Shown here: in pieces, positions 1-64,000 of the stretch | How positions within the stretch are numbered: position 1 is the stretch's first letter | Layout of the letters: each line of letters starts with the position of its first letter | Program-made: the position numbers and the translations under genes | Source of the DNA: Eudoraea chungangensis | Lineage (GTDB): Bacteria; Bacteroidota; Bacteroidia; Flavobacteriales; Flavobacteriaceae | Length of the DNA stretch: 64,000 nt | Assembly: GCF_029360665.1 (NCBI RefSeq) | Contig: NZ_JARDUB010000006.1 | Span: 496,001-560,000 of the forward strand | Direction: 5' to 3' | Notes under the pieces: generated by a model | What the model saw: the letters and a program-made list of their open reading frames with translations, nothing else | What the model was told of the DNA's origin: nothing | Database searches by the model: none

Positions 1-357
1 GAAAAAGCCGTTTTTAATGAAAAAAGTAGCGATACACTAACTATAAAAAATGATAGTGTAGAGTACGAAATTACTATAATTGAACTGGGTTTTGTTACAT
101 GGCTTAAGAGTGTAGCCAAACCTCCCGGCTATTACACACAGTCTTATCTAGAGAACAGAAATCAGATATACGTAACCACCTGGAACCAAAGAGTACTGGA
201 ACCCGCACGCTTTGATCCAAATTTGTATGAGTTACAAATTAATTACAATCCGCAAATTGATTATGGCTATGATGTAAACTATCAATTGTATAACTACTTC
301 ATCTTTTTTCAACGAAAATACAATCAACGCCTAGGACCGTTTGCTCCGAATATTTAA
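1..357 (+). CDS. DUF6146-like protein, 3' end only
   Basis: The window opens inside a frame-1 coding region that runs 118 codons to TAA at 355-357; its start lies to the left. The visible part has no membrane segment and is rich in Tyr and Asn, with short motifs such as YYTQSYLENRN, VTTWNQRV and a closing NYFIFFQRKY segment. I recognise this pattern from short flavobacterial lipoprotein-like proteins grouped as DUF6146, but from memory only. Function is unknown. The next gene, a small membrane protein, starts 31 bp downstream on the same strand, so the two may be co-transcribed. Confidence 0.8.
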   Translation, partial: EKAVFNEKSSDTLTIKNDSVEYEITIIELGFVTWLKSVAKPPGYYTQSYLENRNQIYVTTWNQRVLEPARFDPNLYELQINYNPQIDYGYDVNYQLYNYFIFFQRKYNQRLGPFAPNI

Positions 358-388
358 ATGAATATCTTTGCTCGCGTTAAAAAAACCT

Positions 389-709
389 ATGAAGAGTCTT
401 AAAAAGCGCTGGGGAATACATTCCAATTTGCAACTAATAGTTATACTTATTGTCTTTTCAATTACTGGTTCGGCAGCTGTATATGTAGCTAAACCATTTT
501 TAAATTGGATTGGATTTGAAAGAGAAAGTTTCCAAGACGAATGGTGGAGTGGTTGGATATATTGGACCTTAAGAATATTACTTGTTTTCCCTTTCTATCA
601 GATACTCTTAGTATTCTTTGGATGGCTTTTTGGACAGTTTAAATTTTTCTGGAATTTTGAAAAGAAAATGCTGTCTAGGCTCGGATTGGGCTTTTTATTT
701 GAAAAATAG
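389..709 (+). CDS. small membrane protein, DUF6787-like
   Basis: A protein of 106 residues with two clear membrane segments (about residues 14-36 and 62-86) and a basic N terminus (MKSLKKRW). The C-terminal part contains FGQFKFFWNFEKKML, a pattern I associate with a short flavobacterial family (DUF6787). The frame is open from a TTG at 368, but the ATG at 389 gives the natural MKSLKKRW start. It lies just downstream of the DUF6146-like gene on the same strand. It is probably an inner-membrane protein; the function is unknown. Confidence 0.75.
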   Translation: MKSLKKRWGIHSNLQLIVILIVFSITGSAAVYVAKPFLNWIGFERESFQDEWWSGWIYWTLRILLVFPFYQILLVFFGWLFGQFKFFWNFEKKMLSRLGLGFLFEK

Positions 710-784
710 TTTGGAAATATTATACTAAATCATAAAATATTAATAATAAGAATTTTGTGTAGTCCAAATTAAAGTTATTGTTCA

Positions 785-1057
785 CTATTCTTTTCCTTTA
801 AACACATAGGTGTAGATCCACATTAATGTAAAAGAAGGAACCAAGTCGATCCCGGGCAACAATTCTTCCACAAAAGCAATTACACCGGCAACCTTACCTG
901 CTTTTCCCTTATACATCTTTGTCATAAGCCAGGCAGCCATCGGTGCCCATAACATATCCGAAAATTCTCCGATTCCAGGCAAGATAAATGACAACATTCC
1001 GATCCCATCAAAAAGCAATCCCCAAAGTAGGTCCTTATATTTTTTTTCTTTTAGCAT
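785..1057 (-). CDS. small conserved membrane protein
   Basis: A 90-residue protein with two hydrophobic stretches (about residues 10-28 and 70-86) and glycine/proline turns (FILPGIGEF, LLPGIDLVPS). The repeated LPGI.(D/E) pattern suggests two similar halves folded as re-entrant or paired helices. I do not recognise a named family. It sits 41 bp downstream of folE on the same strand and may be co-transcribed with it. An inner-membrane location is likely and the function is unknown. Confidence 0.7.
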   Translation of the reverse strand: MLKEKKYKDLLWGLLFDGIGMLSFILPGIGEFSDMLWAPMAAWLMTKMYKGKAGKVAGVIAFVEELLPGIDLVPSFTLMWIYTYVFKGKE

Positions 1058-1098
1058 AGGTTATTAGCCAATATTACAAATCTTCATACAATTGTCTT

Positions 1099-1704
1099 TT
1101 ATGAAAGTCGTGAGCTAATTAATTTTAAAAACTCGTTACGCGTCTCTTCTCTGTGGAAACTACCTCTAAATCCTGAAGTAGTGGTTACCGAATTTTGTTT
1201 TTGCACACCCCGCATCATCATACACATATGAGATGCTTCAATAACAACAGCAACCCCCTGAGGTTCTAAAGTTTCGTTAATGCAATCTAGAATTTGTTCG
1301 GTTAGTCTCTCCTGCACCTGAAGTCGCCTGGCAAACACATCCACAATCCGCGGTAATTTACTTAGGCCAACTATCCTTCCATTGGGGATATAAGCAATGT
1401 GCGCCTTACCAAAAAATGGTAACATATGATGTTCACACAGGGAATACAACTCAATATCTTTGACAATTACCATTTCGTTATAGGTCTCTTCGAACATAGC
1501 ACTTTTAAGTATGGTCGCCGCATCTTGTTTGTACCCCTGCGTTAAAAAAAGCATGGCTTTCGCAGCCCTTTCAGGTGTTTTAAGAAGTCCTTCTCTCTTA
1601 GTCTCCTCCCCGATCTCCTCTATTATCGACAAATACCGTTCTTTTATCTCATTAGTAATTTGAATATTGTATTCTTCTAAATTCGCATAGGACGACATAG
1701 CCAT
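1099..1704 (-). CDS. folE: GTP cyclohydrolase I
   Basis: A 201-residue enzyme that converts GTP to 7,8-dihydroneopterin triphosphate, the first step of folate (and queuosine) precursor synthesis; it acts in the cytosol as a toroidal multimer. Visible signatures are the TPERAAKAM block near residue 43, the zinc ligand motif LCEHHMLPF (Cys90, His93), [10 protein letters not shown] near residue 113 and the second zinc cysteine in HMCMMMRG (Cys161). The length matches the type IA family. The ATG at 1704 is used; a second ATG two codons later is equally possible. The small membrane protein gene follows on the same strand. Confidence 0.97.
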
Positions 1705-1883
1705 TTGTTTTACCGTATAATTATTTTCGAATTTAAGGGATTACTGCTAAAAATACTTGAAATAGTGTTTTTTTCTATCATTAGAATAGACTTAACACCG
1801 CAAAAGAATTTTCAAACTAGCATAAGCCAAGAATTTTGAAGTATTCTTAGTTATGTTTACTTTCACCTCCAAATTAAAAAAGA

Positions 1884-2546
1884 ATGATTAGCGCTAAAAA
1901 TATTAAAAAGTCTTTTGGAGATCTCAAGGTATTAAAAGGCGTTGATTTAGAAATTGCCGCAGGAGAGATTGTTTCTATTGTGGGGCCATCCGGAGCTGGC
2001 AAAACAACCTTATTACAAATTCTAGGTACTTTAGACACCCAATCCAATAAGAAGGACAGCTCCCTAAACATAAACGATATTACTATTACGGGCTTAAAAG
2101 AAAAGGGACTAGCCAGTTTTCGAAATAATCATATTGGGTTTATATTTCAATTTCATCAATTATTGCCAGAATTTACAGCCTTGGAGAATGTATGTATCCC
2201 CGCATATATAAAAAATACACAAAAAACAACGGCAGAAAAGAGGGCTAAAGAACTATTAGATTTTTTAGGCCTCTCAGAACGCTACCATCATAAACCAAAT
2301 GAATTGTCCGGAGGAGAGCAACAGCGAGTTGCAGTAGCTAGAGCTCTTATTAACAATCCATCTGTTATACTTGCGGATGAACCCAGTGGAAATTTGGATT
2401 CTGAAAGTGCAGATAAGTTGCATCATTTGTTTTTCGACCTTAGAAAACAATTTGGTCAAACCTTTGTTATTGTAACACATAATGATGAATTGGCAAATAT
2501 GGCAGACCGAAAGCTAACCATGGTAGACGGCCTAATTGTTAATTAG
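1884..2546 (+). CDS. lolD: LolD-type ABC transporter ATP-binding protein
   Basis: A 220-residue ABC ATPase with Walker [10 protein letters not shown] (about residues 34-42), Q-loop [10 protein letters not shown], signature [15 protein letters not shown] (about 142-156), Walker [13 protein letters not shown] and the H-loop THND. The PSGNLD/FQ..QLLP.. variants are typical of the LolD/MacB (lipoprotein release, MacB-like) branch. LolD powers LolCE in moving lipoproteins from the inner membrane to LolA. No LolC/E partner lies in this window, so the assignment to lipoprotein release rests on the family pattern. The last bases approach the start of the TIGR02757 gene, suggesting co-transcription. 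Confidence 0.85.
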
Positions 2547-2565
2547 ACCACCAAGAACAAGTCTT

Positions 2566-3330
2566 TTGAAAAAAACGGAATTAAAAGATTTTTTAGATTC
2601 TAAAGTGGAAAAGTACAATAGTCCATTTTTCATAGATAGCGATCCTATTCAGATTCCACATGACTATCAAAAAAAAGAGGATATTGAGATTAGTGCCTTT
2701 CTCACGGCGACCATAGCTTGGGGTAATAGAATTAGTATTATTAAGAATGCCCGACGCTTAATGGAGCTGGTAGAGGAATCCCCCTATGACTTTATCCTAA
2801 ATCATCAAGAGAAAGACTTAGAAAGGTTCAACCATTTTGTACATCGTACTTTTAATGGTGAGGATGCGGTATATTTTATCCAAGCCTTAAAGAATATTTA
2901 TTTATATCATAATGGATTAGAATCAATTTTTAGCAAACACGTTGAAGGTAAATCTACCCAACCTGCCATTACTTCATTAAAAAAGGTCTTCTTTGAACTA
3001 AGTCACCCAAAACGGACTACCAAACATATTTCCGATCCATCCAAAGGATCTGCAGCAAAAAGAATAAATATGTTTTTAAGGTGGATGGTTAGATCATCGG
3101 CTACAAATGTAGATTTCGGGATATGGGAACATATCTCGCCCAGCGTTCTATCCTGTCCATTAGACGTGCATTCAGGAAATGTTGCACGTAAACTAGGTCT
3201 ACTGAAAAGAAAACAAAATGATGCCAAAGCAGTACAGGAATTAGACAAAGCGCTAAGGAAACTAGATTCTTCAGATCCTGTTAAATATGATTTTGCATTG
3301 TTTGGATTGGGTGTATTTGAAAAATTTTAA
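2566..3330 (+). CDS. TIGR02757 family protein
   Basis: About 254 residues, soluble, with no signal peptide. The N-terminal half carries IQIPHDYQKKEDIEI and FLTATIAWGNR, the C-terminal half CPLDVHSGNVARKLGLL and DPVKYDFALFGLG; these match the uncharacterised TIGR02757 family common in Bacteroidota. The LDVHSGNVAR element and the closing PVKYDFALFG resemble helix-hairpin-helix DNA glycosylase-like folds, an inference only. Two TTG starts are possible: 2536 (overlapping lolD) and 2566. I chose 2566 because the resulting MKKTELKDFL fits the usual N terminus. The stop codon shares the tetranucleotide TTAA with the stop of the convergent oxidoreductase gene. Confidence 0.85.
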   Translation: MKKTELKDFLDSKVEKYNSPFFIDSDPIQIPHDYQKKEDIEISAFLTATIAWGNRISIIKNARRLMELVEESPYDFILNHQEKDLERFNHFVHRTFNGEDAVYFIQALKNIYLYHNGLESIFSKHVEGKSTQPAITSLKKVFFELSHPKRTTKHISDPSKGSAAKRINMFLRWMVRSSATNVDFGIWEHISPSVLSCPLDVHSGNVARKLGLLKRKQNDAKAVQELDKALRKLDSSDPVKYDFALFGLGVFEKF

Positions 3331-4457
3331 AGACCCATATTCCCTAGGTCAAGTGGTATTTTCGCACCACCATTGGCAATGGATCTATAAATGGCCTCCA
3401 CAATAATCATATCTCTTTTACCCATTTCGCCCGGGGCAACATTTGGGGTCCCCAATAAAACATGTTTTGCAAAATCATCCATCTGGAGTTGCTGCTGGCT
3501 CTCTTGTTTAAACTCTATTCGGCCTTTACTTGTTCTGCCAGCTAAAGGAATATAGGTACTTGCAGGGTCTAATTCAAACCAACCCTTGTCACAAGATCCA
3601 AATAGCCTGTTGGCGCTGACATTATGAGAAGTCATGATATTTGCAAAAGCACCACTTTCAAATTCAAACTGCGCCGTAATCGTCTCATCTGTTTCTTTAA
3701 AATATTCTGGTAGGGTGCTGAATTCCTGGGCCGTAACGGAGATCGGATTTTCACCCGTTCCATAAATGGCACTTTGGATAGCATAGACACCCATATTCAT
3801 CAATGCCCCCCCTCCAGAGAGTTTAACATTAAGTCTCCATTGATCCGGATTTGTGGTAGACCTATATGCCGCCTCAGACCCTATATAATTTATTTTACCA
3901 AACTCCTTACTGCTTACTATTCGCTTAATCTCCTTTGTATAAGGCTCTGAGTGCAGGCGATATCCAATGCCAAGTTTTACCTTGGCCTTATTACAGGCCG
4001 TAATTATTGCATCACATTCTTCCACGTTCATGGCCATTGGCTTTTCACAAATAACGTGTTTACCGGCTCTGGCTGCTCTTATAGAAAAATCGGCATGCAT
4101 GGCGTTGGGCAATACCACATAGACTATGTCTATAGATTTATTGGAAACAATTTCATCAAAATTATCATAATTATAAATATTCTCAGAAGGTAAATTGTAT
4201 TTGTCCTGCCATATTTTCTCTTTCTCAGCTGTTCCTGTAACAATGCCAGCCAGAAAGCAGTGCTCTGTATCCTCTAAGGCTGGTGCCAATTGATACGTGC
4301 TATAGCTGCCTAATCCCACCAAAGCAACTCCAAGTTTTTTGGAATTGTTCTGATTGGCGCCTAGAACACAGGAAAGGGGCAAACCACTTAAAACAGCAGA
4401 ACCTATTAGCCCTTTTGACATTGTTTTATTAAAATTCCGTCTACTAAATAAATCCAT
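3327..4457 (-). CDS. Gfo/Idh/MocA family oxidoreductase with twin-arginine signal
   Basis: A 376-residue NAD(P)-dependent sugar-type dehydrogenase. The N terminus FSRRNF followed by a hydrophobic stretch to about residue 33 is a twin-arginine (Tat) signal, so the folded, cofactor-loaded enzyme is probably exported to the periplasm like glucose-fructose oxidoreductase. The Rossmann motif VALVGLGSYS is near residue 44, and the conserved HVICEKPMAM motif follows at about residue 130. The substrate cannot be told from sequence. It stands alone on the minus strand between convergent and divergent neighbours; the divergent gene is an exported S10 peptidase. Confidence 0.9.
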   Translation of the reverse strand: MDLFSRRNFNKTMSKGLIGSAVLSGLPLSCVLGANQNNSKKLGVALVGLGSYSTYQLAPALEDTEHCFLAGIVTGTAEKEKIWQDKYNLPSENIYNYDNFDEIVSNKSIDIVYVVLPNAMHADFSIRAARAGKHVICEKPMAMNVEECDAIITACNKAKVKLGIGYRLHSEPYTKEIKRIVSSKEFGKINYIGSEAAYRSTTNPDQWRLNVKLSGGGALMNMGVYAIQSAIYGTGENPISVTAQEFSTLPEYFKETDETITAQFEFESGAFANIMTSHNVSANRLFGSCDKGWFELDPASTYIPLAGRTSKGRIEFKQESQQQLQMDDFAKHVLLGTPNVAPGEMGKRDMIIVEAIYRSIANGGAKIPLDLGNMGL

Positions 4458-4565
4458 AAGTGTCTCTTGAGAGTATTAAATAATGTGTTTCCTAAATATA
4501 AGAAACTAAATTGAGCCTTAGTAAAACAAAGTCGCAAGTTATAGATCGATCTAAACCAAAATATT

Positions 4566-4573
4566 TATTTTTG
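4566..4573 (+). promoter_or_regulatory. -7 promoter element for the S10 peptidase
   Basis: TATTTTTG matches the Bacteroidota -7 consensus TAnnTTTG and ends 16 bp before the ATG at 4590, giving a short leader. No good TTTG is seen at the usual -33 distance. Confidence 0.5.
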
Positions 4574-4589
4574 AAACTTAAATTTTATT

Positions 4590-6077
4590 ATGAAAAAAAA
4601 TTACCTATTAATTCTAGTCTTGCTAATTGCGCCTATCGCGAGCGCACAAAATAGAACCCTTCCCATCGATACCACTGTGACAACACAGCATAGTGTAAAC
4701 GTCAAAGGCACATCATTCTCCTATACGGCTACCACAGGCACACAACCTGTTTGGGATGATCATGGTCAACCCATTGCTGCTTTACATTATACGTATTATA
4801 AAAAAAATAATGTCAAAAACCCAGCTGCCAGACCTTTATTAATTTCCTTTAATGGCGGACCAGGATCTGGTTCTGTTTGGATGCATTTGGCCTATACGGG
4901 TCCGCGAATTCTCAAGATAGACGACGAAGGTTATCCTGTGCAACCGTATGGGGTAAAAGAGAATCCCTTTTCAGTTTTGGATGTTACCGATATAGTTTAC
5001 GTAAATCCTGCAAACACAGGGTATTCCCGGACAATTCCGGAGAGTGGGGATAAGGTAGATAGAAGTAAATTTTTTGGGATAAATGCAGATATAACCTATT
5101 TAGCAGAGTGGTTAAACACCTTTGTAACAAGAAATAATAGGTGGAGTTCTCCAAAATATATTATTGGGGAGAGCTACGGAGGAACAAGGGTGATGGGATT
5201 GGCGCTGGCCTTGCAGAATCAGCAATGGATGTATCTCAATGGCGTCATTATGGTGTCTCCAGCTGATTATAAAGTAATTAGAGTGGGTGGACCAGTAAGC
5301 AGTGCTCTAAATTTGCCTTATTTTACGGCAGCTGCTTGGTATCAAAAAGCTCTATCAGCTGATCTTCAACAAAAAGATCTATTGGACATCTTACCCGAGG
5401 CTGAGAACTATACTATCAATACAGTAATTCCTGCCATTGCCAAAGGAGGGTTTATAAGCGATATGGAGAAAAATGCCGTTGCGGAAAAGATGGCTTTTTA
5501 TTCAGGGCTAAGCAAGAAGGAAATATTAGACCATAATCTAGTGGTACCCACCTCCTACTTTTGGAAGGCCCTGCTCAGGGAAAAAGGTGGCTATACCATT
5601 GGTCGCTTAGATAGTCGATATTTAGGTTTGGATAGACAATTGAGTGGTGTAAATCCCGATTACAATGCTGAACTTACATCATGGCTGCATAGCTTCACTC
5701 CTGCTATAAATTATTATCTACAGGAAGAACTAAATTTCAAAACAGATATAAAATACAATATGTTTGGACCCGTCAGACCATGGAACAATGAAAATGACAA
5801 TACACGAGATGATCTAAGACAAGCTATGGCCCAAAACCCGTACCTGAATGTCTTAGTCCAGTCTGGCTATTACGATGGAGCCACCACTTATTTTAATGCT
5901 AAATACACCATGTGGCAGATTGATCCTAGCGGTAGAATGAAAGATAGATTCGACTTTAAGGGCTATAGAAGTGGACATATGATGTATCTTCGTAAAGAGG
6001 ATCTCGAAAAGGCTAATGAGGATATAAGGGCTTTTATTACCAGAACACAGGCCAATGGAAAATCTGCTAAATACTAA
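4590..6077 (+). CDS. exported S10 family serine carboxypeptidase
   Basis: A 495-residue protein with a clear signal peptide (MKKNYLLILVLLI...ASAQ, cleavage near residue 20). It contains the S10 substrate-binding motif FNGGPGSGS (about 87-95), YVNPANTGYSR, the nucleophile motif GESYGG with Ser195, and a C-terminal RSGHMMY with the catalytic His; the Asp lies in the SGYYDGATTY region. It should remove C-terminal residues from peptides in the periplasm or outside the cell. The length fits the family. It has its own promoter-like element upstream and a strong terminator downstream, so it is probably monocistronic. Confidence 0.93.
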   Translation: MKKNYLLILVLLIAPIASAQNRTLPIDTTVTTQHSVNVKGTSFSYTATTGTQPVWDDHGQPIAALHYTYYKKNNVKNPAARPLLISFNGGPGSGSVWMHLAYTGPRILKIDDEGYPVQPYGVKENPFSVLDVTDIVYVNPANTGYSRTIPESGDKVDRSKFFGINADITYLAEWLNTFVTRNNRWSSPKYIIGESYGGTRVMGLALALQNQQWMYLNGVIMVSPADYKVIRVGGPVSSALNLPYFTAAAWYQKALSADLQQKDLLDILPEAENYTINTVIPAIAKGGFISDMEKNAVAEKMAFYSGLSKKEILDHNLVVPTSYFWKALLREKGGYTIGRLDSRYLGLDRQLSGVNPDYNAELTSWLHSFTPAINYYLQEELNFKTDIKYNMFGPVRPWNNENDNTRDDLRQAMAQNPYLNVLVQSGYYDGATTYFNAKYTMWQIDPSGRMKDRFDFKGYRSGHMMYLRKEDLEKANEDIRAFITRTQANGKSAKY

Positions 6078-6105
6078 AATTTTCAATTAAAAGAGAAGCC
6101 AGTAG

Positions 6106-6136
6106 AACACCTGCCTTTTGGCAGGTGTTTCTATTT
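6106..6136 (+). terminator. intrinsic terminator after the S10 peptidase
   Basis: A perfect 10-bp inverted repeat (AACACCTGCC / GGCAGGTGTT) with a TTTT loop, followed by a T-rich tail. It begins 29 bp after the peptidase stop. Confidence 0.9.
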
Positions 6137-6219
6137 TAATATGAAAAGAATCTACCAATGCTTGGGAAAAAAAGTATGCTAACATTTCGTACCTTTTCCC
6201 ATCCTTAAATAAAAACCAA

Positions 6220-6906
6220 ATGAAAAACTTCATTAAACGATTTATCTTAATCCCTATGGCCCTCGGCGTCTGGTTAAACGTTAACGCCCAGGACTGGGCG
6301 GATTTAAATCATTTTAGAGCAGATAACAATTTATTAGAGAAACCTCATCCGGAGGAAAAAAGAGTTGTTTTTATGGGTAATTCTATAACCATAGGATGGT
6401 CGAAGCAAATTCCAGAATTCTTCTCGCAAAATCCATATGTTAATAGAGGTATTAGCGGACAAACGACTCCACAAATGCTACTGCGCTTTAGACAAGATGT
6501 TATTAATCTTAATCCGGCAGCCGTGGTGATTTTGGCTGGCACCAATGATATTGCTGGTAATACCGGACCATCCTCTTTAGAAATGATTCTAGACAATATT
6601 ATTTCTATGGCGGAATTGGCAAAGGCAAATGACATAAGTGTTATTTTGTGTTCAGTATTACCTGCCTATGACTATCCTTGGAGAAAAGGATTGCAGCCTA
6701 ATACTAAAATCCCTAAGCTCAATAAAATGATAAAAGACTATTGTGAAAATAATGGAGCTCTCTATTTAGATTATTTTTCGGCCATGACCGATGGAAAAAA
6801 TGGAATGAGACCAGAGCTTGCCACCGATGGTGTGCATCCTAATAGAAAAGGTTATGAACTAATGGCTCCTATGGTTCAAGATGCCATTAAAAAAGTCATT
6901 AAATAA
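6220..6906 (+). CDS. exported SGNH/GDSL hydrolase
   Basis: 228 residues with a signal peptide ending at VNAQ (about residue 24). All four SGNH blocks are visible: GNSIT with Ser55, the Gly block GISGQTTPQM, the Asn block LAGTNDI, and the catalytic Asp/His in TDGVHPN. Enzymes of this type remove acyl groups from carbohydrates or lipids in the periplasm or outside. It is separated by only 7 bp from a Gfo/Idh/MocA gene, so the pair is probably an operon acting on one sugar substrate. This is an inference from position. Confidence 0.93.
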   Translation: MKNFIKRFILIPMALGVWLNVNAQDWADLNHFRADNNLLEKPHPEEKRVVFMGNSITIGWSKQIPEFFSQNPYVNRGISGQTTPQMLLRFRQDVINLNPAAVVILAGTNDIAGNTGPSSLEMILDNIISMAELAKANDISVILCSVLPAYDYPWRKGLQPNTKIPKLNKMIKDYCENNGALYLDYFSAMTDGKNGMRPELATDGVHPNRKGYELMAPMVQDAIKKVIK

Positions 6907-6913
6907 CCAATTT

Positions 6914-8137
6914 ATGGGGTCTTCAGCCATAGATACCGAAGTATCTTTACAGAAATTGCAGGCTAAGATTGCCCCGCTTATTAAACACATATTTCTGTTA
7001 ATTTTTTCTATCGCTCCCTTTGGGTTACTTTATGGTATAGATTCTAAACACCCAATAAATAGATATGCGAATCTAGAAGTTAAGCCTAGTAATAAGGCTG
7101 CAAAAGTGTTAAAAATCGGTGTAGTTGGTCTTGTGCATACTCATGTACACTGGATTCTCGGCAGAGAGCAGAAAGGAGATATTGAAATAGTAGCTATTGT
7201 AGAACCAAATAAAAAACTTGCTTCTGCATATGCCAAACAGCACGGCTTTTCTATGGACATCGTTTACGATTCTATGGAAGAAATGATAGAAAATACGAAT
7301 GTTGAAGCTGTCACGGCTTTCAATACCATTTACGATCATTTGGAGGTAGTAAAATTTTGTGCGCCAAAAGGAATTCATGTAATGGTTGAAAAGCCCCTGG
7401 CTGTTAGTCTGGAACATGCCTTGGAGATGAGAGAATTGGCAAAAAAACACCAAATACACTTATTGACAAACTATGAAACATCGTGGTACAAATCACTTTA
7501 CACGGCATACGACGCCGTGAACCACAAAGAAAAGTTGGGTGAAGTTTCTAAAATGGTATTTAGAACGGGACATATGGGGCCTATAGAAATAGGCTGTAAT
7601 CCTGAGTTTTTAGAGTGGTTAACAGATCCATTCTTAAACGGCGGTGGTGCATTAACCGATTTTGGATGTTATGGTGCCAATATAACAACCTGGATTTTAA
7701 ATGGAGAACTCCCCTATTCTGTATCGTGCACCACACAACAAATAAAGCCAGAAATGTATCCAAAAGTAGAGGACGAAGCTACCATTGTCTTAGCCTATCC
7801 TTCTAAACAGATCGTTATTCAAGCTTCCTGGAATTGGCCAATGCATATAAAGGATACAAAGATATACGGTAAAAAGGGTTATTTACACAGTAAAAACAAG
7901 GATGAACTTTCGTTTACCAAAGTGGATACCTATAGAGAACAGAACATGACAACAGCCAGCTTACCACCCGGAACCGATGATCCTTTTGCCTTATTACAGA
8001 AAGTGGTTCATGAAAATTATAAGTTAACTGCTTTTGATCCTTCGAGCATAGAAAATAATATGATTGTCATGAAAATTCTTCACGCAGCAAAGATTTCGGC
8101 AAGATCTAACCAAACTGTACTTTGGAAAAACTTATAG
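6914..8137 (+). CDS. Gfo/Idh/MocA family oxidoreductase with N-terminal membrane segment
   Basis: 407 residues from the ATG at 6914, seven bases after the SGNH stop; the frame is open further upstream but overlaps that gene. Residues about 26-42 form a hydrophobic segment (IFLLIFSIAPFGLLYG) preceded by a charged stretch, an atypically late signal or anchor. The Rossmann motif is IGVVGLVHTHVHW, with a His-rich insertion in place of the usual GxGxxG pattern. VMVEKPLAV and a GGGALTDFGCYG block identify the family. It probably oxidises a sugar or polyol with NAD(P); the substrate is unknown. It appears co-transcribed with the SGNH hydrolase. Confidence 0.88.
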   Translation: MGSSAIDTEVSLQKLQAKIAPLIKHIFLLIFSIAPFGLLYGIDSKHPINRYANLEVKPSNKAAKVLKIGVVGLVHTHVHWILGREQKGDIEIVAIVEPNKKLASAYAKQHGFSMDIVYDSMEEMIENTNVEAVTAFNTIYDHLEVVKFCAPKGIHVMVEKPLAVSLEHALEMRELAKKHQIHLLTNYETSWYKSLYTAYDAVNHKEKLGEVSKMVFRTGHMGPIEIGCNPEFLEWLTDPFLNGGGALTDFGCYGANITTWILNGELPYSVSCTTQQIKPEMYPKVEDEATIVLAYPSKQIVIQASWNWPMHIKDTKIYGKKGYLHSKNKDELSFTKVDTYREQNMTTASLPPGTDDPFALLQKVVHENYKLTAFDPSSIENNMIVMKILHAAKISARSNQTVLWKNL

Positions 8138-8244
8138 GAACCTATATTATAAGTGGGTTTCTGATTCAGAATCAAAATGAAAAACATTAAGTTAGTAGAC
8201 TATATTTAAAAAGTAACCAACCCTAACAAACTAACTAGACTTAA

Positions 8245-9549
8245 TTGAATTATAGAAAGTCATTTTTTTATTCGCTTATCTTATTTCTATGCGTTTGGAT
8301 TGAAAATTCCTTAAAGGCGCAGGACTCTTACCACGAATCAAGAGACATACCGTTTTATATGGGGGAATTCTTTATGGGCAAAACTTTTAGTGCTAATAAA
8401 GACTTTCCAGATCTTAAAACACAAAAAGGAGGATTAATAGGTATCGGAAAAAAACATTCTGGTTATGGTGCAGAATGGACTAGACAGCTCAATAAGCCAA
8501 CCACAGGAATGCTGTTTGCTTATACAGATTTTGGAAATAGTGAAAACATCGGCCAAGCCTTGTCTTTATTAAGTTTTATTGAATTTCGACTTTTTCCAAA
8601 ACAAAGTGAAAAATGGAAATTTCATGCTGCACTAGGGGGATCTTATATGAATAGACAATACGACGAAGTATCAAACCCCAACAACAAAGCAATAAGTACA
8701 AAGATAAACTGGTCATTTAGATCGTTTTTGTACTATTCCTTAGTCGATAAAAAGAGTTTAAAACTAAGACTGGGTTTGGGATATATTCATCATTCAAACG
8801 GGCATACCAGACTCCCAAATCAAGGATTAAACTCTGTTGTGGGAAGCGCCAGCGTTGAATTAGACAAGCCTTCTTTGGGAAACGATGAAATGTTCATAGA
8901 CACCCTAATAACCAAAGCCAGAACCTCGCAGTACTATTGGGACGCCAGATTTGGCATTGGCCAAAATGTCTTATCTACCATCTTTAATGATAAGAAAGAG
9001 GTTTGGACAATTGGATTAAGAGCTGGGAAAATTATCAATAAAACCTTTAAATACGGTATTGGAATATATTATAGAGTTTACGAGCATTACCATAATTATA
9101 TTGTTAATGACGAACAACTTGTTAGGGATTTATACCCATACTTCAGAGAGCATCCAGTTCTTTATGCATCGAATTTTGGAGTTTCAGGCTCTGCTGAATT
9201 ACTTCTAGGACACGTAGGGGCAGATATTCATATGGGTATTAATTTGTACAAACCATTTTATAAGGTAGATTGGCAATTAAATGATGGATATACCATTGAA
9301 AGGGAAGATGGTGACGATGTTATTGTACTAGGAGAATTAGACAGTTATTATCGTTTAAAGAGAACAATTTCAACTAGGCTAGGGCTTAAATGGTATTTTA
9401 TAAGCACTGTAAAGAATCCAAAAAACAATTTATATCTAGGCGTTCATATCAATGCAAATCTAGGCCAAGCAGATTTCACCGAACTTAGTCTTGGATTTGT
9501 TCATAGGTTTAAGGAAATGCCAAGAATTATGAAGTCTAAGAAGAAGTAG
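8245..9549 (+). CDS. PagL-like lipid A deacylase / acyloxyacyl hydrolase family outer-membrane protein
   Basis: 434 residues starting with TTG; the start is supported by a good signal peptide (residues 1-26, ending SLKAQ). The core reads as alternating beta strands of an outer-membrane barrel. The motif YIHHSNGHTRLPNQGLNS (about 180-197) matches the PagL active site, in which a His-x-Ser pair cleaves the 3-O-acyl chain of lipid A. The protein is more than twice the length of proteobacterial PagL; the extra length lies mainly after the motif and includes an acidic REDGDDV segment near residue 352. Exact substrate specificity is uncertain. Confidence 0.82.
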   Translation: MNYRKSFFYSLILFLCVWIENSLKAQDSYHESRDIPFYMGEFFMGKTFSANKDFPDLKTQKGGLIGIGKKHSGYGAEWTRQLNKPTTGMLFAYTDFGNSENIGQALSLLSFIEFRLFPKQSEKWKFHAALGGSYMNRQYDEVSNPNNKAISTKINWSFRSFLYYSLVDKKSLKLRLGLGYIHHSNGHTRLPNQGLNSVVGSASVELDKPSLGNDEMFIDTLITKARTSQYYWDARFGIGQNVLSTIFNDKKEVWTIGLRAGKIINKTFKYGIGIYYRVYEHYHNYIVNDEQLVRDLYPYFREHPVLYASNFGVSGSAELLLGHVGADIHMGINLYKPFYKVDWQLNDGYTIEREDGDDVIVLGELDSYYRLKRTISTRLGLKWYFISTVKNPKNNLYLGVHINANLGQADFTELSLGFVHRFKEMPRIMKSKKK

Positions 9550-9599
9550 GCGCTCCAACGAATAGCTTTTATTACGTATAACTTTTTTAATTTTCAGAT

Positions 9600-10607
9600 G
9601 TGAAGGATGCTTTGATAAGTATATTAATCCCATTTAAAAACACCTCGGCCTACTTAGTTAGTTGCTTGGATTCGGTTTTAAGACAGAGCTACTCTAACTG
9701 GGAAATAGTTGCTGTGGATGATCATTCTACAGATAAAAGCAGACTAATATTAGAAAACTATAGCTTGGCGGATAGTAGGATCCAATTAAGAACGAACGAG
9801 GGCATAGGGATTATTGAGGCATTACGAACCGCTTACAAATACTGTCGAGGTAATATTATTACAAGAATGGATTCGGACGACTTGATGTTGCCAGATAAGT
9901 TACTAGTATTATTTCAGAGTCTACAGAAAAATGGCGCAGGACATTTGGCGGTTGGAGGGGTAAAATATTTTTCTAAACTTGGGATAGGTGATGGTTATAG
10001 GCGATATGAATTATGGCTCAATGAACTTACCGCCAAAGGAACAAATTATTCTGAATTGTACAAAGAGTGTGTTATCCCATCCCCGTCTTGGATGGCTTAT
10101 AGAAAAGATTTGGAAAAAAGTGGTGGTTTTAATGAAGATCAATATCCGGAAGACTATGACCTTACTTTTAGGTTTTACCAGCAAAACCTAAAAGTAATTC
10201 CCTGCCGTTTAAAACTACACCTTTGGAGAGACTACCCAAGTAGAACTTCAAGAACAAGTAATCATTATACGCAAAATTACTTCTTAGAATTAAAATTATA
10301 CTATTTTTTAAAACTCCATTATAATCAGAATAGAGAACTATGCCTTTGGGGAGCAGGAAGTAAAGGAAAAAAACTGGCAGCAGAACTTTTGAATAGGAAC
10401 ATCGATTTTTATTGGATTTGCGATAACCCAAAAAAAATAGGTAAAAAAATTTACGGCAAACTTCTCTATCATTATCAAAAACTAAGAGAATTAGAAAATC
10501 CCCAAAGCATTATAACTGTCGCCAATGATAATTCACAAAAACAGATAAAGAGCTTCTTGCATACCTCTGGTCAAAATCCTCTAAAAGACTACTTCTTTTT
10601 TTGTTAG
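9600..10607 (+). CDS. glycosyltransferase family 2 with a C-terminal nucleotide-binding-like domain
   Basis: 335 residues starting with GTG. The N-terminal 200 residues are a GT-A fold: ISILIPFKN at the start, VAVDDHSTDKS near 39, and the DxD-type RMDSDD near 89. After residue about 235 there is a second domain starting LCLWGAGSKGKKLAAELL, a Rossmann-like glycine motif followed by an ICDNPKKIGKKI segment, resembling the small helper domain found behind some GT2 enzymes. It is likely to transfer a sugar from a nucleotide sugar to a surface glycan. It lies between the PagL-like gene and a BatA-type gene on the same strand. Confidence 0.88.
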   Translation: MKDALISILIPFKNTSAYLVSCLDSVLRQSYSNWEIVAVDDHSTDKSRLILENYSLADSRIQLRTNEGIGIIEALRTAYKYCRGNIITRMDSDDLMLPDKLLVLFQSLQKNGAGHLAVGGVKYFSKLGIGDGYRRYELWLNELTAKGTNYSELYKECVIPSPSWMAYRKDLEKSGGFNEDQYPEDYDLTFRFYQQNLKVIPCRLKLHLWRDYPSRTSRTSNHYTQNYFLELKLYYFLKLHYNQNRELCLWGAGSKGKKLAAELLNRNIDFYWICDNPKKIGKKIYGKLLYHYQKLRELENPQSIITVANDNSQKQIKSFLHTSGQNPLKDYFFFC

Positions 10608-10736
10608 CTTCAAATAAATAAAGAGCCTTGGTTCAATTAGACAATACTATTGCGAATGTTTTGTTGTAAAAATATTTTGTTTTATGGTTTAGAACATTCT
10701 ACTTTATACTCTATATTTGGCAAACTAATAATAGGA

Positions 10737-12659
10737 ATGCTTTTTAAACATCCAGAACTCTTTTGGGCACTATTTCTGCTAATAATTCCTATTTTAATTC
10801 ATCTTTTTCAACTCAGAAAGTTCCAAAACACACCCTTTACCAATGTAAAGCTTTTAGAAAAAGTCATCTCTAAATCTCGTAAAAGTAGTACGCTTAAAAA
10901 ATGGCTTCTTTTACTTACAAGATTATGTTTTTTACTAGCATTAATCCTTGCATTTACCCGACCTTATTTGGCTAATAACTCTATTGCATTTAAACGAGAA
11001 ATGGTCATCTATTTAGATAATTCATTTAGTATGCAGGCAAGGATAAATACTATTAGTTCCTTGGAAAAATCAGTCCAAGAACTAATCCAAACAATCCCCG
11101 CCGATATGGACATCTCACTATTTACCAACGAAGAGGTTTTTCAAAATACGACAATGAAAGGTATTAGAGAAAGTTTGATGTCTCTTGATTTCACCAATGA
11201 ACAAATAGACTACAACCAAATCATCCTCAAAGGCAAAAGTCTGTTTTCGAAGGAAGAAAATACCATAAAAAATCTAATTCTTATTTCAGATTTTCAAAGT
11301 AGAATTCTACAAGATTCGCTTTTCCTAGGAGAAGATATTTCTATACACCATGTAAGAACAATTCCGGATGACTTATCAAATGTAAGCATAGATTCTGCAT
11401 ATATCAGAGATGTTAATATTTCTACGAAAGAGTTATGGGTGAATCTTTCCTCTCAGAGGGAACTTGAAACCATTCCGGTATCTCTTTTTGACAAGGATCG
11501 ATTAATTGCAAAGAACGCAGCTAAGTTCGATGAAAACAAGACAGCTGAAGTACTTTTTACCCTTCCTCCTGCCGAATCTATACAGGGAACAATTACAATT
11601 TCAGATGCGGGCTTAAGCTATGACAATCAATTCTTCTTTAATTTAAACAAGAAAGAGCAGATACGCGTTCTGGCTATAGGCAATGAAGACTCTAGTTTTT
11701 TAGGAAGGATTTTTACAAAAGATGATTTTATCTTTCTAAGCACCGACCTCAAGAATATTAATTATAGTGAATTAGCGATTCAGAATTTAATTATTCTAAA
11801 CGAAGTAGAAGCGCTTCCAAATTCTTTAAAGGATGCCATAAGCGTATTTTTGTCTAAGGGTGGAAATTTGGTGATAATTCCAGCCCTGGAAGGAAGTATG
11901 TCGGATTATAATTCGTTATTTCCAAAAGGCTTGGAGACATCTTTGAACAGTCTTATTAAAGAAGAAAGAAGCGTTACAGATATTAATTTTAATCATCCCA
12001 TTTACAGAAGCGTATTTACTCAAAGTGTTCAAAATTTTCAATTCCCTAAGGTCCAAAGCTATTTTGAATTAAGAACTAAGCTGCCTTCTATAATTAATTT
12101 TCAAGACAAATCTCCCTTTCTGGTAGGTAACAGTTCCCTTTATATCTTTTCTGCGCCTTTAAGCAGTCCCAATTCAACTTTTAAAAATTCTCCGTTAATA
12201 GTTCCAACCTTTTATAATATAGGAACTAATAGTCTTAAACTTGCCAATTTATTTTTTGAAATCGGTGGAAATAATGAGGTAGATATTCCTGTCTCCCTCG
12301 GGCAAGATGATGTTTTAAGGCTTTTGAATGCTGATTTTGAGTTTATACCAAATCAAATCAGGTATCCTACAAAAACTACTATAAAATTCATAGACAACCC
12401 CAATAAAGACGGTATCTATGCCATTAACAACAAGGTGGAAACACTGCAGTATATAGCCTTTAATTACGATAGAGCTGAAAGCATAATGGATTATCCCAGC
12501 TTAGAGACCATAAGTGCTACTTCCCTAGAATCAAACCTTACGGAATCCTTTAAAAATATCGAAAAAGAGCTCAGTATAACCGAGCTCTGGAAATGGTTTA
12601 TTATTTTTGCTATCATCTTTATGCTTTGCGAGGTTCTTATTCAAAAATTCATTAAATGA
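10737..12659 (+). CDS. BatA/aerotolerance-type membrane protein with vWA-like domain
   Basis: 640 residues from the ATG at 10737; the frame extends upstream to TTG at 10650, but the family begins with the MLFKHPELFWAL segment. The N terminus has a membrane helix plus the LIHLFQLRKF motif typical of the BatA N-terminal domain, a second helix near residue 65, then a vWA-like domain with the MIDAS motif DNSFSM, and a final membrane helix. A periplasmic/inner-membrane role is likely. No MoxR or other Bat genes are adjacent. The stop overlaps the next ATG by four bases (ATGA), so translation is probably coupled. Confidence 0.9.
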   Translation: MLFKHPELFWALFLLIIPILIHLFQLRKFQNTPFTNVKLLEKVISKSRKSSTLKKWLLLLTRLCFLLALILAFTRPYLANNSIAFKREMVIYLDNSFSMQARINTISSLEKSVQELIQTIPADMDISLFTNEEVFQNTTMKGIRESLMSLDFTNEQIDYNQIILKGKSLFSKEENTIKNLILISDFQSRILQDSLFLGEDISIHHVRTIPDDLSNVSIDSAYIRDVNISTKELWVNLSSQRELETIPVSLFDKDRLIAKNAAKFDENKTAEVLFTLPPAESIQGTITISDAGLSYDNQFFFNLNKKEQIRVLAIGNEDSSFLGRIFTKDDFIFLSTDLKNINYSELAIQNLIILNEVEALPNSLKDAISVFLSKGGNLVIIPALEGSMSDYNSLFPKGLETSLNSLIKEERSVTDINFNHPIYRSVFTQSVQNFQFPKVQSYFELRTKLPSIINFQDKSPFLVGNSSLYIFSAPLSSPNSTFKNSPLIVPTFYNIGTNSLKLANLFFEIGGNNEVDIPVSLGQDDVLRLLNADFEFIPNQIRYPTKTTIKFIDNPNKDGIYAINNKVETLQYIAFNYDRAESIMDYPSLETISATSLESNLTESFKNIEKELSITELWKWFIIFAIIFMLCEVLIQKFIK

Positions 12660-13912
12660 ACATCCTAATAAAATCGGCCACGATTGTAGATCAAAACAAC
12701 AGCAAACTTCATTTTAAAAAAAGGGATCTTCTCATTAAAAATGGTATAATCGTAAAGATTGCAGCGGAGATAAAGGAAACGACGAAAGAAAAGGTAATTC
12801 GTTATACTAATTTACACATTAGCAAAGGATGGATTGACACTGGTGTAAGTTTCGGAGAACCTGGCTTTGAAGAGAGAGAAACACTGGGTAACGGCCTTGA
12901 ATTGGCTGGCAAAAGCGGCTTTACGGACATACTTTTAAATGCAGATACCCTGCCGGTACCAGACAATAGTGGCGCCATCTCCTATTTAAAAAACTCTTCA
13001 CATTCTACAGCTACAAAAATTCATCCATTAGGTGCTCTTAGTGTAAAAAGTAAAGGAGAAGATCTTGCGGAATTATACGATATGAGTAATGCAGGGGCAC
13101 TTGGATTTTATGACTATAAGAAACCCATAACAAATGCTAATCTCTTAAAAATAGCGCTCCAATATGCGCAAGGGTTCAATGCTAAGGTATTTTCGTTTCC
13201 ACAGGATAATTCAATAAAAGGCAAAGGAGTTGTTAATGAAGGAATTGTATCTACCCGATTAGGGCTGAAGGGTATCCCAAATCTTGCAGAAGAATTACAA
13301 ATTGTTAGAGATCTTTTTATATTGGAATATACCGGTGGTCAATTATTTATACCAACTATATCAAGCGCTAAATCTGTTCAATTAATAGCCGATGCTAAAA
13401 AGAAAGGTTTAGATGTACGATGTAGTGTATCTATCAATAATCTTCTATTTACAGATGAGGCTTTAGAGAATTTTGATAGTAGCTTTAAAGTATTGCCACC
13501 TTTAAGAACGCTTTCAGACAACAAAGCTTTAATAAAAGGTCTGAAAGACGGAATAATTGATTTTGTTACCTCGGACCATAAACCCCTGACTATTGAAGAA
13601 AAAAGGACTGAATTCGACAATGCGGATTACGGTTCTATAGGTCTTGAAAGTTTTTTTGGTTCTCTTAATCGTTTGCTAGGTCTGGAAACAACAATACAAC
13701 TTTTAACCAAAGGGAGAGAATACTTCGGTATTAAAGAGAACCCTATTGAACAAGACACTGCGGCAAATTTATGCCTTTTTGATCCAAAATCAGAAGGTGC
13801 TTTTAATTCAGAGGACAGTATTTCAAGCTCTAAGAACAGTATGAGTTTTGGTGCGAAAACACAGGGCACTATATATGGGATTATTGCGAACAATAAGAGT
13901 GTCCTTTCATAA
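12656..13912 (+). CDS. dihydroorotase-like protein, probably not a standard enzyme
   Basis: 418 residues, amidohydrolase fold of the class I dihydroorotase type. The catalytic metal motif HxHxREPG is replaced by GVSFGEPG: both histidines are gone. The later metal-binding His region reads FIPTISSAKSV, again without histidine, while SDHKP retains the Asp-His of the usual TDHAPH. By analogy with the inactive dihydroorotase that partners aspartate transcarbamoylase in some bacteria, it may be a structural or regulatory subunit; no pyrB is present here. Alternatively it is a different amidohydrolase. The start overlaps the BatA-type gene's stop by four bases. Confidence 0.88.
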   Translation: MNILIKSATIVDQNNSKLHFKKRDLLIKNGIIVKIAAEIKETTKEKVIRYTNLHISKGWIDTGVSFGEPGFEERETLGNGLELAGKSGFTDILLNADTLPVPDNSGAISYLKNSSHSTATKIHPLGALSVKSKGEDLAELYDMSNAGALGFYDYKKPITNANLLKIALQYAQGFNAKVFSFPQDNSIKGKGVVNEGIVSTRLGLKGIPNLAEELQIVRDLFILEYTGGQLFIPTISSAKSVQLIADAKKKGLDVRCSVSINNLLFTDEALENFDSSFKVLPPLRTLSDNKALIKGLKDGIIDFVTSDHKPLTIEEKRTEFDNADYGSIGLESFFGSLNRLLGLETTIQLLTKGREYFGIKENPIEQDTAANLCLFDPKSEGAFNSEDSISSSKNSMSFGAKTQGTIYGIIANNKSVLS

Positions 13913-13945
13913 TATTAAAGTTTAGAATTTAAAAATAACCAAGAA

Positions 13946-14278
13946 TTGACGGAGAGTACAATTACCCCAGAGGGAAAGACCACGGCCATTATTGCCTACT
14001 TCACTCTAATAGGCGCTATAATTGCCATTTCTATGAACTCAGAACCAAAGCATGCATTTGCAAGATTTCATGCTCGTCAGGCCTTTGGCTTACATATTGT
14101 TTTTTTGGGATTTGCTCTTTTTCTAAGTCAGTGGTTCCATTTTTATGTATGGATTGGACTTTATATTTTTTATTTTATCCTATGGTTATATGGCTTTGTT
14201 GGCGCCTTAGGAAATCAAAAAAATAAGGTGCCTATATTAGGAGATTATTTTCAAACCTGGTTTACTTTTATTCAATAA
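13946..14278 (+). CDS. DUF4870-like small membrane protein
   Basis: 110 residues from TTG at 13946; the start is inferred because the protein's TPEGKTTAIIAYF segment follows at once. There are three to four hydrophobic segments and the hallmark RFHARQAFGLH motif near residue 45, as seen in DUF4870/Tic20-like small membrane proteins. The function of this family is unknown. It is 33 bp after the dihydroorotase-like gene and only 2 bp before the esterase gene, so it probably belongs to one transcript. Confidence 0.82.
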   Translation: MTESTITPEGKTTAIIAYFTLIGAIIAISMNSEPKHAFARFHARQAFGLHIVFLGFALFLSQWFHFYVWIGLYIFYFILWLYGFVGALGNQKNKVPILGDYFQTWFTFIQ

Positions 14279-14280
14279 CG

Positions 14281-14940
14281 ATGCATACATCCCCCCTTTC
14301 GCTATTTCACATAATAAGACCCTCTTCACTTAAAGATGTTAGTCCTCCTGTGCTATTTATGTTTCACGGTTATGGGAGCAATGAAGAGGATTTGTTTTCT
14401 TTTGCAAATGAACTACCATCCGAGTACTTTATTATTTCTGTAAGGGCACCCTATTCCCTTCCTCCATTTGGTAACGCTTGGTATTCCATTAACTTTGATG
14501 CGGAGTATGGTAAATGGAGTGACGATAAAGAAGCTTTACTCTCTATTGATAAAATTTTACTTTTTTTAGAAGAAGCTTGTACTGCTTATAATCTTGATAA
14601 GACAAAAGTTGATCTGCTAGGCTTTAGCCAAGGTACTATACTGTGTTACGCCATTGCCTTATCTTATCCGGAGAAGATTAGAAATATGATTGGCCTAAGT
14701 GGTTATATTAATGAAAATTTACTTAGTGGTACCAATTCTATAAAAGACTATTCCAAACTTGCTATATACGCCTCTCACGGCCAAGTAGACCAAGTAATTC
14801 CAATAGAATGGGCACAAAAATCGGTAGGCTTACTAAATAAGCTGAAGGTAGACCTTACCTATAAAGAGTTTCCTATTGGTCATGGGGTATCTCCTGAAAA
14901 TTTTTATTCATTTCAGACTTGGTTGAAGAAGAGAATTTAA
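14281..14940 (+). CDS. carboxylesterase/phospholipase family alpha/beta hydrolase
   Basis: 219 residues, cytosolic, without a signal peptide. The oxyanion region is FMFHGYGSNEEDL (about 27-39), the nucleophile elbow GFSQGT has Ser116, the acid is in SHGQVDQVIP and the catalytic His in IGHGVSPENF. This pattern matches the phospholipase/carboxylesterase family (PF02230), small esterases acting on short-chain or lysolipid esters. It is the last gene of a plus-strand run starting with the BatA-type gene. Its stop shares TTAA with the convergent gene's stop. Confidence 0.9.
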   Translation: MHTSPLSLFHIIRPSSLKDVSPPVLFMFHGYGSNEEDLFSFANELPSEYFIISVRAPYSLPPFGNAWYSINFDAEYGKWSDDKEALLSIDKILLFLEEACTAYNLDKTKVDLLGFSQGTILCYAIALSYPEKIRNMIGLSGYINENLLSGTNSIKDYSKLAIYASHGQVDQVIPIEWAQKSVGLLNKLKVDLTYKEFPIGHGVSPENFYSFQTWLKKRI

Positions 14941-15431
14941 TTACTTCTGGTATATAAAAGATGGTCTATTAGAGTGAAGTCTATTCCCAAGTCATCCTTT
15001 AATTCGTATTTAAGCAAAAGCTCTCCCCAATATTTACCATCCGAAAAATCGGTAACAATCCATTGGTGGTTTAGGATTTTAATCTTATTTATTTTAAAAG
15101 AATTCTCCATCCCCTCATAAGGCACTAAAGGGTTGTCCCCTTTTGTCTCATTAGTCTCCAACAATTTATCCGCTATATACCGCGACAAATTGTCTATTTT
15201 TAAATGATCATAATAGGCAAGCGCATCGTCATTGTTTTCTAAAGAAAAATATTGCATATCGAAAAGCTCTAACTGACGCCCTTGCAATGAGTCTTCTAAA
15301 ACGGCAATTTCTGCCTGCATTGTATTCAGCTTTTCCTCTTGAAGACTCACTATTTTATTACTACTAATAAACAGATAAAGTCCAATTAGTGAAGCAAAAA
15401 TAAACAGGTATATAAATATTCTACTCTTCAT
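14937..15431 (-). CDS. membrane-anchored protein of unknown function
   Basis: 164 residues: an N-terminal membrane segment (about residues 4-23), then a short coiled coil (about 27-55, rich in Leu/Glu/Gln), then a mixed alpha/beta domain with aromatic residues (NHQWIVTDFSDGKYWGELL). I do not recognise the family. The topology suggests a domain displayed on the periplasmic side. It lies 44 bp downstream of the MBL hydrolase gene on the same strand and is likely co-transcribed. Confidence 0.75.
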   Translation of the reverse strand: MKSRIFIYLFIFASLIGLYLFISSNKIVSLQEEKLNTMQAEIAVLEDSLQGRQLELFDMQYFSLENNDDALAYYDHLKIDNLSRYIADKLLETNETKGDNPLVPYEGMENSFKINKIKILNHQWIVTDFSDGKYWGELLLKYELKDDLGIDFTLIDHLLYTRSN

Positions 15432-15475
15432 ATGCTTAACTTCTTTCTACTTTTAGTGTGGGTTAAAATTCTACT

Positions 15476-16243
15476 TTAAACGTTTAAGGTTAGATTATCA
15501 TATGCCAAATAAACGTTTTTTGGTAATTTTTTTTGAACTTCTTCGTGAAAGCCCAGATAGTGGCTAATATGTGAAAAATAAGTTTTTTCAGGATTAACTT
15601 CTTCTACAAATGCAAGCGCTTCCTCTAAGTTGAAATGGGAATGATGCGGTTCTATTCTTAGTGCGTTAACAGACAATACTTTAACTCCTCTTATTTTATC
15701 TATTTCTTTAGAAGATATCGTTTTTATATCGGTTAAGTAAGCAAAGTCATCTACTCGAAATCCAAAGACTTTAAGTCGATTATGATAGGCTTCAATTGGA
15801 ATAGCCGTCTTATTGCCAATCTTAAAAGGTTTGTTATTTTCAATAAAATTAACCTTTACGGCCGGCGCTCCTGGATATCTATTGTCATCTGCAAAAATAT
15901 AGTCGAATCTTCTTTTTAGAGAATTAATAACTACTTCATCGGCAAAAACGGGAATGTCTCCTTGTCGAAAAAAAAATGGGCGAATATCATCGATACCTGC
16001 GGTATGATCTGAATGCTCATGCGTAAAAAGTATGCCATCTAATTTGTCTACTTTATGACGGAGCATTTGTTGTCTAAAATCTGGCCCACAATCAATGACA
16101 AAATTATAATCCTGCCAGCTTAAAAGCACTGATACCCGTAGGCGCTTATCCTTTGGATTACTACTGAGGCAAACTGGATGTTTACTGCCTATTACGGGGA
16201 TTCCCTGCGATGTTCCTGTTCCTAAAAAGGTTATTTTTAACAC
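15476..16243 (-). CDS. PhnP-like metallo-beta-lactamase fold hydrolase
   Basis: 255 residues. The N terminus FLGTGTSQGIPVIG and the metal motif THEHSDHTAGID (His75, His77, Asp79, His80) match the PhnP subgroup of the metallo-beta-lactamase fold, phosphodiesterases acting on cyclic phosphates. Further ligands appear in the HHSHFNLEEAL and FSHISHYLGFH segments towards the C terminus. In phosphonate users PhnP opens a cyclic ribose phosphate, but no phn genes are nearby, so here the substrate is open. It is cytosolic. The divergent neighbour is the 485-residue unknown gene. Confidence 0.88.
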   Translation of the reverse strand: MLKITFLGTGTSQGIPVIGSKHPVCLSSNPKDKRLRVSVLLSWQDYNFVIDCGPDFRQQMLRHKVDKLDGILFTHEHSDHTAGIDDIRPFFFRQGDIPVFADEVVINSLKRRFDYIFADDNRYPGAPAVKVNFIENNKPFKIGNKTAIPIEAYHNRLKVFGFRVDDFAYLTDIKTISSKEIDKIRGVKVLSVNALRIEPHHSHFNLEEALAFVEEVNPEKTYFSHISHYLGFHEEVQKKLPKNVYLAYDNLTLNV

Positions 16244-16300
16244 CTCATCTATTTATTTCAAATTTATAACTTATTTATTACATAGATAACGCAATCTTAT

Positions 16301-16308
16301 TAACTTTG
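16301..16308 (+). promoter_or_regulatory. -7 promoter element for the 485-residue unknown gene
   Basis: TAACTTTG matches TAnnTTTG and ends 20 bp before the ATG at 16329. No clear -33 TTTG is present at the usual distance. Confidence 0.5.
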
Positions 16309-16328
16309 TAAACAGCAAACTCTAGTTA

Positions 16329-17786
16329 ATGGCGTCAGTCCTAAAAAAAGATCCGGCTTTTGAAAACGTACCTTCAATCAAGGCCAAGACACTTAGAATA
16401 AATCTTAATCCCGATATTTATGGGACCTTTGCAGAAATTGGCGCAGGACAAGAGACTGCCCGCCACTTTTTTAGATCTGGTGGTGCTTCGGGGACTATCG
16501 CAAAGGCAATGAGTGCATACGACAAGGCTTTTAGCGATGCCGTTTATGGCGTGGAAACGGATGGCAGATACGTAACTCAAAGTCGACTCAAAAAAATGCT
16601 TTCGCATGAAATGCGGCTAATGGATGAGCGAATCGACAGAGAAGAACACCCGGATAGACTTTTCTTTACCTATGCGAATACGGTTGCCACTATTGATTTT
16701 TCGAAGAGATATAAAGGCCATGGTTGGGTTGGGATTCGATTTCAACTGGATCCGACACAGAAAGAATTAGATGAGATTATTTTACATGTTCGTTTTAAAC
16801 AGAACGAGGCACGTCTGCAACAGGAAACTTTGGGTATTGTTGGGGTCAATTTAATTTATGGCGCATTTTATAAATACAATAAACCTCGAAAGCTTCTAAA
16901 GTATTTATATGATCACATAGACAGGGATACTTTGGAAATTGATATGGTTAATTTTTCAGGTCCAAATTTTAAAAATGTGGATAATAGATTAATTAGTCTG
17001 CAACTTATCCGAAATGATATGACCGATGCGGTGATGTTCGGTCCTGATGGAAATAATCTGTTGCCTGCCGCCGTGCTTTACAAAAAGAATATCTTAGCCC
17101 TGAGAGGAAGTTTTAGACCTGTAACGAAAGTGAATATGGATATGTTTGAAAAATCATATGACATATTCGTCAGGGATCCGGCAGTAGATATGGATAATAC
17201 TATTGTTATTTTTGAAATCACTCTTGCAAATCTAAAAGCTTCAGGAGAAATTGATGAGAGTGACTTTATGGCTAGGGCAGAGTTACTATGCTCTTTGGGG
17301 CACTCTGTTATGATTTCTAAATTTCAGGAGTATTATAAAGTAGTTGAATATTTTAATAACTATACAAAAGCTAAAATAGGCCTTACCATGGGGGTGAATA
17401 ATTTGGTAGATATTTTTGATGAAAAATATTACCGCCACCTTAGTGGAGGGATTCTTGAGGCCTTTGGAAAGCTCTTTTTTAAAGAACTTATTGTCTACTT
17501 ATATCCGATGAAAAACCCGGATACTGGTCAAATTATGACGAGTAATAATGTAAAGGTTCATCCAAGAATGAAAGAATTGTACAAATTCTTCAAGTACAAT
17601 GGTAAGGTTATGGATATCATAGACTATGACCCAGAGATTATGCATATTTTTTCCAGGGATGTCTTGAAGAGAATTACAAATAACGAGGGAGGTTGGGAAG
17701 AAATGTTGCCTGAGGGAATTGCGGAGACCATCAAAGAAAAACATCTTTTTACCCGAAACACCAATACCCTTAAAGAAAAGGTTTAA
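16329..17786 (+). CDS. conserved cytosolic protein of unknown function
   Basis: 485 residues with no signal peptide or membrane segment. The N terminus is notable for LRINLNPDIYGTFAEIGAGQE and HFFRSGGASGTIAKAMSAYD; later segments include FKNVDNRLISLQL and the MTSNNVKVHPRMKELY region. I have the impression of a widespread family also found outside Bacteroidota with inconsistent names, but I cannot assign a reaction. The Gly-rich AEIGAGQETARHFF stretch could bind a cofactor or nucleotide. It has its own -7 element and ends at a bidirectional terminator, so it is probably monocistronic. Confidence 0.85.
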   Translation: MASVLKKDPAFENVPSIKAKTLRINLNPDIYGTFAEIGAGQETARHFFRSGGASGTIAKAMSAYDKAFSDAVYGVETDGRYVTQSRLKKMLSHEMRLMDERIDREEHPDRLFFTYANTVATIDFSKRYKGHGWVGIRFQLDPTQKELDEIILHVRFKQNEARLQQETLGIVGVNLIYGAFYKYNKPRKLLKYLYDHIDRDTLEIDMVNFSGPNFKNVDNRLISLQLIRNDMTDAVMFGPDGNNLLPAAVLYKKNILALRGSFRPVTKVNMDMFEKSYDIFVRDPAVDMDNTIVIFEITLANLKASGEIDESDFMARAELLCSLGHSVMISKFQEYYKVVEYFNNYTKAKIGLTMGVNNLVDIFDEKYYRHLSGGILEAFGKLFFKELIVYLYPMKNPDTGQIMTSNNVKVHPRMKELYKFFKYNGKVMDIIDYDPEIMHIFSRDVLKRITNNEGGWEEMLPEGIAETIKEKHLFTRNTNTLKEKV

Positions 17787-17800
17787 AGATACTATTCATT

Positions 17801-17832
17801 AAAAAACCCCTATTTTCATTGGGGTTTTTTAA
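17801..17832. terminator. bidirectional intrinsic terminator between convergent genes
   Basis: AAAAAACCCC and GGGGTTTTTT flank a 10-base loop, a perfect 10-bp stem with A and T tails, placed between the stops of the 485-residue gene (17786) and bcp (17833). Confidence 0.9.
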
Positions 17833-18285
17833 TTAGCTCAATATTTGTGCTGCGTGATCCTTGGTTTTTACCTTGCTTATGACATTTGCAACTACACCTT
17901 GCTCATCAATTATAAACGTGGTTCTGTGCAGCCCATCGTATTCCTTACCCATAAACTTTTTTGGTCCCCAAACACCAAAAGCGTTAATCACTTCGTGATT
18001 TTCATCTGCTAAAAGCGGAAATGGAAATTCATATTTATTTCTAAAATTTGCCTGCTTTTTCTGACTGTCCTCACTAACACCCAAAAGTTCATAACCTGCA
18101 TCCTTAAGTGCCGCATAATTATCTCGTAGATTGCATGCTTCCGCAGTACATCCAGGAGTATTTGCCCTGGGATAGAAAAAAACAATTAGTTTTTTACCAG
18201 AATAATCGCTTAAATTCACCATATTTCCATCTTGATCTGGCACCGAAAAATTGGAGACCTTATCCCCTATTTTTAATGTGTTCAT
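17833..18285 (-). CDS. bcp: thiol peroxidase of the Bcp/PrxQ type
   Basis: 150 residues from the ATG at 18285; the frame extends 12 codons upstream, but the MNTLKIGDK start is typical. The core FYPRANTPGCTAEAC carries the peroxidatic Cys and, five residues on, the resolving Cys of atypical two-Cys PrxQ enzymes. It reduces hydrogen peroxide and organic hydroperoxides with electrons from thioredoxin in the cytosol. GVWGPKKFMGKEYDGLHRTTF near the C terminus is also characteristic. It is transcribed divergently from nth, 52 bp apart. Confidence 0.95.
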   Translation of the reverse strand: MNTLKIGDKVSNFSVPDQDGNMVNLSDYSGKKLIVFFYPRANTPGCTAEACNLRDNYAALKDAGYELLGVSEDSQKKQANFRNKYEFPFPLLADENHEVINAFGVWGPKKFMGKEYDGLHRTTFIIDEQGVVANVISKVKTKDHAAQILS

Positions 18286-18337
18286 GTATTTAAATTTATA
18301 ATATTGTTTATTATTTTTCATGTAAAGTTAAACAAAA

Positions 18338-19003
18338 ATGACGAAAGCCGAAAAAGTATCTTATGTTATTAATACGCTACAGGAAATTTATCCTACCATC
18401 CCAATCCCTTTGGAACATAAGGATCCTTATACCTTATTAATAGCAGTCTTACTGTCTGCTCAGAGTACAGATATTCGTGTAAATAAAATTACGCCTCTTT
18501 TATTTAAAAAAGCCGATAACCCTTTCGACATGGTTAAAATGTCTATTGATGACATTAGAGAGATTATAAAGCCAGTTGGCCTGTCACCCATGAAATCTAA
18601 GGGCATATATGGTCTATCACAAATCTTAATAGACAAATATGGGGGCGAAGTCCCACAAGAGCTTGAACTATTAGAAGAATTACCCTCGGTAGGCCATAAG
18701 ACTGCAAGTGTGGTAGTATCTCAAGCTTTTGGTATACCGGCTTTTCCAGTAGACACCCATATTCATCGACTTATGTATCGTTGGGGTTTTTCGAATGGAA
18801 AAAATGTAGTACAAACTGAAAAGGATGCCAAAAGATTATTTCCTAAAAACTTATGGAACGATCTGCATTTACAAATTATTTGGTATGGCAGAGAATTTTC
18901 CCCGGCTAGAGGCTGGGATCTAACTAAAGATATAATTACCCAAAATATTGGCAGAAAGTCTGTTTTAGCGGAGTACTATAAAACAAAAACGGCCCGCTAC
19001 TAG
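18338..19003 (+). CDS. nth: endonuclease III without an iron-sulfur cluster
   Basis: 221 residues, DNA glycosylase/AP lyase for oxidised pyrimidines in base-excision repair. The helix-hairpin-helix LPSVGHKTA (about 115-123) carries the catalytic Lys121, and AFPVDTHIHR carries the catalytic Asp139, close to Lys120 and Asp138 of the Escherichia coli enzyme. Unlike that enzyme, the C terminus has no Cys-x6-Cys-x2-Cys-x5-Cys loop; I find no cysteine anywhere in the protein, so a [4Fe-4S] cluster cannot form in the usual way. The last codons and the stop form part of a terminator hairpin. Confidence 0.95.
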   Translation: MTKAEKVSYVINTLQEIYPTIPIPLEHKDPYTLLIAVLLSAQSTDIRVNKITPLLFKKADNPFDMVKMSIDDIREIIKPVGLSPMKSKGIYGLSQILIDKYGGEVPQELELLEELPSVGHKTASVVVSQAFGIPAFPVDTHIHRLMYRWGFSNGKNVVQTEKDAKRLFPKNLWNDLHLQIIWYGREFSPARGWDLTKDIITQNIGRKSVLAEYYKTKTARY

Positions 19004-19017
19004 AGCGGGCCGTTTTT
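18985..19017. terminator. intrinsic terminator overlapping the nth stop codon
   Basis: Perfect 14-bp stem: AAAAACGGCCCGCT at 18985-18998 pairs with AGCGGGCCGTTTTT at 19004-19017, loop ACTAG. The 5' arm encodes the last residues of Nth and the stop TAG sits in the loop. Read the other way, it lies 1 bp beyond the stop of the 47-residue small gene and ends that transcript too. Confidence 0.92.
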
Positions 19018-19018
19018 A

Positions 19019-19162
19019 TTAATTTAGGTTCGTTTCAAACTTAAACCCCCTGTATTTAGTATATCTAAGTGACTTAGAATAATTCAGTAAAAACCGAATT
19101 GTGGCTGGTTTGGCCTTTGCTAATTTACAGGTATTCTCTTGTTCTGAGTAAATTTTTTCCAT
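19019..19162 (-). CDS. 47-residue small protein, copy 1 of sigma-linked pair
   Basis: A short frame starting MEKIYSEQ and ending FETNLN. It aligns without gaps to a second 47-residue frame at 20143-20286, with 27 of 47 residues identical by hand count; shared segments include IYS, CKL.KAKP, YSKSL and a final NLN. Each copy lies about 70 bp downstream of a sigma-factor gene on the same strand. Conservation of length, start, stop and position indicates that it is a real gene. It is Lys-rich and has no membrane segment. The function is unknown; a role with the sigma factor is an inference from position. Confidence 0.82.
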   Translation of the reverse strand: MEKIYSEQENTCKLAKAKPATIRFLLNYSKSLRYTKYRGFKFETNLN

Positions 19163-19174
19163 ATTGGTATAGCA

Positions 19175-19199
19175 TTGTTACGCTTTAATAACGCAACAA
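19175..19199 (-). promoter_or_regulatory. hairpin in front of small gene copy 1
   Basis: On the minus strand UUGUUGCG pairs with CGUAACAA (8 bp, one G-U) around a 9-base loop, ending 12 bases before the ATG. A matching hairpin with a changed but still paired position precedes copy 2. It could be an RNA structure or an operator. Confidence 0.55.
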
Positions 19200-19233
19200 C
19201 TATGGATATATTGTTTTTACTCTAGGTCTAATC

Positions 19234-19815
19234 TTAATTTGTTAAAACAATCTTGTGCTTTTCTATGATTTTTCGAAGATTGATTAATGCATATCGCATT
19301 CTTCCCAATGCTGTATTAATACTAACTCCCGTATTTTCTGATATTTCTTTAAAGCTCATATCTTTATAGATACGCATTAATAGGACTTCTCGCTGATCAT
19401 CTGGCAATTCTTCAATTAAACTTCCTAAGTCGCTATCAATTTGATCTTTAATTAACTGCTTTTCTGCATTTAATTTATCATCCCCGATTACAGAAAAGAT
19501 ATTAAAATCGTCACTCCCTTCAAATTTGGGCATTCTTTTGTTCTTCCTAAAATGGTCAATGATAAGATTATGCGCAATTCGCATAACCCATGGCAAAAAT
19601 TTTCCCTCTTCACTATAAGATCCTTTCTTAAGAGTCCTGATAACCTTAATAAAAGTATCCTGAAAGATATCTTCTGTAATGTCTCTATCGAGTACTTTGG
19701 AATAAATGAAACTGCTTATTCGCTGGTTATGTCTCTTTATTAATACTTCAAGTGATTTTTCATTACCGCTGATATAGTCTCTGACTAATTCTGAATCATC
19801 AATTTCGTATTCCAT
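19234..19815 (-). CDS. ECF-type RNA polymerase sigma factor, copy 1
   Basis: 193 residues with sigma region 2 (DIFQDTFIKVI, WVMRIAHNLIIDHFRKNKR, about residues 49-94) and region 4 (EELPDDQREVLLMR ... VSINTALGRMRYA, about 134-178). It should direct RNA polymerase to a specific promoter set. It aligns over its full length, without gaps, to the sigma factor at 20357-20938; about 151 of 193 residues are identical by hand count. No anti-sigma gene is adjacent; instead a 47-residue small gene follows. The leader TTAACCAAAAAA near the start is shared by both copies. Confidence 0.94.
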   Translation of the reverse strand: MEYEIDDSELVRDYISGNEKSLEVLIKRHNQRISSFIYSKVLDRDITEDIFQDTFIKVIRTLKKGSYSEEGKFLPWVMRIAHNLIIDHFRKNKRMPKFEGSDDFNIFSVIGDDKLNAEKQLIKDQIDSDLGSLIEELPDDQREVLLMRIYKDMSFKEISENTGVSINTALGRMRYALINLRKIIEKHKIVLTN

Positions 19816-20142
19816 AGTTAGTTATTTTTTGGTTAAGATTATGAGCTATGAAGCCTTTGGTTTTATTTTTTACTATTTATGAGTACTGCTGTGAAACAAT
19901 TACAAACTAAAAGTATATAAATAGCCCCCTCTCCGAAAAAGTATGTTGTAAAACAGCCTATTTTTGATGTCAAAGCACGAATTTGTATTTCTCAACACAA
20001 TAAATTGAACAAGCCTTAGTTCATGTTTGATTTTCCTACAAACTATCAACTGCGTAATTTATAGGTTCATAGCAATCTATTTATGGCATAAAAAAACCCT
20101 TCGAACTTAATCGAAGGGTTTTATATGATTTAAAAGCTTAGC
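19816..20142. other. intergenic region between the two sigma modules
   Basis: This 327-base stretch holds the terminator of module 2 at its right end and the promoter/leader of sigma factor copy 1 at its left end. The TTAACCAAAAAA leader just before the copy 1 start is shared with copy 2. I see no convincing TAnnTTTG element on the minus strand, no open frame with coding character, and no repeat beyond the terminator. Confidence 0.6.
20090..20122 (-). terminator. intrinsic terminator of sigma module 2
   Basis: On the minus strand AAAACCCTTCGA pairs with TCGAAGGGTTTT (12 bp, loop of six) followed by a run of seven T. It lies 21 bp beyond the stop of small gene copy 2. Confidence 0.9.
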
Positions 20143-20286
20143 CTAGTTTAGATTCCTTTCAAAGCTTAGTCCCTTATGGTTGCATATATCCAAAGACTTG
20201 GAATATTGAATAAGAAATTGAATCGTTTCTGGTTTGGCTTTTACGAGTTTGCACTTGTCTGCTTGATCTGAGTAAATTTGTTTCAT
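20143..20286 (-). CDS. 47-residue small protein, copy 2 of sigma-linked pair
   Basis: Starts MKQIYSDQ and ends FERNLN; 27 of 47 residues match copy 1 at 19019-19162. It lies 70 bp downstream of sigma factor copy 2 and before a strong terminator, so the sigma gene and the small gene form a transcription unit. It carries two cysteines (residues 12 and 35), of which only the first is shared with copy 1. It has no membrane segment. Function is unknown. Confidence 0.82.
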   Translation of the reverse strand: MKQIYSDQADKCKLVKAKPETIQFLIQYSKSLDICNHKGLSFERNLN

Positions 20287-20293
20287 AAATATA

Positions 20294-20320
20294 ATTGTTA
20301 CTCCTAAATAACGTAACAAT
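20294..20320 (-). promoter_or_regulatory. hairpin in front of small gene copy 2
   Basis: On the minus strand AUUGUUAC pairs perfectly with GUAACAAU around an 11-base loop, ending 7 bases before the ATG. It corresponds to the hairpin before copy 1. Confidence 0.55.
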
Positions 20321-20356
20321 TAAAAAAGCAGATCTTATTACTCGTCCTATAACGTA

Positions 20357-20938
20357 TTAATTCGTTAAAACAATACTATTCTTTTCTATGAGCTTTCTAA
20401 GGTTAATTAATGCATAGCGCATTCTACCTAGAGCCGTATTGATGCTAACATCTGTATTTTCGGCGATTTCCTTAAAACTCATATCCTTATATATACGCAT
20501 TATCACTACTTCCTGCTGATCCTCCGGCAATTCTTCAATTAAGGAAGCCAGATCAGTTTCTATTTGTTCCTTAATCAATTGACGCTCTGCATCTAGCTTA
20601 TCATCGCCTAAGACAGAGAAAATATTAAAATCTTCTCCCCCATCAAACTTTGGCATCCTTTTATTCTTTCTAAAATGGTCGATAACAAGATTATGCGCAA
20701 TTCGCATAACCCAGGGCAAAAACTTGCCCTCTTCATTATAGGCTCCTCTTTTTAGAGTTTTAATGACTTTGATAAAAGTATCCTGAAATATATCCTCGGT
20801 AACTTCTTTATCTAAGACTTTAGAATAAATGAAGCTAGAAAGACGCTGGTTGTGTTTGTTTATAAGAATTTCCAAAGACTTTTCGTCTCCATCAATATAA
20901 TTCTGTACAAGAATAGGGTCTGTTGCGTGTAGTTGCAT
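20357..20938 (-). CDS. ECF-type RNA polymerase sigma factor, copy 2
   Basis: 193 residues with the same region 2 and region 4 layout as copy 1 and the same C terminus IVLTN. Most differences between the copies are conservative (Asp/Glu, Ile/Val/Leu, Lys/Arg), with the extreme N terminus the most divergent. The putative recognition helix of region 4.2 (VSINTALGRMRYA) is identical, so both may read the same promoters. It is transcribed divergently from uvrA; a possible -7 element (TATATTTG) lies at 21055-21062, giving a leader of over 100 bases. Confidence 0.94.
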   Translation of the reverse strand: MQLHATDPILVQNYIDGDEKSLEILINKHNQRLSSFIYSKVLDKEVTEDIFQDTFIKVIKTLKRGAYNEEGKFLPWVMRIAHNLVIDHFRKNKRMPKFDGGEDFNIFSVLGDDKLDAERQLIKEQIETDLASLIEELPEDQQEVVIMRIYKDMSFKEIAENTDVSINTALGRMRYALINLRKLIEKNSIVLTN

Positions 20939-21131
20939 ACGTATTACTTTTTTGGTTAAACTTCAAGTTCTCCCTTTGGGTTGGAGACTTTTGTTGTATT
21001 AGAATTTCAAAAAAGTAATTGTTTTCTATATGCTTCTGTTTAGTAACTAGGCTTCAAATATAAATAAAATTTAATTAGAGTAAAGAATTATTGTTGTGTG
21101 CAGCCATTTTTTATAGGCCAAAACAACCTCA

Positions 21132-21163
21132 TTGGTTATTGAAATGAACATATTGTATCTTTG
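21132..21163 (+). promoter_or_regulatory. uvrA promoter
   Basis: TTG at 21132-21134 and TATCTTTG at 21156-21163, separated by 21 bp, match the Bacteroidota -33/-7 pattern. The -7 element ends 17 bp before the uvrA ATG. Confidence 0.7.
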
Positions 21164-21180
21164 CAAACCTATTATTAGCT

Positions 21181-23961
21181 ATGACCGTATTATCTAAAGT
21201 AAATCCAAAAAACAACATAATCATAAAGGGTGCAAAACTGCATAATTTAAAGAATATTGATGTAGTTATACCCAGAAACAAATTGGTAGTTATCACTGGT
21301 CTGTCCGGATCCGGAAAATCAACTTTGGCCTTTGATACATTGTATGCGGAAGGGCAGCGCAGGTATGTAGAAAGTCTATCTTCCTATGCTAGGCAGTTCT
21401 TAGGAAAACTAGACAAACCCAAAGTAGATTACATAAAAGGAATAGCCCCAGCTATTGCCATAGAGCAAAAAGTAAATTCAACCAATCCAAGGTCTACCGT
21501 TGGTACAAGTACGGAAATCTATGATTATTTAAAACTCTTATATGCAAGAATAGGTAAAACTTATTCCCCGGTATCCGGCAAACTCGTTAAAAAACATACG
21601 GTAACCGATGTAGTAAATTACATTAAGACTTTTAAGCTAAACGACAAGCTTTTGTTGTTAGCTCCCGTAGTAATTCCAAAAGATAGAGATACTGTAAAAT
21701 CTCTGGAACTCTTATCCAAACAAGGCTTTGCACGTATAAAAAAGGATGGGGAAGTTATACGTATTGAACAAGCGGATGAAAGTATTGGGAAGACCTTTGA
21801 CTTGGTGATTGACAGAATTATTACCAAGGACGATGATGATTTTTACAACAGATTAGCAAATGCGGTTGATACGGCTTTTTTTGAAGGAAAGGGATATTGT
21901 AGCGTTGAAGAACTATCTTCTGGCAAGATCACCCAATTCAGCAATAAATTTGAATTGGATGGCCTCCAGTTTATGGAACCAAATGTTCATCTTTTTAGTT
22001 TTAATAATCCATATGGAGCCTGCCCTAAATGCGAAGGTTACGGAGACGTCATTGGCATTGATGAAGATTTGGTGATTCCAAATACTAGTCTTTCTATTTA
22101 TGAAAATGCCATTTTTCCTTGGCGAGGTGAAAGTATGAGTACTTATAGAGATCATCTAGTGAATACTGCCTACAAATTTGATTTCCCTATTCATAAACCC
22201 TGGTATCAATTAACGGAGCAACAAAGGCAGTTGGTATGGGACGGAAATAAACATTTTACAGGTCTTCATGCATTTTTTAAGAAATTAGAAGACAAAAGCT
22301 ACAAAATACAGAACAGGGTAATGCTCTCACGTTACCGTGGCAAAACCAAATGTACCCTATGTATAGGAAGGCGTCTTAGAAAAGAAACGGATAATATTAA
22401 AATTGAGGAAGCATCTATCTCGGAGCTCGTAGAAATGCCCATTGAAAACTTGATTACGTTTTTTAACACGCTTAAGTTAAACGAGCACGATTTAAAAATT
22501 TCAAATCGGTTATTAAAAGAGATCAGAACAAGACTTTCCTTTTTAGATAAGGTAGGTCTACAGTATTTAACACTAAATAGAAAATCCAATACATTATCTG
22601 GAGGAGAAAGTCAACGAATAAACTTAGCTACCTCATTGGGGAGTAGTCTGGTCGGTTCTATGTATATATTAGACGAGCCCAGCATAGGCCTACATCCGCG
22701 AGACACCGAAAACCTGATCGAAGTACTTAAATCCCTTAGAGACCTTGGAAATACCGTAATTGTGGTAGAACACGATGAAGACATAATGCTTGCAGCAGAT
22801 GAAATTATTGACATTGGTCCTGAGGCTGGCACCTTAGGAGGGGAAGTAGTGGCTTGTGGTCCAATGAGTGAAATTATTAAATCAACCTCCTTAACGGCTT
22901 CCTACCTCAGTGGTAAGGAAGAAATAAAAGTCCCTGAAAAAAGAAGAGAGTCTAAAAGCTTTATTGAAATTAAAGGAGCTAGAGAGAATAATCTTAAAAA
23001 TGTAGATATAAGCTTTCCTCTTAATATGCTAACGGTCATAAGTGGAGTTTCTGGGAGCGGTAAAAGTACTTTGGTAAAGAAGATTCTCTATCCTGTACTT
23101 TTAAAAAAACTAGGAGGCTATGGTGAAAAAGCAGGGCAACATACGTCTATTTCAGGGGAATATAAAGGCTTAAAAACAGTAGAATTTGTAGATCAGAACC
23201 CTATAGGCAGATCTTCCAGGTCTAATCCCGTCACATATATCAAGGCATACGACGATATTCGGGCCCTTTTTGCATCACAGAAATTAAGTAAATTAAGGGG
23301 TTATCAGGCCAAACACTTTTCCTTTAACGTAGATGGCGGACGCTGTGAAAAATGTAAGGGAGAAGGTGAAATCACTGTGGAAATGCAGTTTATGGCCGAT
23401 GTACATTTAGAATGTGATGTATGTTACGGTCAACGCTTCAAAAAAGAAGTATTAGAAGTACGCTTTGAAGGAAAAAATATCAACGATGTCTTAAACATGA
23501 CAATAGACGAGGCTATTTCCTTTTTCCGGGCAGGTTCACAAAATCGAATAGTTACTAAGTTAAATCCCCTTCAAGAAGTTGGTTTGGGTTATGTTACCCT
23601 AGGACAGTCTTCTTCTACGCTTTCAGGGGGAGAAGCACAAAGAATTAAATTGGCGTCCTTTCTGGTCAAGGGAAATTCAAAAGATAAAGCACTTTTTATT
23701 TTTGACGAACCTACGACAGGACTGCACTTTCATGACATAAACAAACTTTTAAAATCTTTTAATGCCCTCATAGAGCGTGGCCATTCCATAATTGTTATAG
23801 AACATAATATAGAATTTATTAAATGTGCCGACTATTTAATTGATTTAGGGCCTGAAAGTGGCGATAAGGGAGGTAATATTGTTGCCCGTGGCACCCCGGA
23901 GGAAGTAATCCTAAACCCAGTATCTTATACGGCCGGCTATTTGAAAGAAAAGTTGAATTGA
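21181..23961 (+). CDS. uvrA: excinuclease ABC subunit A
   Basis: 926 residues, the damage-recognition ATPase of nucleotide excision repair. Two ABC ATPase halves are visible: Walker A TGLSGSGKST (about 39-48) followed by the UvrA-specific RRYVESLSSYARQFL, signature LSGGESQR; then Walker A SGVSGSGKST and signature LSGGEAQR with FDEPTTGLHFHD. Zinc-finger cysteines appear in CPKCEGYG, in CTLCIGRR and in the CEKCKGEG ... CDVCYGQR pair. The length is normal. It has its own promoter and no same-strand partner; the genes to its left are the sigma modules, transcribed away. Confidence 0.96.
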   Translation: MTVLSKVNPKNNIIIKGAKLHNLKNIDVVIPRNKLVVITGLSGSGKSTLAFDTLYAEGQRRYVESLSSYARQFLGKLDKPKVDYIKGIAPAIAIEQKVNSTNPRSTVGTSTEIYDYLKLLYARIGKTYSPVSGKLVKKHTVTDVVNYIKTFKLNDKLLLLAPVVIPKDRDTVKSLELLSKQGFARIKKDGEVIRIEQADESIGKTFDLVIDRIITKDDDDFYNRLANAVDTAFFEGKGYCSVEELSSGKITQFSNKFELDGLQFMEPNVHLFSFNNPYGACPKCEGYGDVIGIDEDLVIPNTSLSIYENAIFPWRGESMSTYRDHLVNTAYKFDFPIHKPWYQLTEQQRQLVWDGNKHFTGLHAFFKKLEDKSYKIQNRVMLSRYRGKTKCTLCIGRRLRKETDNIKIEEASISELVEMPIENLITFFNTLKLNEHDLKISNRLLKEIRTRLSFLDKVGLQYLTLNRKSNTLSGGESQRINLATSLGSSLVGSMYILDEPSIGLHPRDTENLIEVLKSLRDLGNTVIVVEHDEDIMLAADEIIDIGPEAGTLGGEVVACGPMSEIIKSTSLTASYLSGKEEIKVPEKRRESKSFIEIKGARENNLKNVDISFPLNMLTVISGVSGSGKSTLVKKILYPVLLKKLGGYGEKAGQHTSISGEYKGLKTVEFVDQNPIGRSSRSNPVTYIKAYDDIRALFASQKLSKLRGYQAKHFSFNVDGGRCEKCKGEGEITVEMQFMADVHLECDVCYGQRFKKEVLEVRFEGKNINDVLNMTIDEAISFFRAGSQNRIVTKLNPLQEVGLGYVTLGQSSSTLSGGEAQRIKLASFLVKGNSKDKALFIFDEPTTGLHFHDINKLLKSFNALIERGHSIIVIEHNIEFIKCADYLIDLGPESGDKGGNIVARGTPEEVILNPVSYTAGYLKEKLN

Positions 23962-24143
23962 TTTCGTTGTACTTAGAAAATCAATAGGTTTTACTGTGGA
24001 AAAAGTATAAAATTATGGTATTTTAATTATTTATATTACTGAATACCAGAGTTTTATCAAAATAAACAAATTTATGGCACGCTGTTTGGATAGTTAATTG
24101 TAGATGTAAATAATTGCATTCATAACTATTAAAACCTTATGTC

Positions 24144-25274
24144 ATGAGAAACTTAATCCTTTTAATTTCAGGAATGGTCTTAGTCAACAGTGGACTGAAG
24201 GCAGAGGTATTAGAGAATAACAATACTATTAGTACTTCTTTTAATAATAACGCCATAATATTTGTTGAAAATGGAATAACCTTCTCTATTTACAGAGATG
24301 GTGTATTCGACTTCTATATGGAGAGTGTAGTAAATCCTATTTACAATGTGAACAATGTAGGAGTTGCTTATACCTTCAATTCCGGTTATAATTATAACTC
24401 CTATGTACAATACGATGCTTATGGTGCAGTTATCCAAGTTCAGAATGTACCAATATACTATGATTATTACGGGAGAGTAAATAGAATTGGAGCCATTCCA
24501 ATTGGTTATAGCAATGGATATGTTCGTCGTGTTGGCGGTCTAGGTGTTTATTACAACAATCGAGGTTATTATGGGAGTTTTACAGGATACGTAAATTATT
24601 CGAATAGGTATTACGCCTTTAATCCCTACTACAATTATTTTGTAAGACCAGCAGCCGGATTTTGTTTGGTCTACAATAGACCCTACAGAAGGTACTACCA
24701 GCCTATTAGGTATACATATTATAGACCGTATAATAACAATTATAGAAGGGCATATGCTCATGTAGGGAAGACATATAGACAAAACCCTAACTATACCCAT
24801 AGGTCTAGAATATATAAAAATGATAAACGTGTAACCAGACGGAATAATACTTTGAATAGGAGAAGTAGTCATAATAATAAGGCGGTCACTTCCAATCAAA
24901 GGAGTGTTACCTATAGATCTAATGTAAATTCTAGTAATAGAACCAATAGTACTAGGAATGGAAGATCCAAGGCTATCCGAACTGATGCTAGAACTAAGCA
25001 GAATATTAAACAGAATAGAAACGAGGCGTACATAAAAAAGAATAGCCCGAAAACTAATTCAACAAGGTCTAATTCTGCCAGAATAGCACAAAGCAGGTCT
25101 AAAAAAGAGAATTTACGCCCTGGCAGTGGCAATGGTAATTCCAGGTCTTCCTACAAAAGTGTAAAGGGAACTAAAACCAAAGAAGTGGCACAAAGAACAT
25201 CTTTCGAAAAGGATAGAAGAATTAAGTCCAGTTCAAGGTCTGGCAACTCAAGAGGTAGAAGTTCTAAACAATAG
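24144..25274 (+). CDS. secreted Tyr/Asn-rich protein with long Arg/Ser/Asn-rich tail
   Basis: 376 residues. A signal peptide (residues 1-20, ending GLKA) is followed by an acidic/neutral region of about 150 residues very rich in Tyr, Asn and Gly (repeats such as YNYNSYVQYD, YYNNRGYYG) and then a highly basic, low-complexity tail of about 190 residues rich in Arg, Ser, Asn and Lys. I recognise no catalytic motif. The composition suggests a cell-envelope or extracellular structural protein that could bind acidic polysaccharide or nucleic acid; this is an inference. It is monocistronic, ending at a strong terminator. Confidence 0.85.
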   Translation: MRNLILLISGMVLVNSGLKAEVLENNNTISTSFNNNAIIFVENGITFSIYRDGVFDFYMESVVNPIYNVNNVGVAYTFNSGYNYNSYVQYDAYGAVIQVQNVPIYYDYYGRVNRIGAIPIGYSNGYVRRVGGLGVYYNNRGYYGSFTGYVNYSNRYYAFNPYYNYFVRPAAGFCLVYNRPYRRYYQPIRYTYYRPYNNNYRRAYAHVGKTYRQNPNYTHRSRIYKNDKRVTRRNNTLNRRSSHNNKAVTSNQRSVTYRSNVNSSNRTNSTRNGRSKAIRTDARTKQNIKQNRNEAYIKKNSPKTNSTRSNSARIAQSRSKKENLRPGSGNGNSRSSYKSVKGTKTKEVAQRTSFEKDRRIKSSSRSGNSRGRSSKQ

Positions 25275-25297
25275 TTTTTTTAAGTTGATTGGTTGTT

Positions 25298-25334
25298 AAA
25301 GCCCGTATTGAGATTTTCAATACGGGCTTTTTTT
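25298..25334. terminator. bidirectional intrinsic terminator
   Basis: AAAGCCCGTATTGA at 25298-25311 pairs with TCAATACGGGCTTT at 25317-25330 (14 bp, loop of five), T run after it. It ends the secreted-protein gene and, on the other strand, the flippase operon whose stop is at 25333. Confidence 0.92.
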
Positions 25335-26793
25335 ATTTCTTTATTTTGTAAAATGAAAAAAGTTTGGATATAATATCTTCTGAGATACGAAACCTTTGAA
25401 GGATAACTATGTATGAAGAAACAATTAAAACGCTCTTAACAAAGATATTCACCAAGGGATGGAAGGAGAAATCAAAACTATAAAATAATACCCCAAGAAA
25501 CAGTAAGAGAGCTGAAACCCTAAAAGTATCCCTTGTAAATGGCTGGATATGAAATTTTTGCTTAACGTAGAAGAGTTTTATTGTGTTGAACATAAATATG
25601 GCAATAAATGAGGCAAAAGCGGCTCCCTCGATCCCATACTTTGGTATAAATATCCAATTAAATAAAACGGTGCATAGGGCTAAGAATAGTCCAAAAACAA
25701 GTGTGGTCCTGTAGTATTTAGAATTATATAAAATGGAATTGTTAATTCCGTTCAGAGCATCGTAAACTTTTGTAGCTCCTATTAGGAAAACTACCAAAAA
25801 ACCACCTCTATAACTTGGTGGTAAAAAAATGTAGAGTTCCTTTAAGTTTAGTACAATTAGCAAAAAAACCAAACCTGAAATAATTAAAAGAGACAAGGAA
25901 CTTTTCTGATAAAGCTCCTTCAAAGACTTATAGTCCTTTTTATTTAGTAATTCGGCAGTTATGGGGTAGGTGATTTGGTGCATAGCTCTGGCAGGTACAG
26001 CTACCACAATAGCTATAAAAATGGCGACGGTATAGTACGCTACATTTTCAATTTCAATAAATTGATTAATCATAAACCTGTCTATTTCTAGGATGACTAT
26101 TGCCGAAGATCCTCCCAAGATAATAAGAAAACTATAATTGAAAACCTCCTGAAATTCCTTTGTCCACCTAAACTTAAAATTCCAATTTCTCAGAGAAAGC
26201 GAATAAAACATCATTATTAAGGTCCTGATTAAATATAGGGCCACCATGAGATCCAGAAACTCCGCAACGTTTATACACTGAACATATAGTAGGCATAATA
26301 GAATGGCAATTCCTAAACGGATAAATATTTCCTTCATAAAATTCCCAAATACAGATTGTAATTGAACTTTAGACCAAGCATAGAATACCTCGAAATAAGC
26401 CATTCCTAGCCCGATTAGAAAGATGTGCCATATATAGGCTTTTACAATGAGATTTTTCCTAGCAAGAAATTCACCAATCATATCGTTGGCAAAAAAACTA
26501 AATCCTGCAATTGGGATTATCGCCAACAAGGGAAGTAATAACAATAGACTTAAAAAATTATCTGTTAGCTCACCGTCTCTAAATCTGCTGAAATACTTCA
26601 CTAAGGTATTCGGAACACCAAAGGCCATTAAAGGAGTCAGGATGGCGGCTGTAGAAAGAATTACACCAATTAGACCATAATATTCGTCAGACATAAAGCG
26701 GGTATAAAGAACAAGGGTATTCACCGCTCCAATACCGAAACCAATATAGGTGACAATTAAATTTCTTAGCGATTGTTTATAGACTATTCCCAT
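25333..26793 (-). CDS. polysaccharide flippase (Wzx/MATE-type)
   Basis: 486 residues with about 12-14 membrane helices and few charged residues. The N terminus (LRNLIVTYIGFGIGAVNTLVLYT) and the mid-protein ILGGSSAIVILEIDRFMI segment are characteristic of oligosaccharide flippases of the MOP superfamily, which move lipid-linked glycans across the inner membrane. Its start overlaps the end of the glycosyltransferase gene by 10 bases. Together with YfhO and the glycosyltransferase it forms a surface-glycan operon. The glycan is not identifiable. Confidence 0.9.
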   Translation of the reverse strand: MGIVYKQSLRNLIVTYIGFGIGAVNTLVLYTRFMSDEYYGLIGVILSTAAILTPLMAFGVPNTLVKYFSRFRDGELTDNFLSLLLLLPLLAIIPIAGFSFFANDMIGEFLARKNLIVKAYIWHIFLIGLGMAYFEVFYAWSKVQLQSVFGNFMKEIFIRLGIAILLCLLYVQCINVAEFLDLMVALYLIRTLIMMFYSLSLRNWNFKFRWTKEFQEVFNYSFLIILGGSSAIVILEIDRFMINQFIEIENVAYYTVAIFIAIVVAVPARAMHQITYPITAELLNKKDYKSLKELYQKSSLSLLIISGLVFLLIVLNLKELYIFLPPSYRGGFLVVFLIGATKVYDALNGINNSILYNSKYYRTTLVFGLFLALCTVLFNWIFIPKYGIEGAAFASFIAIFMFNTIKLFYVKQKFHIQPFTRDTFRVSALLLFLGVLFYSFDFSFHPLVNIFVKSVLIVSSYIVILQRFRISEDIISKLFSFYKIKK

Positions 26794-28070
26794 TGCAATT
26801 CTTGTGCAAGCTTCAAGGTAAGAGATTTTCTACTATATTTTTCAATATTTGCAGAATCTACGTGCAAGCCATGTGCTAAATAAGCATTAAACCATGCATT
26901 TAGTTGCTGTTTTATTTCTTGCTTTTGCTGGTGTTTAAAAAACCCACCAGCCCTTGTTTGCTGTATCATCTCCCCTACTTCCCATTTATCTGGTCCTATA
27001 GCCAAAATTGGCCGCTTGGCTGCCAGATACTCAAAGAATTTACCTGGGATTATTCCTGAAGTCTCTATGGAGTCTATCTCAACTAGTAGCAATAATTGCG
27101 AGCTTTTTTGGTATTCAATGGCTCTTTTATGGGATACATATCCTAAAATACTCACATTTTCTTTTAATCCAAAATCTGTAAGACTTTCCACTACTTCCTC
27201 GCCTACTACACCAATTAATTGAATGTCTAATGCATTTCTAAAGTCTTCATTTTCCTCTTGCAATTCAGCAATTGCTTTCCAAAGATTAACTGGGTTGCGC
27301 TCGGAAAGCATAGAGCCTATATGTGAGATTGTAAATTTCTTCGAAAGTGCAGGAGAGTCTATAGAATCTTCGGTATTCTCAAAACCATTGGTTACCACAT
27401 GAATTGGCCGGGAGCTAATTTTTTCGAACTCCTTTTTGGTCGTTTCACTGGTTACAATAATATCATCGCAGTTTCTCAAGACCTCCTTCTCTAATCTCAA
27501 ATGTTTTTTCCTCGATCTTTTCGTAAGCCTCAATTTATTATGGTAGCTGATAGATGTCCATGGATCTCTAAAATCAGCTATCCAACGTACATCCGTATTC
27601 TTTCTTAAGTAAAAACCTATTAAATGCATACTATGAGGAGGCCCAGTAGTAACTATGGTTCTAATATTTTCTTCTTTCAATAACTTACTTATATATCGAA
27701 CTGAGGGTTTCACCCAAAACTTCCTTGCATCAGGAATAAACAAATTCCCTCGTATCCAAAGAAGTAACTTCTCCATATTGGAGGGAGTCTTTGTAGTAAT
27801 AATACCAGAACTGATTCTCGAAGTTTGCCTTCTACTAAAAATTGAGGCCAATTTATATGGCTCAAAAATCTTAGTTTTATAAACGATAACATCATCGTCT
27901 ACCTCGTCTAAAAGACTATGGTCTCTAATGGCGTAGGTTGGGTTAGAGGGTACATACACCAGAGGTTGAACACCTAAATCTGGTAAATATTTTACAAAGT
28001 TCAGCCACCTCTGTACCCCGGGTCCGCCTGCTGGTGGCCAATAATAGGTTATGATTAGCACTTTGTGCAT
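26784..28070 (-). CDS. GT4-like glycosyltransferase
   Basis: 428 residues, GT-B fold. The N terminus ITYYWPPAGGPGVQR is the acceptor-side motif of this glycosyltransferase group; ISHIGSMLSERNP lies at the start of the second domain, and the C-terminal domain has a PGKFFEYLAAKRPILA element, the sugar-nucleotide binding region. It is cytosolic or membrane-associated. Its ATG overlaps the stop of the YfhO gene by one base (TAATG) and it overlaps the flippase start, so the three genes are translationally coupled. Confidence 0.92.
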   Translation of the reverse strand: MHKVLIITYYWPPAGGPGVQRWLNFVKYLPDLGVQPLVYVPSNPTYAIRDHSLLDEVDDDVIVYKTKIFEPYKLASIFSRRQTSRISSGIITTKTPSNMEKLLLWIRGNLFIPDARKFWVKPSVRYISKLLKEENIRTIVTTGPPHSMHLIGFYLRKNTDVRWIADFRDPWTSISYHNKLRLTKRSRKKHLRLEKEVLRNCDDIIVTSETTKKEFEKISSRPIHVVTNGFENTEDSIDSPALSKKFTISHIGSMLSERNPVNLWKAIAELQEENEDFRNALDIQLIGVVGEEVVESLTDFGLKENVSILGYVSHKRAIEYQKSSQLLLLVEIDSIETSGIIPGKFFEYLAAKRPILAIGPDKWEVGEMIQQTRAGGFFKHQQKQEIKQQLNAWFNAYLAHGLHVDSANIEKYSRKSLTLKLAQELQWE

Positions 28071-30505
28071 TAGCCCTCGTCCTTAGTTCGAGCCTGTTTA
28101 AATCTATAAAGACTTCCGGTTATAAGGAGTAATATAAGAATTACGGAGCTAGCCAATGCTATTTTTGATCCGATTTGAACAACTTCTGGTTCAAATCTAA
28201 AAATAATCTCATGTTCCCCAGCCGGAATAATTACTCCTCTTAATAAATAGTTTACCTTAAAATGATTGCTTGTTTTCCCGTCTATATAACATTGCCAATC
28301 CTTAGGGTAGTAGATTTCTGAAAAGATAGCAAGTCCCTCATATTTATTATTCGCAAGATATTTTAACTCTCTCGGGCTATAATCTACTAAATCTATAGTG
28401 GCCAAACTGTCTTTTGTAAAATTTACTTGGGTCAAGGCATCTGTAGTATTTGAATTAACCACTGCCTCTTGTCTAAAGTTAAGACTGTCTAAGGCCATTA
28501 TTTCATCATCTGCAGAATATACCTGTTTAACCGTTTCAACAAACCAAGCATTCCCTAGGGCATCCGGATTAGCTAATGCTGTATTCTGTCCTTCGGAATC
28601 CTGTTGAATTATATATTTAACGTTGAGCATGTTTAACACCTCAAAATTATTCTTGTAAATCTGATAATCAAATAAGTCCTGTAAGGCAGCTGGTTTGGCA
28701 GCATGATAGCCTCCAATTGATTTATGAAAGTAAGACGTCCTAGCTCCGTTTAGCCCTTCAGACGGATCATAAACCCTATAAATGCTCTTATCCTTTAGGA
28801 TCTCTTTATCTACTTCTCTTTCAACAAATGGCTGACTCATTAATCTTGGCCTAACAAAGTCCTTACTATTGACATATCTCAGGTCCACGCCTACCATGTC
28901 GAATAAAAGAATCACTCCCAGAATTCCTATGGTTATATTAGTAGATAATTTAGACCTTAGGTAAAGGTAAATAGCTCCGGCACCAACTAAAACTATAAGT
29001 AAAGTACGAATAGTATCCTGCGTATAAACGGCTTCACGGTCTCTTAGAATCATAGCCATTAATTCTTCTCCAAAATACCGTTGATAAGTAGCATCATTAG
29101 CTCCTATAAAATCAAACATCCCTTTAAAGAGGAATAGAGCAACAGTAACAGAGACTAGCGCGAGCAGGGATTTCTTTAAGGCCAAAAGTTTTTGTTCTTT
29201 GGACACTACTTCTGAAAACAATTCTTTTAGGCCCAAAATGGCTAAAATGGGAGCACAAAGTTCTAGAATTACCTGAATAGAAGAAACTGCCCGAAATTTA
29301 TTATACAGCGGGAAATAGTCTATCATGAAATTCGTTAAAATCCCAAAATTCTTTCCCCACGAAAGCATTAGAGACATCAGCAGCCCACCTAATAACCACC
29401 ACTTCAATCTCCCTTTCACAAGAAACAAGGCCAATATTCCTAAGAAAACCACCAAGGCACCAATATAAGCTGGTCCGGCAACACCGGGTTGTTTACCCCA
29501 GTAAAGGGGTATTCCACTACTAAATTCCAGAGCCCTCGTTCTGGGTAGACCCTGTTCAATTAAAAAATCGAATGCCTTAGATTTATCCCCTAAGTCTTCA
29601 CTATTACTTCCTCCAAATAAACGCGGAACCAATAAGTTTAAAGACTCTACAATTCCATAGCTATACTGGGTTATATATTCTCTGTCTAAACCAGATTTAT
29701 TTTCTTTTAAGTTCCCTGCGGGATCTATAGTAAGCGCAGATTTTCCTCTTGTACTCCAGTCAGCATACTCTTTAGTAGCCATTAAGGAGGTTGCGTTTGT
29801 AGCAATCCCAAGTACTACGGCAACTAACAACAATCCGGTGGCTTTTAAAAAATCAACCAGGGTCCGATTCTTAATAGCATCGAATAAGTAGACGATACCA
29901 ATTATTAAAACCAGCAACATAAAATAATAGGTCATTTGATAATGATTGGCACCTACTTCCAAGGCCATTGCTACTGCTGTTAATAGAAATCCCCAGACAT
30001 AATTCTTTCTAAACGTTAGTATAATACCAGCTAGTAAAATTGGTAAAAATCCAATAGCATGGGCTTTGGCATTATGACCAACTCCCAGGATAATAATAAG
30101 ATAGGTAGAAAATCCAAATGCCAATGCCCCCAATATAGAGAGTCTGTAGTCTACTTTTAAGGAACATAGTAGAATATAAAAACTCACAAAATATAAAAAT
30201 AAATAGTCCGCGGGCCTAGGTAAAAAACGTATAGTCCTATCCAATTTTTTTACATAGTCGTGTGGGTAATATGCCCCCAATTGATAAGTAGGCATTCCAC
30301 CAAACGCACTATTGGTCCAATAGGGTTCCTCTCCTGTTTTCTTTCTGAAATCGTTTTGTTCTTTGGCCATTCCAGTAAACTGAATGATATCAGATTGCTG
30401 AATTGTTTTAGACTGTAATACCGGATAGAAATAAGCTAATGCAGCGACTATAAAAATCACTATAGAGAAAAAGTGAATAAATATAGCCTTGGTACCTTTA
30501 TTCAT
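28070..30505 (-). CDS. YfhO family multi-spanning membrane protein
   Basis: 811 residues, with about a dozen membrane helices in the first 530 residues, a globular extracytoplasmic region, and a final helix near residue 790 followed by a basic tail. The YfhO family (GT-C-like fold) is implicated in glycosylation of cell-surface polymers such as teichoic acids in Firmicutes; in Bacteroidota it is common but poorly studied. The motif GGMPTYQLG and the C-terminal PAGEHEIIFRFEP are typical. It is the second gene of the operon starting with DUF4834. Confidence 0.9.
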   Translation of the reverse strand: MNKGTKAIFIHFFSIVIFIVAALAYFYPVLQSKTIQQSDIIQFTGMAKEQNDFRKKTGEEPYWTNSAFGGMPTYQLGAYYPHDYVKKLDRTIRFLPRPADYLFLYFVSFYILLCSLKVDYRLSILGALAFGFSTYLIIILGVGHNAKAHAIGFLPILLAGIILTFRKNYVWGFLLTAVAMALEVGANHYQMTYYFMLLVLIIGIVYLFDAIKNRTLVDFLKATGLLLVAVVLGIATNATSLMATKEYADWSTRGKSALTIDPAGNLKENKSGLDREYITQYSYGIVESLNLLVPRLFGGSNSEDLGDKSKAFDFLIEQGLPRTRALEFSSGIPLYWGKQPGVAGPAYIGALVVFLGILALFLVKGRLKWWLLGGLLMSLMLSWGKNFGILTNFMIDYFPLYNKFRAVSSIQVILELCAPILAILGLKELFSEVVSKEQKLLALKKSLLALVSVTVALFLFKGMFDFIGANDATYQRYFGEELMAMILRDREAVYTQDTIRTLLIVLVGAGAIYLYLRSKLSTNITIGILGVILLFDMVGVDLRYVNSKDFVRPRLMSQPFVEREVDKEILKDKSIYRVYDPSEGLNGARTSYFHKSIGGYHAAKPAALQDLFDYQIYKNNFEVLNMLNVKYIIQQDSEGQNTALANPDALGNAWFVETVKQVYSADDEIMALDSLNFRQEAVVNSNTTDALTQVNFTKDSLATIDLVDYSPRELKYLANNKYEGLAIFSEIYYPKDWQCYIDGKTSNHFKVNYLLRGVIIPAGEHEIIFRFEPEVVQIGSKIALASSVILILLLITGSLYRFKQARTKDEG

Positions 30506-30526
30506 AAAAATGCTAAGGAGTAATGG

Positions 30527-30796
30527 TTATTTAATTTCTTCAAAATCTATGAACTCTCCTACATTATCAGTGTTTACCTTCTTTTTGGAGGTTCTTGGTT
30601 TTTCTATGCTTATTTCCCCTTCGTCTACAGGGGCTTGGTTCTGATTCTGATTGGAATACTGTTCAAAGCTATTTCTAAATCTATCTTCAGTCTTCTTCGC
30701 GGCATAACTAAAAAGCCTTGGACCAAACCACTTTGCCAATAGTTTTAGCGTATAATAGACCAACAGAATAATTAAAATCGTTTTTAAAAAACCCAT
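30527..30796 (-). CDS. DUF4834 family small membrane protein
   Basis: 89 residues from the ATG at 30796; the frame is open further upstream, but the MGFLKTILIILLVYY start and the -7 element upstream support this shorter form, which also avoids overlap with the divergent gene. One membrane helix is followed by a Lys/Gln-rich cytoplasmic tail ending DFEEIK. The family is restricted to Bacteroidota and of unknown function. It is 21 bp upstream of the YfhO gene and is likely first in that operon. Confidence 0.82.
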   Translation of the reverse strand: MGFLKTILIILLVYYTLKLLAKWFGPRLFSYAAKKTEDRFRNSFEQYSNQNQNQAPVDEGEISIEKPRTSKKKVNTDNVGEFIDFEEIK

Positions 30797-30816
30797 AATA
30801 AGTGTTTTCTGTATAT

Positions 30817-30824
30817 CAAAAATA
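30817..30824 (-). promoter_or_regulatory. -7 promoter element of the DUF4834/YfhO operon
   Basis: On the minus strand TATTTTTG, matching TAnnTTTG, ends 20 bp before the ATG at 30796. Confidence 0.5.
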
Positions 30825-30882
30825 CAATTCCAACGTTGTAATAACATTAGAAAATTCATAAAATAATAATAAAATCTATCTA

Positions 30883-31959
30883 ATGTACCGCCAGGCATCT
30901 ACGAATCCCTTTACGATAACCATATATTTAATAGTTCTAATTATACCCTTTATTGGGGTATGTCAGTATACAGATGTTATAAACTCAAATAGACCCGGAG
31001 TTTCTGTAAGTGCCTATGCCATTGGTAAAGGGGTGGTTCAGGCTGAACTTGGTTTGGGATATGAAATAGAAAATCACAGCCTTTTAAATACCGATGCTAA
31101 TAGTTTTGCCGTAGACTTCTCCTTTAGGTACGGTTTGCTGTTAGAAAAGTTAGAATTAAACTGGGAAGGCAGGTATCAAAACCAAAATATAACCTATAAT
31201 GAATTTGGATTTAGTGCAACCCGCTCTAATTTTTCCAGAAATAGAATAGGTCTTAAGTATTTGATTTACGATCCTTTTGCTAATCCACAACGCAACAAAC
31301 CGAATCTGTATAGCTGGCGCGCAAATCATAAGTTTCAGTTTAAAAATCTATTGCCAGCAGTTTCCTTATATGCAGGAGCTAATTTTTCGTTTGGAGATAA
31401 TCCATTTTATCCGGAAGATCCAGAGATTTCGCCAAGAGCAATGATTGCCACTCAAAGTCGTCTTACCCCGAGGTTTGTGCTGATAACGAATATCGCTTAC
31501 GATAAAATTGGCACGGACTTTCCTGAATGGAGTTATACCATTTCACTTTCACATGCTCTAAGAAACCCCAAATGGAGTGTCTTTGCCGAAAACCAAGGAA
31601 TAAGCGGAGATCGATATTCCGATGTTTTGTTGCGAGCAGGTTCGGCTTATTTGTTCAATGAGAATTTTCAAGTAGATGCTGCATTGGGTGGTAGTTTTAA
31701 GAATACACCCACTAAGTTCTTTGGCACCATAGGAGCATCCTATCGTCTAGATTTTCATAAAGATGTATTGATTCCAATAGAAGATCAAAATGCTGATGAG
31801 AACGGCGGACAAATTGAAAGAAATGCAATGAAGAAAAAGAAAGATAAAAAACAAAAGAAAAAGAAGAACAAAGGCAGTGGTGCTGAAGACGTTGATCTGG
31901 GTCCTTCCAAAAAAGAAATGCGCCAACTAAAGAAAAAAAAGAAGGAAATTGAATTCTAA
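30883..31959 (+). CDS. outer-membrane beta-barrel protein with Lys-rich tail
   Basis: 358 residues. An N-terminal hydrophobic stretch (about 10-27, ending FIGVCQ) is a signal peptide. The middle reads as alternating strands with aromatic girdle residues and NSNRPGVSVSAY near the start, typical of the transporter-like barrel family related to phenol degradation MetA (PF13557). The final 50 residues are extremely Lys-rich (a KKKKDKKQKKKKNK run), separate from the barrel. Substrate is unknown. It is divergent from the DUF4834/YfhO operon. Confidence 0.85.
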   Translation: MYRQASTNPFTITIYLIVLIIPFIGVCQYTDVINSNRPGVSVSAYAIGKGVVQAELGLGYEIENHSLLNTDANSFAVDFSFRYGLLLEKLELNWEGRYQNQNITYNEFGFSATRSNFSRNRIGLKYLIYDPFANPQRNKPNLYSWRANHKFQFKNLLPAVSLYAGANFSFGDNPFYPEDPEISPRAMIATQSRLTPRFVLITNIAYDKIGTDFPEWSYTISLSHALRNPKWSVFAENQGISGDRYSDVLLRAGSAYLFNENFQVDAALGGSFKNTPTKFFGTIGASYRLDFHKDVLIPIEDQNADENGGQIERNAMKKKKDKKQKKKKNKGSGAEDVDLGPSKKEMRQLKKKKKEIEF

Positions 31960-32071
31960 TAGGCTACGATCTATTTAACACTTTACTTTAATTGCTATTA
32001 TCTGAAAAAATAATTCGGAATATTTAAAGCCTTGTTTTTTATCCCTTATCTTGAGCCGTCAAATTAATTGT

Positions 32072-33190
32072 ATGGTTCAGCTTAAGGAAGCCACATCAAA
32101 ATCAGATTTAAAGCGGTTTATAAAATTTCCCTTTTCTCTTTATAAAGATTCGCCCTATTGGGTTCCACCCCTTATTTCAGACGAATTAGAGACTTTTGAT
32201 AAAAGCAAAAATCCCAACTTCAAAAAAGCGGAAGCTTGGTTTTACCTTGCTTACAAAGACAATAAGCTTGTTGGCAGGGTAATGGCCATCATCAATTGGG
32301 TTGAAGTAAAAGAACAAAAAGTAAAAAAAATGCGCTTTGGTTGGTTTGATTTTATTGATGATCCTGAGGTATCTCTAACGCTTTTAAATAAAGTGAAATC
32401 TATTGGTGAGGAGAATGGGCTAGAATTTATTGAAGGCCCTGTAGGTATAACAAATTTAGACAAGGTAGGCGTACTTATTGAGGGATTTGAGACGCGAGGG
32501 ACCATGATTACCTGGTACAACTTTCCGTACTACCAAAAACACTACGAAGCCTACGGTCTAAAAAAAGAAAAAGAATATTTGGAAAATAGATTTCCAGCCA
32601 GTAATACAAAGCCAGAGTATTTTAATAAAGTGCAGCTTCTTATAAAGAAGCGGTATAATTTAAGGGAGATGAATTTTAGTTCCACTGAGGAAATAATGCC
32701 TTGGGCAGATCAAATGTTCGATTTATTTAATGAGAGCTATGCCAAATTAGCATCTTTTGTACCACTAACTAAAGAACAAAAGCTTTATTTTAAAAAGAAA
32801 TATTTAAGGCTTATAAATCCTGAGTACATAAAGTTTGTCATTGATTCGAATGACCGTGTAGTAGCATTTGCTATTGTAATGCCATCTTTTGCTAAAACAC
32901 TACAGAAAATTAAAGGCAGGTTATTCCCTTTTGGATTCATCCAACTTCTACGGGCAAAAAAACACAGTAAAGATGTTATCTTTTATCTAATTGGCGTACA
33001 TCCCGAATATCAAAAAAAAGGGGTTACCGCTATAATTATGAATCAATACCATAAGGTGTTTCAAGAAAAAAATATTAGAAATTGCTATAGAACACCTGAA
33101 TTAGAAGAAAACAAGGATATTAGGCAGTTATGGAAAAATTTTGATCCTGAAATATATAAAAGAAGGCGGACCTATAAAAAATTCCTCTAA
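32072..33190 (+). CDS. GNAT-like N-acetyltransferase family protein
   Basis: 372 residues from the ATG at 32072; a TTG seven codons earlier is the alternative. The N-terminal region (FIKFPFSLYKDSPYWVPPL) is typical of large, poorly studied GNAT proteins in Bacteroidota. The acetyl-CoA region is in the C-terminal half with IGVHPEYQKKGV. The substrate is unknown. It converges on the AOS-family PLP enzyme gene, 38 bp apart, with no clear terminator between them. Confidence 0.85.
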   Translation: MVQLKEATSKSDLKRFIKFPFSLYKDSPYWVPPLISDELETFDKSKNPNFKKAEAWFYLAYKDNKLVGRVMAIINWVEVKEQKVKKMRFGWFDFIDDPEVSLTLLNKVKSIGEENGLEFIEGPVGITNLDKVGVLIEGFETRGTMITWYNFPYYQKHYEAYGLKKEKEYLENRFPASNTKPEYFNKVQLLIKKRYNLREMNFSSTEEIMPWADQMFDLFNESYAKLASFVPLTKEQKLYFKKKYLRLINPEYIKFVIDSNDRVVAFAIVMPSFAKTLQKIKGRLFPFGFIQLLRAKKHSKDVIFYLIGVHPEYQKKGVTAIIMNQYHKVFQEKNIRNCYRTPELEENKDIRQLWKNFDPEIYKRRRTYKKFL

Positions 33191-33228
33191 AAGGATACCT
33201 TAGCAATTCGCCTGTTTCTAAATCCCAA

Positions 33229-34488
33229 TTATTCCCCCATTGCAGCAGCAACTGCAGCAGATAGTCTTTTATACGTACCATTTTGAAGTCGATCCCGTAT
33301 TGCTGAAAACGCATCTAAAGTAATAGCGATATCTTCTAAAGTGTGGGTAGAGGTAGGAATCATTCGCAACAAAATCATCCCTTTGGGAATTACCGGATAT
33401 ACTACTATGGAACAAAAAATACCATAATTCTCTCTTAAATCCCTTACCAAGGCCATTGCCTCAGGAATACTTCCACTGAGATAAACGGGAGTAACACAGC
33501 TACTGGTAGTGCCAATATTAAATCCTCTTTCTTTGAGTCCGTCCTGCAATGCATTTACATTCTCCCATAACTTTGTTCGCAGTTCTGGCATTGTGCGCAG
33601 CATTTCCAATCTTTTCAAAGCGCCTTTTACAAAGACCATAGGAAGAGATTTGGCAAACATTTGAGATCTCAAATTATATTTTAGATAATCAATAATTTCT
33701 TTATCTGCTGCCAGAAAAGCTCCTATCCCTGCCATAGACTTGGCAAATGTCGCAAAATAAACATCGATATCATCCTGAATACCCTGTTCCTCACCTGCTC
33801 CTGCGCCTGTTTTACCTAAAGTACCAAATCCATGTGCATCGTCTACAAGAAGTCTAAAACTAAACTCTTTCTTAAGGGCAACAATTTCTTTTAATTTACC
33901 TTGTTCTCCGCGCATACCAAATACACCTTCCGAAATAACCAATATTCCTCCTCCGGTTTGTTCGGCCATCTTGGTTGCTCTTTCCAAGTTCTTTCTTAAA
34001 CTCTCAATATCGTTATGCTTAAAGGTGAAGCGCTTGCCCATATGCAAACGAACACCATCAATAATACAGGCATGAGAATCAACATCATAAACAATTATAT
34101 CATCCTTAGAAACCAATGCATCTATTGCAGACAAAATTCCCTGGTAACCAAAATTTAATAGATAGGAAGACTCTTTATTAACAAAGCTGGCCAGTTCTTT
34201 TTCTAGTTGTTCGTGAAAATCCGTATGCCCGCTCATCATTCTCGCCCCCATTGGATAAGCTGCCCCATGTTCTAAAGCCGCTTCTCCGTCAACTTTCTTA
34301 ATTTCCGGAAGATTTGCCAATCCCAGATAATCGTTGATACTCCAGGTAATAACCTCTTTACCTTGAAATTTCATACGATTGGATATTGGTCCTTCCAGTT
34401 TTGGAAATACAAAATATCCTTCTGCCTGAGAAGCCCATTTACCTAAAGGTCCCTTATTCTCAATGATTCTATCAAATAAATCTCTCAT
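33229..34488 (-). CDS. AOS-family PLP acyltransferase, candidate cysteate fatty acyltransferase
   Basis: 419 residues, alpha-oxoamine synthase fold (relatives: serine palmitoyltransferase, KBL, BioF). The cofactor lysine is in ATFAKSMAGIG (Lys250), the Asp-His pair in VDDAHGFG (about 216-222), and GARMMSGHTDFHEQLE near residue 81 is the usual substrate-side block. These enzymes condense an amino acid with a fatty acyl thioester and release CO2. Because a cysteine-synthase-like gene lies directly upstream, I infer the acyl-transfer step of sulfonolipid (capnine) synthesis; serine palmitoyltransferase is the main alternative. It has its own promoter. Confidence 0.85.
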   Translation of the reverse strand: MRDLFDRIIENKGPLGKWASQAEGYFVFPKLEGPISNRMKFQGKEVITWSINDYLGLANLPEIKKVDGEAALEHGAAYPMGARMMSGHTDFHEQLEKELASFVNKESSYLLNFGYQGILSAIDALVSKDDIIVYDVDSHACIIDGVRLHMGKRFTFKHNDIESLRKNLERATKMAEQTGGGILVISEGVFGMRGEQGKLKEIVALKKEFSFRLLVDDAHGFGTLGKTGAGAGEEQGIQDDIDVYFATFAKSMAGIGAFLAADKEIIDYLKYNLRSQMFAKSLPMVFVKGALKRLEMLRTMPELRTKLWENVNALQDGLKERGFNIGTTSSCVTPVYLSGSIPEAMALVRDLRENYGIFCSIVVYPVIPKGMILLRMIPTSTHTLEDIAITLDAFSAIRDRLQNGTYKRLSAAVAAAMGE

Positions 34489-34510
34489 GTAGCCTAGTTT
34501 GTTAGTTCTG

Positions 34511-34543
34511 CAAAATTATGGAATTTTGATCACGATTCACAAA
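34511..34543 (-). promoter_or_regulatory. promoter of the AOS-family gene
   Basis: On the minus strand TTTG at 34540-34543, 21 bp spacer, TAATTTTG at 34511-34518: a full match to the Bacteroidota consensus, 22 bp before the ATG at 34488. Confidence 0.8.
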
Positions 34544-34559
34544 TTTATTTTAGAGCAAT

Positions 34560-34587
34560 AAAAAAGGCAATGGAATTCCATCGCCTT
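34560..34587 (-). terminator. intrinsic terminator after the cysteine-synthase-like gene
   Basis: On the minus strand AAGGCGATGG pairs with CCATTGCCTT (10 bp, one G-U) around AATT and is followed by a T run. It separates the two PLP genes into distinct transcripts. Confidence 0.82.
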
Positions 34588-34609
34588 AAATTATTTATTA
34601 GCTTAAAAT

Positions 34610-35650
34610 CTACTTTACATATTGAATTTCTTGCTCTTCTCCAACATGTTCATTATCAAAAAACCCTTGGTCATTCATCCATTGATCATTGTAAATTTTA
34701 CTCATATACCGAGAACCATGATCTGGAAAAACAAGAACAACTTTACTATCCTTTTTAAATTCTCCTCTTTCGTTTAATTGCTTTACTGCCTGCATAACTG
34801 CACCACTGGTATATCCCACAAAAATTCCTTCTGAACATGATATTTCTCTTGCCGTATGAGCACTTTCTTCATCAGTAACTTTGATGAATTCATCAATTAC
34901 TTCAAAATCTGTCGCGTCAGGGATTAAGTTTTTCCCTAAACCTTCAATTCGATAGGGATAAATTTCATCATGATCTAATTCTCCGGTTTCGTGAAACTTT
35001 TTCAATACAGATCCATAGGCATCTACTCCAATGATTCGGATATTTGGATTCTGTTCCTTTAAATAACGTGCAGTACCTGATATAGTTCCCCCTGTTCCAC
35101 TACAAGCGATTAAATGTGTAATTTCACCAGCCGTTTGTTTCCAAATTTCAGGACCAGTAGTTCTATAATGTGCCTCCATATTAAGGCTATTAAAATACTG
35201 GTTGATATAAATAGAGCCTTTTGTTTCTGCGTGTAATCGTTTAGCCACTTGATAATAGGATCGAGGATCGTCTGCACTAACATGAGCGGGGCAAACATAA
35301 ACCTTGGCTCCCATTGAACGAAGCATGTCGATTTTGTCTTTTGAGGATTTAGAACTTACCGCCAAGATACATTCGTATCCCTTTATAATACTCACCATGG
35401 CTATACTAAAGCCCGTATTACCCGAAGTAGTCTCTATTATGGTACTACCTGGTACTAGTATTCCTTTTTTTTCAGCTTCATCAATAATGAAAGACGCAAT
35501 CCTGTCTTTTGAAGAATGTCCTGGGTTAAATGCTTCAACCTTTGCATAAAAATTACCAGTCAGAGGAGCTGCTATTCTATTCAACTTCACCAGAGGTGTA
35601 TTTCCTATTAGATCTAGAATAGAATTATAGGCATTAATCTTGCTGTCCAT
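34610..35650 (-). CDS. cysteine-synthase-family PLP enzyme, candidate cysteate synthase
   Basis: 346 residues, fold type II beta-replacement enzyme. The lysine motif is [11 protein letters not shown] with Lys48, where standard cysteine synthases have NPGGSVKDRI; TSGNTG binds the substrate carboxylate and [14 protein letters not shown] binds PLP phosphate. A standard CysK would make cysteine from O-acetylserine and sulfide. The changed lysine-side motif and the adjacent AOS-family gene fit a cysteate synthase (phosphoserine plus sulfite) feeding sulfonolipid synthesis. This is an inference; cystathionine beta-synthase or cysteine synthase are alternatives. Confidence 0.85.
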
Positions 35651-35669
35651 AATAAAATGTTAGGCGGTA

Positions 35670-35689
35670 GATTCTTTTTTAAAAGAATC
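35670..35689. promoter_or_regulatory. perfect palindrome in the leader of the cysteine-synthase-like gene
   Basis: GATTCTTTT-TT-AAAAGAATC, 9-bp arms with a two-base centre, lies between the -7 element (35701-35708) and the ATG at 35650 on the minus strand. A centre this short favours a protein-binding operator over an RNA hairpin. Confidence 0.5.
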
Positions 35690-35700
35690 AGATTTGCGGA

Positions 35701-35708
35701 CAAAATTA
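35701..35708 (-). promoter_or_regulatory. -7 promoter element of the cysteine-synthase-like gene
   Basis: TAATTTTG on the minus strand, the same element as used by the downstream AOS-family gene; about 50 bp before the ATG. No clear -33 TTTG at the right distance. Confidence 0.5.
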
Positions 35709-35719
35709 CTACTTTTTTT

Positions 35720-37861
35720 TTATTCTGAAAGTTTGCTCTCCAATTCCAGCAAAAAGGTGTATTCCATGGCTGTTTCCTTCAAAGCCTCAAAGCGTCCTGA
35801 CGCTCCTCCATGGCCTGCCTCTAAATTGGTGTAAAAAAACAGTTTATTATTGTCTGTTTTATGGGTACGCAATTTGGCCACCCATTTTGCTGGTTCCCAA
35901 TACTGTACCTGCGAATCTTGCCAACCAGTAGTTACCAAAAGATGTGGATATTCCTGAGACTTAACATTATCATAAGGAGAATAAGACTTCATATAGTCGT
36001 AATATTCTTTTTGATTTGGATCCCCCCATTCGTCATATTCACCAGTTGTAAGCGGTATAGAGTCATCTAGCATGGTTGTAACAACATCCACAAAAGGGAC
36101 CGCCGCAATAACCCCATTATACAAATTAGGTTCCATATTAACGATCGCTCCCATCAGTAAGCCCCCTGCGGAACCTCCATAGGCATATAAATGATCGCTG
36201 CTCGTATAATTTTGCTCAATTAGAAACTTAGAGCAATCAATAAAATCGTAGAAAGTATTCTTTTTGTGCAAAAGTTTACCCTGGTCATACCAGTGTCGGC
36301 CAAGATATTCTCCACCTCGTATATGGGCAATTGCAAAGATGAATCCCCTATCTAATAAGCTCAATCGGACCGTAGAAAAATATGGGTCAGACGTACTGCC
36401 ATATGATCCATATCCATATAATAATAAAGGGCTGTCACCATCTAAAGGTGTATCCTTCCGATAGACTATGGAAATAGGCACTTTTTTCCCATCTCTGGCG
36501 GGGGCCCATATTCTTATTGATTGATAATTATCCTTATTAAAACTACCTCCTAGTACTTCTTGTTCTTTCTTTACGACAGCATTCCTGGTGACCATATTTA
36601 AGTCAATAATTGAATATGGTGCAAGCATAGAATTATAGACATATCTAAAAGAATCTGTTTCAAAATCAGGATTTACATATGGGTAAGCGATATAGGTTTC
36701 GTTATCGAAAGGGATATAATAACTCTCGCTTCCATCCCACCTATTAATCTTTAGCTTGTTTAAACCATTATCACGTTCCGTCAGGACATAAAAGTCTTTA
36801 AAAATCTCAATGTCTTCCAATAGAATGTCCTTCCTATGTCTAATAAACTCTTCCCAGTATTCTGAGGCCGTTTGTTCCTCAGAAACCTTCATTAATTTAA
36901 AATTTGTAGCCTTATCCTTATTAGTAAGGATATAAAAACTGTTTCCATAATGATAAATGGAATATTCTAACCCCCTTTCTCTTGGTGAAAAGAGTTTAAA
37001 TTCTCCTTTGGGATTGTCTGCATGGAGGAGCTGAAATTCGGATGTAAGCGTACTTAATGAACCTATTATTATATATTTCTTTGATTTTGATTTGTATACA
37101 AAGGTGTTAAACGTAGGGTCTTTTTCATGAAATACCAACTCATCTTCTATACTAGGTTGCCCTAATACATGTTTATAAATTTTATCTGACCTTAGAGTTA
37201 AAGGATCCTTTTTGGTATAGAACAAGGTCTTGTTATCGTTTGCCCAAACGGAGGCCCCAGTAGTATCATCTAATTTGTCATCAAATACTTCTCCAGTTTC
37301 GAGGTTTTTTATTTGCACATGGTATTGCCTTCTGCCTATGGTATCGGTTCCAAAAGCAGCCAATTTATTATTTGGACTAATAGAAACACCTTTTAGATTG
37401 TAAAACTCATGACCAACAGCGAGTTCATTACAATTAAATATTATTTCTTCACCTGCCTTTAAACTTTTTCTTTTTCTGGAATAGATTGGGTATTCCTTAC
37501 CCTTTTCATATCTCGTTATATACCAATAACCATTAAGCATATAAGGCAAAGACTCATCATCTTCCTTTATCCGTCCCTTCATTTCTTCAAATAATTCAGT
37601 CTGAAAGGATTTGGTGTGATTATTTAGTGTATGGTAGTACTTATTTTCGTCTTCTATATACTTTCGTACTTCCTTATTCTCGCGTTCTTTTAACCAATAA
37701 TACTCATCAATACGAATATCCCCATGCTTCTCTAAGTTCACCGCATGTTTTTTGGCCTTTGGGGCGCTAACAACATCCATTTTTTTATTTTGATTATGCC
37801 AAATATTAGTCATAACGAGTAAGGCTAATAAAATGACACCTATTTTAAAAAAGTATGTCAT
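35720..37861 (-). CDS. membrane-anchored or exported S9 peptidase (oligopeptidase B type)
   Basis: 713 residues from the ATG at 37861; the frame runs 8 codons further upstream. The N terminus has a hydrophobic segment (about 4-20), so it is exported or anchored. It has a beta-propeller domain followed by an alpha/beta hydrolase domain with the nucleophile motif YGGSAGGLLMG, the acid in TTGWQDSQV and the His in AGHGGASG. The GEYDEWGDPN segment is typical of oligopeptidase B, which cleaves short peptides after basic residues. It is divergent from the YbaB gene. Confidence 0.92.
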   Translation of the reverse strand: MTYFFKIGVILLALLVMTNIWHNQNKKMDVVSAPKAKKHAVNLEKHGDIRIDEYYWLKERENKEVRKYIEDENKYYHTLNNHTKSFQTELFEEMKGRIKEDDESLPYMLNGYWYITRYEKGKEYPIYSRKRKSLKAGEEIIFNCNELAVGHEFYNLKGVSISPNNKLAAFGTDTIGRRQYHVQIKNLETGEVFDDKLDDTTGASVWANDNKTLFYTKKDPLTLRSDKIYKHVLGQPSIEDELVFHEKDPTFNTFVYKSKSKKYIIIGSLSTLTSEFQLLHADNPKGEFKLFSPRERGLEYSIYHYGNSFYILTNKDKATNFKLMKVSEEQTASEYWEEFIRHRKDILLEDIEIFKDFYVLTERDNGLNKLKINRWDGSESYYIPFDNETYIAYPYVNPDFETDSFRYVYNSMLAPYSIIDLNMVTRNAVVKKEQEVLGGSFNKDNYQSIRIWAPARDGKKVPISIVYRKDTPLDGDSPLLLYGYGSYGSTSDPYFSTVRLSLLDRGFIFAIAHIRGGEYLGRHWYDQGKLLHKKNTFYDFIDCSKFLIEQNYTSSDHLYAYGGSAGGLLMGAIVNMEPNLYNGVIAAVPFVDVVTTMLDDSIPLTTGEYDEWGDPNQKEYYDYMKSYSPYDNVKSQEYPHLLVTTGWQDSQVQYWEPAKWVAKLRTHKTDNNKLFFYTNLEAGHGGASGRFEALKETAMEYTFLLELESKLSE

Positions 37862-37890
37862 TATAAATATTTTTAAAGGGCGCAATTTAG

Positions 37891-37898
37891 TAATTTTG
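37891..37898 (+). promoter_or_regulatory. -7 promoter element for the YbaB gene
   Basis: TAATTTTG matches TAnnTTTG and ends 26 bp before the ATG at 37925; no clear -33 TTTG. Confidence 0.5.
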
Positions 37899-37924
37899 TT
37901 ATTAGAACCCTTAAAAAGTATAAT

Positions 37925-38251
37925 ATGTTTGGAGATATCATGGGAATGATGGGAAAGCTGAAAGAAACACAGAAAAAGGTAGAAGAAACAAAGGAACGAC
38001 TAAACCTAGTTAGTATACAAGAAAAATCAGCCGATAATCTAGTGTCCGTTACCATTACAGCTAATAGAAGCATAAAATCTATTGAAATTGATGACTCTTT
38101 ATTATCAGAAAAGGAAAAGTTAGAGGATTATTTAGTTTTAACGGTAAATAGAGCAATCGAAAAAGCTACTGAAATTAACGAAAAAGAATTGGCAGCAGTT
38201 GCAAAAGAAGGTATGCCGAACATTCCAGGTTTAGATTCCATGTTCAAATAA
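37925..38251 (+). CDS. YbaB/EbfC family nucleoid-associated protein
   Basis: 108 residues. The N-terminal helix [21 protein letters not shown] and the central [17 protein letters not shown] strand region match YbaB/EbfC, a small dimeric DNA-binding protein of the nucleoid. Length is typical. The usual partners dnaX and recR are absent here, as often in Bacteroidota. The DUF1508 gene follows 63 bp downstream on the same strand. Confidence 0.92.
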
Positions 38252-38314
38252 GTATTCGGGATATTTTTAAAGTACAATCCAACTTCTATGTACACTTATA
38301 ATCTATAGTTTTAG

Positions 38315-38635
38315 ATGATTAGAATTACAAAACAAGATAGTAATTATTTTAGCTTCAGCTTACTTTCAGAGCAGGGCACTATTTTGTTTGAAAGTGTTAC
38401 ATTCCCGGAGAGAAACGTATTGTATGAGGCATTTCACACTTTGAAAGCTTCTGAAGAAAAAAGAGTTCGCTTTGAACGAAAAACCGATCATCAGGGTAAT
38501 TTTGTTTTTATAGTGAAAGATGCCTCAGGAAACCCTTTGGGTAAAAGCCAGCTTTATAATTCTGAAGCTGGAATGGAAAATGGTATTAAAAATTTAAAAA
38601 ATCGAATCAGGCATATTGAAATTACCAAGAACTAA
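38315..38635 (+). CDS. DUF1508 (YegP-type) protein
   Basis: 106 residues built of two similar halves of about 50 residues, each with a beta-hairpin then helix (YFSFSLLSEQGTILFES and FVFIVKDASGNPLGKS). This tandem arrangement is typical of YegP/DUF1508 proteins, which are small and of unknown function. It is cytosolic. The stop overlaps the convergent threonine aldolase stop in CTAA. Confidence 0.88.
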   Translation: MIRITKQDSNYFSFSLLSEQGTILFESVTFPERNVLYEAFHTLKASEEKRVRFERKTDHQGNFVFIVKDASGNPLGKSQLYNSEAGMENGIKNLKNRIRHIEITKN

Positions 38636-39654
38636 ATTGATTTTAGCACTCTAATAACCTCATAATGCATTTGCTCTGTATAGTCTAAATGTGTAACCAT
38701 CCTTAACTTGCCATCACCCATTCCAATAAGTTGAATATTTTTCTTACCCATTAGTTCAATAAAAGCTGTATCGGTCATTTCTGATTCTCTTATTTCAAAA
38801 ATAACAATATTGGTCTCTGTAGGTTCCACTTTTTTAACATAGGACATGTCTGCCAAAGTGCTAGCCAGTTCTTTTGCCTTGCCGTGATCTTCTTTGAGTC
38901 TATCTATATGGTTATCGAGCGCATATATTCCGGCCGCTGCCAAATAACCTGCCTGCCTCATGCCACCTCCTAATACTTTTCGTATGCGAAGCGCCTTATC
39001 AATTAATACTCTATCCCCAACCAATAATGAACCTACCGGACATCCCAAACCTTTACTTAAGCAAACACTAATACTGTCGAATAATTCTCCAAATACTTCC
39101 GGAGAATGATTACCAGCTACTAGGGCATTCCACAAACGGGCGCCATCTAAGTGGTAAGACAAATTGTTCTCGGTGCAAACTTCTTTAATTTCTACTAGGT
39201 CGTTTAAATCCCAACACGCTCCTCCCCCTTTATTTGTTGTATTTTCAATACAGACCAGAGATGTAAGTGGGCTATGATAAAAATCGGGAGGATTAATGGC
39301 TTTTTTAACCTGCAATGCCGTCATCATCCCTCTCTCACCATCCACTAATTTACAGGAAACACCGCTGTTAAAACTAACTCCCCCTCCTTCATAATTATAG
39401 ACATGAGCATATTTATCACAGATTAATTGTTCCCCTGCTTGCGTATGCAGTTTAATGGCGGTTTGGTTGGTCATGGTTCCACTGGGAAAAAACAAGGCAG
39501 CTTCCATCTTAAACATGGCCGCGGCTTTTTCCTCTAAGGCATTTACAGAAGGGTCGTGCTTAAAAACATCATCTCCCACCTCTGCTGAAAACATCGCCTT
39601 CAACATTTCTGGTGTCGGTTTTGTAACCGTGTCACTTATAAGATTTATCCCCAT
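38632..39654 (-). CDS. ltaE: low-specificity L-threonine aldolase
   Basis: 340 residues, fold type I PLP enzyme that cleaves L-threonine or allo-threonine to glycine and acetaldehyde. The N terminus NLISDTVTKPTPEML, the LIGDDVF-like VGDDVFKHDPSV block, and the lysine motif VCLSKGLGCPVGS are diagnostic; HLDGARLWNA holds the Asp-Gly-Ala-Arg conserved in the family. It starts only 2 bp after the stop of the zinc-protease gene and is likely co-transcribed with it. Confidence 0.92.
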   Translation of the reverse strand: MGINLISDTVTKPTPEMLKAMFSAEVGDDVFKHDPSVNALEEKAAAMFKMEAALFFPSGTMTNQTAIKLHTQAGEQLICDKYAHVYNYEGGGVSFNSGVSCKLVDGERGMMTALQVKKAINPPDFYHSPLTSLVCIENTTNKGGGACWDLNDLVEIKEVCTENNLSYHLDGARLWNALVAGNHSPEVFGELFDSISVCLSKGLGCPVGSLLVGDRVLIDKALRIRKVLGGGMRQAGYLAAAGIYALDNHIDRLKEDHGKAKELASTLADMSYVKKVEPTETNIVIFEIRESEMTDTAFIELMGKKNIQLIGMGDGKLRMVTHLDYTEQMHYEVIRVLKSI

Positions 39655-39656
39655 TT

Positions 39657-42065
39657 TTATGGCTTAAAAACAATTGGACAGTCCATACCTATCGGAGATC
39701 CATCAGGAATTTTTTGAGCTTCAATAACTTTAAATTCTTTTGGTTCCTTATTAAATTGATTGATTCTTCGAAGCATTTCTTTCGATATAGCGTCGTCCTT
39801 TGAAGCAATGGTCCTTTTAATAGTATCCAAAGCATTGAAGGCGATGCCATTTACTTGGGGATGCACATCCGGACTGACCGAAAGATTCATGATATGGTAC
39901 AAGACTCTAAAGTTTATGGTTTGCTGTATTTCCCTCAAATAAGTTCCTTTTGATGACTTATTAATTGTATTTAGTACTACCTGATCCAAAACTTCTTGTA
40001 AACCTAGCTGTCCTGAATCCAGACTTTTTTGCTGTACCAGACGTGAAGCTCTCTGTGGATGCAATAAGAAAAATAAGGTCATATCTGCGGCTGTTTCTGC
40101 GGCAGCAAGCGCATCAAAACCTACTCCTATTCTACCTTTAAAGGACTCTCTAGTACTAGAATAACCTATGGCCCGAGGTGGAAAAAGCAAAAGTTTTTCT
40201 TCTGGAATGCCAAGGATATTGGCATCTAAAGTCCTTAAAACTTGTTTTAAAGCTAATTCTTGTTCTTCTTTTGGTAAATATTCTACGACTTTTTGTCCAT
40301 CACCTTTCACCGTATAATTATAATCTAATCCCCCTATTAGTTTTGTGGCTGCTTCGGTTTGGTACCTATGTAAAAAATAGAGTGGAACGAAAACGTCTTC
40401 TAAAAGCGTATTTGGATCGTTCTTTTTAATATTATCAATAGAAAACTGCTTAATCCCAACTTCCCTTACTTCTAATATATCTTGGAGTTCGGTATATGCT
40501 TTGTCTCCATTGTCCCAAAGATGGCCAAAAGCATGAGCGCCTCCTGCTGCCCTTGCATCGGCATCTCCTATAAACCTAAGACCTTTTTTGGTTGCATTTT
40601 CTAATATTCTATTTAAATACGCCACCTCTTCTTCTTCACTAGGAATAATGGCATAGTTGTAGGCGACGGTTACCTTGTCCCAGTCTCCTATTCCTGTATC
40701 ATAGGCATTACTAAAATCAATCTTACCATTTTTTACTACTAACTTTGGATGCGGATAATCCATAACAGAAGCTCTGTTGTTTGTGCTAGCAGCAAAATTG
40801 TGCGTAAATCCCAGCGTATGCCCTATTTCATGTGCAGACAACTGACGTATCCTAGCTAGGGCAAGCTCAAGCATTTTAGAATCGTCTGCATCTTTATCCT
40901 GATAAGGTTTATCTGACAGGGCCTGTGCTATTAAAAAATCCTGCCTTATCCGCAGACTGCCAAGACTTACATGTCCCTTAATAATTTCCCCTGTTCTGGG
41001 ATCTGTGATACTTGCGCCATAACTCCAGCCTCTAGTAGATCGGTGCACCCATTGTATTACATTATATCTCACATCTAACGGGTCTGCCTCATCTGGCAGC
41101 ATTTTTAGTTGAAAGGCGTTTTTAAAACCGATGGACTCAAAGGCTTCGTTCCACCATTTACCTCCCTCCAAAAGAGCGGATCTTACTGGCTCAGGTGTGC
41201 CATTATCCAAGTAATATACAATGGGTTCCACGGCTTCACTGATTGCTGCAGTTGGGTCCTTTTTTTCTAATCTATGTCTAGTTACGAAGCGTTTTAAGAT
41301 AGGTTCATCGATGGGGGTGGCATAATCATAATAGGAAAAGGGATAAGAGCCACAACGAGGGTCAAATACTCTTTCTTTATATCCTGCAGGGGGCAATTCA
41401 ATAAAAGAATGGTGCTGTGCCACCGTAACAATATCCGCATTAGGAGTAACAGATTTTATATATTCGCCTTTAGCATCTCCGTTAAAGGTAAGATATACAT
41501 CAAACTCAACATTTTTGGGAAATGCTTTTGTTCTTTCTAAATTAAGGGCGCTTTTTGATTTATCAAGCTTAAAAGTTCCTTGTTTTTTTTGTTTGAGTAC
41601 TTTGGCCACCCCTTTGGTATCCTGCATGAGAAAATCAGAAATATCAATTATATACTTTCCGGCTATTTCTTTCTCAATTGGAAATCCGTACAAGATAGAT
41701 TTGGCAAAAGCTTGTTCTACCGATTTGCGCTCCAAAGCATTATTTGATATAGCCCGGTATTTTAAATTAGGCTGTACCAGCAAGATCTTAGTTCCTGCCT
41801 TTTTGAAAAATACAAGACGTTCTTCTCCAAGTTGTCCGCGGTCTAAACCTATATCATTGCTCCCTATACCACTGCTTAAGGAATTTACATACAAAAAGGG
41901 TTTATCTAATTCGGTAACCTCTAAATAGACTTTATCCGTTTGCTGGTCATGATAATAATTAAATAGGCCTGAATTCTTTTTAAAGCTCGTATTATTTTCA
42001 TCGAATTGCGCCTGAAGCCCGTTCATAAACACAATGGAACAAAGTAATAAGTAGATGTTTTTCAT
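39657..42065 (-). CDS. exported zinc-dependent metalloprotease, DUF5117 type
   Basis: 802 residues. A signal peptide (residues 1-19, ending GLQAQ) leads into an N-terminal DUF5117-type domain, then a met-zincin peptidase domain with the long motif SAHEIGHTLGFTHNF, where the two His, Glu and third His bind zinc and catalyse. The RRSTRGWSYGASITDPRTGE segment before the motif is typical of this Bacteroidota family. It probably acts in the periplasm or outside; substrates are unknown. Confidence 0.92.
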   Translation of the reverse strand: MKNIYLLLCSIVFMNGLQAQFDENNTSFKKNSGLFNYYHDQQTDKVYLEVTELDKPFLYVNSLSSGIGSNDIGLDRGQLGEERLVFFKKAGTKILLVQPNLKYRAISNNALERKSVEQAFAKSILYGFPIEKEIAGKYIIDISDFLMQDTKGVAKVLKQKKQGTFKLDKSKSALNLERTKAFPKNVEFDVYLTFNGDAKGEYIKSVTPNADIVTVAQHHSFIELPPAGYKERVFDPRCGSYPFSYYDYATPIDEPILKRFVTRHRLEKKDPTAAISEAVEPIVYYLDNGTPEPVRSALLEGGKWWNEAFESIGFKNAFQLKMLPDEADPLDVRYNVIQWVHRSTRGWSYGASITDPRTGEIIKGHVSLGSLRIRQDFLIAQALSDKPYQDKDADDSKMLELALARIRQLSAHEIGHTLGFTHNFAASTNNRASVMDYPHPKLVVKNGKIDFSNAYDTGIGDWDKVTVAYNYAIIPSEEEEVAYLNRILENATKKGLRFIGDADARAAGGAHAFGHLWDNGDKAYTELQDILEVREVGIKQFSIDNIKKNDPNTLLEDVFVPLYFLHRYQTEAATKLIGGLDYNYTVKGDGQKVVEYLPKEEQELALKQVLRTLDANILGIPEEKLLLFPPRAIGYSSTRESFKGRIGVGFDALAAAETAADMTLFFLLHPQRASRLVQQKSLDSGQLGLQEVLDQVVLNTINKSSKGTYLREIQQTINFRVLYHIMNLSVSPDVHPQVNGIAFNALDTIKRTIASKDDAISKEMLRRINQFNKEPKEFKVIEAQKIPDGSPIGMDCPIVFKP

Positions 42066-42262
42066 AGTTTTATATCAAGGTCTAAATTTATGTAAATTAG
42101 TTTAATACTTTCTAAATTCGTTTTCATTTATAATTAAAATCCTATTTACCAAAAAAACCTGATGACTAGATTTTTTATCATCAGTATTATTTTACAGTTA
42201 TCTCTTCAAACAATAAGGTATATTAAAACACAATTAACGTGCACTAAAATCAAAAAAAGACC

Positions 42263-42292
42263 TTTGTCAACGTTTAAAGATTAGTATTTTTA
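42263..42292 (+). promoter_or_regulatory. prfB promoter
   Basis: TTTG at 42263-42266, 18-bp spacer, TATTTTTA at 42285-42292, one mismatch to TAnnTTTG; 16 bp before the ATG at 42309. Confidence 0.5.
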
Positions 42293-42308
42293 CCCAAAAA
42301 TTTTATTT

Positions 42309-43401
42309 ATGCTTACTACAGATCAATACAAAGATCTTATAGATCGCCTTGGTGCGTTAAGGAGGTATCTTTGACATTGATGCCAAACTTATTGAGATAG
42401 AAAACGAAGAAGAAAAAACCATGGCCCCAGGATTCTGGGACAACCCACAAGAGGCCCAGGAACAGATGAAGTTAGTGCAGTCCAAAAAAAAATGGGTCTC
42501 GGACTATAATGCGGCATTTGAAAAATCAAACGATTTAGAAGTACTAATGGAATTTGCCAAGGAAGGTGAAGTTCCTGAGGAGGAGGTCCAGGAAAACTAC
42601 AATAATCTATTAGATTTAATTGAAAATCTTGAATTTCGTAACATGCTCTCTGAGGAAGGAGATGACATGACTGCGATATTGCAAATAACAGCAGGTGCAG
42701 GAGGTACAGAAAGCTGTGACTGGGCGGCTATGCTTATGCGTATGTATATGATGTGGGCCGAGAAGAATAGTTATAAAATAAAGGAACTCAATTACCAAGA
42801 AGGAGATGTTGCGGGCATAAAAACTGTCACTCTAGAAATTGCAGGAGAATATGCTTTTGGATGGTTAAAAGGAGAGAATGGCGTTCATCGCTTGGTAAGA
42901 ATTTCTCCTTTCGACAGCAATGCCAAACGTCATACTTCTTTTGCTTCCGTCTATGTGTATCCCTTGGCCGACGATAGTATAGAAATCGATGTGAATCCTG
43001 CCGATATTGAAATTACAACTTCTAGGTCTAGTGGTGCTGGCGGACAAAACGTCAATAAGGTTGAAACTAAGGTCCAACTAGTTCATAAACCTACAGGCAT
43101 ACAAATTTCCTGTTCTGATTCCAGGTCCCAGCATGATAATAGGGCTACTGCAATGAAAATGCTTAAATCTCAATTATACGAAATAGAGCTACGAAAAAAA
43201 CAAGAAGCTCGCAATGAAATTGAGGCCTCTAAAATGAAAATTGAATGGGGGTCTCAAATAAGAAATTATGTAATGCATCCATACAAACTAGTTAAAGATG
43301 TACGAACGGCTGAAGAAACTGGCAATGTCGATGCAGTAATGGATGGAGATATAGATAATTTTTTAAAAGCTTATCTCATGGCTGCCGGGCAGCAAGAATA
43401 G
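42309..43401 (+). CDS. prfB: peptide chain release factor 2 with programmed +1 frameshift
   Basis: Releases peptides at UGA and UAA stops. The gene starts at 42309 and reads 21 codons to an in-frame TGA at 42372-42374; the context AGGAGG TAT CTT TGAC is the classic +1 frameshift site, with the Shine-Dalgarno-like AGGAGG just before it. After the shift the frame continues from GAC at 42373, giving about 363 residues. Downstream motifs are SPF (VRISPFDSN), which reads the stop codon, and GGQ ([11 protein letters not shown]), which triggers hydrolysis. The shift lets RF2 control its own level. Confidence 0.97.
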
Positions 43402-43438
43402 CCTATTGAAAAAATTGAATAAAAATAACATCAATACT

Positions 43439-43783
43439 ATGATTCAAATATACCATAACCCGAGATGCAGAAAATCTAGAGAAGGACTAGCTGTAGTGAA
43501 AAGTTCGGGACAAGATTATGAGGTAATAGAATATCTTAAAACCATACCATCTACAAAAGACTTACAAGGAATTCTTACTGCCCTAAAGATTAAACCAATC
43601 GAATTGATCCGGAAAAACGAAGTAGTCTGGAAAGAACTTTTTAAAGGCAAAGATTTAAGCGATGAGAAAATTATCGAGGCCATGTCCGAGTATCCTAAAT
43701 TAATTGAGAGACCGATAATAATTAATGGGAATAAGGCCATCATAGGAAGGCCCACAGAAATAATTCAAGATTTCCTCAATTGA
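43439..43783 (+). CDS. arsC: ArsC-type arsenate reductase
   Basis: 114 residues from the ATG at 43439; the longer frame from TTG at 43406 would add 11 Lys/Asn-rich residues. Thioredoxin-like fold with the catalytic Cys10 in HNPRCRKSREGL and the Arg in IERPIIING. Homologues reduce arsenate with glutathione or glutaredoxin; some members of this ArsC/Spx-like family have other roles. No ars operon neighbours are seen, so arsenic resistance is not certain. It lies 37 bp after prfB on the same strand. Confidence 0.9.
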   Translation: MIQIYHNPRCRKSREGLAVVKSSGQDYEVIEYLKTIPSTKDLQGILTALKIKPIELIRKNEVVWKELFKGKDLSDEKIIEAMSEYPKLIERPIIINGNKAIIGRPTEIIQDFLN

Positions 43784-43881
43784 GCGTCTTCGGTAAACTA
43801 AATATAAATATTCCTAGAAGAATCGTATTTTTGCATAAAGGACTCAAGAATAAACATAAAATTTATCCATAGTCCATACTA

Positions 43882-43889
43882 TATATTTG
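43882..43889 (+). promoter_or_regulatory. possible -7 element for the 169-residue secreted protein
   Basis: TATATTTG matches TAnnTTTG and ends 15 bp before the ATG at 43905. A second match, TATTTTTG, lies at 43826-43833. Confidence 0.45.
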
Positions 43890-43904
43890 TAATTTCCTAA
43901 TACT

Positions 43905-44414
43905 ATGAAAGGTGGAATCTGTAATTATTTACTAGTGATGATCTTAATCATTACTGGATTTAGTGAAATTCAGGCCCAAATTAATAACAACATGTACAAT
44001 AACCGTTACAATGGCGGTTATGGAAGAGGTCCCAGTACGGTTCCGAGAGGTCCGGTAGAGCCAGAAAGAGAGCCAGAGAAGCTCACTGCCGAAGAAATTG
44101 TTAACAATGAAATGCCAAAGATAACTGAAGCTCTTGAATTAAATGACTTTGAACAAGCAGTTGTTTCTTCTATCCTTACTAAGTATATGCAACAACGGAT
44201 TGAACTTAAAATATTGGAACTTCCCGCGGAACAAACCTTAGAAAAGCACAAACAAATTAAAGAAAATCAGGAAGCAGAACTTAAAGCTGGTCTCCCTGAA
44301 GAGAAATACAATAAAATGCTTGAGCTTCGAAAAGAAGGTTATAATAAGTTAAAGAAGAAAAAGAAAAAAAAGGAGAAAAAATCCAAAAAGAAGGAAGAAG
44401 AAGTAAAAGGCTAA
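43905..44414 (+). CDS. secreted protein with Lys-rich tail, unknown function
   Basis: 169 residues with a signal peptide (residues 1-25, ending EIQAQ), then a short Asn/Tyr/Gly-rich linker, a Pro/Glu segment, a helical region (about 65-145, with many Glu/Lys/Leu), and a C terminus dominated by lysine (KKKKKKKEKKSKKKEEE). No known motif. A Lys-rich tail also occurs on the outer-membrane protein at 30883-31959. It is a likely envelope protein. Confidence 0.75.
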   Translation: MKGGICNYLLVMILIITGFSEIQAQINNNMYNNRYNGGYGRGPSTVPRGPVEPEREPEKLTAEEIVNNEMPKITEALELNDFEQAVVSSILTKYMQQRIELKILELPAEQTLEKHKQIKENQEAELKAGLPEEKYNKMLELRKEGYNKLKKKKKKKEKKSKKKEEEVKG

Positions 44415-44448
44415 AAATTCGTGAGTTCAATAGTTATATAGCCTAGTG

Positions 44449-44546
44449 TTAGTTAAAGTGTAATTCTAATACCGCATCTTCACCAATACGACAGTCTTCC
44501 CAGATCTTAAAGTCGCCCTTGCGCTGAAAACATCTTTATTACAAAA
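44449..44546 (-). pseudogene. possible gene remnant
   Basis: Two overlapping minus-strand frames have coding-like composition without a usable start: one, ending TAG at 44466-44468, reads DVFSARATLRSGKTVVLVKMRY; the other, ending TAA at 44449-44451, reads GDFKIWEDCRIGEDAVLELHFN. Both are closed by stops just upstream. This looks like the decayed 3' end of a gene, but I cannot name the source. Confidence 0.3.
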
Positions 44547-44628
44547 TTACCTCAAGGAAAATTAGATAAGCTTGCTTACACCTATAAATACTAAAAGGTT
44601 CTGCGTGTAAAAAACTTAGGGAAATAGA

Positions 44629-44805
44629 TTATAACTGTTCTCTCTCTGCCTTTTTAGCTTCACGCTTTTCTTTCCATATTTCAAGAAGGTTACCTCCTAA
44701 CCAATAGGGAACTACAAAGGCTAATAAAAAAATCATTAACCAAAACCCTATGGTAATAATGGTTAAAAATGCTAAAAAACCTAAATACTGGTCAAATTCG
44801 AACAT
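44629..44805 (-). CDS. 58-residue small membrane protein
   Basis: An open frame starting MFEFDQYLGFLAFLT and ending EREQL. It has one long hydrophobic helix (about 8-35), a PYWLGG turn, and a strongly charged amphipathic C-terminal helix with many Lys/Glu/Arg residues. A consensus promoter on the same strand (TTTG, 21 bp, TATCTTTG at 44825-44857) sits 19 bp before the ATG, which is good evidence for a real gene. The family is not recognised; an inner-membrane protein is likely. Confidence 0.75.
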   Translation of the reverse strand: MFEFDQYLGFLAFLTIITIGFWLMIFLLAFVVPYWLGGNLLEIWKEKREAKKAEREQL

Positions 44806-44824
44806 AGTTGCATGCTTTGATACG

Positions 44825-44857
44825 CAAAGATAGTTTGATTTTGGGTATTAAAACAAA
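44825..44857 (-). promoter_or_regulatory. promoter of the 58-residue membrane protein gene
   Basis: On the minus strand TTTG at 44854-44857, 21-bp spacer, TATCTTTG at 44825-44832: full consensus. Confidence 0.8.
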
Positions 44858-44925
44858 CCAAATTAAAAAAAAATTTCAGGGCCATAAAAAATATAGTTCA
44901 TACACCAAAATAGGTCCTCATATAG

Positions 44926-44933
44926 TACCTTTG
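44926..44933 (+). promoter_or_regulatory. -7 promoter element for fumC
   Basis: TACCTTTG matches TAnnTTTG and ends 22 bp before the fumC ATG at 44956; no clear -33 TTTG. Confidence 0.6.
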
Positions 44934-44955
44934 TTACTACTTAAATTTTAGTGAA

Positions 44956-46353
44956 ATGAGCTTTAGAATAGAAAAAGACACCATGGGGGAAGTAAAAGTT
45001 CCTTCCGACAAATATTGGGGAGCTCAAACGGAACGTTCCCGCAATAACTTCAAAATAGGCCCCGAAGCGTCCATGCCATTAGACATTATTTATGGCTTTG
45101 CTTATTTAAAAAAAGCTGCGGCCTTTACTAACTGTGAACTAGGGGTATTAAGTGAAGCTAAGAGGGACTTAATTGCGCAAGTTTGTGATGAAATACTCGA
45201 GGGTAAACTTGATGATCAGTTTCCTCTTGTAATTTGGCAAACCGGCTCTGGCACCCAAAGTAATATGAATGTAAATGAGGTAATTGCCAATAGAGCGCAT
45301 GAAATAAGTGGTAAGGTTATTGGAGAAGGTGAAAAAACAATTCAACCCAACGATGATGTAAACAAATCTCAGTCTTCAAATGACACCTTTCCTACTGGCA
45401 TGCATATTGCGGTTTATAAAAAAATAGTAGAAGTAACTATACCCGGGATAGAAGAATTAAGAGACTGTTTAAAAGGAAAATCCAAAACCTTTAAAAATGT
45501 GGTTAAAATAGGACGTACACATCTCATGGACGCAACACCATTAACCTTAGGACAAGAGTTTTCTGGATACGTTGCACAATTAGACCACGGCCTGAAAGCA
45601 CTTCAAAATACCCTAGAGCATTTAGGAGAACTTGCATTGGGAGGCACAGCAGTGGGCACAGGACTTAATACTCCAAATGGTTATGACGTGCTGGTAGCTA
45701 AATATATTGCAGATTTCACCAAGCTCCCTTTTAAGACGGCTCCTAATAAATTTGAAGCCCTTGCGGCTCACGATGCTTTGGTGGAAACACATGGTGCCCT
45801 AAAACAACTGGCAGTTTCTTTAAACAAGATTGCAAATGATATCCGAATGATGGCCTCAGGCCCCAGATCTGGAATAGGAGAAATAATTATCCCGGCCAAT
45901 GAACCTGGAAGTTCTATCATGCCAGGTAAAGTAAATCCAACACAATGTGAGGCATTAACTATGGTTTGCGCACAGGTCATGGGAAATGATGTTGCCGTAA
46001 CGGTTGGTGGGACACAGGGACATTATGAATTAAATGTATTTAAACCTGTAATGGCTTCTAATCTATTACAGTCTGCAGAATTATTAGGACAGGCTGCGGT
46101 GAGTTTTACTAAAAACTGTGCCGTGGGTATTGAACCAAATTATGGCGTTATCAAGGAACTATTGAATAATTCGTTGATGTTAGTAACAGCTCTAAACACC
46201 AAAATTGGATATTACAAGGCCGCAGAAATAGCTAATACGGCTCATAAGAACGGTACTACTTTAAAAGAAGAAGCAATAAATTTAGGCTACGTAAGTGCTG
46301 AAGATTATGACAATTGGGTAAAACCTGAAGAAATGGTTGGTAGTCTTAAATAG
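44956..46353 (+). CDS. fumC: class II fumarate hydratase
   Basis: 465 residues, the oxygen-stable fumarase of the citric acid cycle (fumarate to malate). Landmarks: [14 protein letters not shown] near residue 19, [14 protein letters not shown] near 97, the [12 protein letters not shown] block, [11 protein letters not shown] with the catalytic-region His, and the superfamily signature [11 protein letters not shown] with the flexible-loop Ser. Length and motifs fit FumC. It is followed by a strong terminator, with no same-strand partner. Confidence 0.97.
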
Positions 46354-46387
46354 TACTTAAGCAATCTGCCAGACTTTAATGGAAATA

Positions 46388-46422
46388 AAAAAAGGGACCA
46401 GTTAGAAAACGGTCCCTTTTTT
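46388..46422. terminator. bidirectional intrinsic terminator
   Basis: AAAAAAGGGACC and GGTCCCTTTTTT flank an 11-base loop (12-bp stem). It lies between fumC (stop 46353) and the convergent coiled-coil gene (stop 46442). Confidence 0.9.
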
Positions 46423-46441
46423 AGTTAATAGATAGTGTTTA

Positions 46442-47332
46442 TTATTTTAAAGTGAACTTAGAAGTTCCTAACAATTTAAGTTTGTCGTCATAAACGTTTA
46501 CCATATAATTTCCTTTTTGGAAGTCACTTGCGGGTTTGTTTATAAAGTCACAAACATCTAAATTATTATTCTCATAGTAGAAATCCGTTCCTTTGCTGTA
46601 AGATACAGAAGCACCGTCTTCACTAGACTTAGTTGCTCCACCACCAAGAATGTTCCCTTGTGGATCCAAAACTTCAATTAAAAACTCACGATCCCCAGCT
46701 TCCGCAATTACATTATCAGCAACTGTAAAGCAAATTTTAAATTTATCCGTGCTTTTGGCTCTAGATGTAGAAACCAACTTACCATTATTTCTCTCTTTAA
46801 CGGCATCAACTGTAAAAGAAGAAAGGTTTAACGCAGATCCTCTTTCTACTGCGTCTGCCAATTGTGTATTTTGAACTACTAAAGAATCACTGAATACCGT
46901 CTGCTTTTCTAACTCAACAAAAGTACTATCTCTCTGCATAGCAATTAGAGTATTCGACTTAGTTAAAGAATCTACCTGACGTAGTAACTGCTCTCTTTCT
47001 TCTTTAAGAACACCAACTTGTCTTCTGTAACGTGAAAGTGAAGCGATGTCAGATTTCATAGTTTTCACAGAATCAATGTATTTTGCAATTCTGTCTCTAG
47101 CTTCAACTAGTTCTTCATTTGTAGCATTACTTTCCAAAATAGCCTTGTCATATTCTGACTTTAAACTGTTTAAGTCTTCAACAACATTGTCTCTCTCTTC
47201 TGTTAAAGCAAGAGTAGTCTTTTTCTTATCCTGATAAAGACTGTAGGTGTAGATAATAGTGGCTAAAAGTACTACCCCTAATAGGCCCGCTATAACCTTT
47301 AATCCGTTGTTATTGTTTTTTGTCTCAGTCAT
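46442..47332 (-). CDS. membrane-anchored coiled-coil protein
   Basis: 296 residues: a short cytoplasmic N terminus, one membrane helix (about 13-32), a long coiled coil (about 35-150, heptads rich in Glu, Leu, Lys, Ser), then a beta-rich C-terminal domain of about 120 residues (from KFKICFTVADNV to the end) with two cysteines. The layout suggests a periplasmic structural or signalling protein. The family is not recognised. It is monocistronic. Confidence 0.8.
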   Translation of the reverse strand: MTETKNNNNGLKVIAGLLGVVLLATIIYTYSLYQDKKKTTLALTEERDNVVEDLNSLKSEYDKAILESNATNEELVEARDRIAKYIDSVKTMKSDIASLSRYRRQVGVLKEEREQLLRQVDSLTKSNTLIAMQRDSTFVELEKQTVFSDSLVVQNTQLADAVERGSALNLSSFTVDAVKERNNGKLVSTSRAKSTDKFKICFTVADNVIAEAGDREFLIEVLDPQGNILGGGATKSSEDGASVSYSKGTDFYYENNNLDVCDFINKPASDFQKGNYMVNVYDDKLKLLGTSKFTLK

Positions 47333-47490
47333 AATGTATTTATTAGTTAACTTTTTTCTAAAAGTATTTGTTTGTTTAGACTATATACGGTGAAACATCT
47401 GTTTTAGATTTTTTATGTTAAAAAAATTCATTTATGTATCTTGATAAACTAAAACTAAAGTCAATTTATACATCTTATAATCAATTACTT

Positions 47491-47952
47491 ATGATAAATA
47501 TAGTTCCGTATAATGAGGAGTTAGCAGAGCATTTTAGGGATTTAAATTTACAATGGCTAGAACGCTATTTTAAGGTAGAACCAAAAGATAAAATGCTATT
47601 AGAAGACAGTAAGAAGGAGATTATTGATAAGGGCGGTTATATTTTTTTTGGGGCAATTAATGAAACTATAGTGGGATGTTTTGCTTTAATAAAAATTAGT
47701 GAAACTATTTTTGAATTGGGTAAGATGGCAGTAGATCCGAATTACCAGGGACAAATGATTGGGCAGCAACTTTTAGACCATGCAATATTGCATTGCAGGA
47801 AGAATAAAGTTATAAAACTTATTCTTTACTCCCATTCCAAATTAAGCTCTGCCATTCATATATACAAAAAAATAGGTTTTGTGGAGGTCCCATTAGAACC
47901 TTTCACTCCATACGAGCGCAGTAATATTAAAATGGAGCTCTATTTAAATTAA
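47491..47952 (+). CDS. GNAT family N-acetyltransferase
   Basis: 153 residues from the ATG at 47491; a start at 47434 would add 19 residues without clear family features. Acetyl-CoA binding motif A is AVDPNYQGQMIGQQLLDHA, followed by AIHIYKKIGFVEV, both standard for GNAT enzymes. It transfers an acetyl group to an unknown amine. It stands between the coiled-coil gene (divergent) and the MBL lipoprotein gene (same strand, 42 bp on). Confidence 0.88.
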   Translation: MINIVPYNEELAEHFRDLNLQWLERYFKVEPKDKMLLEDSKKEIIDKGGYIFFGAINETIVGCFALIKISETIFELGKMAVDPNYQGQMIGQQLLDHAILHCRKNKVIKLILYSHSKLSSAIHIYKKIGFVEVPLEPFTPYERSNIKMELYLN

Positions 47953-47994
47953 TATTTATAACTTAACTTTAATCAAAATAAATAAGACAAGGAT

Positions 47995-48813
47995 ATGTTC
48001 AGAAAAAGCAATGCATTAATACTATTATTAACTGTTTTATTTGTCAGCTGTAAAACAGATAATAAATCGAACAACAAGAAAGTGGCAGAAGAATCCGCTG
48101 CAATTGCTGTAGAAGAGAATACTAATCGCCAGGATGCATTGGCCGAAGTAAACATAATTCCTATAGGACATGCGACTGCCGTCTTAGAAGTTAAGGATTT
48201 AATCATCTATGTAGACCCTGTTGGGGGCTCAAGCGCATTTGAGGGGCAAAAAGAGCCCGATTTAATTTTGATTACAGATATTCATGGAGACCATTTAAGC
48301 GTGGAAACTTTAGAAGCTTTGGAAACCAAAAAAGCCAAAATAATATGTCCGCAGGCTGTTGCTGATAAAATCCCAGCAAGCTTTGCAGCACAAATTGACG
48401 TACTTAACAATGGAGAACAGAAAGAAAGAAACGGGATTACTATTGAGGCAATTCCCATGTATAATCTAAGAGAAGAAGCAAAGTCTTTCCATGAAAAGGG
48501 AAGAGGAAATGGATATGTTCTGAACATTAATAATGAAAGGTTTTACTTTTCAGGAGACACAGAGGATATTCCTGAAATGAGGGCCTTAAAAAATATTGAC
48601 AAAGCATTTATTTGTATGAATTTACCGTATACAATGACTGTTGAAAGTGCTGCCAATGCCGTATTGGAATTCAAACCTGTTAAGGTATACCCATACCATT
48701 ACAGAGGACGGCCAGATGTAAGTGATGTTGATAAATTTGAAGCCTTAGTCAGTGCTGGAAATCCTGAAATTGAAGTTGTCCGCTTGGATTGGTATCCAAA
48801 TGAAGATTACTAA
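47995..48813 (+). CDS. MBL-fold metallo-hydrolase lipoprotein
   Basis: 272 residues. The N terminus MFRKSNALILLLTVLFVSC is a lipoprotein signal with the lipidated Cys at residue 19, followed by a Ser/Asn/Lys-rich linker. The hydrolase domain has IPIGHATAVLEV and TDIHGDHLS, in which the usual HxHxDH reads DIHGDH, and SGDTEDIPEM with the metal Asp. It is a UlaG-like, periplasm-facing member. The lost first His of HxHxDH makes two-metal catalysis uncertain. The substrate is unknown. Confidence 0.87.
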   Translation: MFRKSNALILLLTVLFVSCKTDNKSNNKKVAEESAAIAVEENTNRQDALAEVNIIPIGHATAVLEVKDLIIYVDPVGGSSAFEGQKEPDLILITDIHGDHLSVETLEALETKKAKIICPQAVADKIPASFAAQIDVLNNGEQKERNGITIEAIPMYNLREEAKSFHEKGRGNGYVLNINNERFYFSGDTEDIPEMRALKNIDKAFICMNLPYTMTVESAANAVLEFKPVKVYPYHYRGRPDVSDVDKFEALVSAGNPEIEVVRLDWYPNEDY

Positions 48814-48829
48814 TTTAAAAGAAGGTCGG

Positions 48830-50521
48830 TTATCGAATAAGTTTCTTATACTTAATTCTCTTAGGAAGAAGATCACCGCCTAGGCGCTTTTTCTTATTTT
48901 CTTCGTAATCAGAAAATGAGCCTTCAAAAAAGTAAACCTGAGAATCTCCTTCAAAAGCAAGTATATGTGTACATATTCTATCTAAAAACCACCTGTCGTG
49001 TGAAATTACTACGGCACATCCAGCGAAATTTTCCAATCCCTCTTCCAGAGCTCTAAGCGTATTTACGTCTAAATCGTTGGTAGGTTCATCCAGTAAAAGA
49101 ACATTACCTTCTTCCTTTAAAGTCATAGCCAGATGCAGTCTGTTTCTCTCTCCTCCAGACAGCATACTAAGTTTTTTGTTTTGTTCGCTACCAGAAAAAT
49201 TAAATCTACTCAAATAAGCCCTTGAATTTACTTGCCTGCCTCCCATCATTACCAATTCCTGACCCTCACTAAAATTTTCCCATATGGTTCTATCCATATC
49301 CATTTTACTGTGACTTTGATCCACGTAGGCAATTTTAGCTGTTTCCCCGACAACAAACTCACCCTTATCCGGAACCTCTTCCTTCATAATCATTCTAAAA
49401 ATAGTTGTCTTCCCGGCTCCATTGGGACCTATAATTCCTACAATTCCAGCCTGGGGCAGCTTAAAATTTAGATCATCGTAGAGCAACTTATCTCCATAAG
49501 CTTTACTTACTCCTATCGCTTCGATAACATTAGTGCCTAAACGAGGCCCATTGGGAATGTATATCTCTAACTTCTCGTCGAGTTGTTTCTGATCCTGACT
49601 TAATAATTTGTCATAATTTTTTAGACGAGCCTTTTGTTTTACTTGCCGTCCTTTAGCGCCTTGCCTTACCCATTCTAGTTCTCGTTCAAGTGTTTTCTGT
49701 CTTTTAGATGCTTGTTTACTTTCCTGAGCCAAACGTTTAGTTTTCTGATCTAACCAGCTGCTATAATTTCCTTTCCATGGAATTCCTTCACCCCTGTCGA
49801 GCTCCAAGATCCAGCCTGCAACATTATCCAGAAAATACCGGTCGTGTGTAACGGCAATAACCGTACCCTTATACTGTGCCAAATGATGTTCTAACCAATG
49901 AACTGATTCTGCGTCCAAATGGTTAGTAGGTTCATCTAATAATAAAATATCCGGCTCTTGTAATAATAGTCTACACAGTGCAACGCGTCGTTTCTCACCC
50001 CCGGAGAGAACACCTACTTTCATATCCCCTTCTGGTGTGCGCAGGGCATCCATAGCTATTTCTAATTTAGTGTCTAATTCCCAGGCATTCGAGGCATCAA
50101 TTTGGTCTTGTAGCTTGGCTTGCTGGTCCATCAGCTTTTGCATCTTATCGGCATTTTCATAAACTTCCGGCAGACCAAACATATCATTAATCTTGTTGTA
50201 TTCATCTAAAATGGCTACGGTCTCGGCTACTCCTTCTTTCACAATTTCTAAAACCGTTTTACTTTCATCTAAAACAGGTTCTTGCTCCAGATATCCCACC
50301 TTATATCCAGGAGAAAAGACAACATCACCCTGATAATTTTTGTCCGTCCCGGCAATTATTCTCAAAAGTGTTGATTTTCCTGATCCATTCAATCCCAGTA
50401 TACCAATCTTTGCTCCGTAAAAAAAACTCAAATATATATTTTTCAGAACAGGAGTATTTGCATTTTTGTAGGTCTTACTGACCCCAGACATGGAGAAAAT
50501 TATTTTTTTATCGTCAGACAT
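48830..50521 (-). CDS. ettA: ABC-F ribosome-associated ATPase EttA
   Basis: 563 residues with two ABC ATPase cassettes and no membrane domain: Walker A GLNGSGKST and GPNGAGKTT, signatures LSGGEKRR and LSGGERNR, and Walker B LLLDEPTNHLD and LLLDEPTNDLD. The ABC-F linker (SKRQKTLERELEWVRQG) lies between them. EttA binds the ribosomal E site and couples translation to the ATP/ADP ratio. Length and the linker fit EttA better than other ABC-F proteins. It converges with the MBL gene 17 bp apart. Confidence 0.94.
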   Translation of the reverse strand: MSDDKKIIFSMSGVSKTYKNANTPVLKNIYLSFFYGAKIGILGLNGSGKSTLLRIIAGTDKNYQGDVVFSPGYKVGYLEQEPVLDESKTVLEIVKEGVAETVAILDEYNKINDMFGLPEVYENADKMQKLMDQQAKLQDQIDASNAWELDTKLEIAMDALRTPEGDMKVGVLSGGEKRRVALCRLLLQEPDILLLDEPTNHLDAESVHWLEHHLAQYKGTVIAVTHDRYFLDNVAGWILELDRGEGIPWKGNYSSWLDQKTKRLAQESKQASKRQKTLERELEWVRQGAKGRQVKQKARLKNYDKLLSQDQKQLDEKLEIYIPNGPRLGTNVIEAIGVSKAYGDKLLYDDLNFKLPQAGIVGIIGPNGAGKTTIFRMIMKEEVPDKGEFVVGETAKIAYVDQSHSKMDMDRTIWENFSEGQELVMMGGRQVNSRAYLSRFNFSGSEQNKKLSMLSGGERNRLHLAMTLKEEGNVLLLDEPTNDLDVNTLRALEEGLENFAGCAVVISHDRWFLDRICTHILAFEGDSQVYFFEGSFSDYEENKKKRLGGDLLPKRIKYKKLIR

Positions 50522-50586
50522 GACTTAAAATTTATTTGAAGTGAAAAAATTAGAAAAAACAAATTAGAAAAGTAATAAAAGGGGCG

Positions 50587-50769
50587 TCAGACTCTTCCTT
50601 TCAAGGCATTAAACACCCATGCTATAGCAAAAAAGCCGATACCCACCGAAGCAAATCCCCATCCTGCAACATCGTCATAACGAAAAGCCCCTAAAGCAAT
50701 AAGAGCAAGTCCTACAAATATCATTATAAAGGTAGCCCAGGCAAGGACTGTATTTTTATTCATTCCCAT
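50587..50769 (-). CDS. CAL67264-like small membrane protein
   Basis: 60 residues from the third codon of the open frame (ATG at 50769; others at 50775 and 50763). Two hydrophobic helices (about 8-28 and 36-52) are joined by FRYDDVAGWG, and the C terminus NALKGRV is basic. It resembles a small membrane family conserved across Flavobacteriaceae (CAL67264 family, from memory). Function is unknown. Confidence 0.75.
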   Translation of the reverse strand: MGMNKNTVLAWATFIMIFVGLALIALGAFRYDDVAGWGFASVGIGFFAIAWVFNALKGRV

Positions 50770-50845
50770 GATCAATAATTAATTTGGTTGGTTAATTCCA
50801 AATATCGTAAATCTAGAGGAAATCTTCCTAGCTTCTTGCTAAACT

Positions 50846-51829
50846 TTAACTTTCAAAAGGAAATTTTATCTGGTTTTGACTCCTAATCTCATCCATAATA
50901 GTAATTAAATCTAGACTATTACTCAATGACCATAAGCTACTTTCTTTTCTTCCTTCCCTTAGGCATTTATTTACTTCCATAATTTCATACTCATACCCTT
51001 TTCCTTTCATTGGTAAAGCATGAGTCTCGGAGTGTCCATTTATCTCTTGAGTATAAGCTGCAGCCTCATGCCATCTAGGATTTAAATAGATGCTTCCTTT
51101 GGAACCTGAAATTTCTGCTTTCATCTCTGATGATGAATTTAAACCACTGTATAAAACAGCCATCGCTCCGGGGTATTCAAAAAGAAGGGAGACTTGAATT
51201 TCTACTCCGGTTTTATAAAATTTCGCGGCAGATTTTATAGATTCTGGTTTACCTAACATTAGGTAAGCGAGAAATATGGGGTAAATTCCAATATCCAAAA
51301 GTGAACCCCCAGCTAAATCAGGATTTAACAACCTGCCTTCTGTTGGACGGTCCAAGGCATAAAATGCAAAATCGGCGTGCAAATATCTAATATCTCCTAA
51401 AAGACCAGCATCCACCTTGCTTTTAACTTCGGCTATAGAGGGGTTAAACCTACTCCAAAGTGCTTCCATCAAAAAAACATTATTCTTTCGCGCTGCTGAA
51501 ACCATATTTTCAACTTCCATCTTATTCACGCCAAGGGGCTTTTCGCATAACACACTTTTTCCTGCATTCATTGCCTGGATACTCCAGTTCTCATGAGAGG
51601 TATGCGGCGTTGCTATGTAAATTACATCGACCTCGTCACAGGCAAAAAGCTCCTCATAAGACCCAAAGTGATATTTGGAGCCATTTTTATTACTAAATTC
51701 CTCGGCATTTGTATAATTTCGTGAAGCTACGGCTATTAAATCCGCTTCTGGGACCAGCGTCAAACAATCTGCAAATTTCTGTGCAATATTTCCCAAACCA
51801 ATAATTCCCCATCCAATCTTTTTGTCCAT
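50846..51829 (-). CDS. Gfo/Idh/MocA family oxidoreductase (cytosolic)
   Basis: 327 residues without a signal peptide, the third member of this family in the window. The Rossmann motif is GIIGLGNIAQKF near residue 7, followed by YIATPHTSHENW and the catalytic-region SVLCEKPLGVN; GGSLLDIGIYPIFLAYL is the second family block. It is closest in style to trans-1,2-dihydrobenzenediol/D-xylose dehydrogenase-like members. The substrate is unknown. It is divergent from the acyl-CoA carboxylase gene. Confidence 0.9.
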   Translation of the reverse strand: MDKKIGWGIIGLGNIAQKFADCLTLVPEADLIAVASRNYTNAEEFSNKNGSKYHFGSYEELFACDEVDVIYIATPHTSHENWSIQAMNAGKSVLCEKPLGVNKMEVENMVSAARKNNVFLMEALWSRFNPSIAEVKSKVDAGLLGDIRYLHADFAFYALDRPTEGRLLNPDLAGGSLLDIGIYPIFLAYLMLGKPESIKSAAKFYKTGVEIQVSLLFEYPGAMAVLYSGLNSSSEMKAEISGSKGSIYLNPRWHEAAAYTQEINGHSETHALPMKGKGYEYEIMEVNKCLREGRKESSLWSLSNSLDLITIMDEIRSQNQIKFPFES

Positions 51830-51909
51830 ATAATACGGTTGTTTTTTTTGTTAAAGTTAATCAATATTACTCCTTATCTTTAAGCACAGATAAAGAAACG
51901 ATAATTCTT

Positions 51910-53538
51910 ATGGATATTAGCTTTAATAAGAACGAAGATAGAAACAAGCTCATGGTGTCTGAACTGAGGAAGAAACTTGCAAAAGTTAAACTGGGTGGCG
52001 GACAAAGTAGAATAGACAAACAACATGAGCTCGGGAAATTATCGGCCAGAGAAAGAATTGCTTTTTTACTAGACAACGATAGCAAAGCTATAGAAATAGG
52101 TGCATTTGCAGGAGAGGATATGTATAAAGAGTACGGAGGATGTCCTTCTGGAGGGGTTGTAGTTAAATTGGGACATATCAAAGGTAAACTGTGTATTGTG
52201 GTAGCAAATGACGCCACCGTAAAAGCTGGAGCCTGGTTTCCTATTACAGCCAAAAAGAATTTAAGGGCCCAAGAAATTGCAATTGAAAATAAAATTCCTA
52301 TTATTTATTTGGTAGATAGTGCGGGAGTGTTTCTACCAATGCAAGATGAAATATTTCCAGATAAAGAACATTTTGGGCGTATTTTTCGTAATAATGCTGT
52401 TATGAGTAGTATGGGTATAACTCAAATTGCGGCGGTCATGGGAAGTTGTGTCGCGGGAGGTGCTTATCTCCCAATTATGAGTGATGAAGCTCTGATTGTA
52501 GATAAAACTGCAAGTATATTTTTAGCAGGAAGTTATTTAGTAAAAGCCGCAATCGGAGAGACCATAGATAATGAAACTTTAGGGGGTGCAACTACCCATT
52601 GTGAGATCAGCGGAGTAACGGATTACAAAGCGCTAGACGACAAGGATGCTCTGACAATAATAGGCAATATTATAGATAAAATCGGGGAGAGTTCAAAAGC
52701 CGGATTTAATAGGACAAAACCAATAAAACCCAAAGAGAATGACGAGGATATATATGGCTTGCTTCCTTATTCCAGATCCGAGCAATACGACATGTTAGAA
52801 ATTATTAAGCGCTTAGTGGATAAATCAGAATTTCAACAATACAAGGAAGGATATGGAAAATCTATACTTACGGGCTATGCAAGAATTGACGGTTGGGCAG
52901 TTGGCATTGTTGCTAACCAGAGAAAAGTGGTGAAAACAAAAAAAGGGGAAATGCGCTTTGGAGGAGTAATTTACTCTGAATCTGCAGATAAGGCTACCCG
53001 TTTTATTGCCAATTGTAACCAAAAGAAAATACCTCTGATATTCCTACAGGATGTCACAGGTTTTATGGTAGGTAGTAAAAGTGAACATGGGGGTATTATT
53101 AAAGATGGTGCAAAAATGGTAAATGCGGTAAGCAATTCTGTAGTTCCAAAATTTACCATTATCATTGGAAATAGCTATGGCGCGGGTAACTATGCAATGT
53201 GTGGTAAAGCCTATGATCCTCGACTAATTATGGCATGGCCGTCTGCTGAATTAGCCGTCATGAGCGGAAATTCTGCGGCCAAAGTTCTTTTACAAATTGA
53301 AAAAGCATCTCTCAAAAAAAAGGGTGAAGCTATATCAAGTGAGAAAGAAAAAGAACTCTATGGAGAAATTAAAAAACGATATGATAAGCAAATATCCCCC
53401 TATTATGCTGCTGCAAGAATCTGGACAGACGCGGTAATAGAACCTACAGAAACCCGTAAATGGGTTTCTATGGGAATTGAGGCAGCGAATAATGCACCAA
53501 TAGAAAAATCCTTTAATATGGGTGTTTTACAAGTCTAA
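51910..53538 (+). CDS. acyl-CoA carboxylase carboxyltransferase (beta) subunit
   Basis: 542 residues with the two crotonase-like halves of a biotin-dependent carboxyltransferase. CVAGGAYLPIMSDEALIV and FLAGSYLVKAAIGE in the first half and GNSYGAGNYAMCGKAYDPR in the second are typical of methylcrotonyl-CoA or propionyl-CoA carboxylases; GATTHCEISGVTD favours methylcrotonyl-CoA carboxylase, a leucine breakdown enzyme. No biotin-carrying alpha subunit is in this window. It converges with the M24 peptidase, the stops overlapping in CTAA. Confidence 0.92.
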   Translation: MDISFNKNEDRNKLMVSELRKKLAKVKLGGGQSRIDKQHELGKLSARERIAFLLDNDSKAIEIGAFAGEDMYKEYGGCPSGGVVVKLGHIKGKLCIVVANDATVKAGAWFPITAKKNLRAQEIAIENKIPIIYLVDSAGVFLPMQDEIFPDKEHFGRIFRNNAVMSSMGITQIAAVMGSCVAGGAYLPIMSDEALIVDKTASIFLAGSYLVKAAIGETIDNETLGGATTHCEISGVTDYKALDDKDALTIIGNIIDKIGESSKAGFNRTKPIKPKENDEDIYGLLPYSRSEQYDMLEIIKRLVDKSEFQQYKEGYGKSILTGYARIDGWAVGIVANQRKVVKTKKGEMRFGGVIYSESADKATRFIANCNQKKIPLIFLQDVTGFMVGSKSEHGGIIKDGAKMVNAVSNSVVPKFTIIIGNSYGAGNYAMCGKAYDPRLIMAWPSAELAVMSGNSAAKVLLQIEKASLKKKGEAISSEKEKELYGEIKKRYDKQISPYYAAARIWTDAVIEPTETRKWVSMGIEAANNAPIEKSFNMGVLQV

Positions 53539-54881
53539 TTGCCTTGATAATCTTGAACTCGTGGGAGTAAAAGAAGTTTTGTTTGTCTGCCATTTACATA
53601 GCGGAACCCATTCTCTCCAAAGAAACCAGCCTCTTCTAGCATTATTCTAATTTCTCTATTCCATTCTGGAATGTTTACTGTGGTATTTAATTCGATTGCA
53701 TAAACCGTATTTGGATTAAGTGGATAATTCTCACCGTCATCTTTCATCACACCTCCCTGAGAATCCCACATCCCAATTGTAGTTCCTGCGGAGTGTCCGT
53801 AAGAGCCTAAAGGATGCGTGTAAATAGCAGGCTTTAATCCATTAGCCTTTGCCTCATCTAAGGCTATACTAAGAATTTCATTACCAGTTCTTCCCTTTAT
53901 CATGTTCTTAGTTAAATAGTCTTGTACCCGATTACCATCTTTTAATGCATTGATTAAGAAATCTGGCGCTTCAGTCTCTTCTGGCTTTAGCACATAAGCC
54001 AATTCCTGACAATCTGTATTTAGCCTTAAATAAGTAATACCAAAGTCGCAATGCAAAAGGTCTCCTGGCATAATTACCATGTCGTCCGGTCGTCCCGAAA
54101 AAGAGTACAAATGATCAACTAATTCATTATTAGATCGTTGTACATCTACAGTGGGGTGGAACCAAGTCTTTAAGCCTAAGTCGGTCACCTTTTGCCTCAT
54201 CCACCACTCTACTTCTGTGGTGGTAGTAATTCCGGGAGTAATTACATTTTCTGAGAAGGCCTCGTTTATAATATTGTGAGTAATGGAAACCAATTGATTG
54301 TAAATAATCATCTCTCGTTTCGTCCGGGTTTCAATCCATCGAACTGCAAGTCGCTCAGCTGAAACTACTTTAGACTTATATTGCTTTGGCAGACTGGTCA
54401 TAAATTCATCGTAGTCGGTTTTGTCTAACCCGTCGGCTATATTATGATCTTTAGAAAAATTAAGACCTATTTTGTTCGGGGATCGCTCTTCGATTATTTC
54501 TAATAACCTGTTCCATTGATTTGGTTCTTTTTCTTTATCCCAGGAAGAACTTATATTCTCACCAACGTCATATCTGGCTACTGCAAGTTTTTCAATGGTA
54601 TTCTTATTTCTATCTCTAAAAAAAACCAATATCGTCCTTCTTCTGGCGTTCAACCAAGTAGCAGGAAGCATGGTTCTAAGAACCGGGTCTTCATTGTACT
54701 CACGAGAGATTAGCACCCACATATCAATATCGGTTGCATCCATCAACTGAGGCAACAGAACATTAAACCTCTCCGCCAGTATTTCATCTATTACTTTTGC
54801 TCTTTCGCTAATTGGCAATATTTGTTGAGACCAACCGCTAAAACAGCTTAAAACAACGAAAAATGTGTAAATAAGTTTCAT
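53535..54881 (-). CDS. exported M24 family aminopeptidase (Xaa-Pro type)
   Basis: 448 residues with a short signal peptide (ending SGWSQQ, near residue 19). The N-terminal creatinase-like domain is followed by the pita-bread peptidase domain whose metal ligands appear in LHCDFGITY, RLNTDCQEL, HPLGSYGHSAG, AIELNTTV and MLEEAGFF. It should remove residues next to proline in the periplasm. The length fits. It is not in an obvious operon. Confidence 0.88.
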   Translation of the reverse strand: MKLIYTFFVVLSCFSGWSQQILPISERAKVIDEILAERFNVLLPQLMDATDIDMWVLISREYNEDPVLRTMLPATWLNARRRTILVFFRDRNKNTIEKLAVARYDVGENISSSWDKEKEPNQWNRLLEIIEERSPNKIGLNFSKDHNIADGLDKTDYDEFMTSLPKQYKSKVVSAERLAVRWIETRTKREMIIYNQLVSITHNIINEAFSENVITPGITTTTEVEWWMRQKVTDLGLKTWFHPTVDVQRSNNELVDHLYSFSGRPDDMVIMPGDLLHCDFGITYLRLNTDCQELAYVLKPEETEAPDFLINALKDGNRVQDYLTKNMIKGRTGNEILSIALDEAKANGLKPAIYTHPLGSYGHSAGTTIGMWDSQGGVMKDDGENYPLNPNTVYAIELNTTVNIPEWNREIRIMLEEAGFFGENGFRYVNGRQTKLLLLPRVQDYQGN

Positions 54882-55039
54882 AGGGATATGTTTTTAATAG
54901 CTTAAATTATGGGAAATATACTAAGGTTTTAGTTCGGAGAAAACTATTAGAGGATATTTATAATTAACCCCCTGGTATTGAATAACATTAACTTCTTTTC
55001 AACGACCTACTTTACAATTAAAACCTATAAAACAGAGAT

Positions 55040-56119
55040 TTAGTTATTGGAATTTAAAAAGACATCTAACGATTCCTGACGCAGAATTTTACCGTTATTA
55101 CTTCTTTTAAAATACGTGAGAAAAACAATTTCTTTTGGTTGTTCATATCTATCCAGCTGAGCCCTTGCCATAGACTCATTACAGGCATCGTCTTCTTTAC
55201 CTTCTATGACTAAAATAACCTTTTCTCCTAAAGCTTCATCGGGTAATGAGCTAATAAAAAATGGTTTTTCCAAAACAGACGCGAGTTTTGCTTCAATTTG
55301 CTCAGGAAGCAGCTTAACACCACCGGAATTTATCAGATTATCATATCGGCCCAGCCAATAAAATTCTTTTTCAGATACTAGTTCAACCACATCATTTGTT
55401 ATAATGGTTTCTTTGGATAGCGTTGGAGCATTAATAATGAGACAATTTCTTTCATCTGTGCGAATAGAAATGTGTGGTAACAAAACAAATGGCCTAGGAG
55501 ATTCGGATTTATTTGAATTAGAGACTTGTTTTAAAGCAATATGACTAATAGTCTCTGTCATGCCATAGGTCTCGAAACAGTTTTGTATACCAGTATTGCT
55601 TATGGCTTCTTTCAGACCCGAATTTATTGGTGCTCCACCAATTAATAACTTCTTTATTTGCGTTAACTTAGAAAGACTTGCCATGGCTTGTAAGGGTACC
55701 ATGGCAGAAAAATCGTATGTTTTATCTACAAATTCTAATGGATCTTTGGACGGAGAAACTATGTCTAAATCAAGGCCAACAGTCATGGAACGCACTAACA
55801 TCATTTTACCCGCTATATAATCTGCGGAGAGGCATAATAAAGCCCTATCCCCTGCTTCCAGGCCTAAAAACTCGGAGGTGGCTAAAGCAGAATTTATCAT
55901 ATGCTCTTTCTCAACATCAAGCAGCTTAGGCTTTCCTGTAGAACCAGAAGTAGAAACCCTAATAGATTGTTCTTCAGACAACCAATCTAACAAGAAATCT
56001 CCAATAATACCTTCCTCTTTATTTCCTTCTTTTATCAGACTATAGGCAATCTCCTTTAAATCTTCTTCCCCTGAAGAAAAACCATTAATTTTGAAACCAG
56101 GATGGATCTTAATCGACAT
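55040..56119 (-). CDS. menE: O-succinylbenzoate-CoA ligase
   Basis: 359 residues, adenylate-forming enzyme that activates o-succinylbenzoate in menaquinone synthesis. The ATP loop is VSTSGSTGKPK, followed by YGMTETISHIAL and LGRYDNLINSGGVKLLP; the C-terminal Lys is in NNGKILRQ. It is shorter than proteobacterial MenE, mainly at the N terminus. Its start overlaps the CPBP gene by 11 bases, and menC precedes that gene, so these three are translationally coupled. Confidence 0.93.
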   Translation of the reverse strand: MSIKIHPGFKINGFSSGEEDLKEIAYSLIKEGNKEEGIIGDFLLDWLSEEQSIRVSTSGSTGKPKLLDVEKEHMINSALATSEFLGLEAGDRALLCLSADYIAGKMMLVRSMTVGLDLDIVSPSKDPLEFVDKTYDFSAMVPLQAMASLSKLTQIKKLLIGGAPINSGLKEAISNTGIQNCFETYGMTETISHIALKQVSNSNKSESPRPFVLLPHISIRTDERNCLIINAPTLSKETIITNDVVELVSEKEFYWLGRYDNLINSGGVKLLPEQIEAKLASVLEKPFFISSLPDEALGEKVILVIEGKEDDACNESMARAQLDRYEQPKEIVFLTYFKRSNNGKILRQESLDVFLNSNN

Positions 56120-57074
56120 TTTCTTCTATTTTTATTTCTGCTTCCATAGGTTCTATTGGAGTCACAACCGCACCTGTTAGTCGTTCTTTCCAATTAGACC
56201 AGCCGTATTTTTTAGACATTATAACGAGTAATATAGGATAAACCACAAGTACCGGTACAAAGACATCCCACCCCAAAGTAGGTTCAGCGATATCTTTGTA
56301 TATGGAATGTGTTTGAAAAGCAGTCCATTCAGCGGTAACCAAAATGGCGGCCGTTAAGTTGTTTGCAGCATGAAATCCAAGTGCGAGCTCCAGACCGTCA
56401 TCCATTAGTGTTAAAATGCCTAAAAACAGCCCTGTACCCATATAGAACACCATTATTCCATATCCTAGCTTGGCAACTTCAGGATTAAAAATGTGCAGTA
56501 TCCCGAATAAAAATGAAGTACTTATTAGCGGCACCCACCTATTTTTGCAGGCTATTCCCAGACCTTGCATAAGATATCCTCTCATAAAGACCTCTTCAAA
56601 ACTCGTCTGAACCGGAATTAGTAGCACGGCAATAACCAATAATATCAAAAAAGGTCCTAATTCAAAATTAAGTACGTAATCTTCAGGGGTTAAGTAAACA
56701 TCCAATCCGATAAAGGTAATAGACAAAATAGCCACCAAAGTAAATGAAAAAAGTATTCGTTGCCAGTCCATTTTACCGCGAATAGTGATAAGGGATAAAA
56801 AAGGTTGCTTATGTAAATAACGTACCGTGAGATAAACGGATAGGAAGCCTACGGCAAAAGTAAGCAAGACCAAAAACAAAAAGAGATTAGAGCCAAGCAG
56901 ATCAGAAAGACTACCCATATCCGTGGGCATCTCTCCAGATTTAAATGCTTTACCTAACAAGACTACGGATAGAGGAATTGCTCCAATAAATTGCCAACCT
57001 ATAAAAATGATTAATGTTCCCAAAACATATCGCCAAAATTCGTGTAATCCCTTATATCCCTGTTCTATATACAT
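56109..57074 (-). CDS. CPBP family intramembrane metalloprotease
   Basis: 321 residues with about eight membrane helices. The CPBP (CaaX protease-like) motifs are visible: FEEVFMRGYLMQ (Glu-Glu...Arg), FLFGILHIFNP with a conserved His, and LALGFHAANNL with a second His. These Rce1/CAAX-like proteins cleave within the membrane; in bacteria the targets are mostly unknown. Both ends overlap its neighbours menC (10 bases) and menE (11 bases), so it is embedded in the menaquinone operon. Confidence 0.92.
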   Translation of the reverse strand: MYIEQGYKGLHEFWRYVLGTLIIFIGWQFIGAIPLSVVLLGKAFKSGEMPTDMGSLSDLLGSNLFLFLVLLTFAVGFLSVYLTVRYLHKQPFLSLITIRGKMDWQRILFSFTLVAILSITFIGLDVYLTPEDYVLNFELGPFLILLVIAVLLIPVQTSFEEVFMRGYLMQGLGIACKNRWVPLISTSFLFGILHIFNPEVAKLGYGIMVFYMGTGLFLGILTLMDDGLELALGFHAANNLTAAILVTAEWTAFQTHSIYKDIAEPTLGWDVFVPVLVVYPILLVIMSKKYGWSNWKERLTGAVVTPIEPMEAEIKIEENVD

Positions 57075-58114
57075 ACTTCTATTTTGTTAAAATCCCATTT
57101 TTCGTTTTCGCTGTAGACCAAATGCCCCCCCTTAATTACTAAAGGGGAAGAAACATTATTTGTAAACAATTGTCCTGTTCCAAGACCTTGTGGCAAAGTA
57201 CTTTTCAAGTTATAAGTCCATTGTGCAATGGCATTAAGACCTATGTTACTCTCTAAAGCACTAGTTACCCACCAACCAATTTCTTGTTCTTTAGCCAAAT
57301 TAATCCATTCTTCGGCACCACGATAACCCCCAATAAGGCTTGGCTTTAGAATAATGTATTGAGGTTTTATTGTCTCTAACAGTTCTCGCTTCTTTATCCT
57401 GCTTCTAATCCCTATTAATTCTTCATCCAAAGCAATCGGAATAGGGCTGCTTTTGCACAGCCTTTTCATTTGTTCTATGTTCCCTGGTTTTATTGGCTGC
57501 TCTATTGAATGAATTTCATAGGAAGCTAATTTATCTAATTTTTTCTGTGCCTCTTCTACTAAAAATGCACCATTAGCATCTACCCGAATTTCTATCTTAG
57601 TTGCAGGGTAGCTCTTTCGAATTTCAGCGAGTAATTCGCATTCTTCTTCAAAATTAAGTGCCCCTATTTTTAATTTGATACAATCAAAACCATTATTAAT
57701 TTTAGCTTCTATTTGTTGCCTCATATAATCTATATGTCCCATCCATATAAGGCCATTAATCTTAATTCTATCTTCAGAACTAGTAAAATTAGAGGGAAAC
57801 AATATAAAGGGATTTTTAGCTTTTAACGACATAAAAGCTTGTTCTATGCCAAATTGGATACTGGGGAACTTACATAAACCTCGGTACAGGCTATCCAAAC
57901 CCAAATCTATACGGTTACATGTGTCTTCGAGAACTTTTTCGTAATCCTCTACATCATCGAAGCTTAGACCTTTAAATAGATTACACTCCCCTATACCAAA
58001 TCTATCGCCATCATCAATCCGCAAAAACCAAGTTTCTTTTGTTCGGAGGATTCCTCTAGATGTTCCTCCGGGTACCTTGAAATTTAAAATGTATTTTTTA
58101 AAATACGCCTTCAT
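57065..58114 (-). CDS. menC: o-succinylbenzoate synthase
   Basis: 349 residues from the ATG at 58114, enolase superfamily. The catalytic Lys pair is in CIKLKIGAL, metal ligands in RVDANGAF, SIEQPIKPG and ALDEELIG, and the second catalytic Lys in YIILKPSLIGG. It dehydrates SHCHC to o-succinylbenzoate in menaquinone synthesis. The frame extends upstream to 58132, but a -7 element at 58130-58137 places the transcript start inside that extension and supports 58114. Confidence 0.94.
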   Translation of the reverse strand: MKAYFKKYILNFKVPGGTSRGILRTKETWFLRIDDGDRFGIGECNLFKGLSFDDVEDYEKVLEDTCNRIDLGLDSLYRGLCKFPSIQFGIEQAFMSLKAKNPFILFPSNFTSSEDRIKINGLIWMGHIDYMRQQIEAKINNGFDCIKLKIGALNFEEECELLAEIRKSYPATKIEIRVDANGAFLVEEAQKKLDKLASYEIHSIEQPIKPGNIEQMKRLCKSSPIPIALDEELIGIRSRIKKRELLETIKPQYIILKPSLIGGYRGAEEWINLAKEQEIGWWVTSALESNIGLNAIAQWTYNLKSTLPQGLGTGQLFTNNVSSPLVIKGGHLVYSENEKWDFNKIEVCI

Positions 58115-58129
58115 AAAATATAGGAGAAA

Positions 58130-58137
58130 CAAACCTA
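58130..58137 (-). promoter_or_regulatory. -7 promoter element of the menC-CPBP-menE operon
   Basis: TAGGTTTG on the minus strand matches TAnnTTTG, 15 bp before the menC ATG, giving a very short leader. Confidence 0.5.
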
Positions 58138-58198
58138 ATAAAGGCGCTTCGATTTTTTCTAAATTAATGGTAAAGATTTAAAATAACATTTTATAAAA

Positions 58199-58879
58199 CT
58201 AAACCTCAAGCTTGGCGCCAATATCCAACAGATGTAATGTTTTACCACCAACTTGAAACTTTTCAATAGCATGGGCATGATTAATCTCTATATATCCAAA
58301 AGTATCGTAATGATAACCCAAAATCTCCGTACAGCCTAAGAAATCTGCAGCCAAAATAGCATCTTCTACCCCCATGGTAAAATTATCACCAATAGGTAAA
58401 ATCGCCAAATCTAAACTATACTGCATAGGTATTAGCTGCATATCCATAGATAGTGCCGTATCCCCTGCAATATAAAGAGTTTTATCCATGGCATGAATAA
58501 TAAAACCTCCAGGTTGGCCTCCATAAGTTCCATCTGGAAAAGAAGAGGTGTGAATTGCATTGGTATACTTCACCTTTCCAAAATCAAAATTCCAACTACC
58601 CCCATGATTCATAGGATGTACCGTAAATCCCTTTGCCTGATAATACATGGCTATTTCATAATTACTAACGATAGTAGCTCCTGTTCTTCGGGCAATTGCT
58701 TCAACATCCAAGATATGATCTTGATGTGCATGCGTAACCAAAATGTAATTCGGATTTAATGCGTCTATGTCGACCAAGTCTTTGGTCTTTTCGTTTGCAG
58801 TAATAAAAGGATCAACGAGTATATTGTATTGCCCAATTTCAATAGAAATACAGGCGTGACCCAAAAAAGAAATAATCAT
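58199..58879 (-). CDS. UPF0173 family metal-dependent hydrolase
   Basis: 226 residues, metallo-beta-lactamase fold. FLGHACISIEIG at the start, THAHQDHILDVEAIA with the HxHxDH metal motif, and IAGDTALSMDMQ with the bridging Asp match UPF0173/YtkL. It is cytosolic; the physiological substrate is unknown. It lies between menC and the sensor kinase gene on the same strand. A -7 element at 58896-58903 suggests its own transcript. Confidence 0.93.
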   Translation of the reverse strand: MIISFLGHACISIEIGQYNILVDPFITANEKTKDLVDIDALNPNYILVTHAHQDHILDVEAIARRTGATIVSNYEIAMYYQAKGFTVHPMNHGGSWNFDFGKVKYTNAIHTSSFPDGTYGGQPGGFIIHAMDKTLYIAGDTALSMDMQLIPMQYSLDLAILPIGDNFTMGVEDAILAADFLGCTEILGYHYDTFGYIEINHAHAIEKFQVGGKTLHLLDIGAKLEV

Positions 58880-58895
58880 GTTCGTAAGCTTTATT

Positions 58896-58903
58896 CAAAT
58901 TTA
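58896..58903 (-). promoter_or_regulatory. -7 promoter element of the UPF0173 gene
   Basis: TAAATTTG on the minus strand, 16 bp before the ATG at 58879, overlapping the last codon of the kinase gene. Confidence 0.5.
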
Positions 58904-60859
58904 TTTAAAATTGAACCAAAAACGAACTCCTTCTGTAGTTTTGTCAATATTTAATGTAGACTGCAATTGATTGACCAATCTATTCATTAGGCGAATACCC
59001 ATTGAAGAATTTACTCTTTCATCAGTATCATCGGATAATCCTATTCCGTTATCCGTATATTCAAAAAATCCTTGCTCCCCATTTTTTCTGAGATGTATGT
59101 AAATCTTTCCATCTTCTTTGTCCTCAGGGAAGGCATATTTAAAGGTATTCGAGACCAGTTCATTTAATATAAGACCAAAGGGTATGGCCCGGTCGATATC
59201 TAATTCTACGCTCTCTGCGTCAATAGTAATATTAATATTGTGCCCTCCTTTTTTAAAAACGGATTGCACACTATTTACAAGACTCTCTATATACCCCTGC
59301 ATCTCGATTACAGATAAATCGTCATTCTGATAGAGTTTTTGATGGATAAGTGCCATTGCTTTAACCCTACTTTTCCCTTCTTCTAAAGCCGCTATAGCCG
59401 CTTTACTCCTCGTATTTTTCGTTTGTAAACTCAGAAGACTTGAAACCATTTGCAGATTGTTCTTCACACGATGGTGAATCTCTTTTAAAAGAGAGTCCTT
59501 TTCTACTAGTGAATTTTCTATAATATGTTTTTGATCGGCAATCAGACGTTGGGTTTTTATACTTTTCAAATAGGCGTACACTAAACCAGCGAATCCTAAT
59601 AAGGTAAAAATCAATGAAATAAATACAAGATTAATCTGTTCGTCTTTAGCTTGCATTTCATTTCTAGCCTGTTCCATTTCTAGCTTCTGGGCATCAATCA
59701 TACGTTTAGAATTCTCTATTTCGTATTTAGCTACTGTGGATAACTGCTGTTTTTTTAAGGAAGAATCATTTAGGTTTAAAGAATCGTTAATTCGTACATT
59801 CTGTTTAAGGTAACTTGTGGCTCTTTTATAGTCTTTTGTTTTGTCGTAATAGGCCGCCAATAATCTATTTTTTCTAACAATGTTCTCTAACTTTATTGGG
59901 CGAAGTCTACTGTTAAGTATTTCCTTGGCTTTTTCATAATTTCCCTTCTGCAGATGGCAATCGGCTAATGCCAGACTATTTCCAACTATTTCTTCAGAAT
60001 ATTGTCCGCCATTGTTTTCATTTATTATGGAAATACTATTTTCTAAATAAGGTAAAGCCTCTTCGAATTGTTTTAATTGTAAATAGGCCTTCCCTATATT
60101 ACCTTCAATTTCACCTTTCAGTATTTTGGCATTCTGTAATTCTTTTTCGGTTTTTACTTCAGTGACATCGTTTAAATAAACATCAATATATCCCTTTCCC
60201 TTTTTAAAATTACTCAATGCCACGGAGGACGACTTGTCTAAAAGAAGGTAGTATCCTACCTGATTATTATATTTTGCAAGACCAAATAGATCGGAATCGT
60301 CAATGGTCCTTTTCATATCCATGATATAGTCTTCCATGGCCTTTCTATGGAGTCCTAAGTTTGAATAAATATCATAAAATGTAATATTCTTGGTAAACCC
60401 CAGGTCGCGTTTTTGCTGCCGAATTTCTACCTGTTTTCCATATAATTGTAATTGTCCGTAGTTGTTATCAATTATATCGAACATCAATTGTTTTGTTTGC
60501 CGATCTAAACCTTCTCTAATTTTATATAGATCATTGGCAATAGCGACACTTTTATCGTAATCGCCCAAATCGTAATAAATCTGGGATTGCATTAGCTGAT
60601 ATCTTCGAATAGAAGTAGAATCCTGAATTTTTTCAGCCTGATTTAGGTATACATTAACCTGATCTAACCAATCATAGGCAGAATTTACATTATACCTGTT
60701 CGCTGTGTTAAAGAAGAAAGTTAGTCTGTCATTGACATCTGATTGCTGCTGAAATCTAACCAACAGGTTATCTTCCAAGGAATCAATTACCTGAGCCCCT
60801 GCATTATAACTAATTACTAAAAAGAAAAGAATTAAGAAATTACCCAGTGTTTTTGCCAT
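58901..60859 (-). CDS. TPR sensor histidine kinase (HisKA_2 type)
   Basis: 652 residues. A signal peptide (residues 1-23) leads into a periplasmic region of tetratricopeptide-like repeats (about 30-390), a coiled coil, a membrane helix (about 412-434), then a cytoplasmic kinase: phosphoacceptor His in LLKEIHHRVKNNLQM (HisKA_2) and an ATP-binding domain with NELVSNTFKYAF. Such kinases often pair with LytTR regulators; one lies 681 bp upstream on the same strand. Its promoter region carries a site also present before two predicted small RNAs. It may sense envelope state or a peptide. Confidence 0.93.
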   Translation of the reverse strand: MAKTLGNFLILFFLVISYNAGAQVIDSLEDNLLVRFQQQSDVNDRLTFFFNTANRYNVNSAYDWLDQVNVYLNQAEKIQDSTSIRRYQLMQSQIYYDLGDYDKSVAIANDLYKIREGLDRQTKQLMFDIIDNNYGQLQLYGKQVEIRQQKRDLGFTKNITFYDIYSNLGLHRKAMEDYIMDMKRTIDDSDLFGLAKYNNQVGYYLLLDKSSSVALSNFKKGKGYIDVYLNDVTEVKTEKELQNAKILKGEIEGNIGKAYLQLKQFEEALPYLENSISIINENNGGQYSEEIVGNSLALADCHLQKGNYEKAKEILNSRLRPIKLENIVRKNRLLAAYYDKTKDYKRATSYLKQNVRINDSLNLNDSSLKKQQLSTVAKYEIENSKRMIDAQKLEMEQARNEMQAKDEQINLVFISLIFTLLGFAGLVYAYLKSIKTQRLIADQKHIIENSLVEKDSLLKEIHHRVKNNLQMVSSLLSLQTKNTRSKAAIAALEEGKSRVKAMALIHQKLYQNDDLSVIEMQGYIESLVNSVQSVFKKGGHNINITIDAESVELDIDRAIPFGLILNELVSNTFKYAFPEDKEDGKIYIHLRKNGEQGFFEYTDNGIGLSDDTDERVNSSMGIRLMNRLVNQLQSTLNIDKTTEGVRFWFNFK

Positions 60860-60929
60860 AACATGCCTAGGAGGTTAGCTTTTGATTTTATATTTTTTAA
60901 TATTCTATTGTGACGTTAAAAATACATTT

Positions 60930-60995
60930 TAAACTTACTACTAATAGTTAGCACCGATAAATAATTGTTGTAAAGCCTTCTATTAGCGTTGTCTA
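60930..60995 (-). promoter_or_regulatory. putative LytTR-type promoter of the sensor kinase gene (site 3)
   Basis: On the forward strand a half-site AATTGTTGTA starts at 60963, a second GTTGT core begins at 60988, 21 bp after the first core, and TAAGTTTA (minus strand; one mismatch to TAnnTTTG) lies at 60930-60937, exactly 33 bp from the start of the first half-site. The same spacing occurs at sites 1 and 2. Expected start near 60923, leader about 64 nt. Confidence 0.6.
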
Positions 60996-61087
60996 AATAC
61001 GAATCAACAAGAAATTCTAATTTTAATTTTCCATATTTCATAAAATAGTCTCTATCTATTATTTACCTAATGCGGCAATATTCATAC

Positions 61088-61157
61088 AAAAAAAAGACTA
61101 CGCAATTGCACAGTCTTTCTTCAGATAGATAAATGATAAGATTTGGGGTCTTAATAT
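61088..61157 (-). ncRNA. predicted small RNA B
   Basis: About 70 nt between the promoter at 61164-61227 and an intrinsic terminator: AAAGACT (minus strand) pairs with AGTCTTT around a 12-base partly self-complementary loop, followed by eight T. There is no ATG in the predicted transcript, so a coding function is unlikely. It is one of two such units between the kinase and the LytTR gene. It is a prediction from promoter and terminator only. Confidence 0.55.
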
Positions 61158-61163
61158 TTATTT

Positions 61164-61227
61164 CAAATGTATAATCAAATGGCAGTAGTTTTTCAGAATT
61201 GTTGTGTAACTCAGGATTCTTGTTGTG
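61164..61227 (-). promoter_or_regulatory. putative LytTR-type promoter of small RNA B (site 1)
   Basis: Half-sites TTGTTGTG at 61199-61206 and 61220-61227, exact copies 21 bp apart, followed at 33 bp (from AATT at 61197) by TACATTTG on the minus strand (61164-61171), a perfect TAnnTTTG. Confidence 0.68.
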
Positions 61228-61331
61228 AAATGGTTCAATTTCAGTGTAAAATGCGCTTTATCGATGATTTGTGCTTTTAGTCGAACAAAAATTACTTAGG
61301 TAAGGCTAGACATTCACAAAAACTACAAATG

Positions 61332-61408
61332 AAAAAGAGTCCGATCTATGGAAGACAAGACTCTTTTACGAGAACACTATATGAAAATGAAAAAAATTAT
61401 TCTTTATT
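61332..61408 (-). ncRNA. predicted small RNA A
   Basis: About 77 nt between the promoter at 61415-61478 and a terminator made of AAAAGAGTC and GACTCTTTT (9-bp stem, minus strand) followed by five T. No ATG lies in the predicted transcript. It starts about 130 bp beyond the stop of the LytTR gene. Apart from a terminator of similar composition, it shows no clear similarity to small RNA B. Prediction only. Confidence 0.5.
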
Positions 61409-61414
61409 ACACTA

Positions 61415-61478
61415 CTAAACTAGTCAGGTTTTGCCTTGAATTGAAATAATTGTTGTGAACACCTCTATTCTTGTGGTA
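61415..61478 (-). promoter_or_regulatory. putative LytTR-type promoter of small RNA A (site 2)
   Basis: Half-sites TTGTTGTG at 61450-61457 and TTGTGGTA at 61471-61478, 21 bp apart, then at 33 bp (from AATT at 61448) TAGTTTAG on the minus strand (61415-61422), one mismatch to TAnnTTTG. Confidence 0.62.
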
Positions 61479-61540
61479 AACACGAATATTGTAGGCTTAA
61501 GTACCCCAAAACGAAATAGAAAAAGGAAAGAATATAAATT

Positions 61541-62293
61541 TTAGGAGTTCATCGATGATATAATAAACTCCTTAAAGTCCTTAGAAATAGGAATTAGAGT
61601 ATTATTTATCATAATGTCTTTAGAATTAATCGCGTCAATATGATCCACATTAACTATATAGGACTTATGCGCCCTGTAAAACTTATTACTCGGTAATTTC
61701 CCTAAATAATCCTTTAAAGGAGATCTAACTAAAAACTTCTTATCAACAGTATTAACTTCCAGGTAAACATTATCCGCCTTTATAAAGCGAATATCACCAA
61801 ATTGAATTCTATAGTATAAATGTTGCTTTTTTACAAAAATAGAGTCCTTTAATACAGAGTTAGATACTACCTTATCCCCTACATCTGGTCTTTCGTCTTT
61901 GCCCGTCTTACTGGTGTAATCAAAGTTAGACAAAGCAATTTCTATAGAGGTATATAAATCTTGCTGTTCAAAAGGTTTTACCAAATATCCATTTGGCTTT
62001 ACGGATTTAGCATTTTCTACGGTAGCCCTATCCGAATTGGAAGTAACGAATATGAAAGGGATGTTATAATTCTCTCTTATATGCTTCCCTAAATCTATTC
62101 CTGTCTTATCAGAGGCTAAAATTATATCTATTAAAACTAAATCTACATGATTGTTTTTTAAAACCTCTTCGGCCTGCTCATAGACAATAACATTGTCTAC
62201 TATTTCATAGCCAATTTCTTCTAACATCGATTGCATATCGTCGGCAATAATCACATTGTCTTCTACGATGAGGATCTTAATAGCTTGTTCCAA
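61541..62293 (-). CDS. LytTR family response regulator
   Basis: 250 residues: a receiver domain with the acidic pair ED (11-12), phosphoacceptor Asp56 in LVLIDIILA and Lys106 in YLVKPFEQ, a short linker, then a LytTR DNA-binding domain (about 145-250) with FIKADNVYLEV and the FYRAHKSYIVNVDHI block. LytTR proteins bind imperfect direct repeats about two helical turns apart; such repeats occur three times just downstream. The kinase at 58901-60859 is the likely partner. It has its own -7 element at 62325-62332. Confidence 0.94.
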   Translation of the reverse strand: MEQAIKILIVEDNVIIADDMQSMLEEIGYEIVDNVIVYEQAEEVLKNNHVDLVLIDIILASDKTGIDLGKHIRENYNIPFIFVTSNSDRATVENAKSVKPNGYLVKPFEQQDLYTSIEIALSNFDYTSKTGKDERPDVGDKVVSNSVLKDSIFVKKQHLYYRIQFGDIRFIKADNVYLEVNTVDKKFLVRSPLKDYLGKLPSNKFYRAHKSYIVNVDHIDAINSKDIMINNTLIPISKDFKEFIISSMNS

Positions 62294-62324
62294 AGTAAGT
62301 GAGGTATTAAGTGGTTATTTAATT

Positions 62325-62332
62325 CAAATTTA
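62325..62332 (-). promoter_or_regulatory. -7 promoter element of the LytTR gene
   Basis: TAAATTTG on the minus strand, 31 bp before the ATG at 62293, overlapping the stop codon of menA. Confidence 0.5.
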
Positions 62333-63235
62333 CAAAAAATTATAATAACCTAAATAAAACAAGATAGCCAGCAAGAAAGTACTTAGTGCTACTTTTTTTA
62401 ATTCGGGATCAAAAGATTTAGGTTCTACTATGCTTCTAACGGTTTTCAGATGCATTAAAATTGGTACAAAGGCGATAACGCTAATTATACCCAGCCAGGA
62501 AGTTGTCTGCCTACTGAGAAAAGCAACCCAACATAGCATGGCTGCCACTAATAAGGTGCTATGGTACACCTTGCCATTTTGGATTCCGATTTTAACGATA
62601 ACGGTGTTTTTTCCAGCCTTTTTATCAGACTCAAAGTCTCTTAAATTATTTAAATTAAGAACTGCCGTACTCAAAAACCCTATCGTGCAAGCAGGGAGTA
62701 CAGCATCTATGGGAATATTCTGCACATATAAAAAAAGGGTGCCCAAAACACTTAAAAGCCCAAAGAAAACAAAAACAAAGATATCTCCAAACCCTCTGTA
62801 TCCATATGCATTGCTGCCGACGGTGTATTTAATTGCAGCCCAGATACTGCAAAGACCAAGGACTACAAATAGGAAGAAATACCATAAATCTTCCTTAAAA
62901 GCAGTATAAAGAAGGAGAAAAATAAGTATCAGACAAACAAAAACTGAAATGATGATACCTCTTTTCAATTCTTTTCTGCTCAATTCTCCGCTCTGGAAAG
63001 CTCTAGTTGGTCCAATACGATCTAATCCGTCTGTCCCCTTTATACCATCTCCGTAATCGTTTGCAAAATTTGAGGTTACCTGCAGAGCGACGGTAGTTAA
63101 TAGTGCCAATAGAAATATAAGAGTGTCCTCATATCCTAGCCATTGTGCCAAAGCGGTACCTACAATAATTCCTGAAAGTGATAGGGGTAATGTTCTTAAA
63201 CGGGCTGCCCCAAGCCAAGCTTTAAACTTCCCCAC
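62330..63235 (-). CDS. menA: 1,4-dihydroxy-2-naphthoate polyprenyltransferase
   Basis: 301 residues, GTG start, UbiA-family integral membrane enzyme with about nine helices that attaches the polyprenyl chain in menaquinone synthesis. The prenyl-diphosphate (Mg) motifs are NFANDYGDGIKGTDG and NNLRDFESDKKAGK. Its GTG overlaps the stop of the SPOR-like gene by one base (TAGTG). menC and menE are about 4 kb away on the same strand, separated by the two-component system. Confidence 0.95.
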   Translation of the reverse strand: MGKFKAWLGAARLRTLPLSLSGIIVGTALAQWLGYEDTLIFLLALLTTVALQVTSNFANDYGDGIKGTDGLDRIGPTRAFQSGELSRKELKRGIIISVFVCLILIFLLLYTAFKEDLWYFFLFVVLGLCSIWAAIKYTVGSNAYGYRGFGDIFVFVFFGLLSVLGTLFLYVQNIPIDAVLPACTIGFLSTAVLNLNNLRDFESDKKAGKNTVIVKIGIQNGKVYHSTLLVAAMLCWVAFLSRQTTSWLGIISVIAFVPILMHLKTVRSIVEPKSFDPELKKVALSTFLLAILFYLGYYNFL

Positions 63236-63834
63236 TAATATGGGTCTTCAATTTTTAAACGCTTACCATCCTGATATGAAGCCACAAAGGCATCATCAAA
63301 TCCCATTTTCACCAATTGATATCTAAAAGATCTGGCTTCTTCAAGGGTTTCAAAGTTTCCTAAGGAGTAAGAATAAAACGGATTGGTCTTAACGAACATT
63401 GTATTGGCAAGTGATTCTGCAGAAAGCGTTATGTTGTTATCCACAAAGGATTTTACCTGAACTGAGTATATCTTTTCTTTTTGTAAAAAGCGTTTGGCCA
63501 TATAAAATTCATTAACCAAACTAAGCTCTTCATTTTTCTGCTTTAAATTATCTATTCTAGTTTTTACTGCCTCTAAACTATCAATTGATACTAACAGATT
63601 TCTATTTTCATAGGTATTGGAGCTACTGGAAAGTCCGGCAGTAAAAGAAGTTATCGCTAAAGTACCTATCAAAAATAAAGCGGTAACCCCGGCCAATACA
63701 TTCCGTTGTATTTTGCTTTTTTTAAGTTCTTTATTCTTAAACTTTATTTGATCTAGAAGGCGCTCATTTATAATTTGAGCTTTGTCTATATCTTTATGTA
63801 ATTCAAGCAAATCACTTTCTTCGATAAATGGCAT
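63235..63834 (-). CDS. membrane protein with coiled coil and SPOR-like domain
   Basis: 199 residues: a cytoplasmic coiled coil (about 8-42, Lys/Glu/Leu rich), a membrane helix (about 47-66), a second short coiled coil, and a C-terminal domain of about 75 residues with YSVQVKSF and ETLEEARSFRYQLVKMGFDDAFVASYQDG, a SPOR-type fold that in other proteins binds denuded peptidoglycan. It probably acts at the envelope, perhaps the division site. It is translationally coupled to menA. Confidence 0.8.
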   Translation of the reverse strand: MPFIEESDLLELHKDIDKAQIINERLLDQIKFKNKELKKSKIQRNVLAGVTALFLIGTLAITSFTAGLSSSSNTYENRNLLVSIDSLEAVKTRIDNLKQKNEELSLVNEFYMAKRFLQKEKIYSVQVKSFVDNNITLSAESLANTMFVKTNPFYSYSLGNFETLEEARSFRYQLVKMGFDDAFVASYQDGKRLKIEDPY

Positions 63835-64000
63835 AGGTAGCTAAATTTTGGAAACGTTCAGTTAAAATTAACTAAAAAGCTTATAATCAGCAAAATAATT
63901 AATTCCATACTGCAAAAATAATTTATTTAGATGAGGAAAAAAATATAGAACAAACTCAATTATACTTTATTTTACTTTTTTAATTGATATATGCCGTCTT
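63835..64000. other. terminal non-coding stretch
   Basis: AT-rich sequence upstream of the SPOR-like gene. A -7 match for the minus strand (TATTTTTG) lies at 63913-63920, 79 bp before its start. No frame with coding character is seen before the window ends. Confidence 0.4.

Follow-up and report, generated by a model that had tools for sequence, protein, structure and literature searches.

The genes for a LytTR response regulator and a sensor histidine kinase of Eudoraea chungangensis are separated by a 681-nt gap, and the question raised by this locus is what is transcribed from the gap and how far the control exerted there extends. The reading favored here, to which we give a probability of about three in four on the basis of sequence analysis, is that a LytTR circuit controls a layer of small RNAs (sRNAs) along with its own kinase and an ECF sigma factor, with sRNA A directed against the message of a CAP-domain lipoprotein and sRNA B against another RNA, D. 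A preliminary description of this DNA had proposed a LytTR circuit with two sRNAs and feedback on the kinase; this proposal finds support in promoter spacing, co-occurrence, the recurrent promoter of A, and covariation, and it is too small: A belongs to a multicopy family and has a conserved predicted target, B could pair along its complementary stretch with a second family of RNAs, and the ECF sigma factor has the same promoter.

The regulator-kinase gap and its promoters

The features of the locus, in coordinates of the window (the whole 64-kb stretch of DNA analyzed), are the following:

58901..60859, minus strand: sensor histidine kinase, 652 aa, with TPR repeats, HisKA_2, and HATPase_c
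60930..60992, minus strand: promoter P1, for the kinase gene; ACAACG/ACAACA, with TAAGTTTA at +34
61088..61159, minus strand: sRNA B, predicted, ∼72 nt, with terminator hairpin
61133..61148, minus strand: CCCCAAATCTTATCAT in sRNA B, complementary to sRNA D over 16 pairs, one of them G-U
61164..61226, minus strand: promoter P2, for sRNA B; ACAACA/ACAACA, with TACATTTG at +34
61328..61410, minus strand: sRNA A, predicted, ∼83 nt; start placed by means of the −7 box, end at the T run of the terminator
61365..61393, minus strand: 29-nt core of sRNA A, TTTTCATTTTCATATAGTGTTCTCGTAAA, the predicted mRNA-pairing region
61416..61477, minus strand: promoter P3, for sRNA A; ACCACA/ACAACA 21 bp apart, with TAGTTTA at +34; kept in congeners
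61541..62293, minus strand: LytTR response regulator, 250 aa, receiver PF00072 and LytTR PF04397

The entire stretch 58901-62293 is on the minus strand, and both domains of the regulator score above their curated cut-offs (PF00072, 73.8 bits; PF04397, 62.4 bits). The pair seems to be placed among menaquinone genes, given its neighbors: a UbiA-type prenyltransferase on one side, and on the other a metallo-hydrolase and a MenC-like, enolase-like protein, the MenC_N match of which is below its cut-off. Regarding the orthologues of the regulator, in a sample of 60 genomes the identity is 92-93% in nine congeners and 88-90% in four other genera, and the next value is ∼40%.

As for the promoters, the gap carries three on the minus strand, at the places first described, sharing the architecture ACMACR-N15-ACAACA-N28-TA: the distal half-sites begin at 61477, 61226, and 60992, the second half-site follows 21 nt further on, and in each case the TA of the −7 element lies 34 nt past the first base of the proximal ACAACA. 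The GTTGT/GTGGT half-sites of the preliminary description are present and 21 bp apart, and the conserved half-site is now refined to ACMACR/ACAACA; the fixed distance to a TAnnTTTG element holds for the TA of all three, but the element of P3 has the form TA-N1-TTTR, one base shorter, and the same form occurs in the congeners, L011, and L012. The starts of the sRNAs and of the kinase transcript were placed with the −7 box at −12 to −5, the position mapped in Flavobacterium psychrophilum (PMC9723704, available text); the third promoter leads to the kinase, as had been proposed, and the kinase transcript on this basis has a predicted start near 60925 and a predicted 5′ UTR of ∼66 nt.

The shared pattern has exactly three matches in the window against none in 100 dinucleotide-preserving shuffles; because it was derived from these three sites, independent support is given by its recurrence elsewhere. 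In 120 loci holding RNA A plus the window, the pattern ACHACA-N15-ACAWCA followed by TAn1-2TTTR occurs at 137 places with a gap of 28, at two with a gap of 29, and at none with the nine other gaps tried (20-36); similarly, a half-site spacer of 15 is found at 137 places, one of 12 at eight, and the seven other spacers tried at none. These loci were chosen for holding RNA A, so the counts speak for fixed spacing and not for rarity. LytTR repeats are spaced about two helical turns, and the half-sites here are direct repeats 21 bp apart from start to start. Tandem direct repeats are also what is described for LytTR target promoters (PMC4847170, available text), and we infer that P1-P3 are bound by the adjacent LytTR regulator. 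In the proposed mechanism, the TPR/HisKA_2 kinase would phosphorylate the regulator; this, in turn, would bind the observed pairs of ACAACA half-sites, two helical turns apart and always equally far from a −7 element of the sigma-A type, and would activate its own kinase gene, the ECF sigma factor, several dispersed copies of A, and B.

The conservation of the spacing in relatives that keep kinase and regulator, proposed earlier as a check, is exact for all three sites in 10 of 10 Eudoraea loci (nine congeners and the window) and in L011, from one other genus; fewer sites occur in three other genera, namely two in L012, two with another or no offset in L013, and one in L014. Eleven more distant orthologues of the regulator (56-79% identical) were also considered: half-site pairs are present in nine of the 11 stretches and were not found in those of G308 and G373, seven of the nine have a −7 element at +34 or +55, and in G092 the pair stands before the regulator gene itself. 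The core of A, allowing up to three mismatches, was found in none of these 11 regulator stretches; in G109 and G319 the first promoter is followed by transcripts with CCCAAAT and a hairpin, and G089 (regulator 78% identical) has A-like cores and promoter sites.

sRNA A and its predicted target

The two ATG-less RNAs of ∼70-80 nt with terminators that had been proposed come out at 72-83 nt; ATG is absent from both intervals, and folding gives hairpins followed by U (z −4.45 and −2.37); a mechanical terminator scan of the window lists neither terminator. The 29-nt core of A is identical in 12 of the 14 regulator loci compared, has one change in L013, and was not found in L014. With a covariance model of A, 86 of 397 genomes of the family gave matches at E ≤ 0.01, 71 of them strong (E < 1e-6) and 15 weak; the 71 strong genomes have at least 218 matches at E ≤ 0.01, from one to seven per genome, and 30 model-found loci fetched from the best-scoring genomes have the exact 29-mer in 27 cases and one change in three. 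At the order level, the model found A in six of 246 genomes, all six in the family of the window (the share of the 246 outside the family is not stated). The exact 29-mer occurs in at least 120 stretches of GTDB genomes, from Eudoraea, Maribacter, Arenibacter, Zobellia, Pseudozobellia, Allomuricauda/Flagellimonas, Cellulophaga, Robiginitalea, Muriicola, Euzebyella, Croceitalea, Croceivirga, Saonia, and others; the core is invariant in these 120 loci by construction, because they were found with it.

The 120 loci hold 135 copies of the core, six of which are too near an end, and all 129 analyzable copies have within 160 nt upstream a half-site pair with a score of 10 or more out of 12 (96 at 12, 32 at 11, one at 10); a score of 11 or 12 is reached by 97 of 5000 random windows taken from these loci. 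The −7 element is at +34 in 102 copies, at +55 in 16, which have an extra, third half-site 21 bp further on, and elsewhere or not found in 11. In some A promoters (L065, L085, L132, and others) the three half-sites form a 21-bp ladder, the last being ACATCA. Covariation of the terminator, the other check put forward earlier, is found in the stem of A, a part left free by the 29-mer: in an alignment fitted to the model (88 copies from 77 of the 120 loci), nine pairs changed on both sides, 93.5% of the cells are paired, and 99 cells have double changes, against 18.0 in shuffled and 0-32 in slid controls; RNAalifold alone predicts the same stem. By this sequence evidence, A is a multicopy family in which each copy has its own promoter and intrinsic terminator.

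These data bear on whether the A and B intervals are cis-acting attenuators or leader peptides instead of free sRNAs, which is highly improbable. The intervals do follow one another on a single strand upstream of the kinase, and there is a weak, sub-threshold Rfam match to a leader; however, copies of A occur elsewhere with the same promoter and terminator, and in the gap each terminator is followed by a fresh promoter. A leader-peptide reading of A was rejected because ATG is absent and the spacing before the core varies, by more than 20 nt between genera. As for Rfam 15, no family, RNAIII included, reached its gathering score in window positions 58500-64000 or in the six loci examined that carry RNAs A, B, C, or D, and the sub-threshold matches (Leu_leader, E 0.012; STnc40, Thr_leader, and others) were taken as chance.

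The distribution of A follows that of the regulator. At E ≤ 1e-60, the regulator is present in 82 of the 397 family genomes; all 71 genomes with strong A are among these 82, no strong match was found in the 315 family genomes lacking the regulator, and A is not strong in 11 of the 82. The Fisher p value of ∼3e-67 is uncorrected for shared ancestry, and the regulator-bearing genomes are probably one clade, so that the counts are not independent events.

Regarding the target, ten Eudoraea genomes were scanned for the complement of the A core, allowing three mismatches at most. Besides the copies of A, the same 18-mer with one terminal mismatch occurs in each of the ten, among the matches listed and the loci fetched; in nine of nine genomes fetched (the tenth, G005, was left out) it spans the start codon of one and the same gene, for a predicted lipoprotein of 158 aa with a CAP domain (PF00188, E 2e-11), and G000 has one more single-mismatch site, within coding sequence (L305). 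The contiguous complement measures 17 nt in the genome of the window and 20 in G004; overall, it is 17-23 nt long in Eudoraea and six other genera, and shorter or absent in the rest, and 16 fetched pattern hits place the site at CAP homologues of seven other genera. Of the remaining near matches among these 16, two lie at the starts of an unrelated lipoprotein in G390 (L295) and of a peptidase-like frame in G160 (L296), and one belongs to another copy of A (L304); those in G082, G010, G011, G134 (two), and G000 fall in coding or unassigned sequence. A second segment of A, TTACGAGAACACTATATG, was also tried as a target finder (up to two mismatches, 20 genomes); its matches were A-copy sequence except for three two-mismatch sites, in G134, G000, and G002.

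A search of 36 genomes for CAP homologues gave one at E ≤ 1e-20 in 31, and 30 loci were retrieved; the count of complementary runs left out G128 and G030, with no usable ORF, and used a CAP paralogue for G107, whose site is in L293. In 22 A-bearing genomes, the longest run complementary to A is 7-23 nt, at least 17 nt in seven of them, and it is above all 200 shuffles in 13 of the 22 (in G191 only by ATGAAAAAAT, a common start sequence); in six genomes lacking A, the longest run is 6-8 nt and above the shuffles in none, which is a weak control, since these CAP homologues are more distant proteins. No notable complementarity was found in the best CAP homologue of G134, G234, and G181; in G069, G064, and G246 the exact runs are short (7-9 nt), and the 11-nt runs of G010 and G082 are not above their shuffles. 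In the genome of the window, the A-CAP duplex has an energy of −38.5 kcal/mol (z −4.2), compared with −37.2 for the strongest among 300 shuffles. Where the target deviates, 16 of 26 deviations keep a G-U pair with A (A>G or C>U), and 14 of 21 do in the noncoding part, with shared changes counted once per genome; the expectation is about a third or less for random changes, and more for transitions. This count covers 17 genomes (18 were given and G082 was dropped for an indel; four site-less genomes were left out). It should be noted that the target overlaps coding sequence, so the protein may explain part of its conservation. Further exact copies of ACGAGAACAC, the complement of the core's end, are found in two CAP leaders, L291 and L292, and shorter or imperfect forms in others.

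The complementarity of A to a trans-encoded mRNA is, by these comparisons, conserved. In the proposed mechanism, the nearly invariant core, which precedes the terminator hairpin, would pair with the start codon region of the CAP lipoprotein message; pairing across a start codon suggests that A represses translation of the lipoprotein, as FopS does in Bacteroides. Many sRNA seeds are shorter than the 26-29 nt conserved in the core of A, which would suit an RNA that mainly titrates an RNA-binding protein, the CAP complementarity being a side effect. RbpB, moreover, binds multicopy sRNAs in Bacteroides (PMC11697453, available text). Even so, such titration is an unlikely main role, considering that the complement runs contiguously across a start codon in several genera, that changes in the target are often G-U compatible, and that ACGAGAACAC recurs in the leaders named above.

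sRNA B, the D array, and the proposed wider regulon

The core of B is kept in the congeners and has diverged in L011. A search for its complement in the ten Eudoraea genomes gave tandem, near-identical sites in eight: the D array. Its units measure ∼70 nt, and each combines a −7-like box, a conserved region of 40 nt that ends in GGTAAGATTTGGGR, and a hairpin followed by a T run; the array lies between what we take to be a superoxide-dismutase-like and an amidophosphoribosyltransferase-like frame. Arrays of 4-5 units with CCATAGCATAAGTAGGTTAAGTTCATGGTAAGATTTGGGG are present in L318 (G000:C1:571602-572501), L317, and L320; D has no Rfam match at the gathering score. A 28-mer of D, with up to three mismatches, is found in 148 of 397 family genomes, namely 80 of the 82 that bear the regulator, at 2-7 copies, and 68 of the 315 that lack it, 56 of these being single-copy; a reversed control pattern gave none among the matches listed.

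The B-D duplex has an energy of −30.7 kcal/mol (z −2.3 and −2.5), moderately below the shuffles, some of which are stronger. Further evidence comes from 77 non-A transcripts behind the promoter, many of which are orthologues: 31 share 9-16 nt with the D complement, and 17 of these share 11-16 nt, above all 50 shuffles. The same complement, at 9 nt or more, is present in none of 100 A transcripts, and it was not found in the RNA behind the promoter of Muricauda relatives. Pairing of A with B and of A with D gave no clear signal (z −1.5 and 0.1), and B shows none with the CAP leader (z 0.0). Two side observations concern RNAs of this kind: L322 has a hairpin-ended stretch with a ∼30 nt interrupted D complement (CCCAAATCTTATCAAACTAAACCTACTTA), possibly another sponge for D; and what follows the promoter in Muricauda/Flagellimonas relatives (L061, L072, L077, L089, L122, L139, L147, L167, and others) is a different conserved sequence, CGTTCTTTATATACCCCATAC, which in some loci stands directly downstream of A, in the place of B.

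The simplest reading, and the most likely one, is that B is a sponge for D: it would expose CCCCAAAUCUUA, the observed complement to the conserved region of the tandem D units, and sequester D, thereby freeing the regulon mRNAs with CCCCAAAU leaders. The reverse, with D as the antagonist that removes B and the other CCCCAAAU transcripts, is possible although less probable: the presence of D in 68 genomes lacking the regulator suggests that D may be older, with other partners, and the leaders of some regulon mRNAs do carry the CCCCAAAU element; against it, B has no other evident product. The 2-7 copies of D where the regulator occurs fit either direction.

A promoter profile gave further sites in the ten Eudoraea genomes, and 20 of these sites were read in context: four belong to further copies of A and five to a transcript, C, that carries CCCCAAATC elements and a hairpin. 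Leaders of a short ORF account for three more, those of a secreted-type protein and of a PAS protein for two each, and four sites stand before other frames with complete or partial patterns. The C transcripts behind this promoter are those of L216, L221, L226, L229, and L230, two of them ∼400 bp apart; in L214, L224, and L227 the promoter is followed by a short ORF of ∼35 codons (MDAQINHRPIEEEIQVYRNEFFSGI...), with a CCCCAAAT leader and its own hairpin. CCCCAAAT is also carried by CAP leaders of A-less genomes (L391, L392, L396), a hint that D-type control may be older than A.

Within the window, a promoter of the same architecture stands before a sigma factor:

19234..19815, minus strand: ECF-type sigma factor, 193 aa, with Sigma70_r2 and Sigma70_r4_2; a second copy is close by in the genome
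19905..19973, minus strand: fourth promoter of the same architecture, ACATCA/ACAACA, before the ECF-type sigma factor

Two copies of the sigma factor are present in 21 of the 22 regulator-bearing genomes examined, against a single copy in each of the four examined that lack the regulator. With the half-sites written as ACHWCR, the architecture precedes it in 21 of the 22, the 22nd having a gap of 29, and in none of the four. These counts matter for the identity of the regulator: the promoters and RNAs may be real and the sites bound by another protein, e.g., a different one among the LytTR proteins that the genome encodes. The genome has 21 matches to the LytTR query protein, so another regulator could bind; the adjacency of this one, the kinase promoter of the same type, the restriction of strong A to genomes with this orthologue (71/71 vs 0/315), and the sigma promoter (21/22 vs 0/4) make this improbable, even if shared ancestry may inflate all of these.

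We hold at about even odds the fuller version in which one LytTR system of the Flavobacteriaceae commands interlocking sRNAs: A would silence the CAP lipoprotein by pairing at its start codon, B and C would be decoys for a separately controlled D, the ECF sigma factor would belong to the same regulon, and the CCCCAAAU leader would be a general mRNA address recognized by D. A regulator commanding A, the decoys B and C, and the sigma factor would switch transcription, translation, and sRNA availability together.

Relation to known systems and meaning

Among the regulators of the systems closest in kind, VirR and AgrA are LytTR proteins, both from Bacillota, and CiaR is an OmpR-type regulator. 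In VirR/VirS of Clostridium perfringens (VR-RNA, VirT, VirU) and AgrA/RNAIII of Staphylococcus aureus, response regulators activate regulatory RNAs, as proposed here (PMC7602753, available text); VR-RNA has 386 nt and RNAIII 514 nt, whereas the RNAs considered here are ∼70-85 nt long, multicopy, and from Bacteroidota, and the kinase gene has a promoter of the type that precedes them. The streptococcal CiaRH csRNAs are alike in that five sibling sRNAs of 87-151 nt belong to one two-component regulon and act on comC mRNA; they differ in phylum, and a complementary second sRNA array is not mentioned for them in the available text of PMC7602753. In Bacteroides, FopS and GibS, likened to A by description only, are multicopy sRNAs of Bacteroidota that bind near start codons and repress surface-protein mRNAs (PMC11697453, available text), but they have 14 copies and SusC targets, and LytTR is not named in that text. 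Likewise by description only, Rfp18 of F. psychrophilum is a flavobacterial sRNA predicted to pair with metalloprotease and secreted adhesin messages, and its deletion lowers metalloprotease mRNA; LytTR is not mentioned in the available part of that transcriptome paper (PMC9723704). No description of a LytTR-driven sRNA regulon in Bacteroidota was found in the literature searched, which reached few subscription journals or preprints. The kind of system is therefore already known, because regulatory RNAs under AgrA and VirR have been described; what would be new, as far as these searches reach, is the phylum, the architecture, and the RNA sequences.

In conclusion, much less has been worked out about sRNA control in Bacteroidota than about that in Pseudomonadota or Bacillota. 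A comparable remark is made on paralogous sRNAs in the available text of PMC11697453. Against this background, one locus offers a regulator candidate together with an exact promoter code, a multicopy RNA with strong matches in 71 of the 397 family genomes sampled, one predicted target that is strongly conserved, and a probable sponge with its partner RNA, and the RNA control layer it suggests for marine Flavobacteriaceae is directly testable in culturable Zobellia, Maribacter, Cellulophaga, or Eudoraea.
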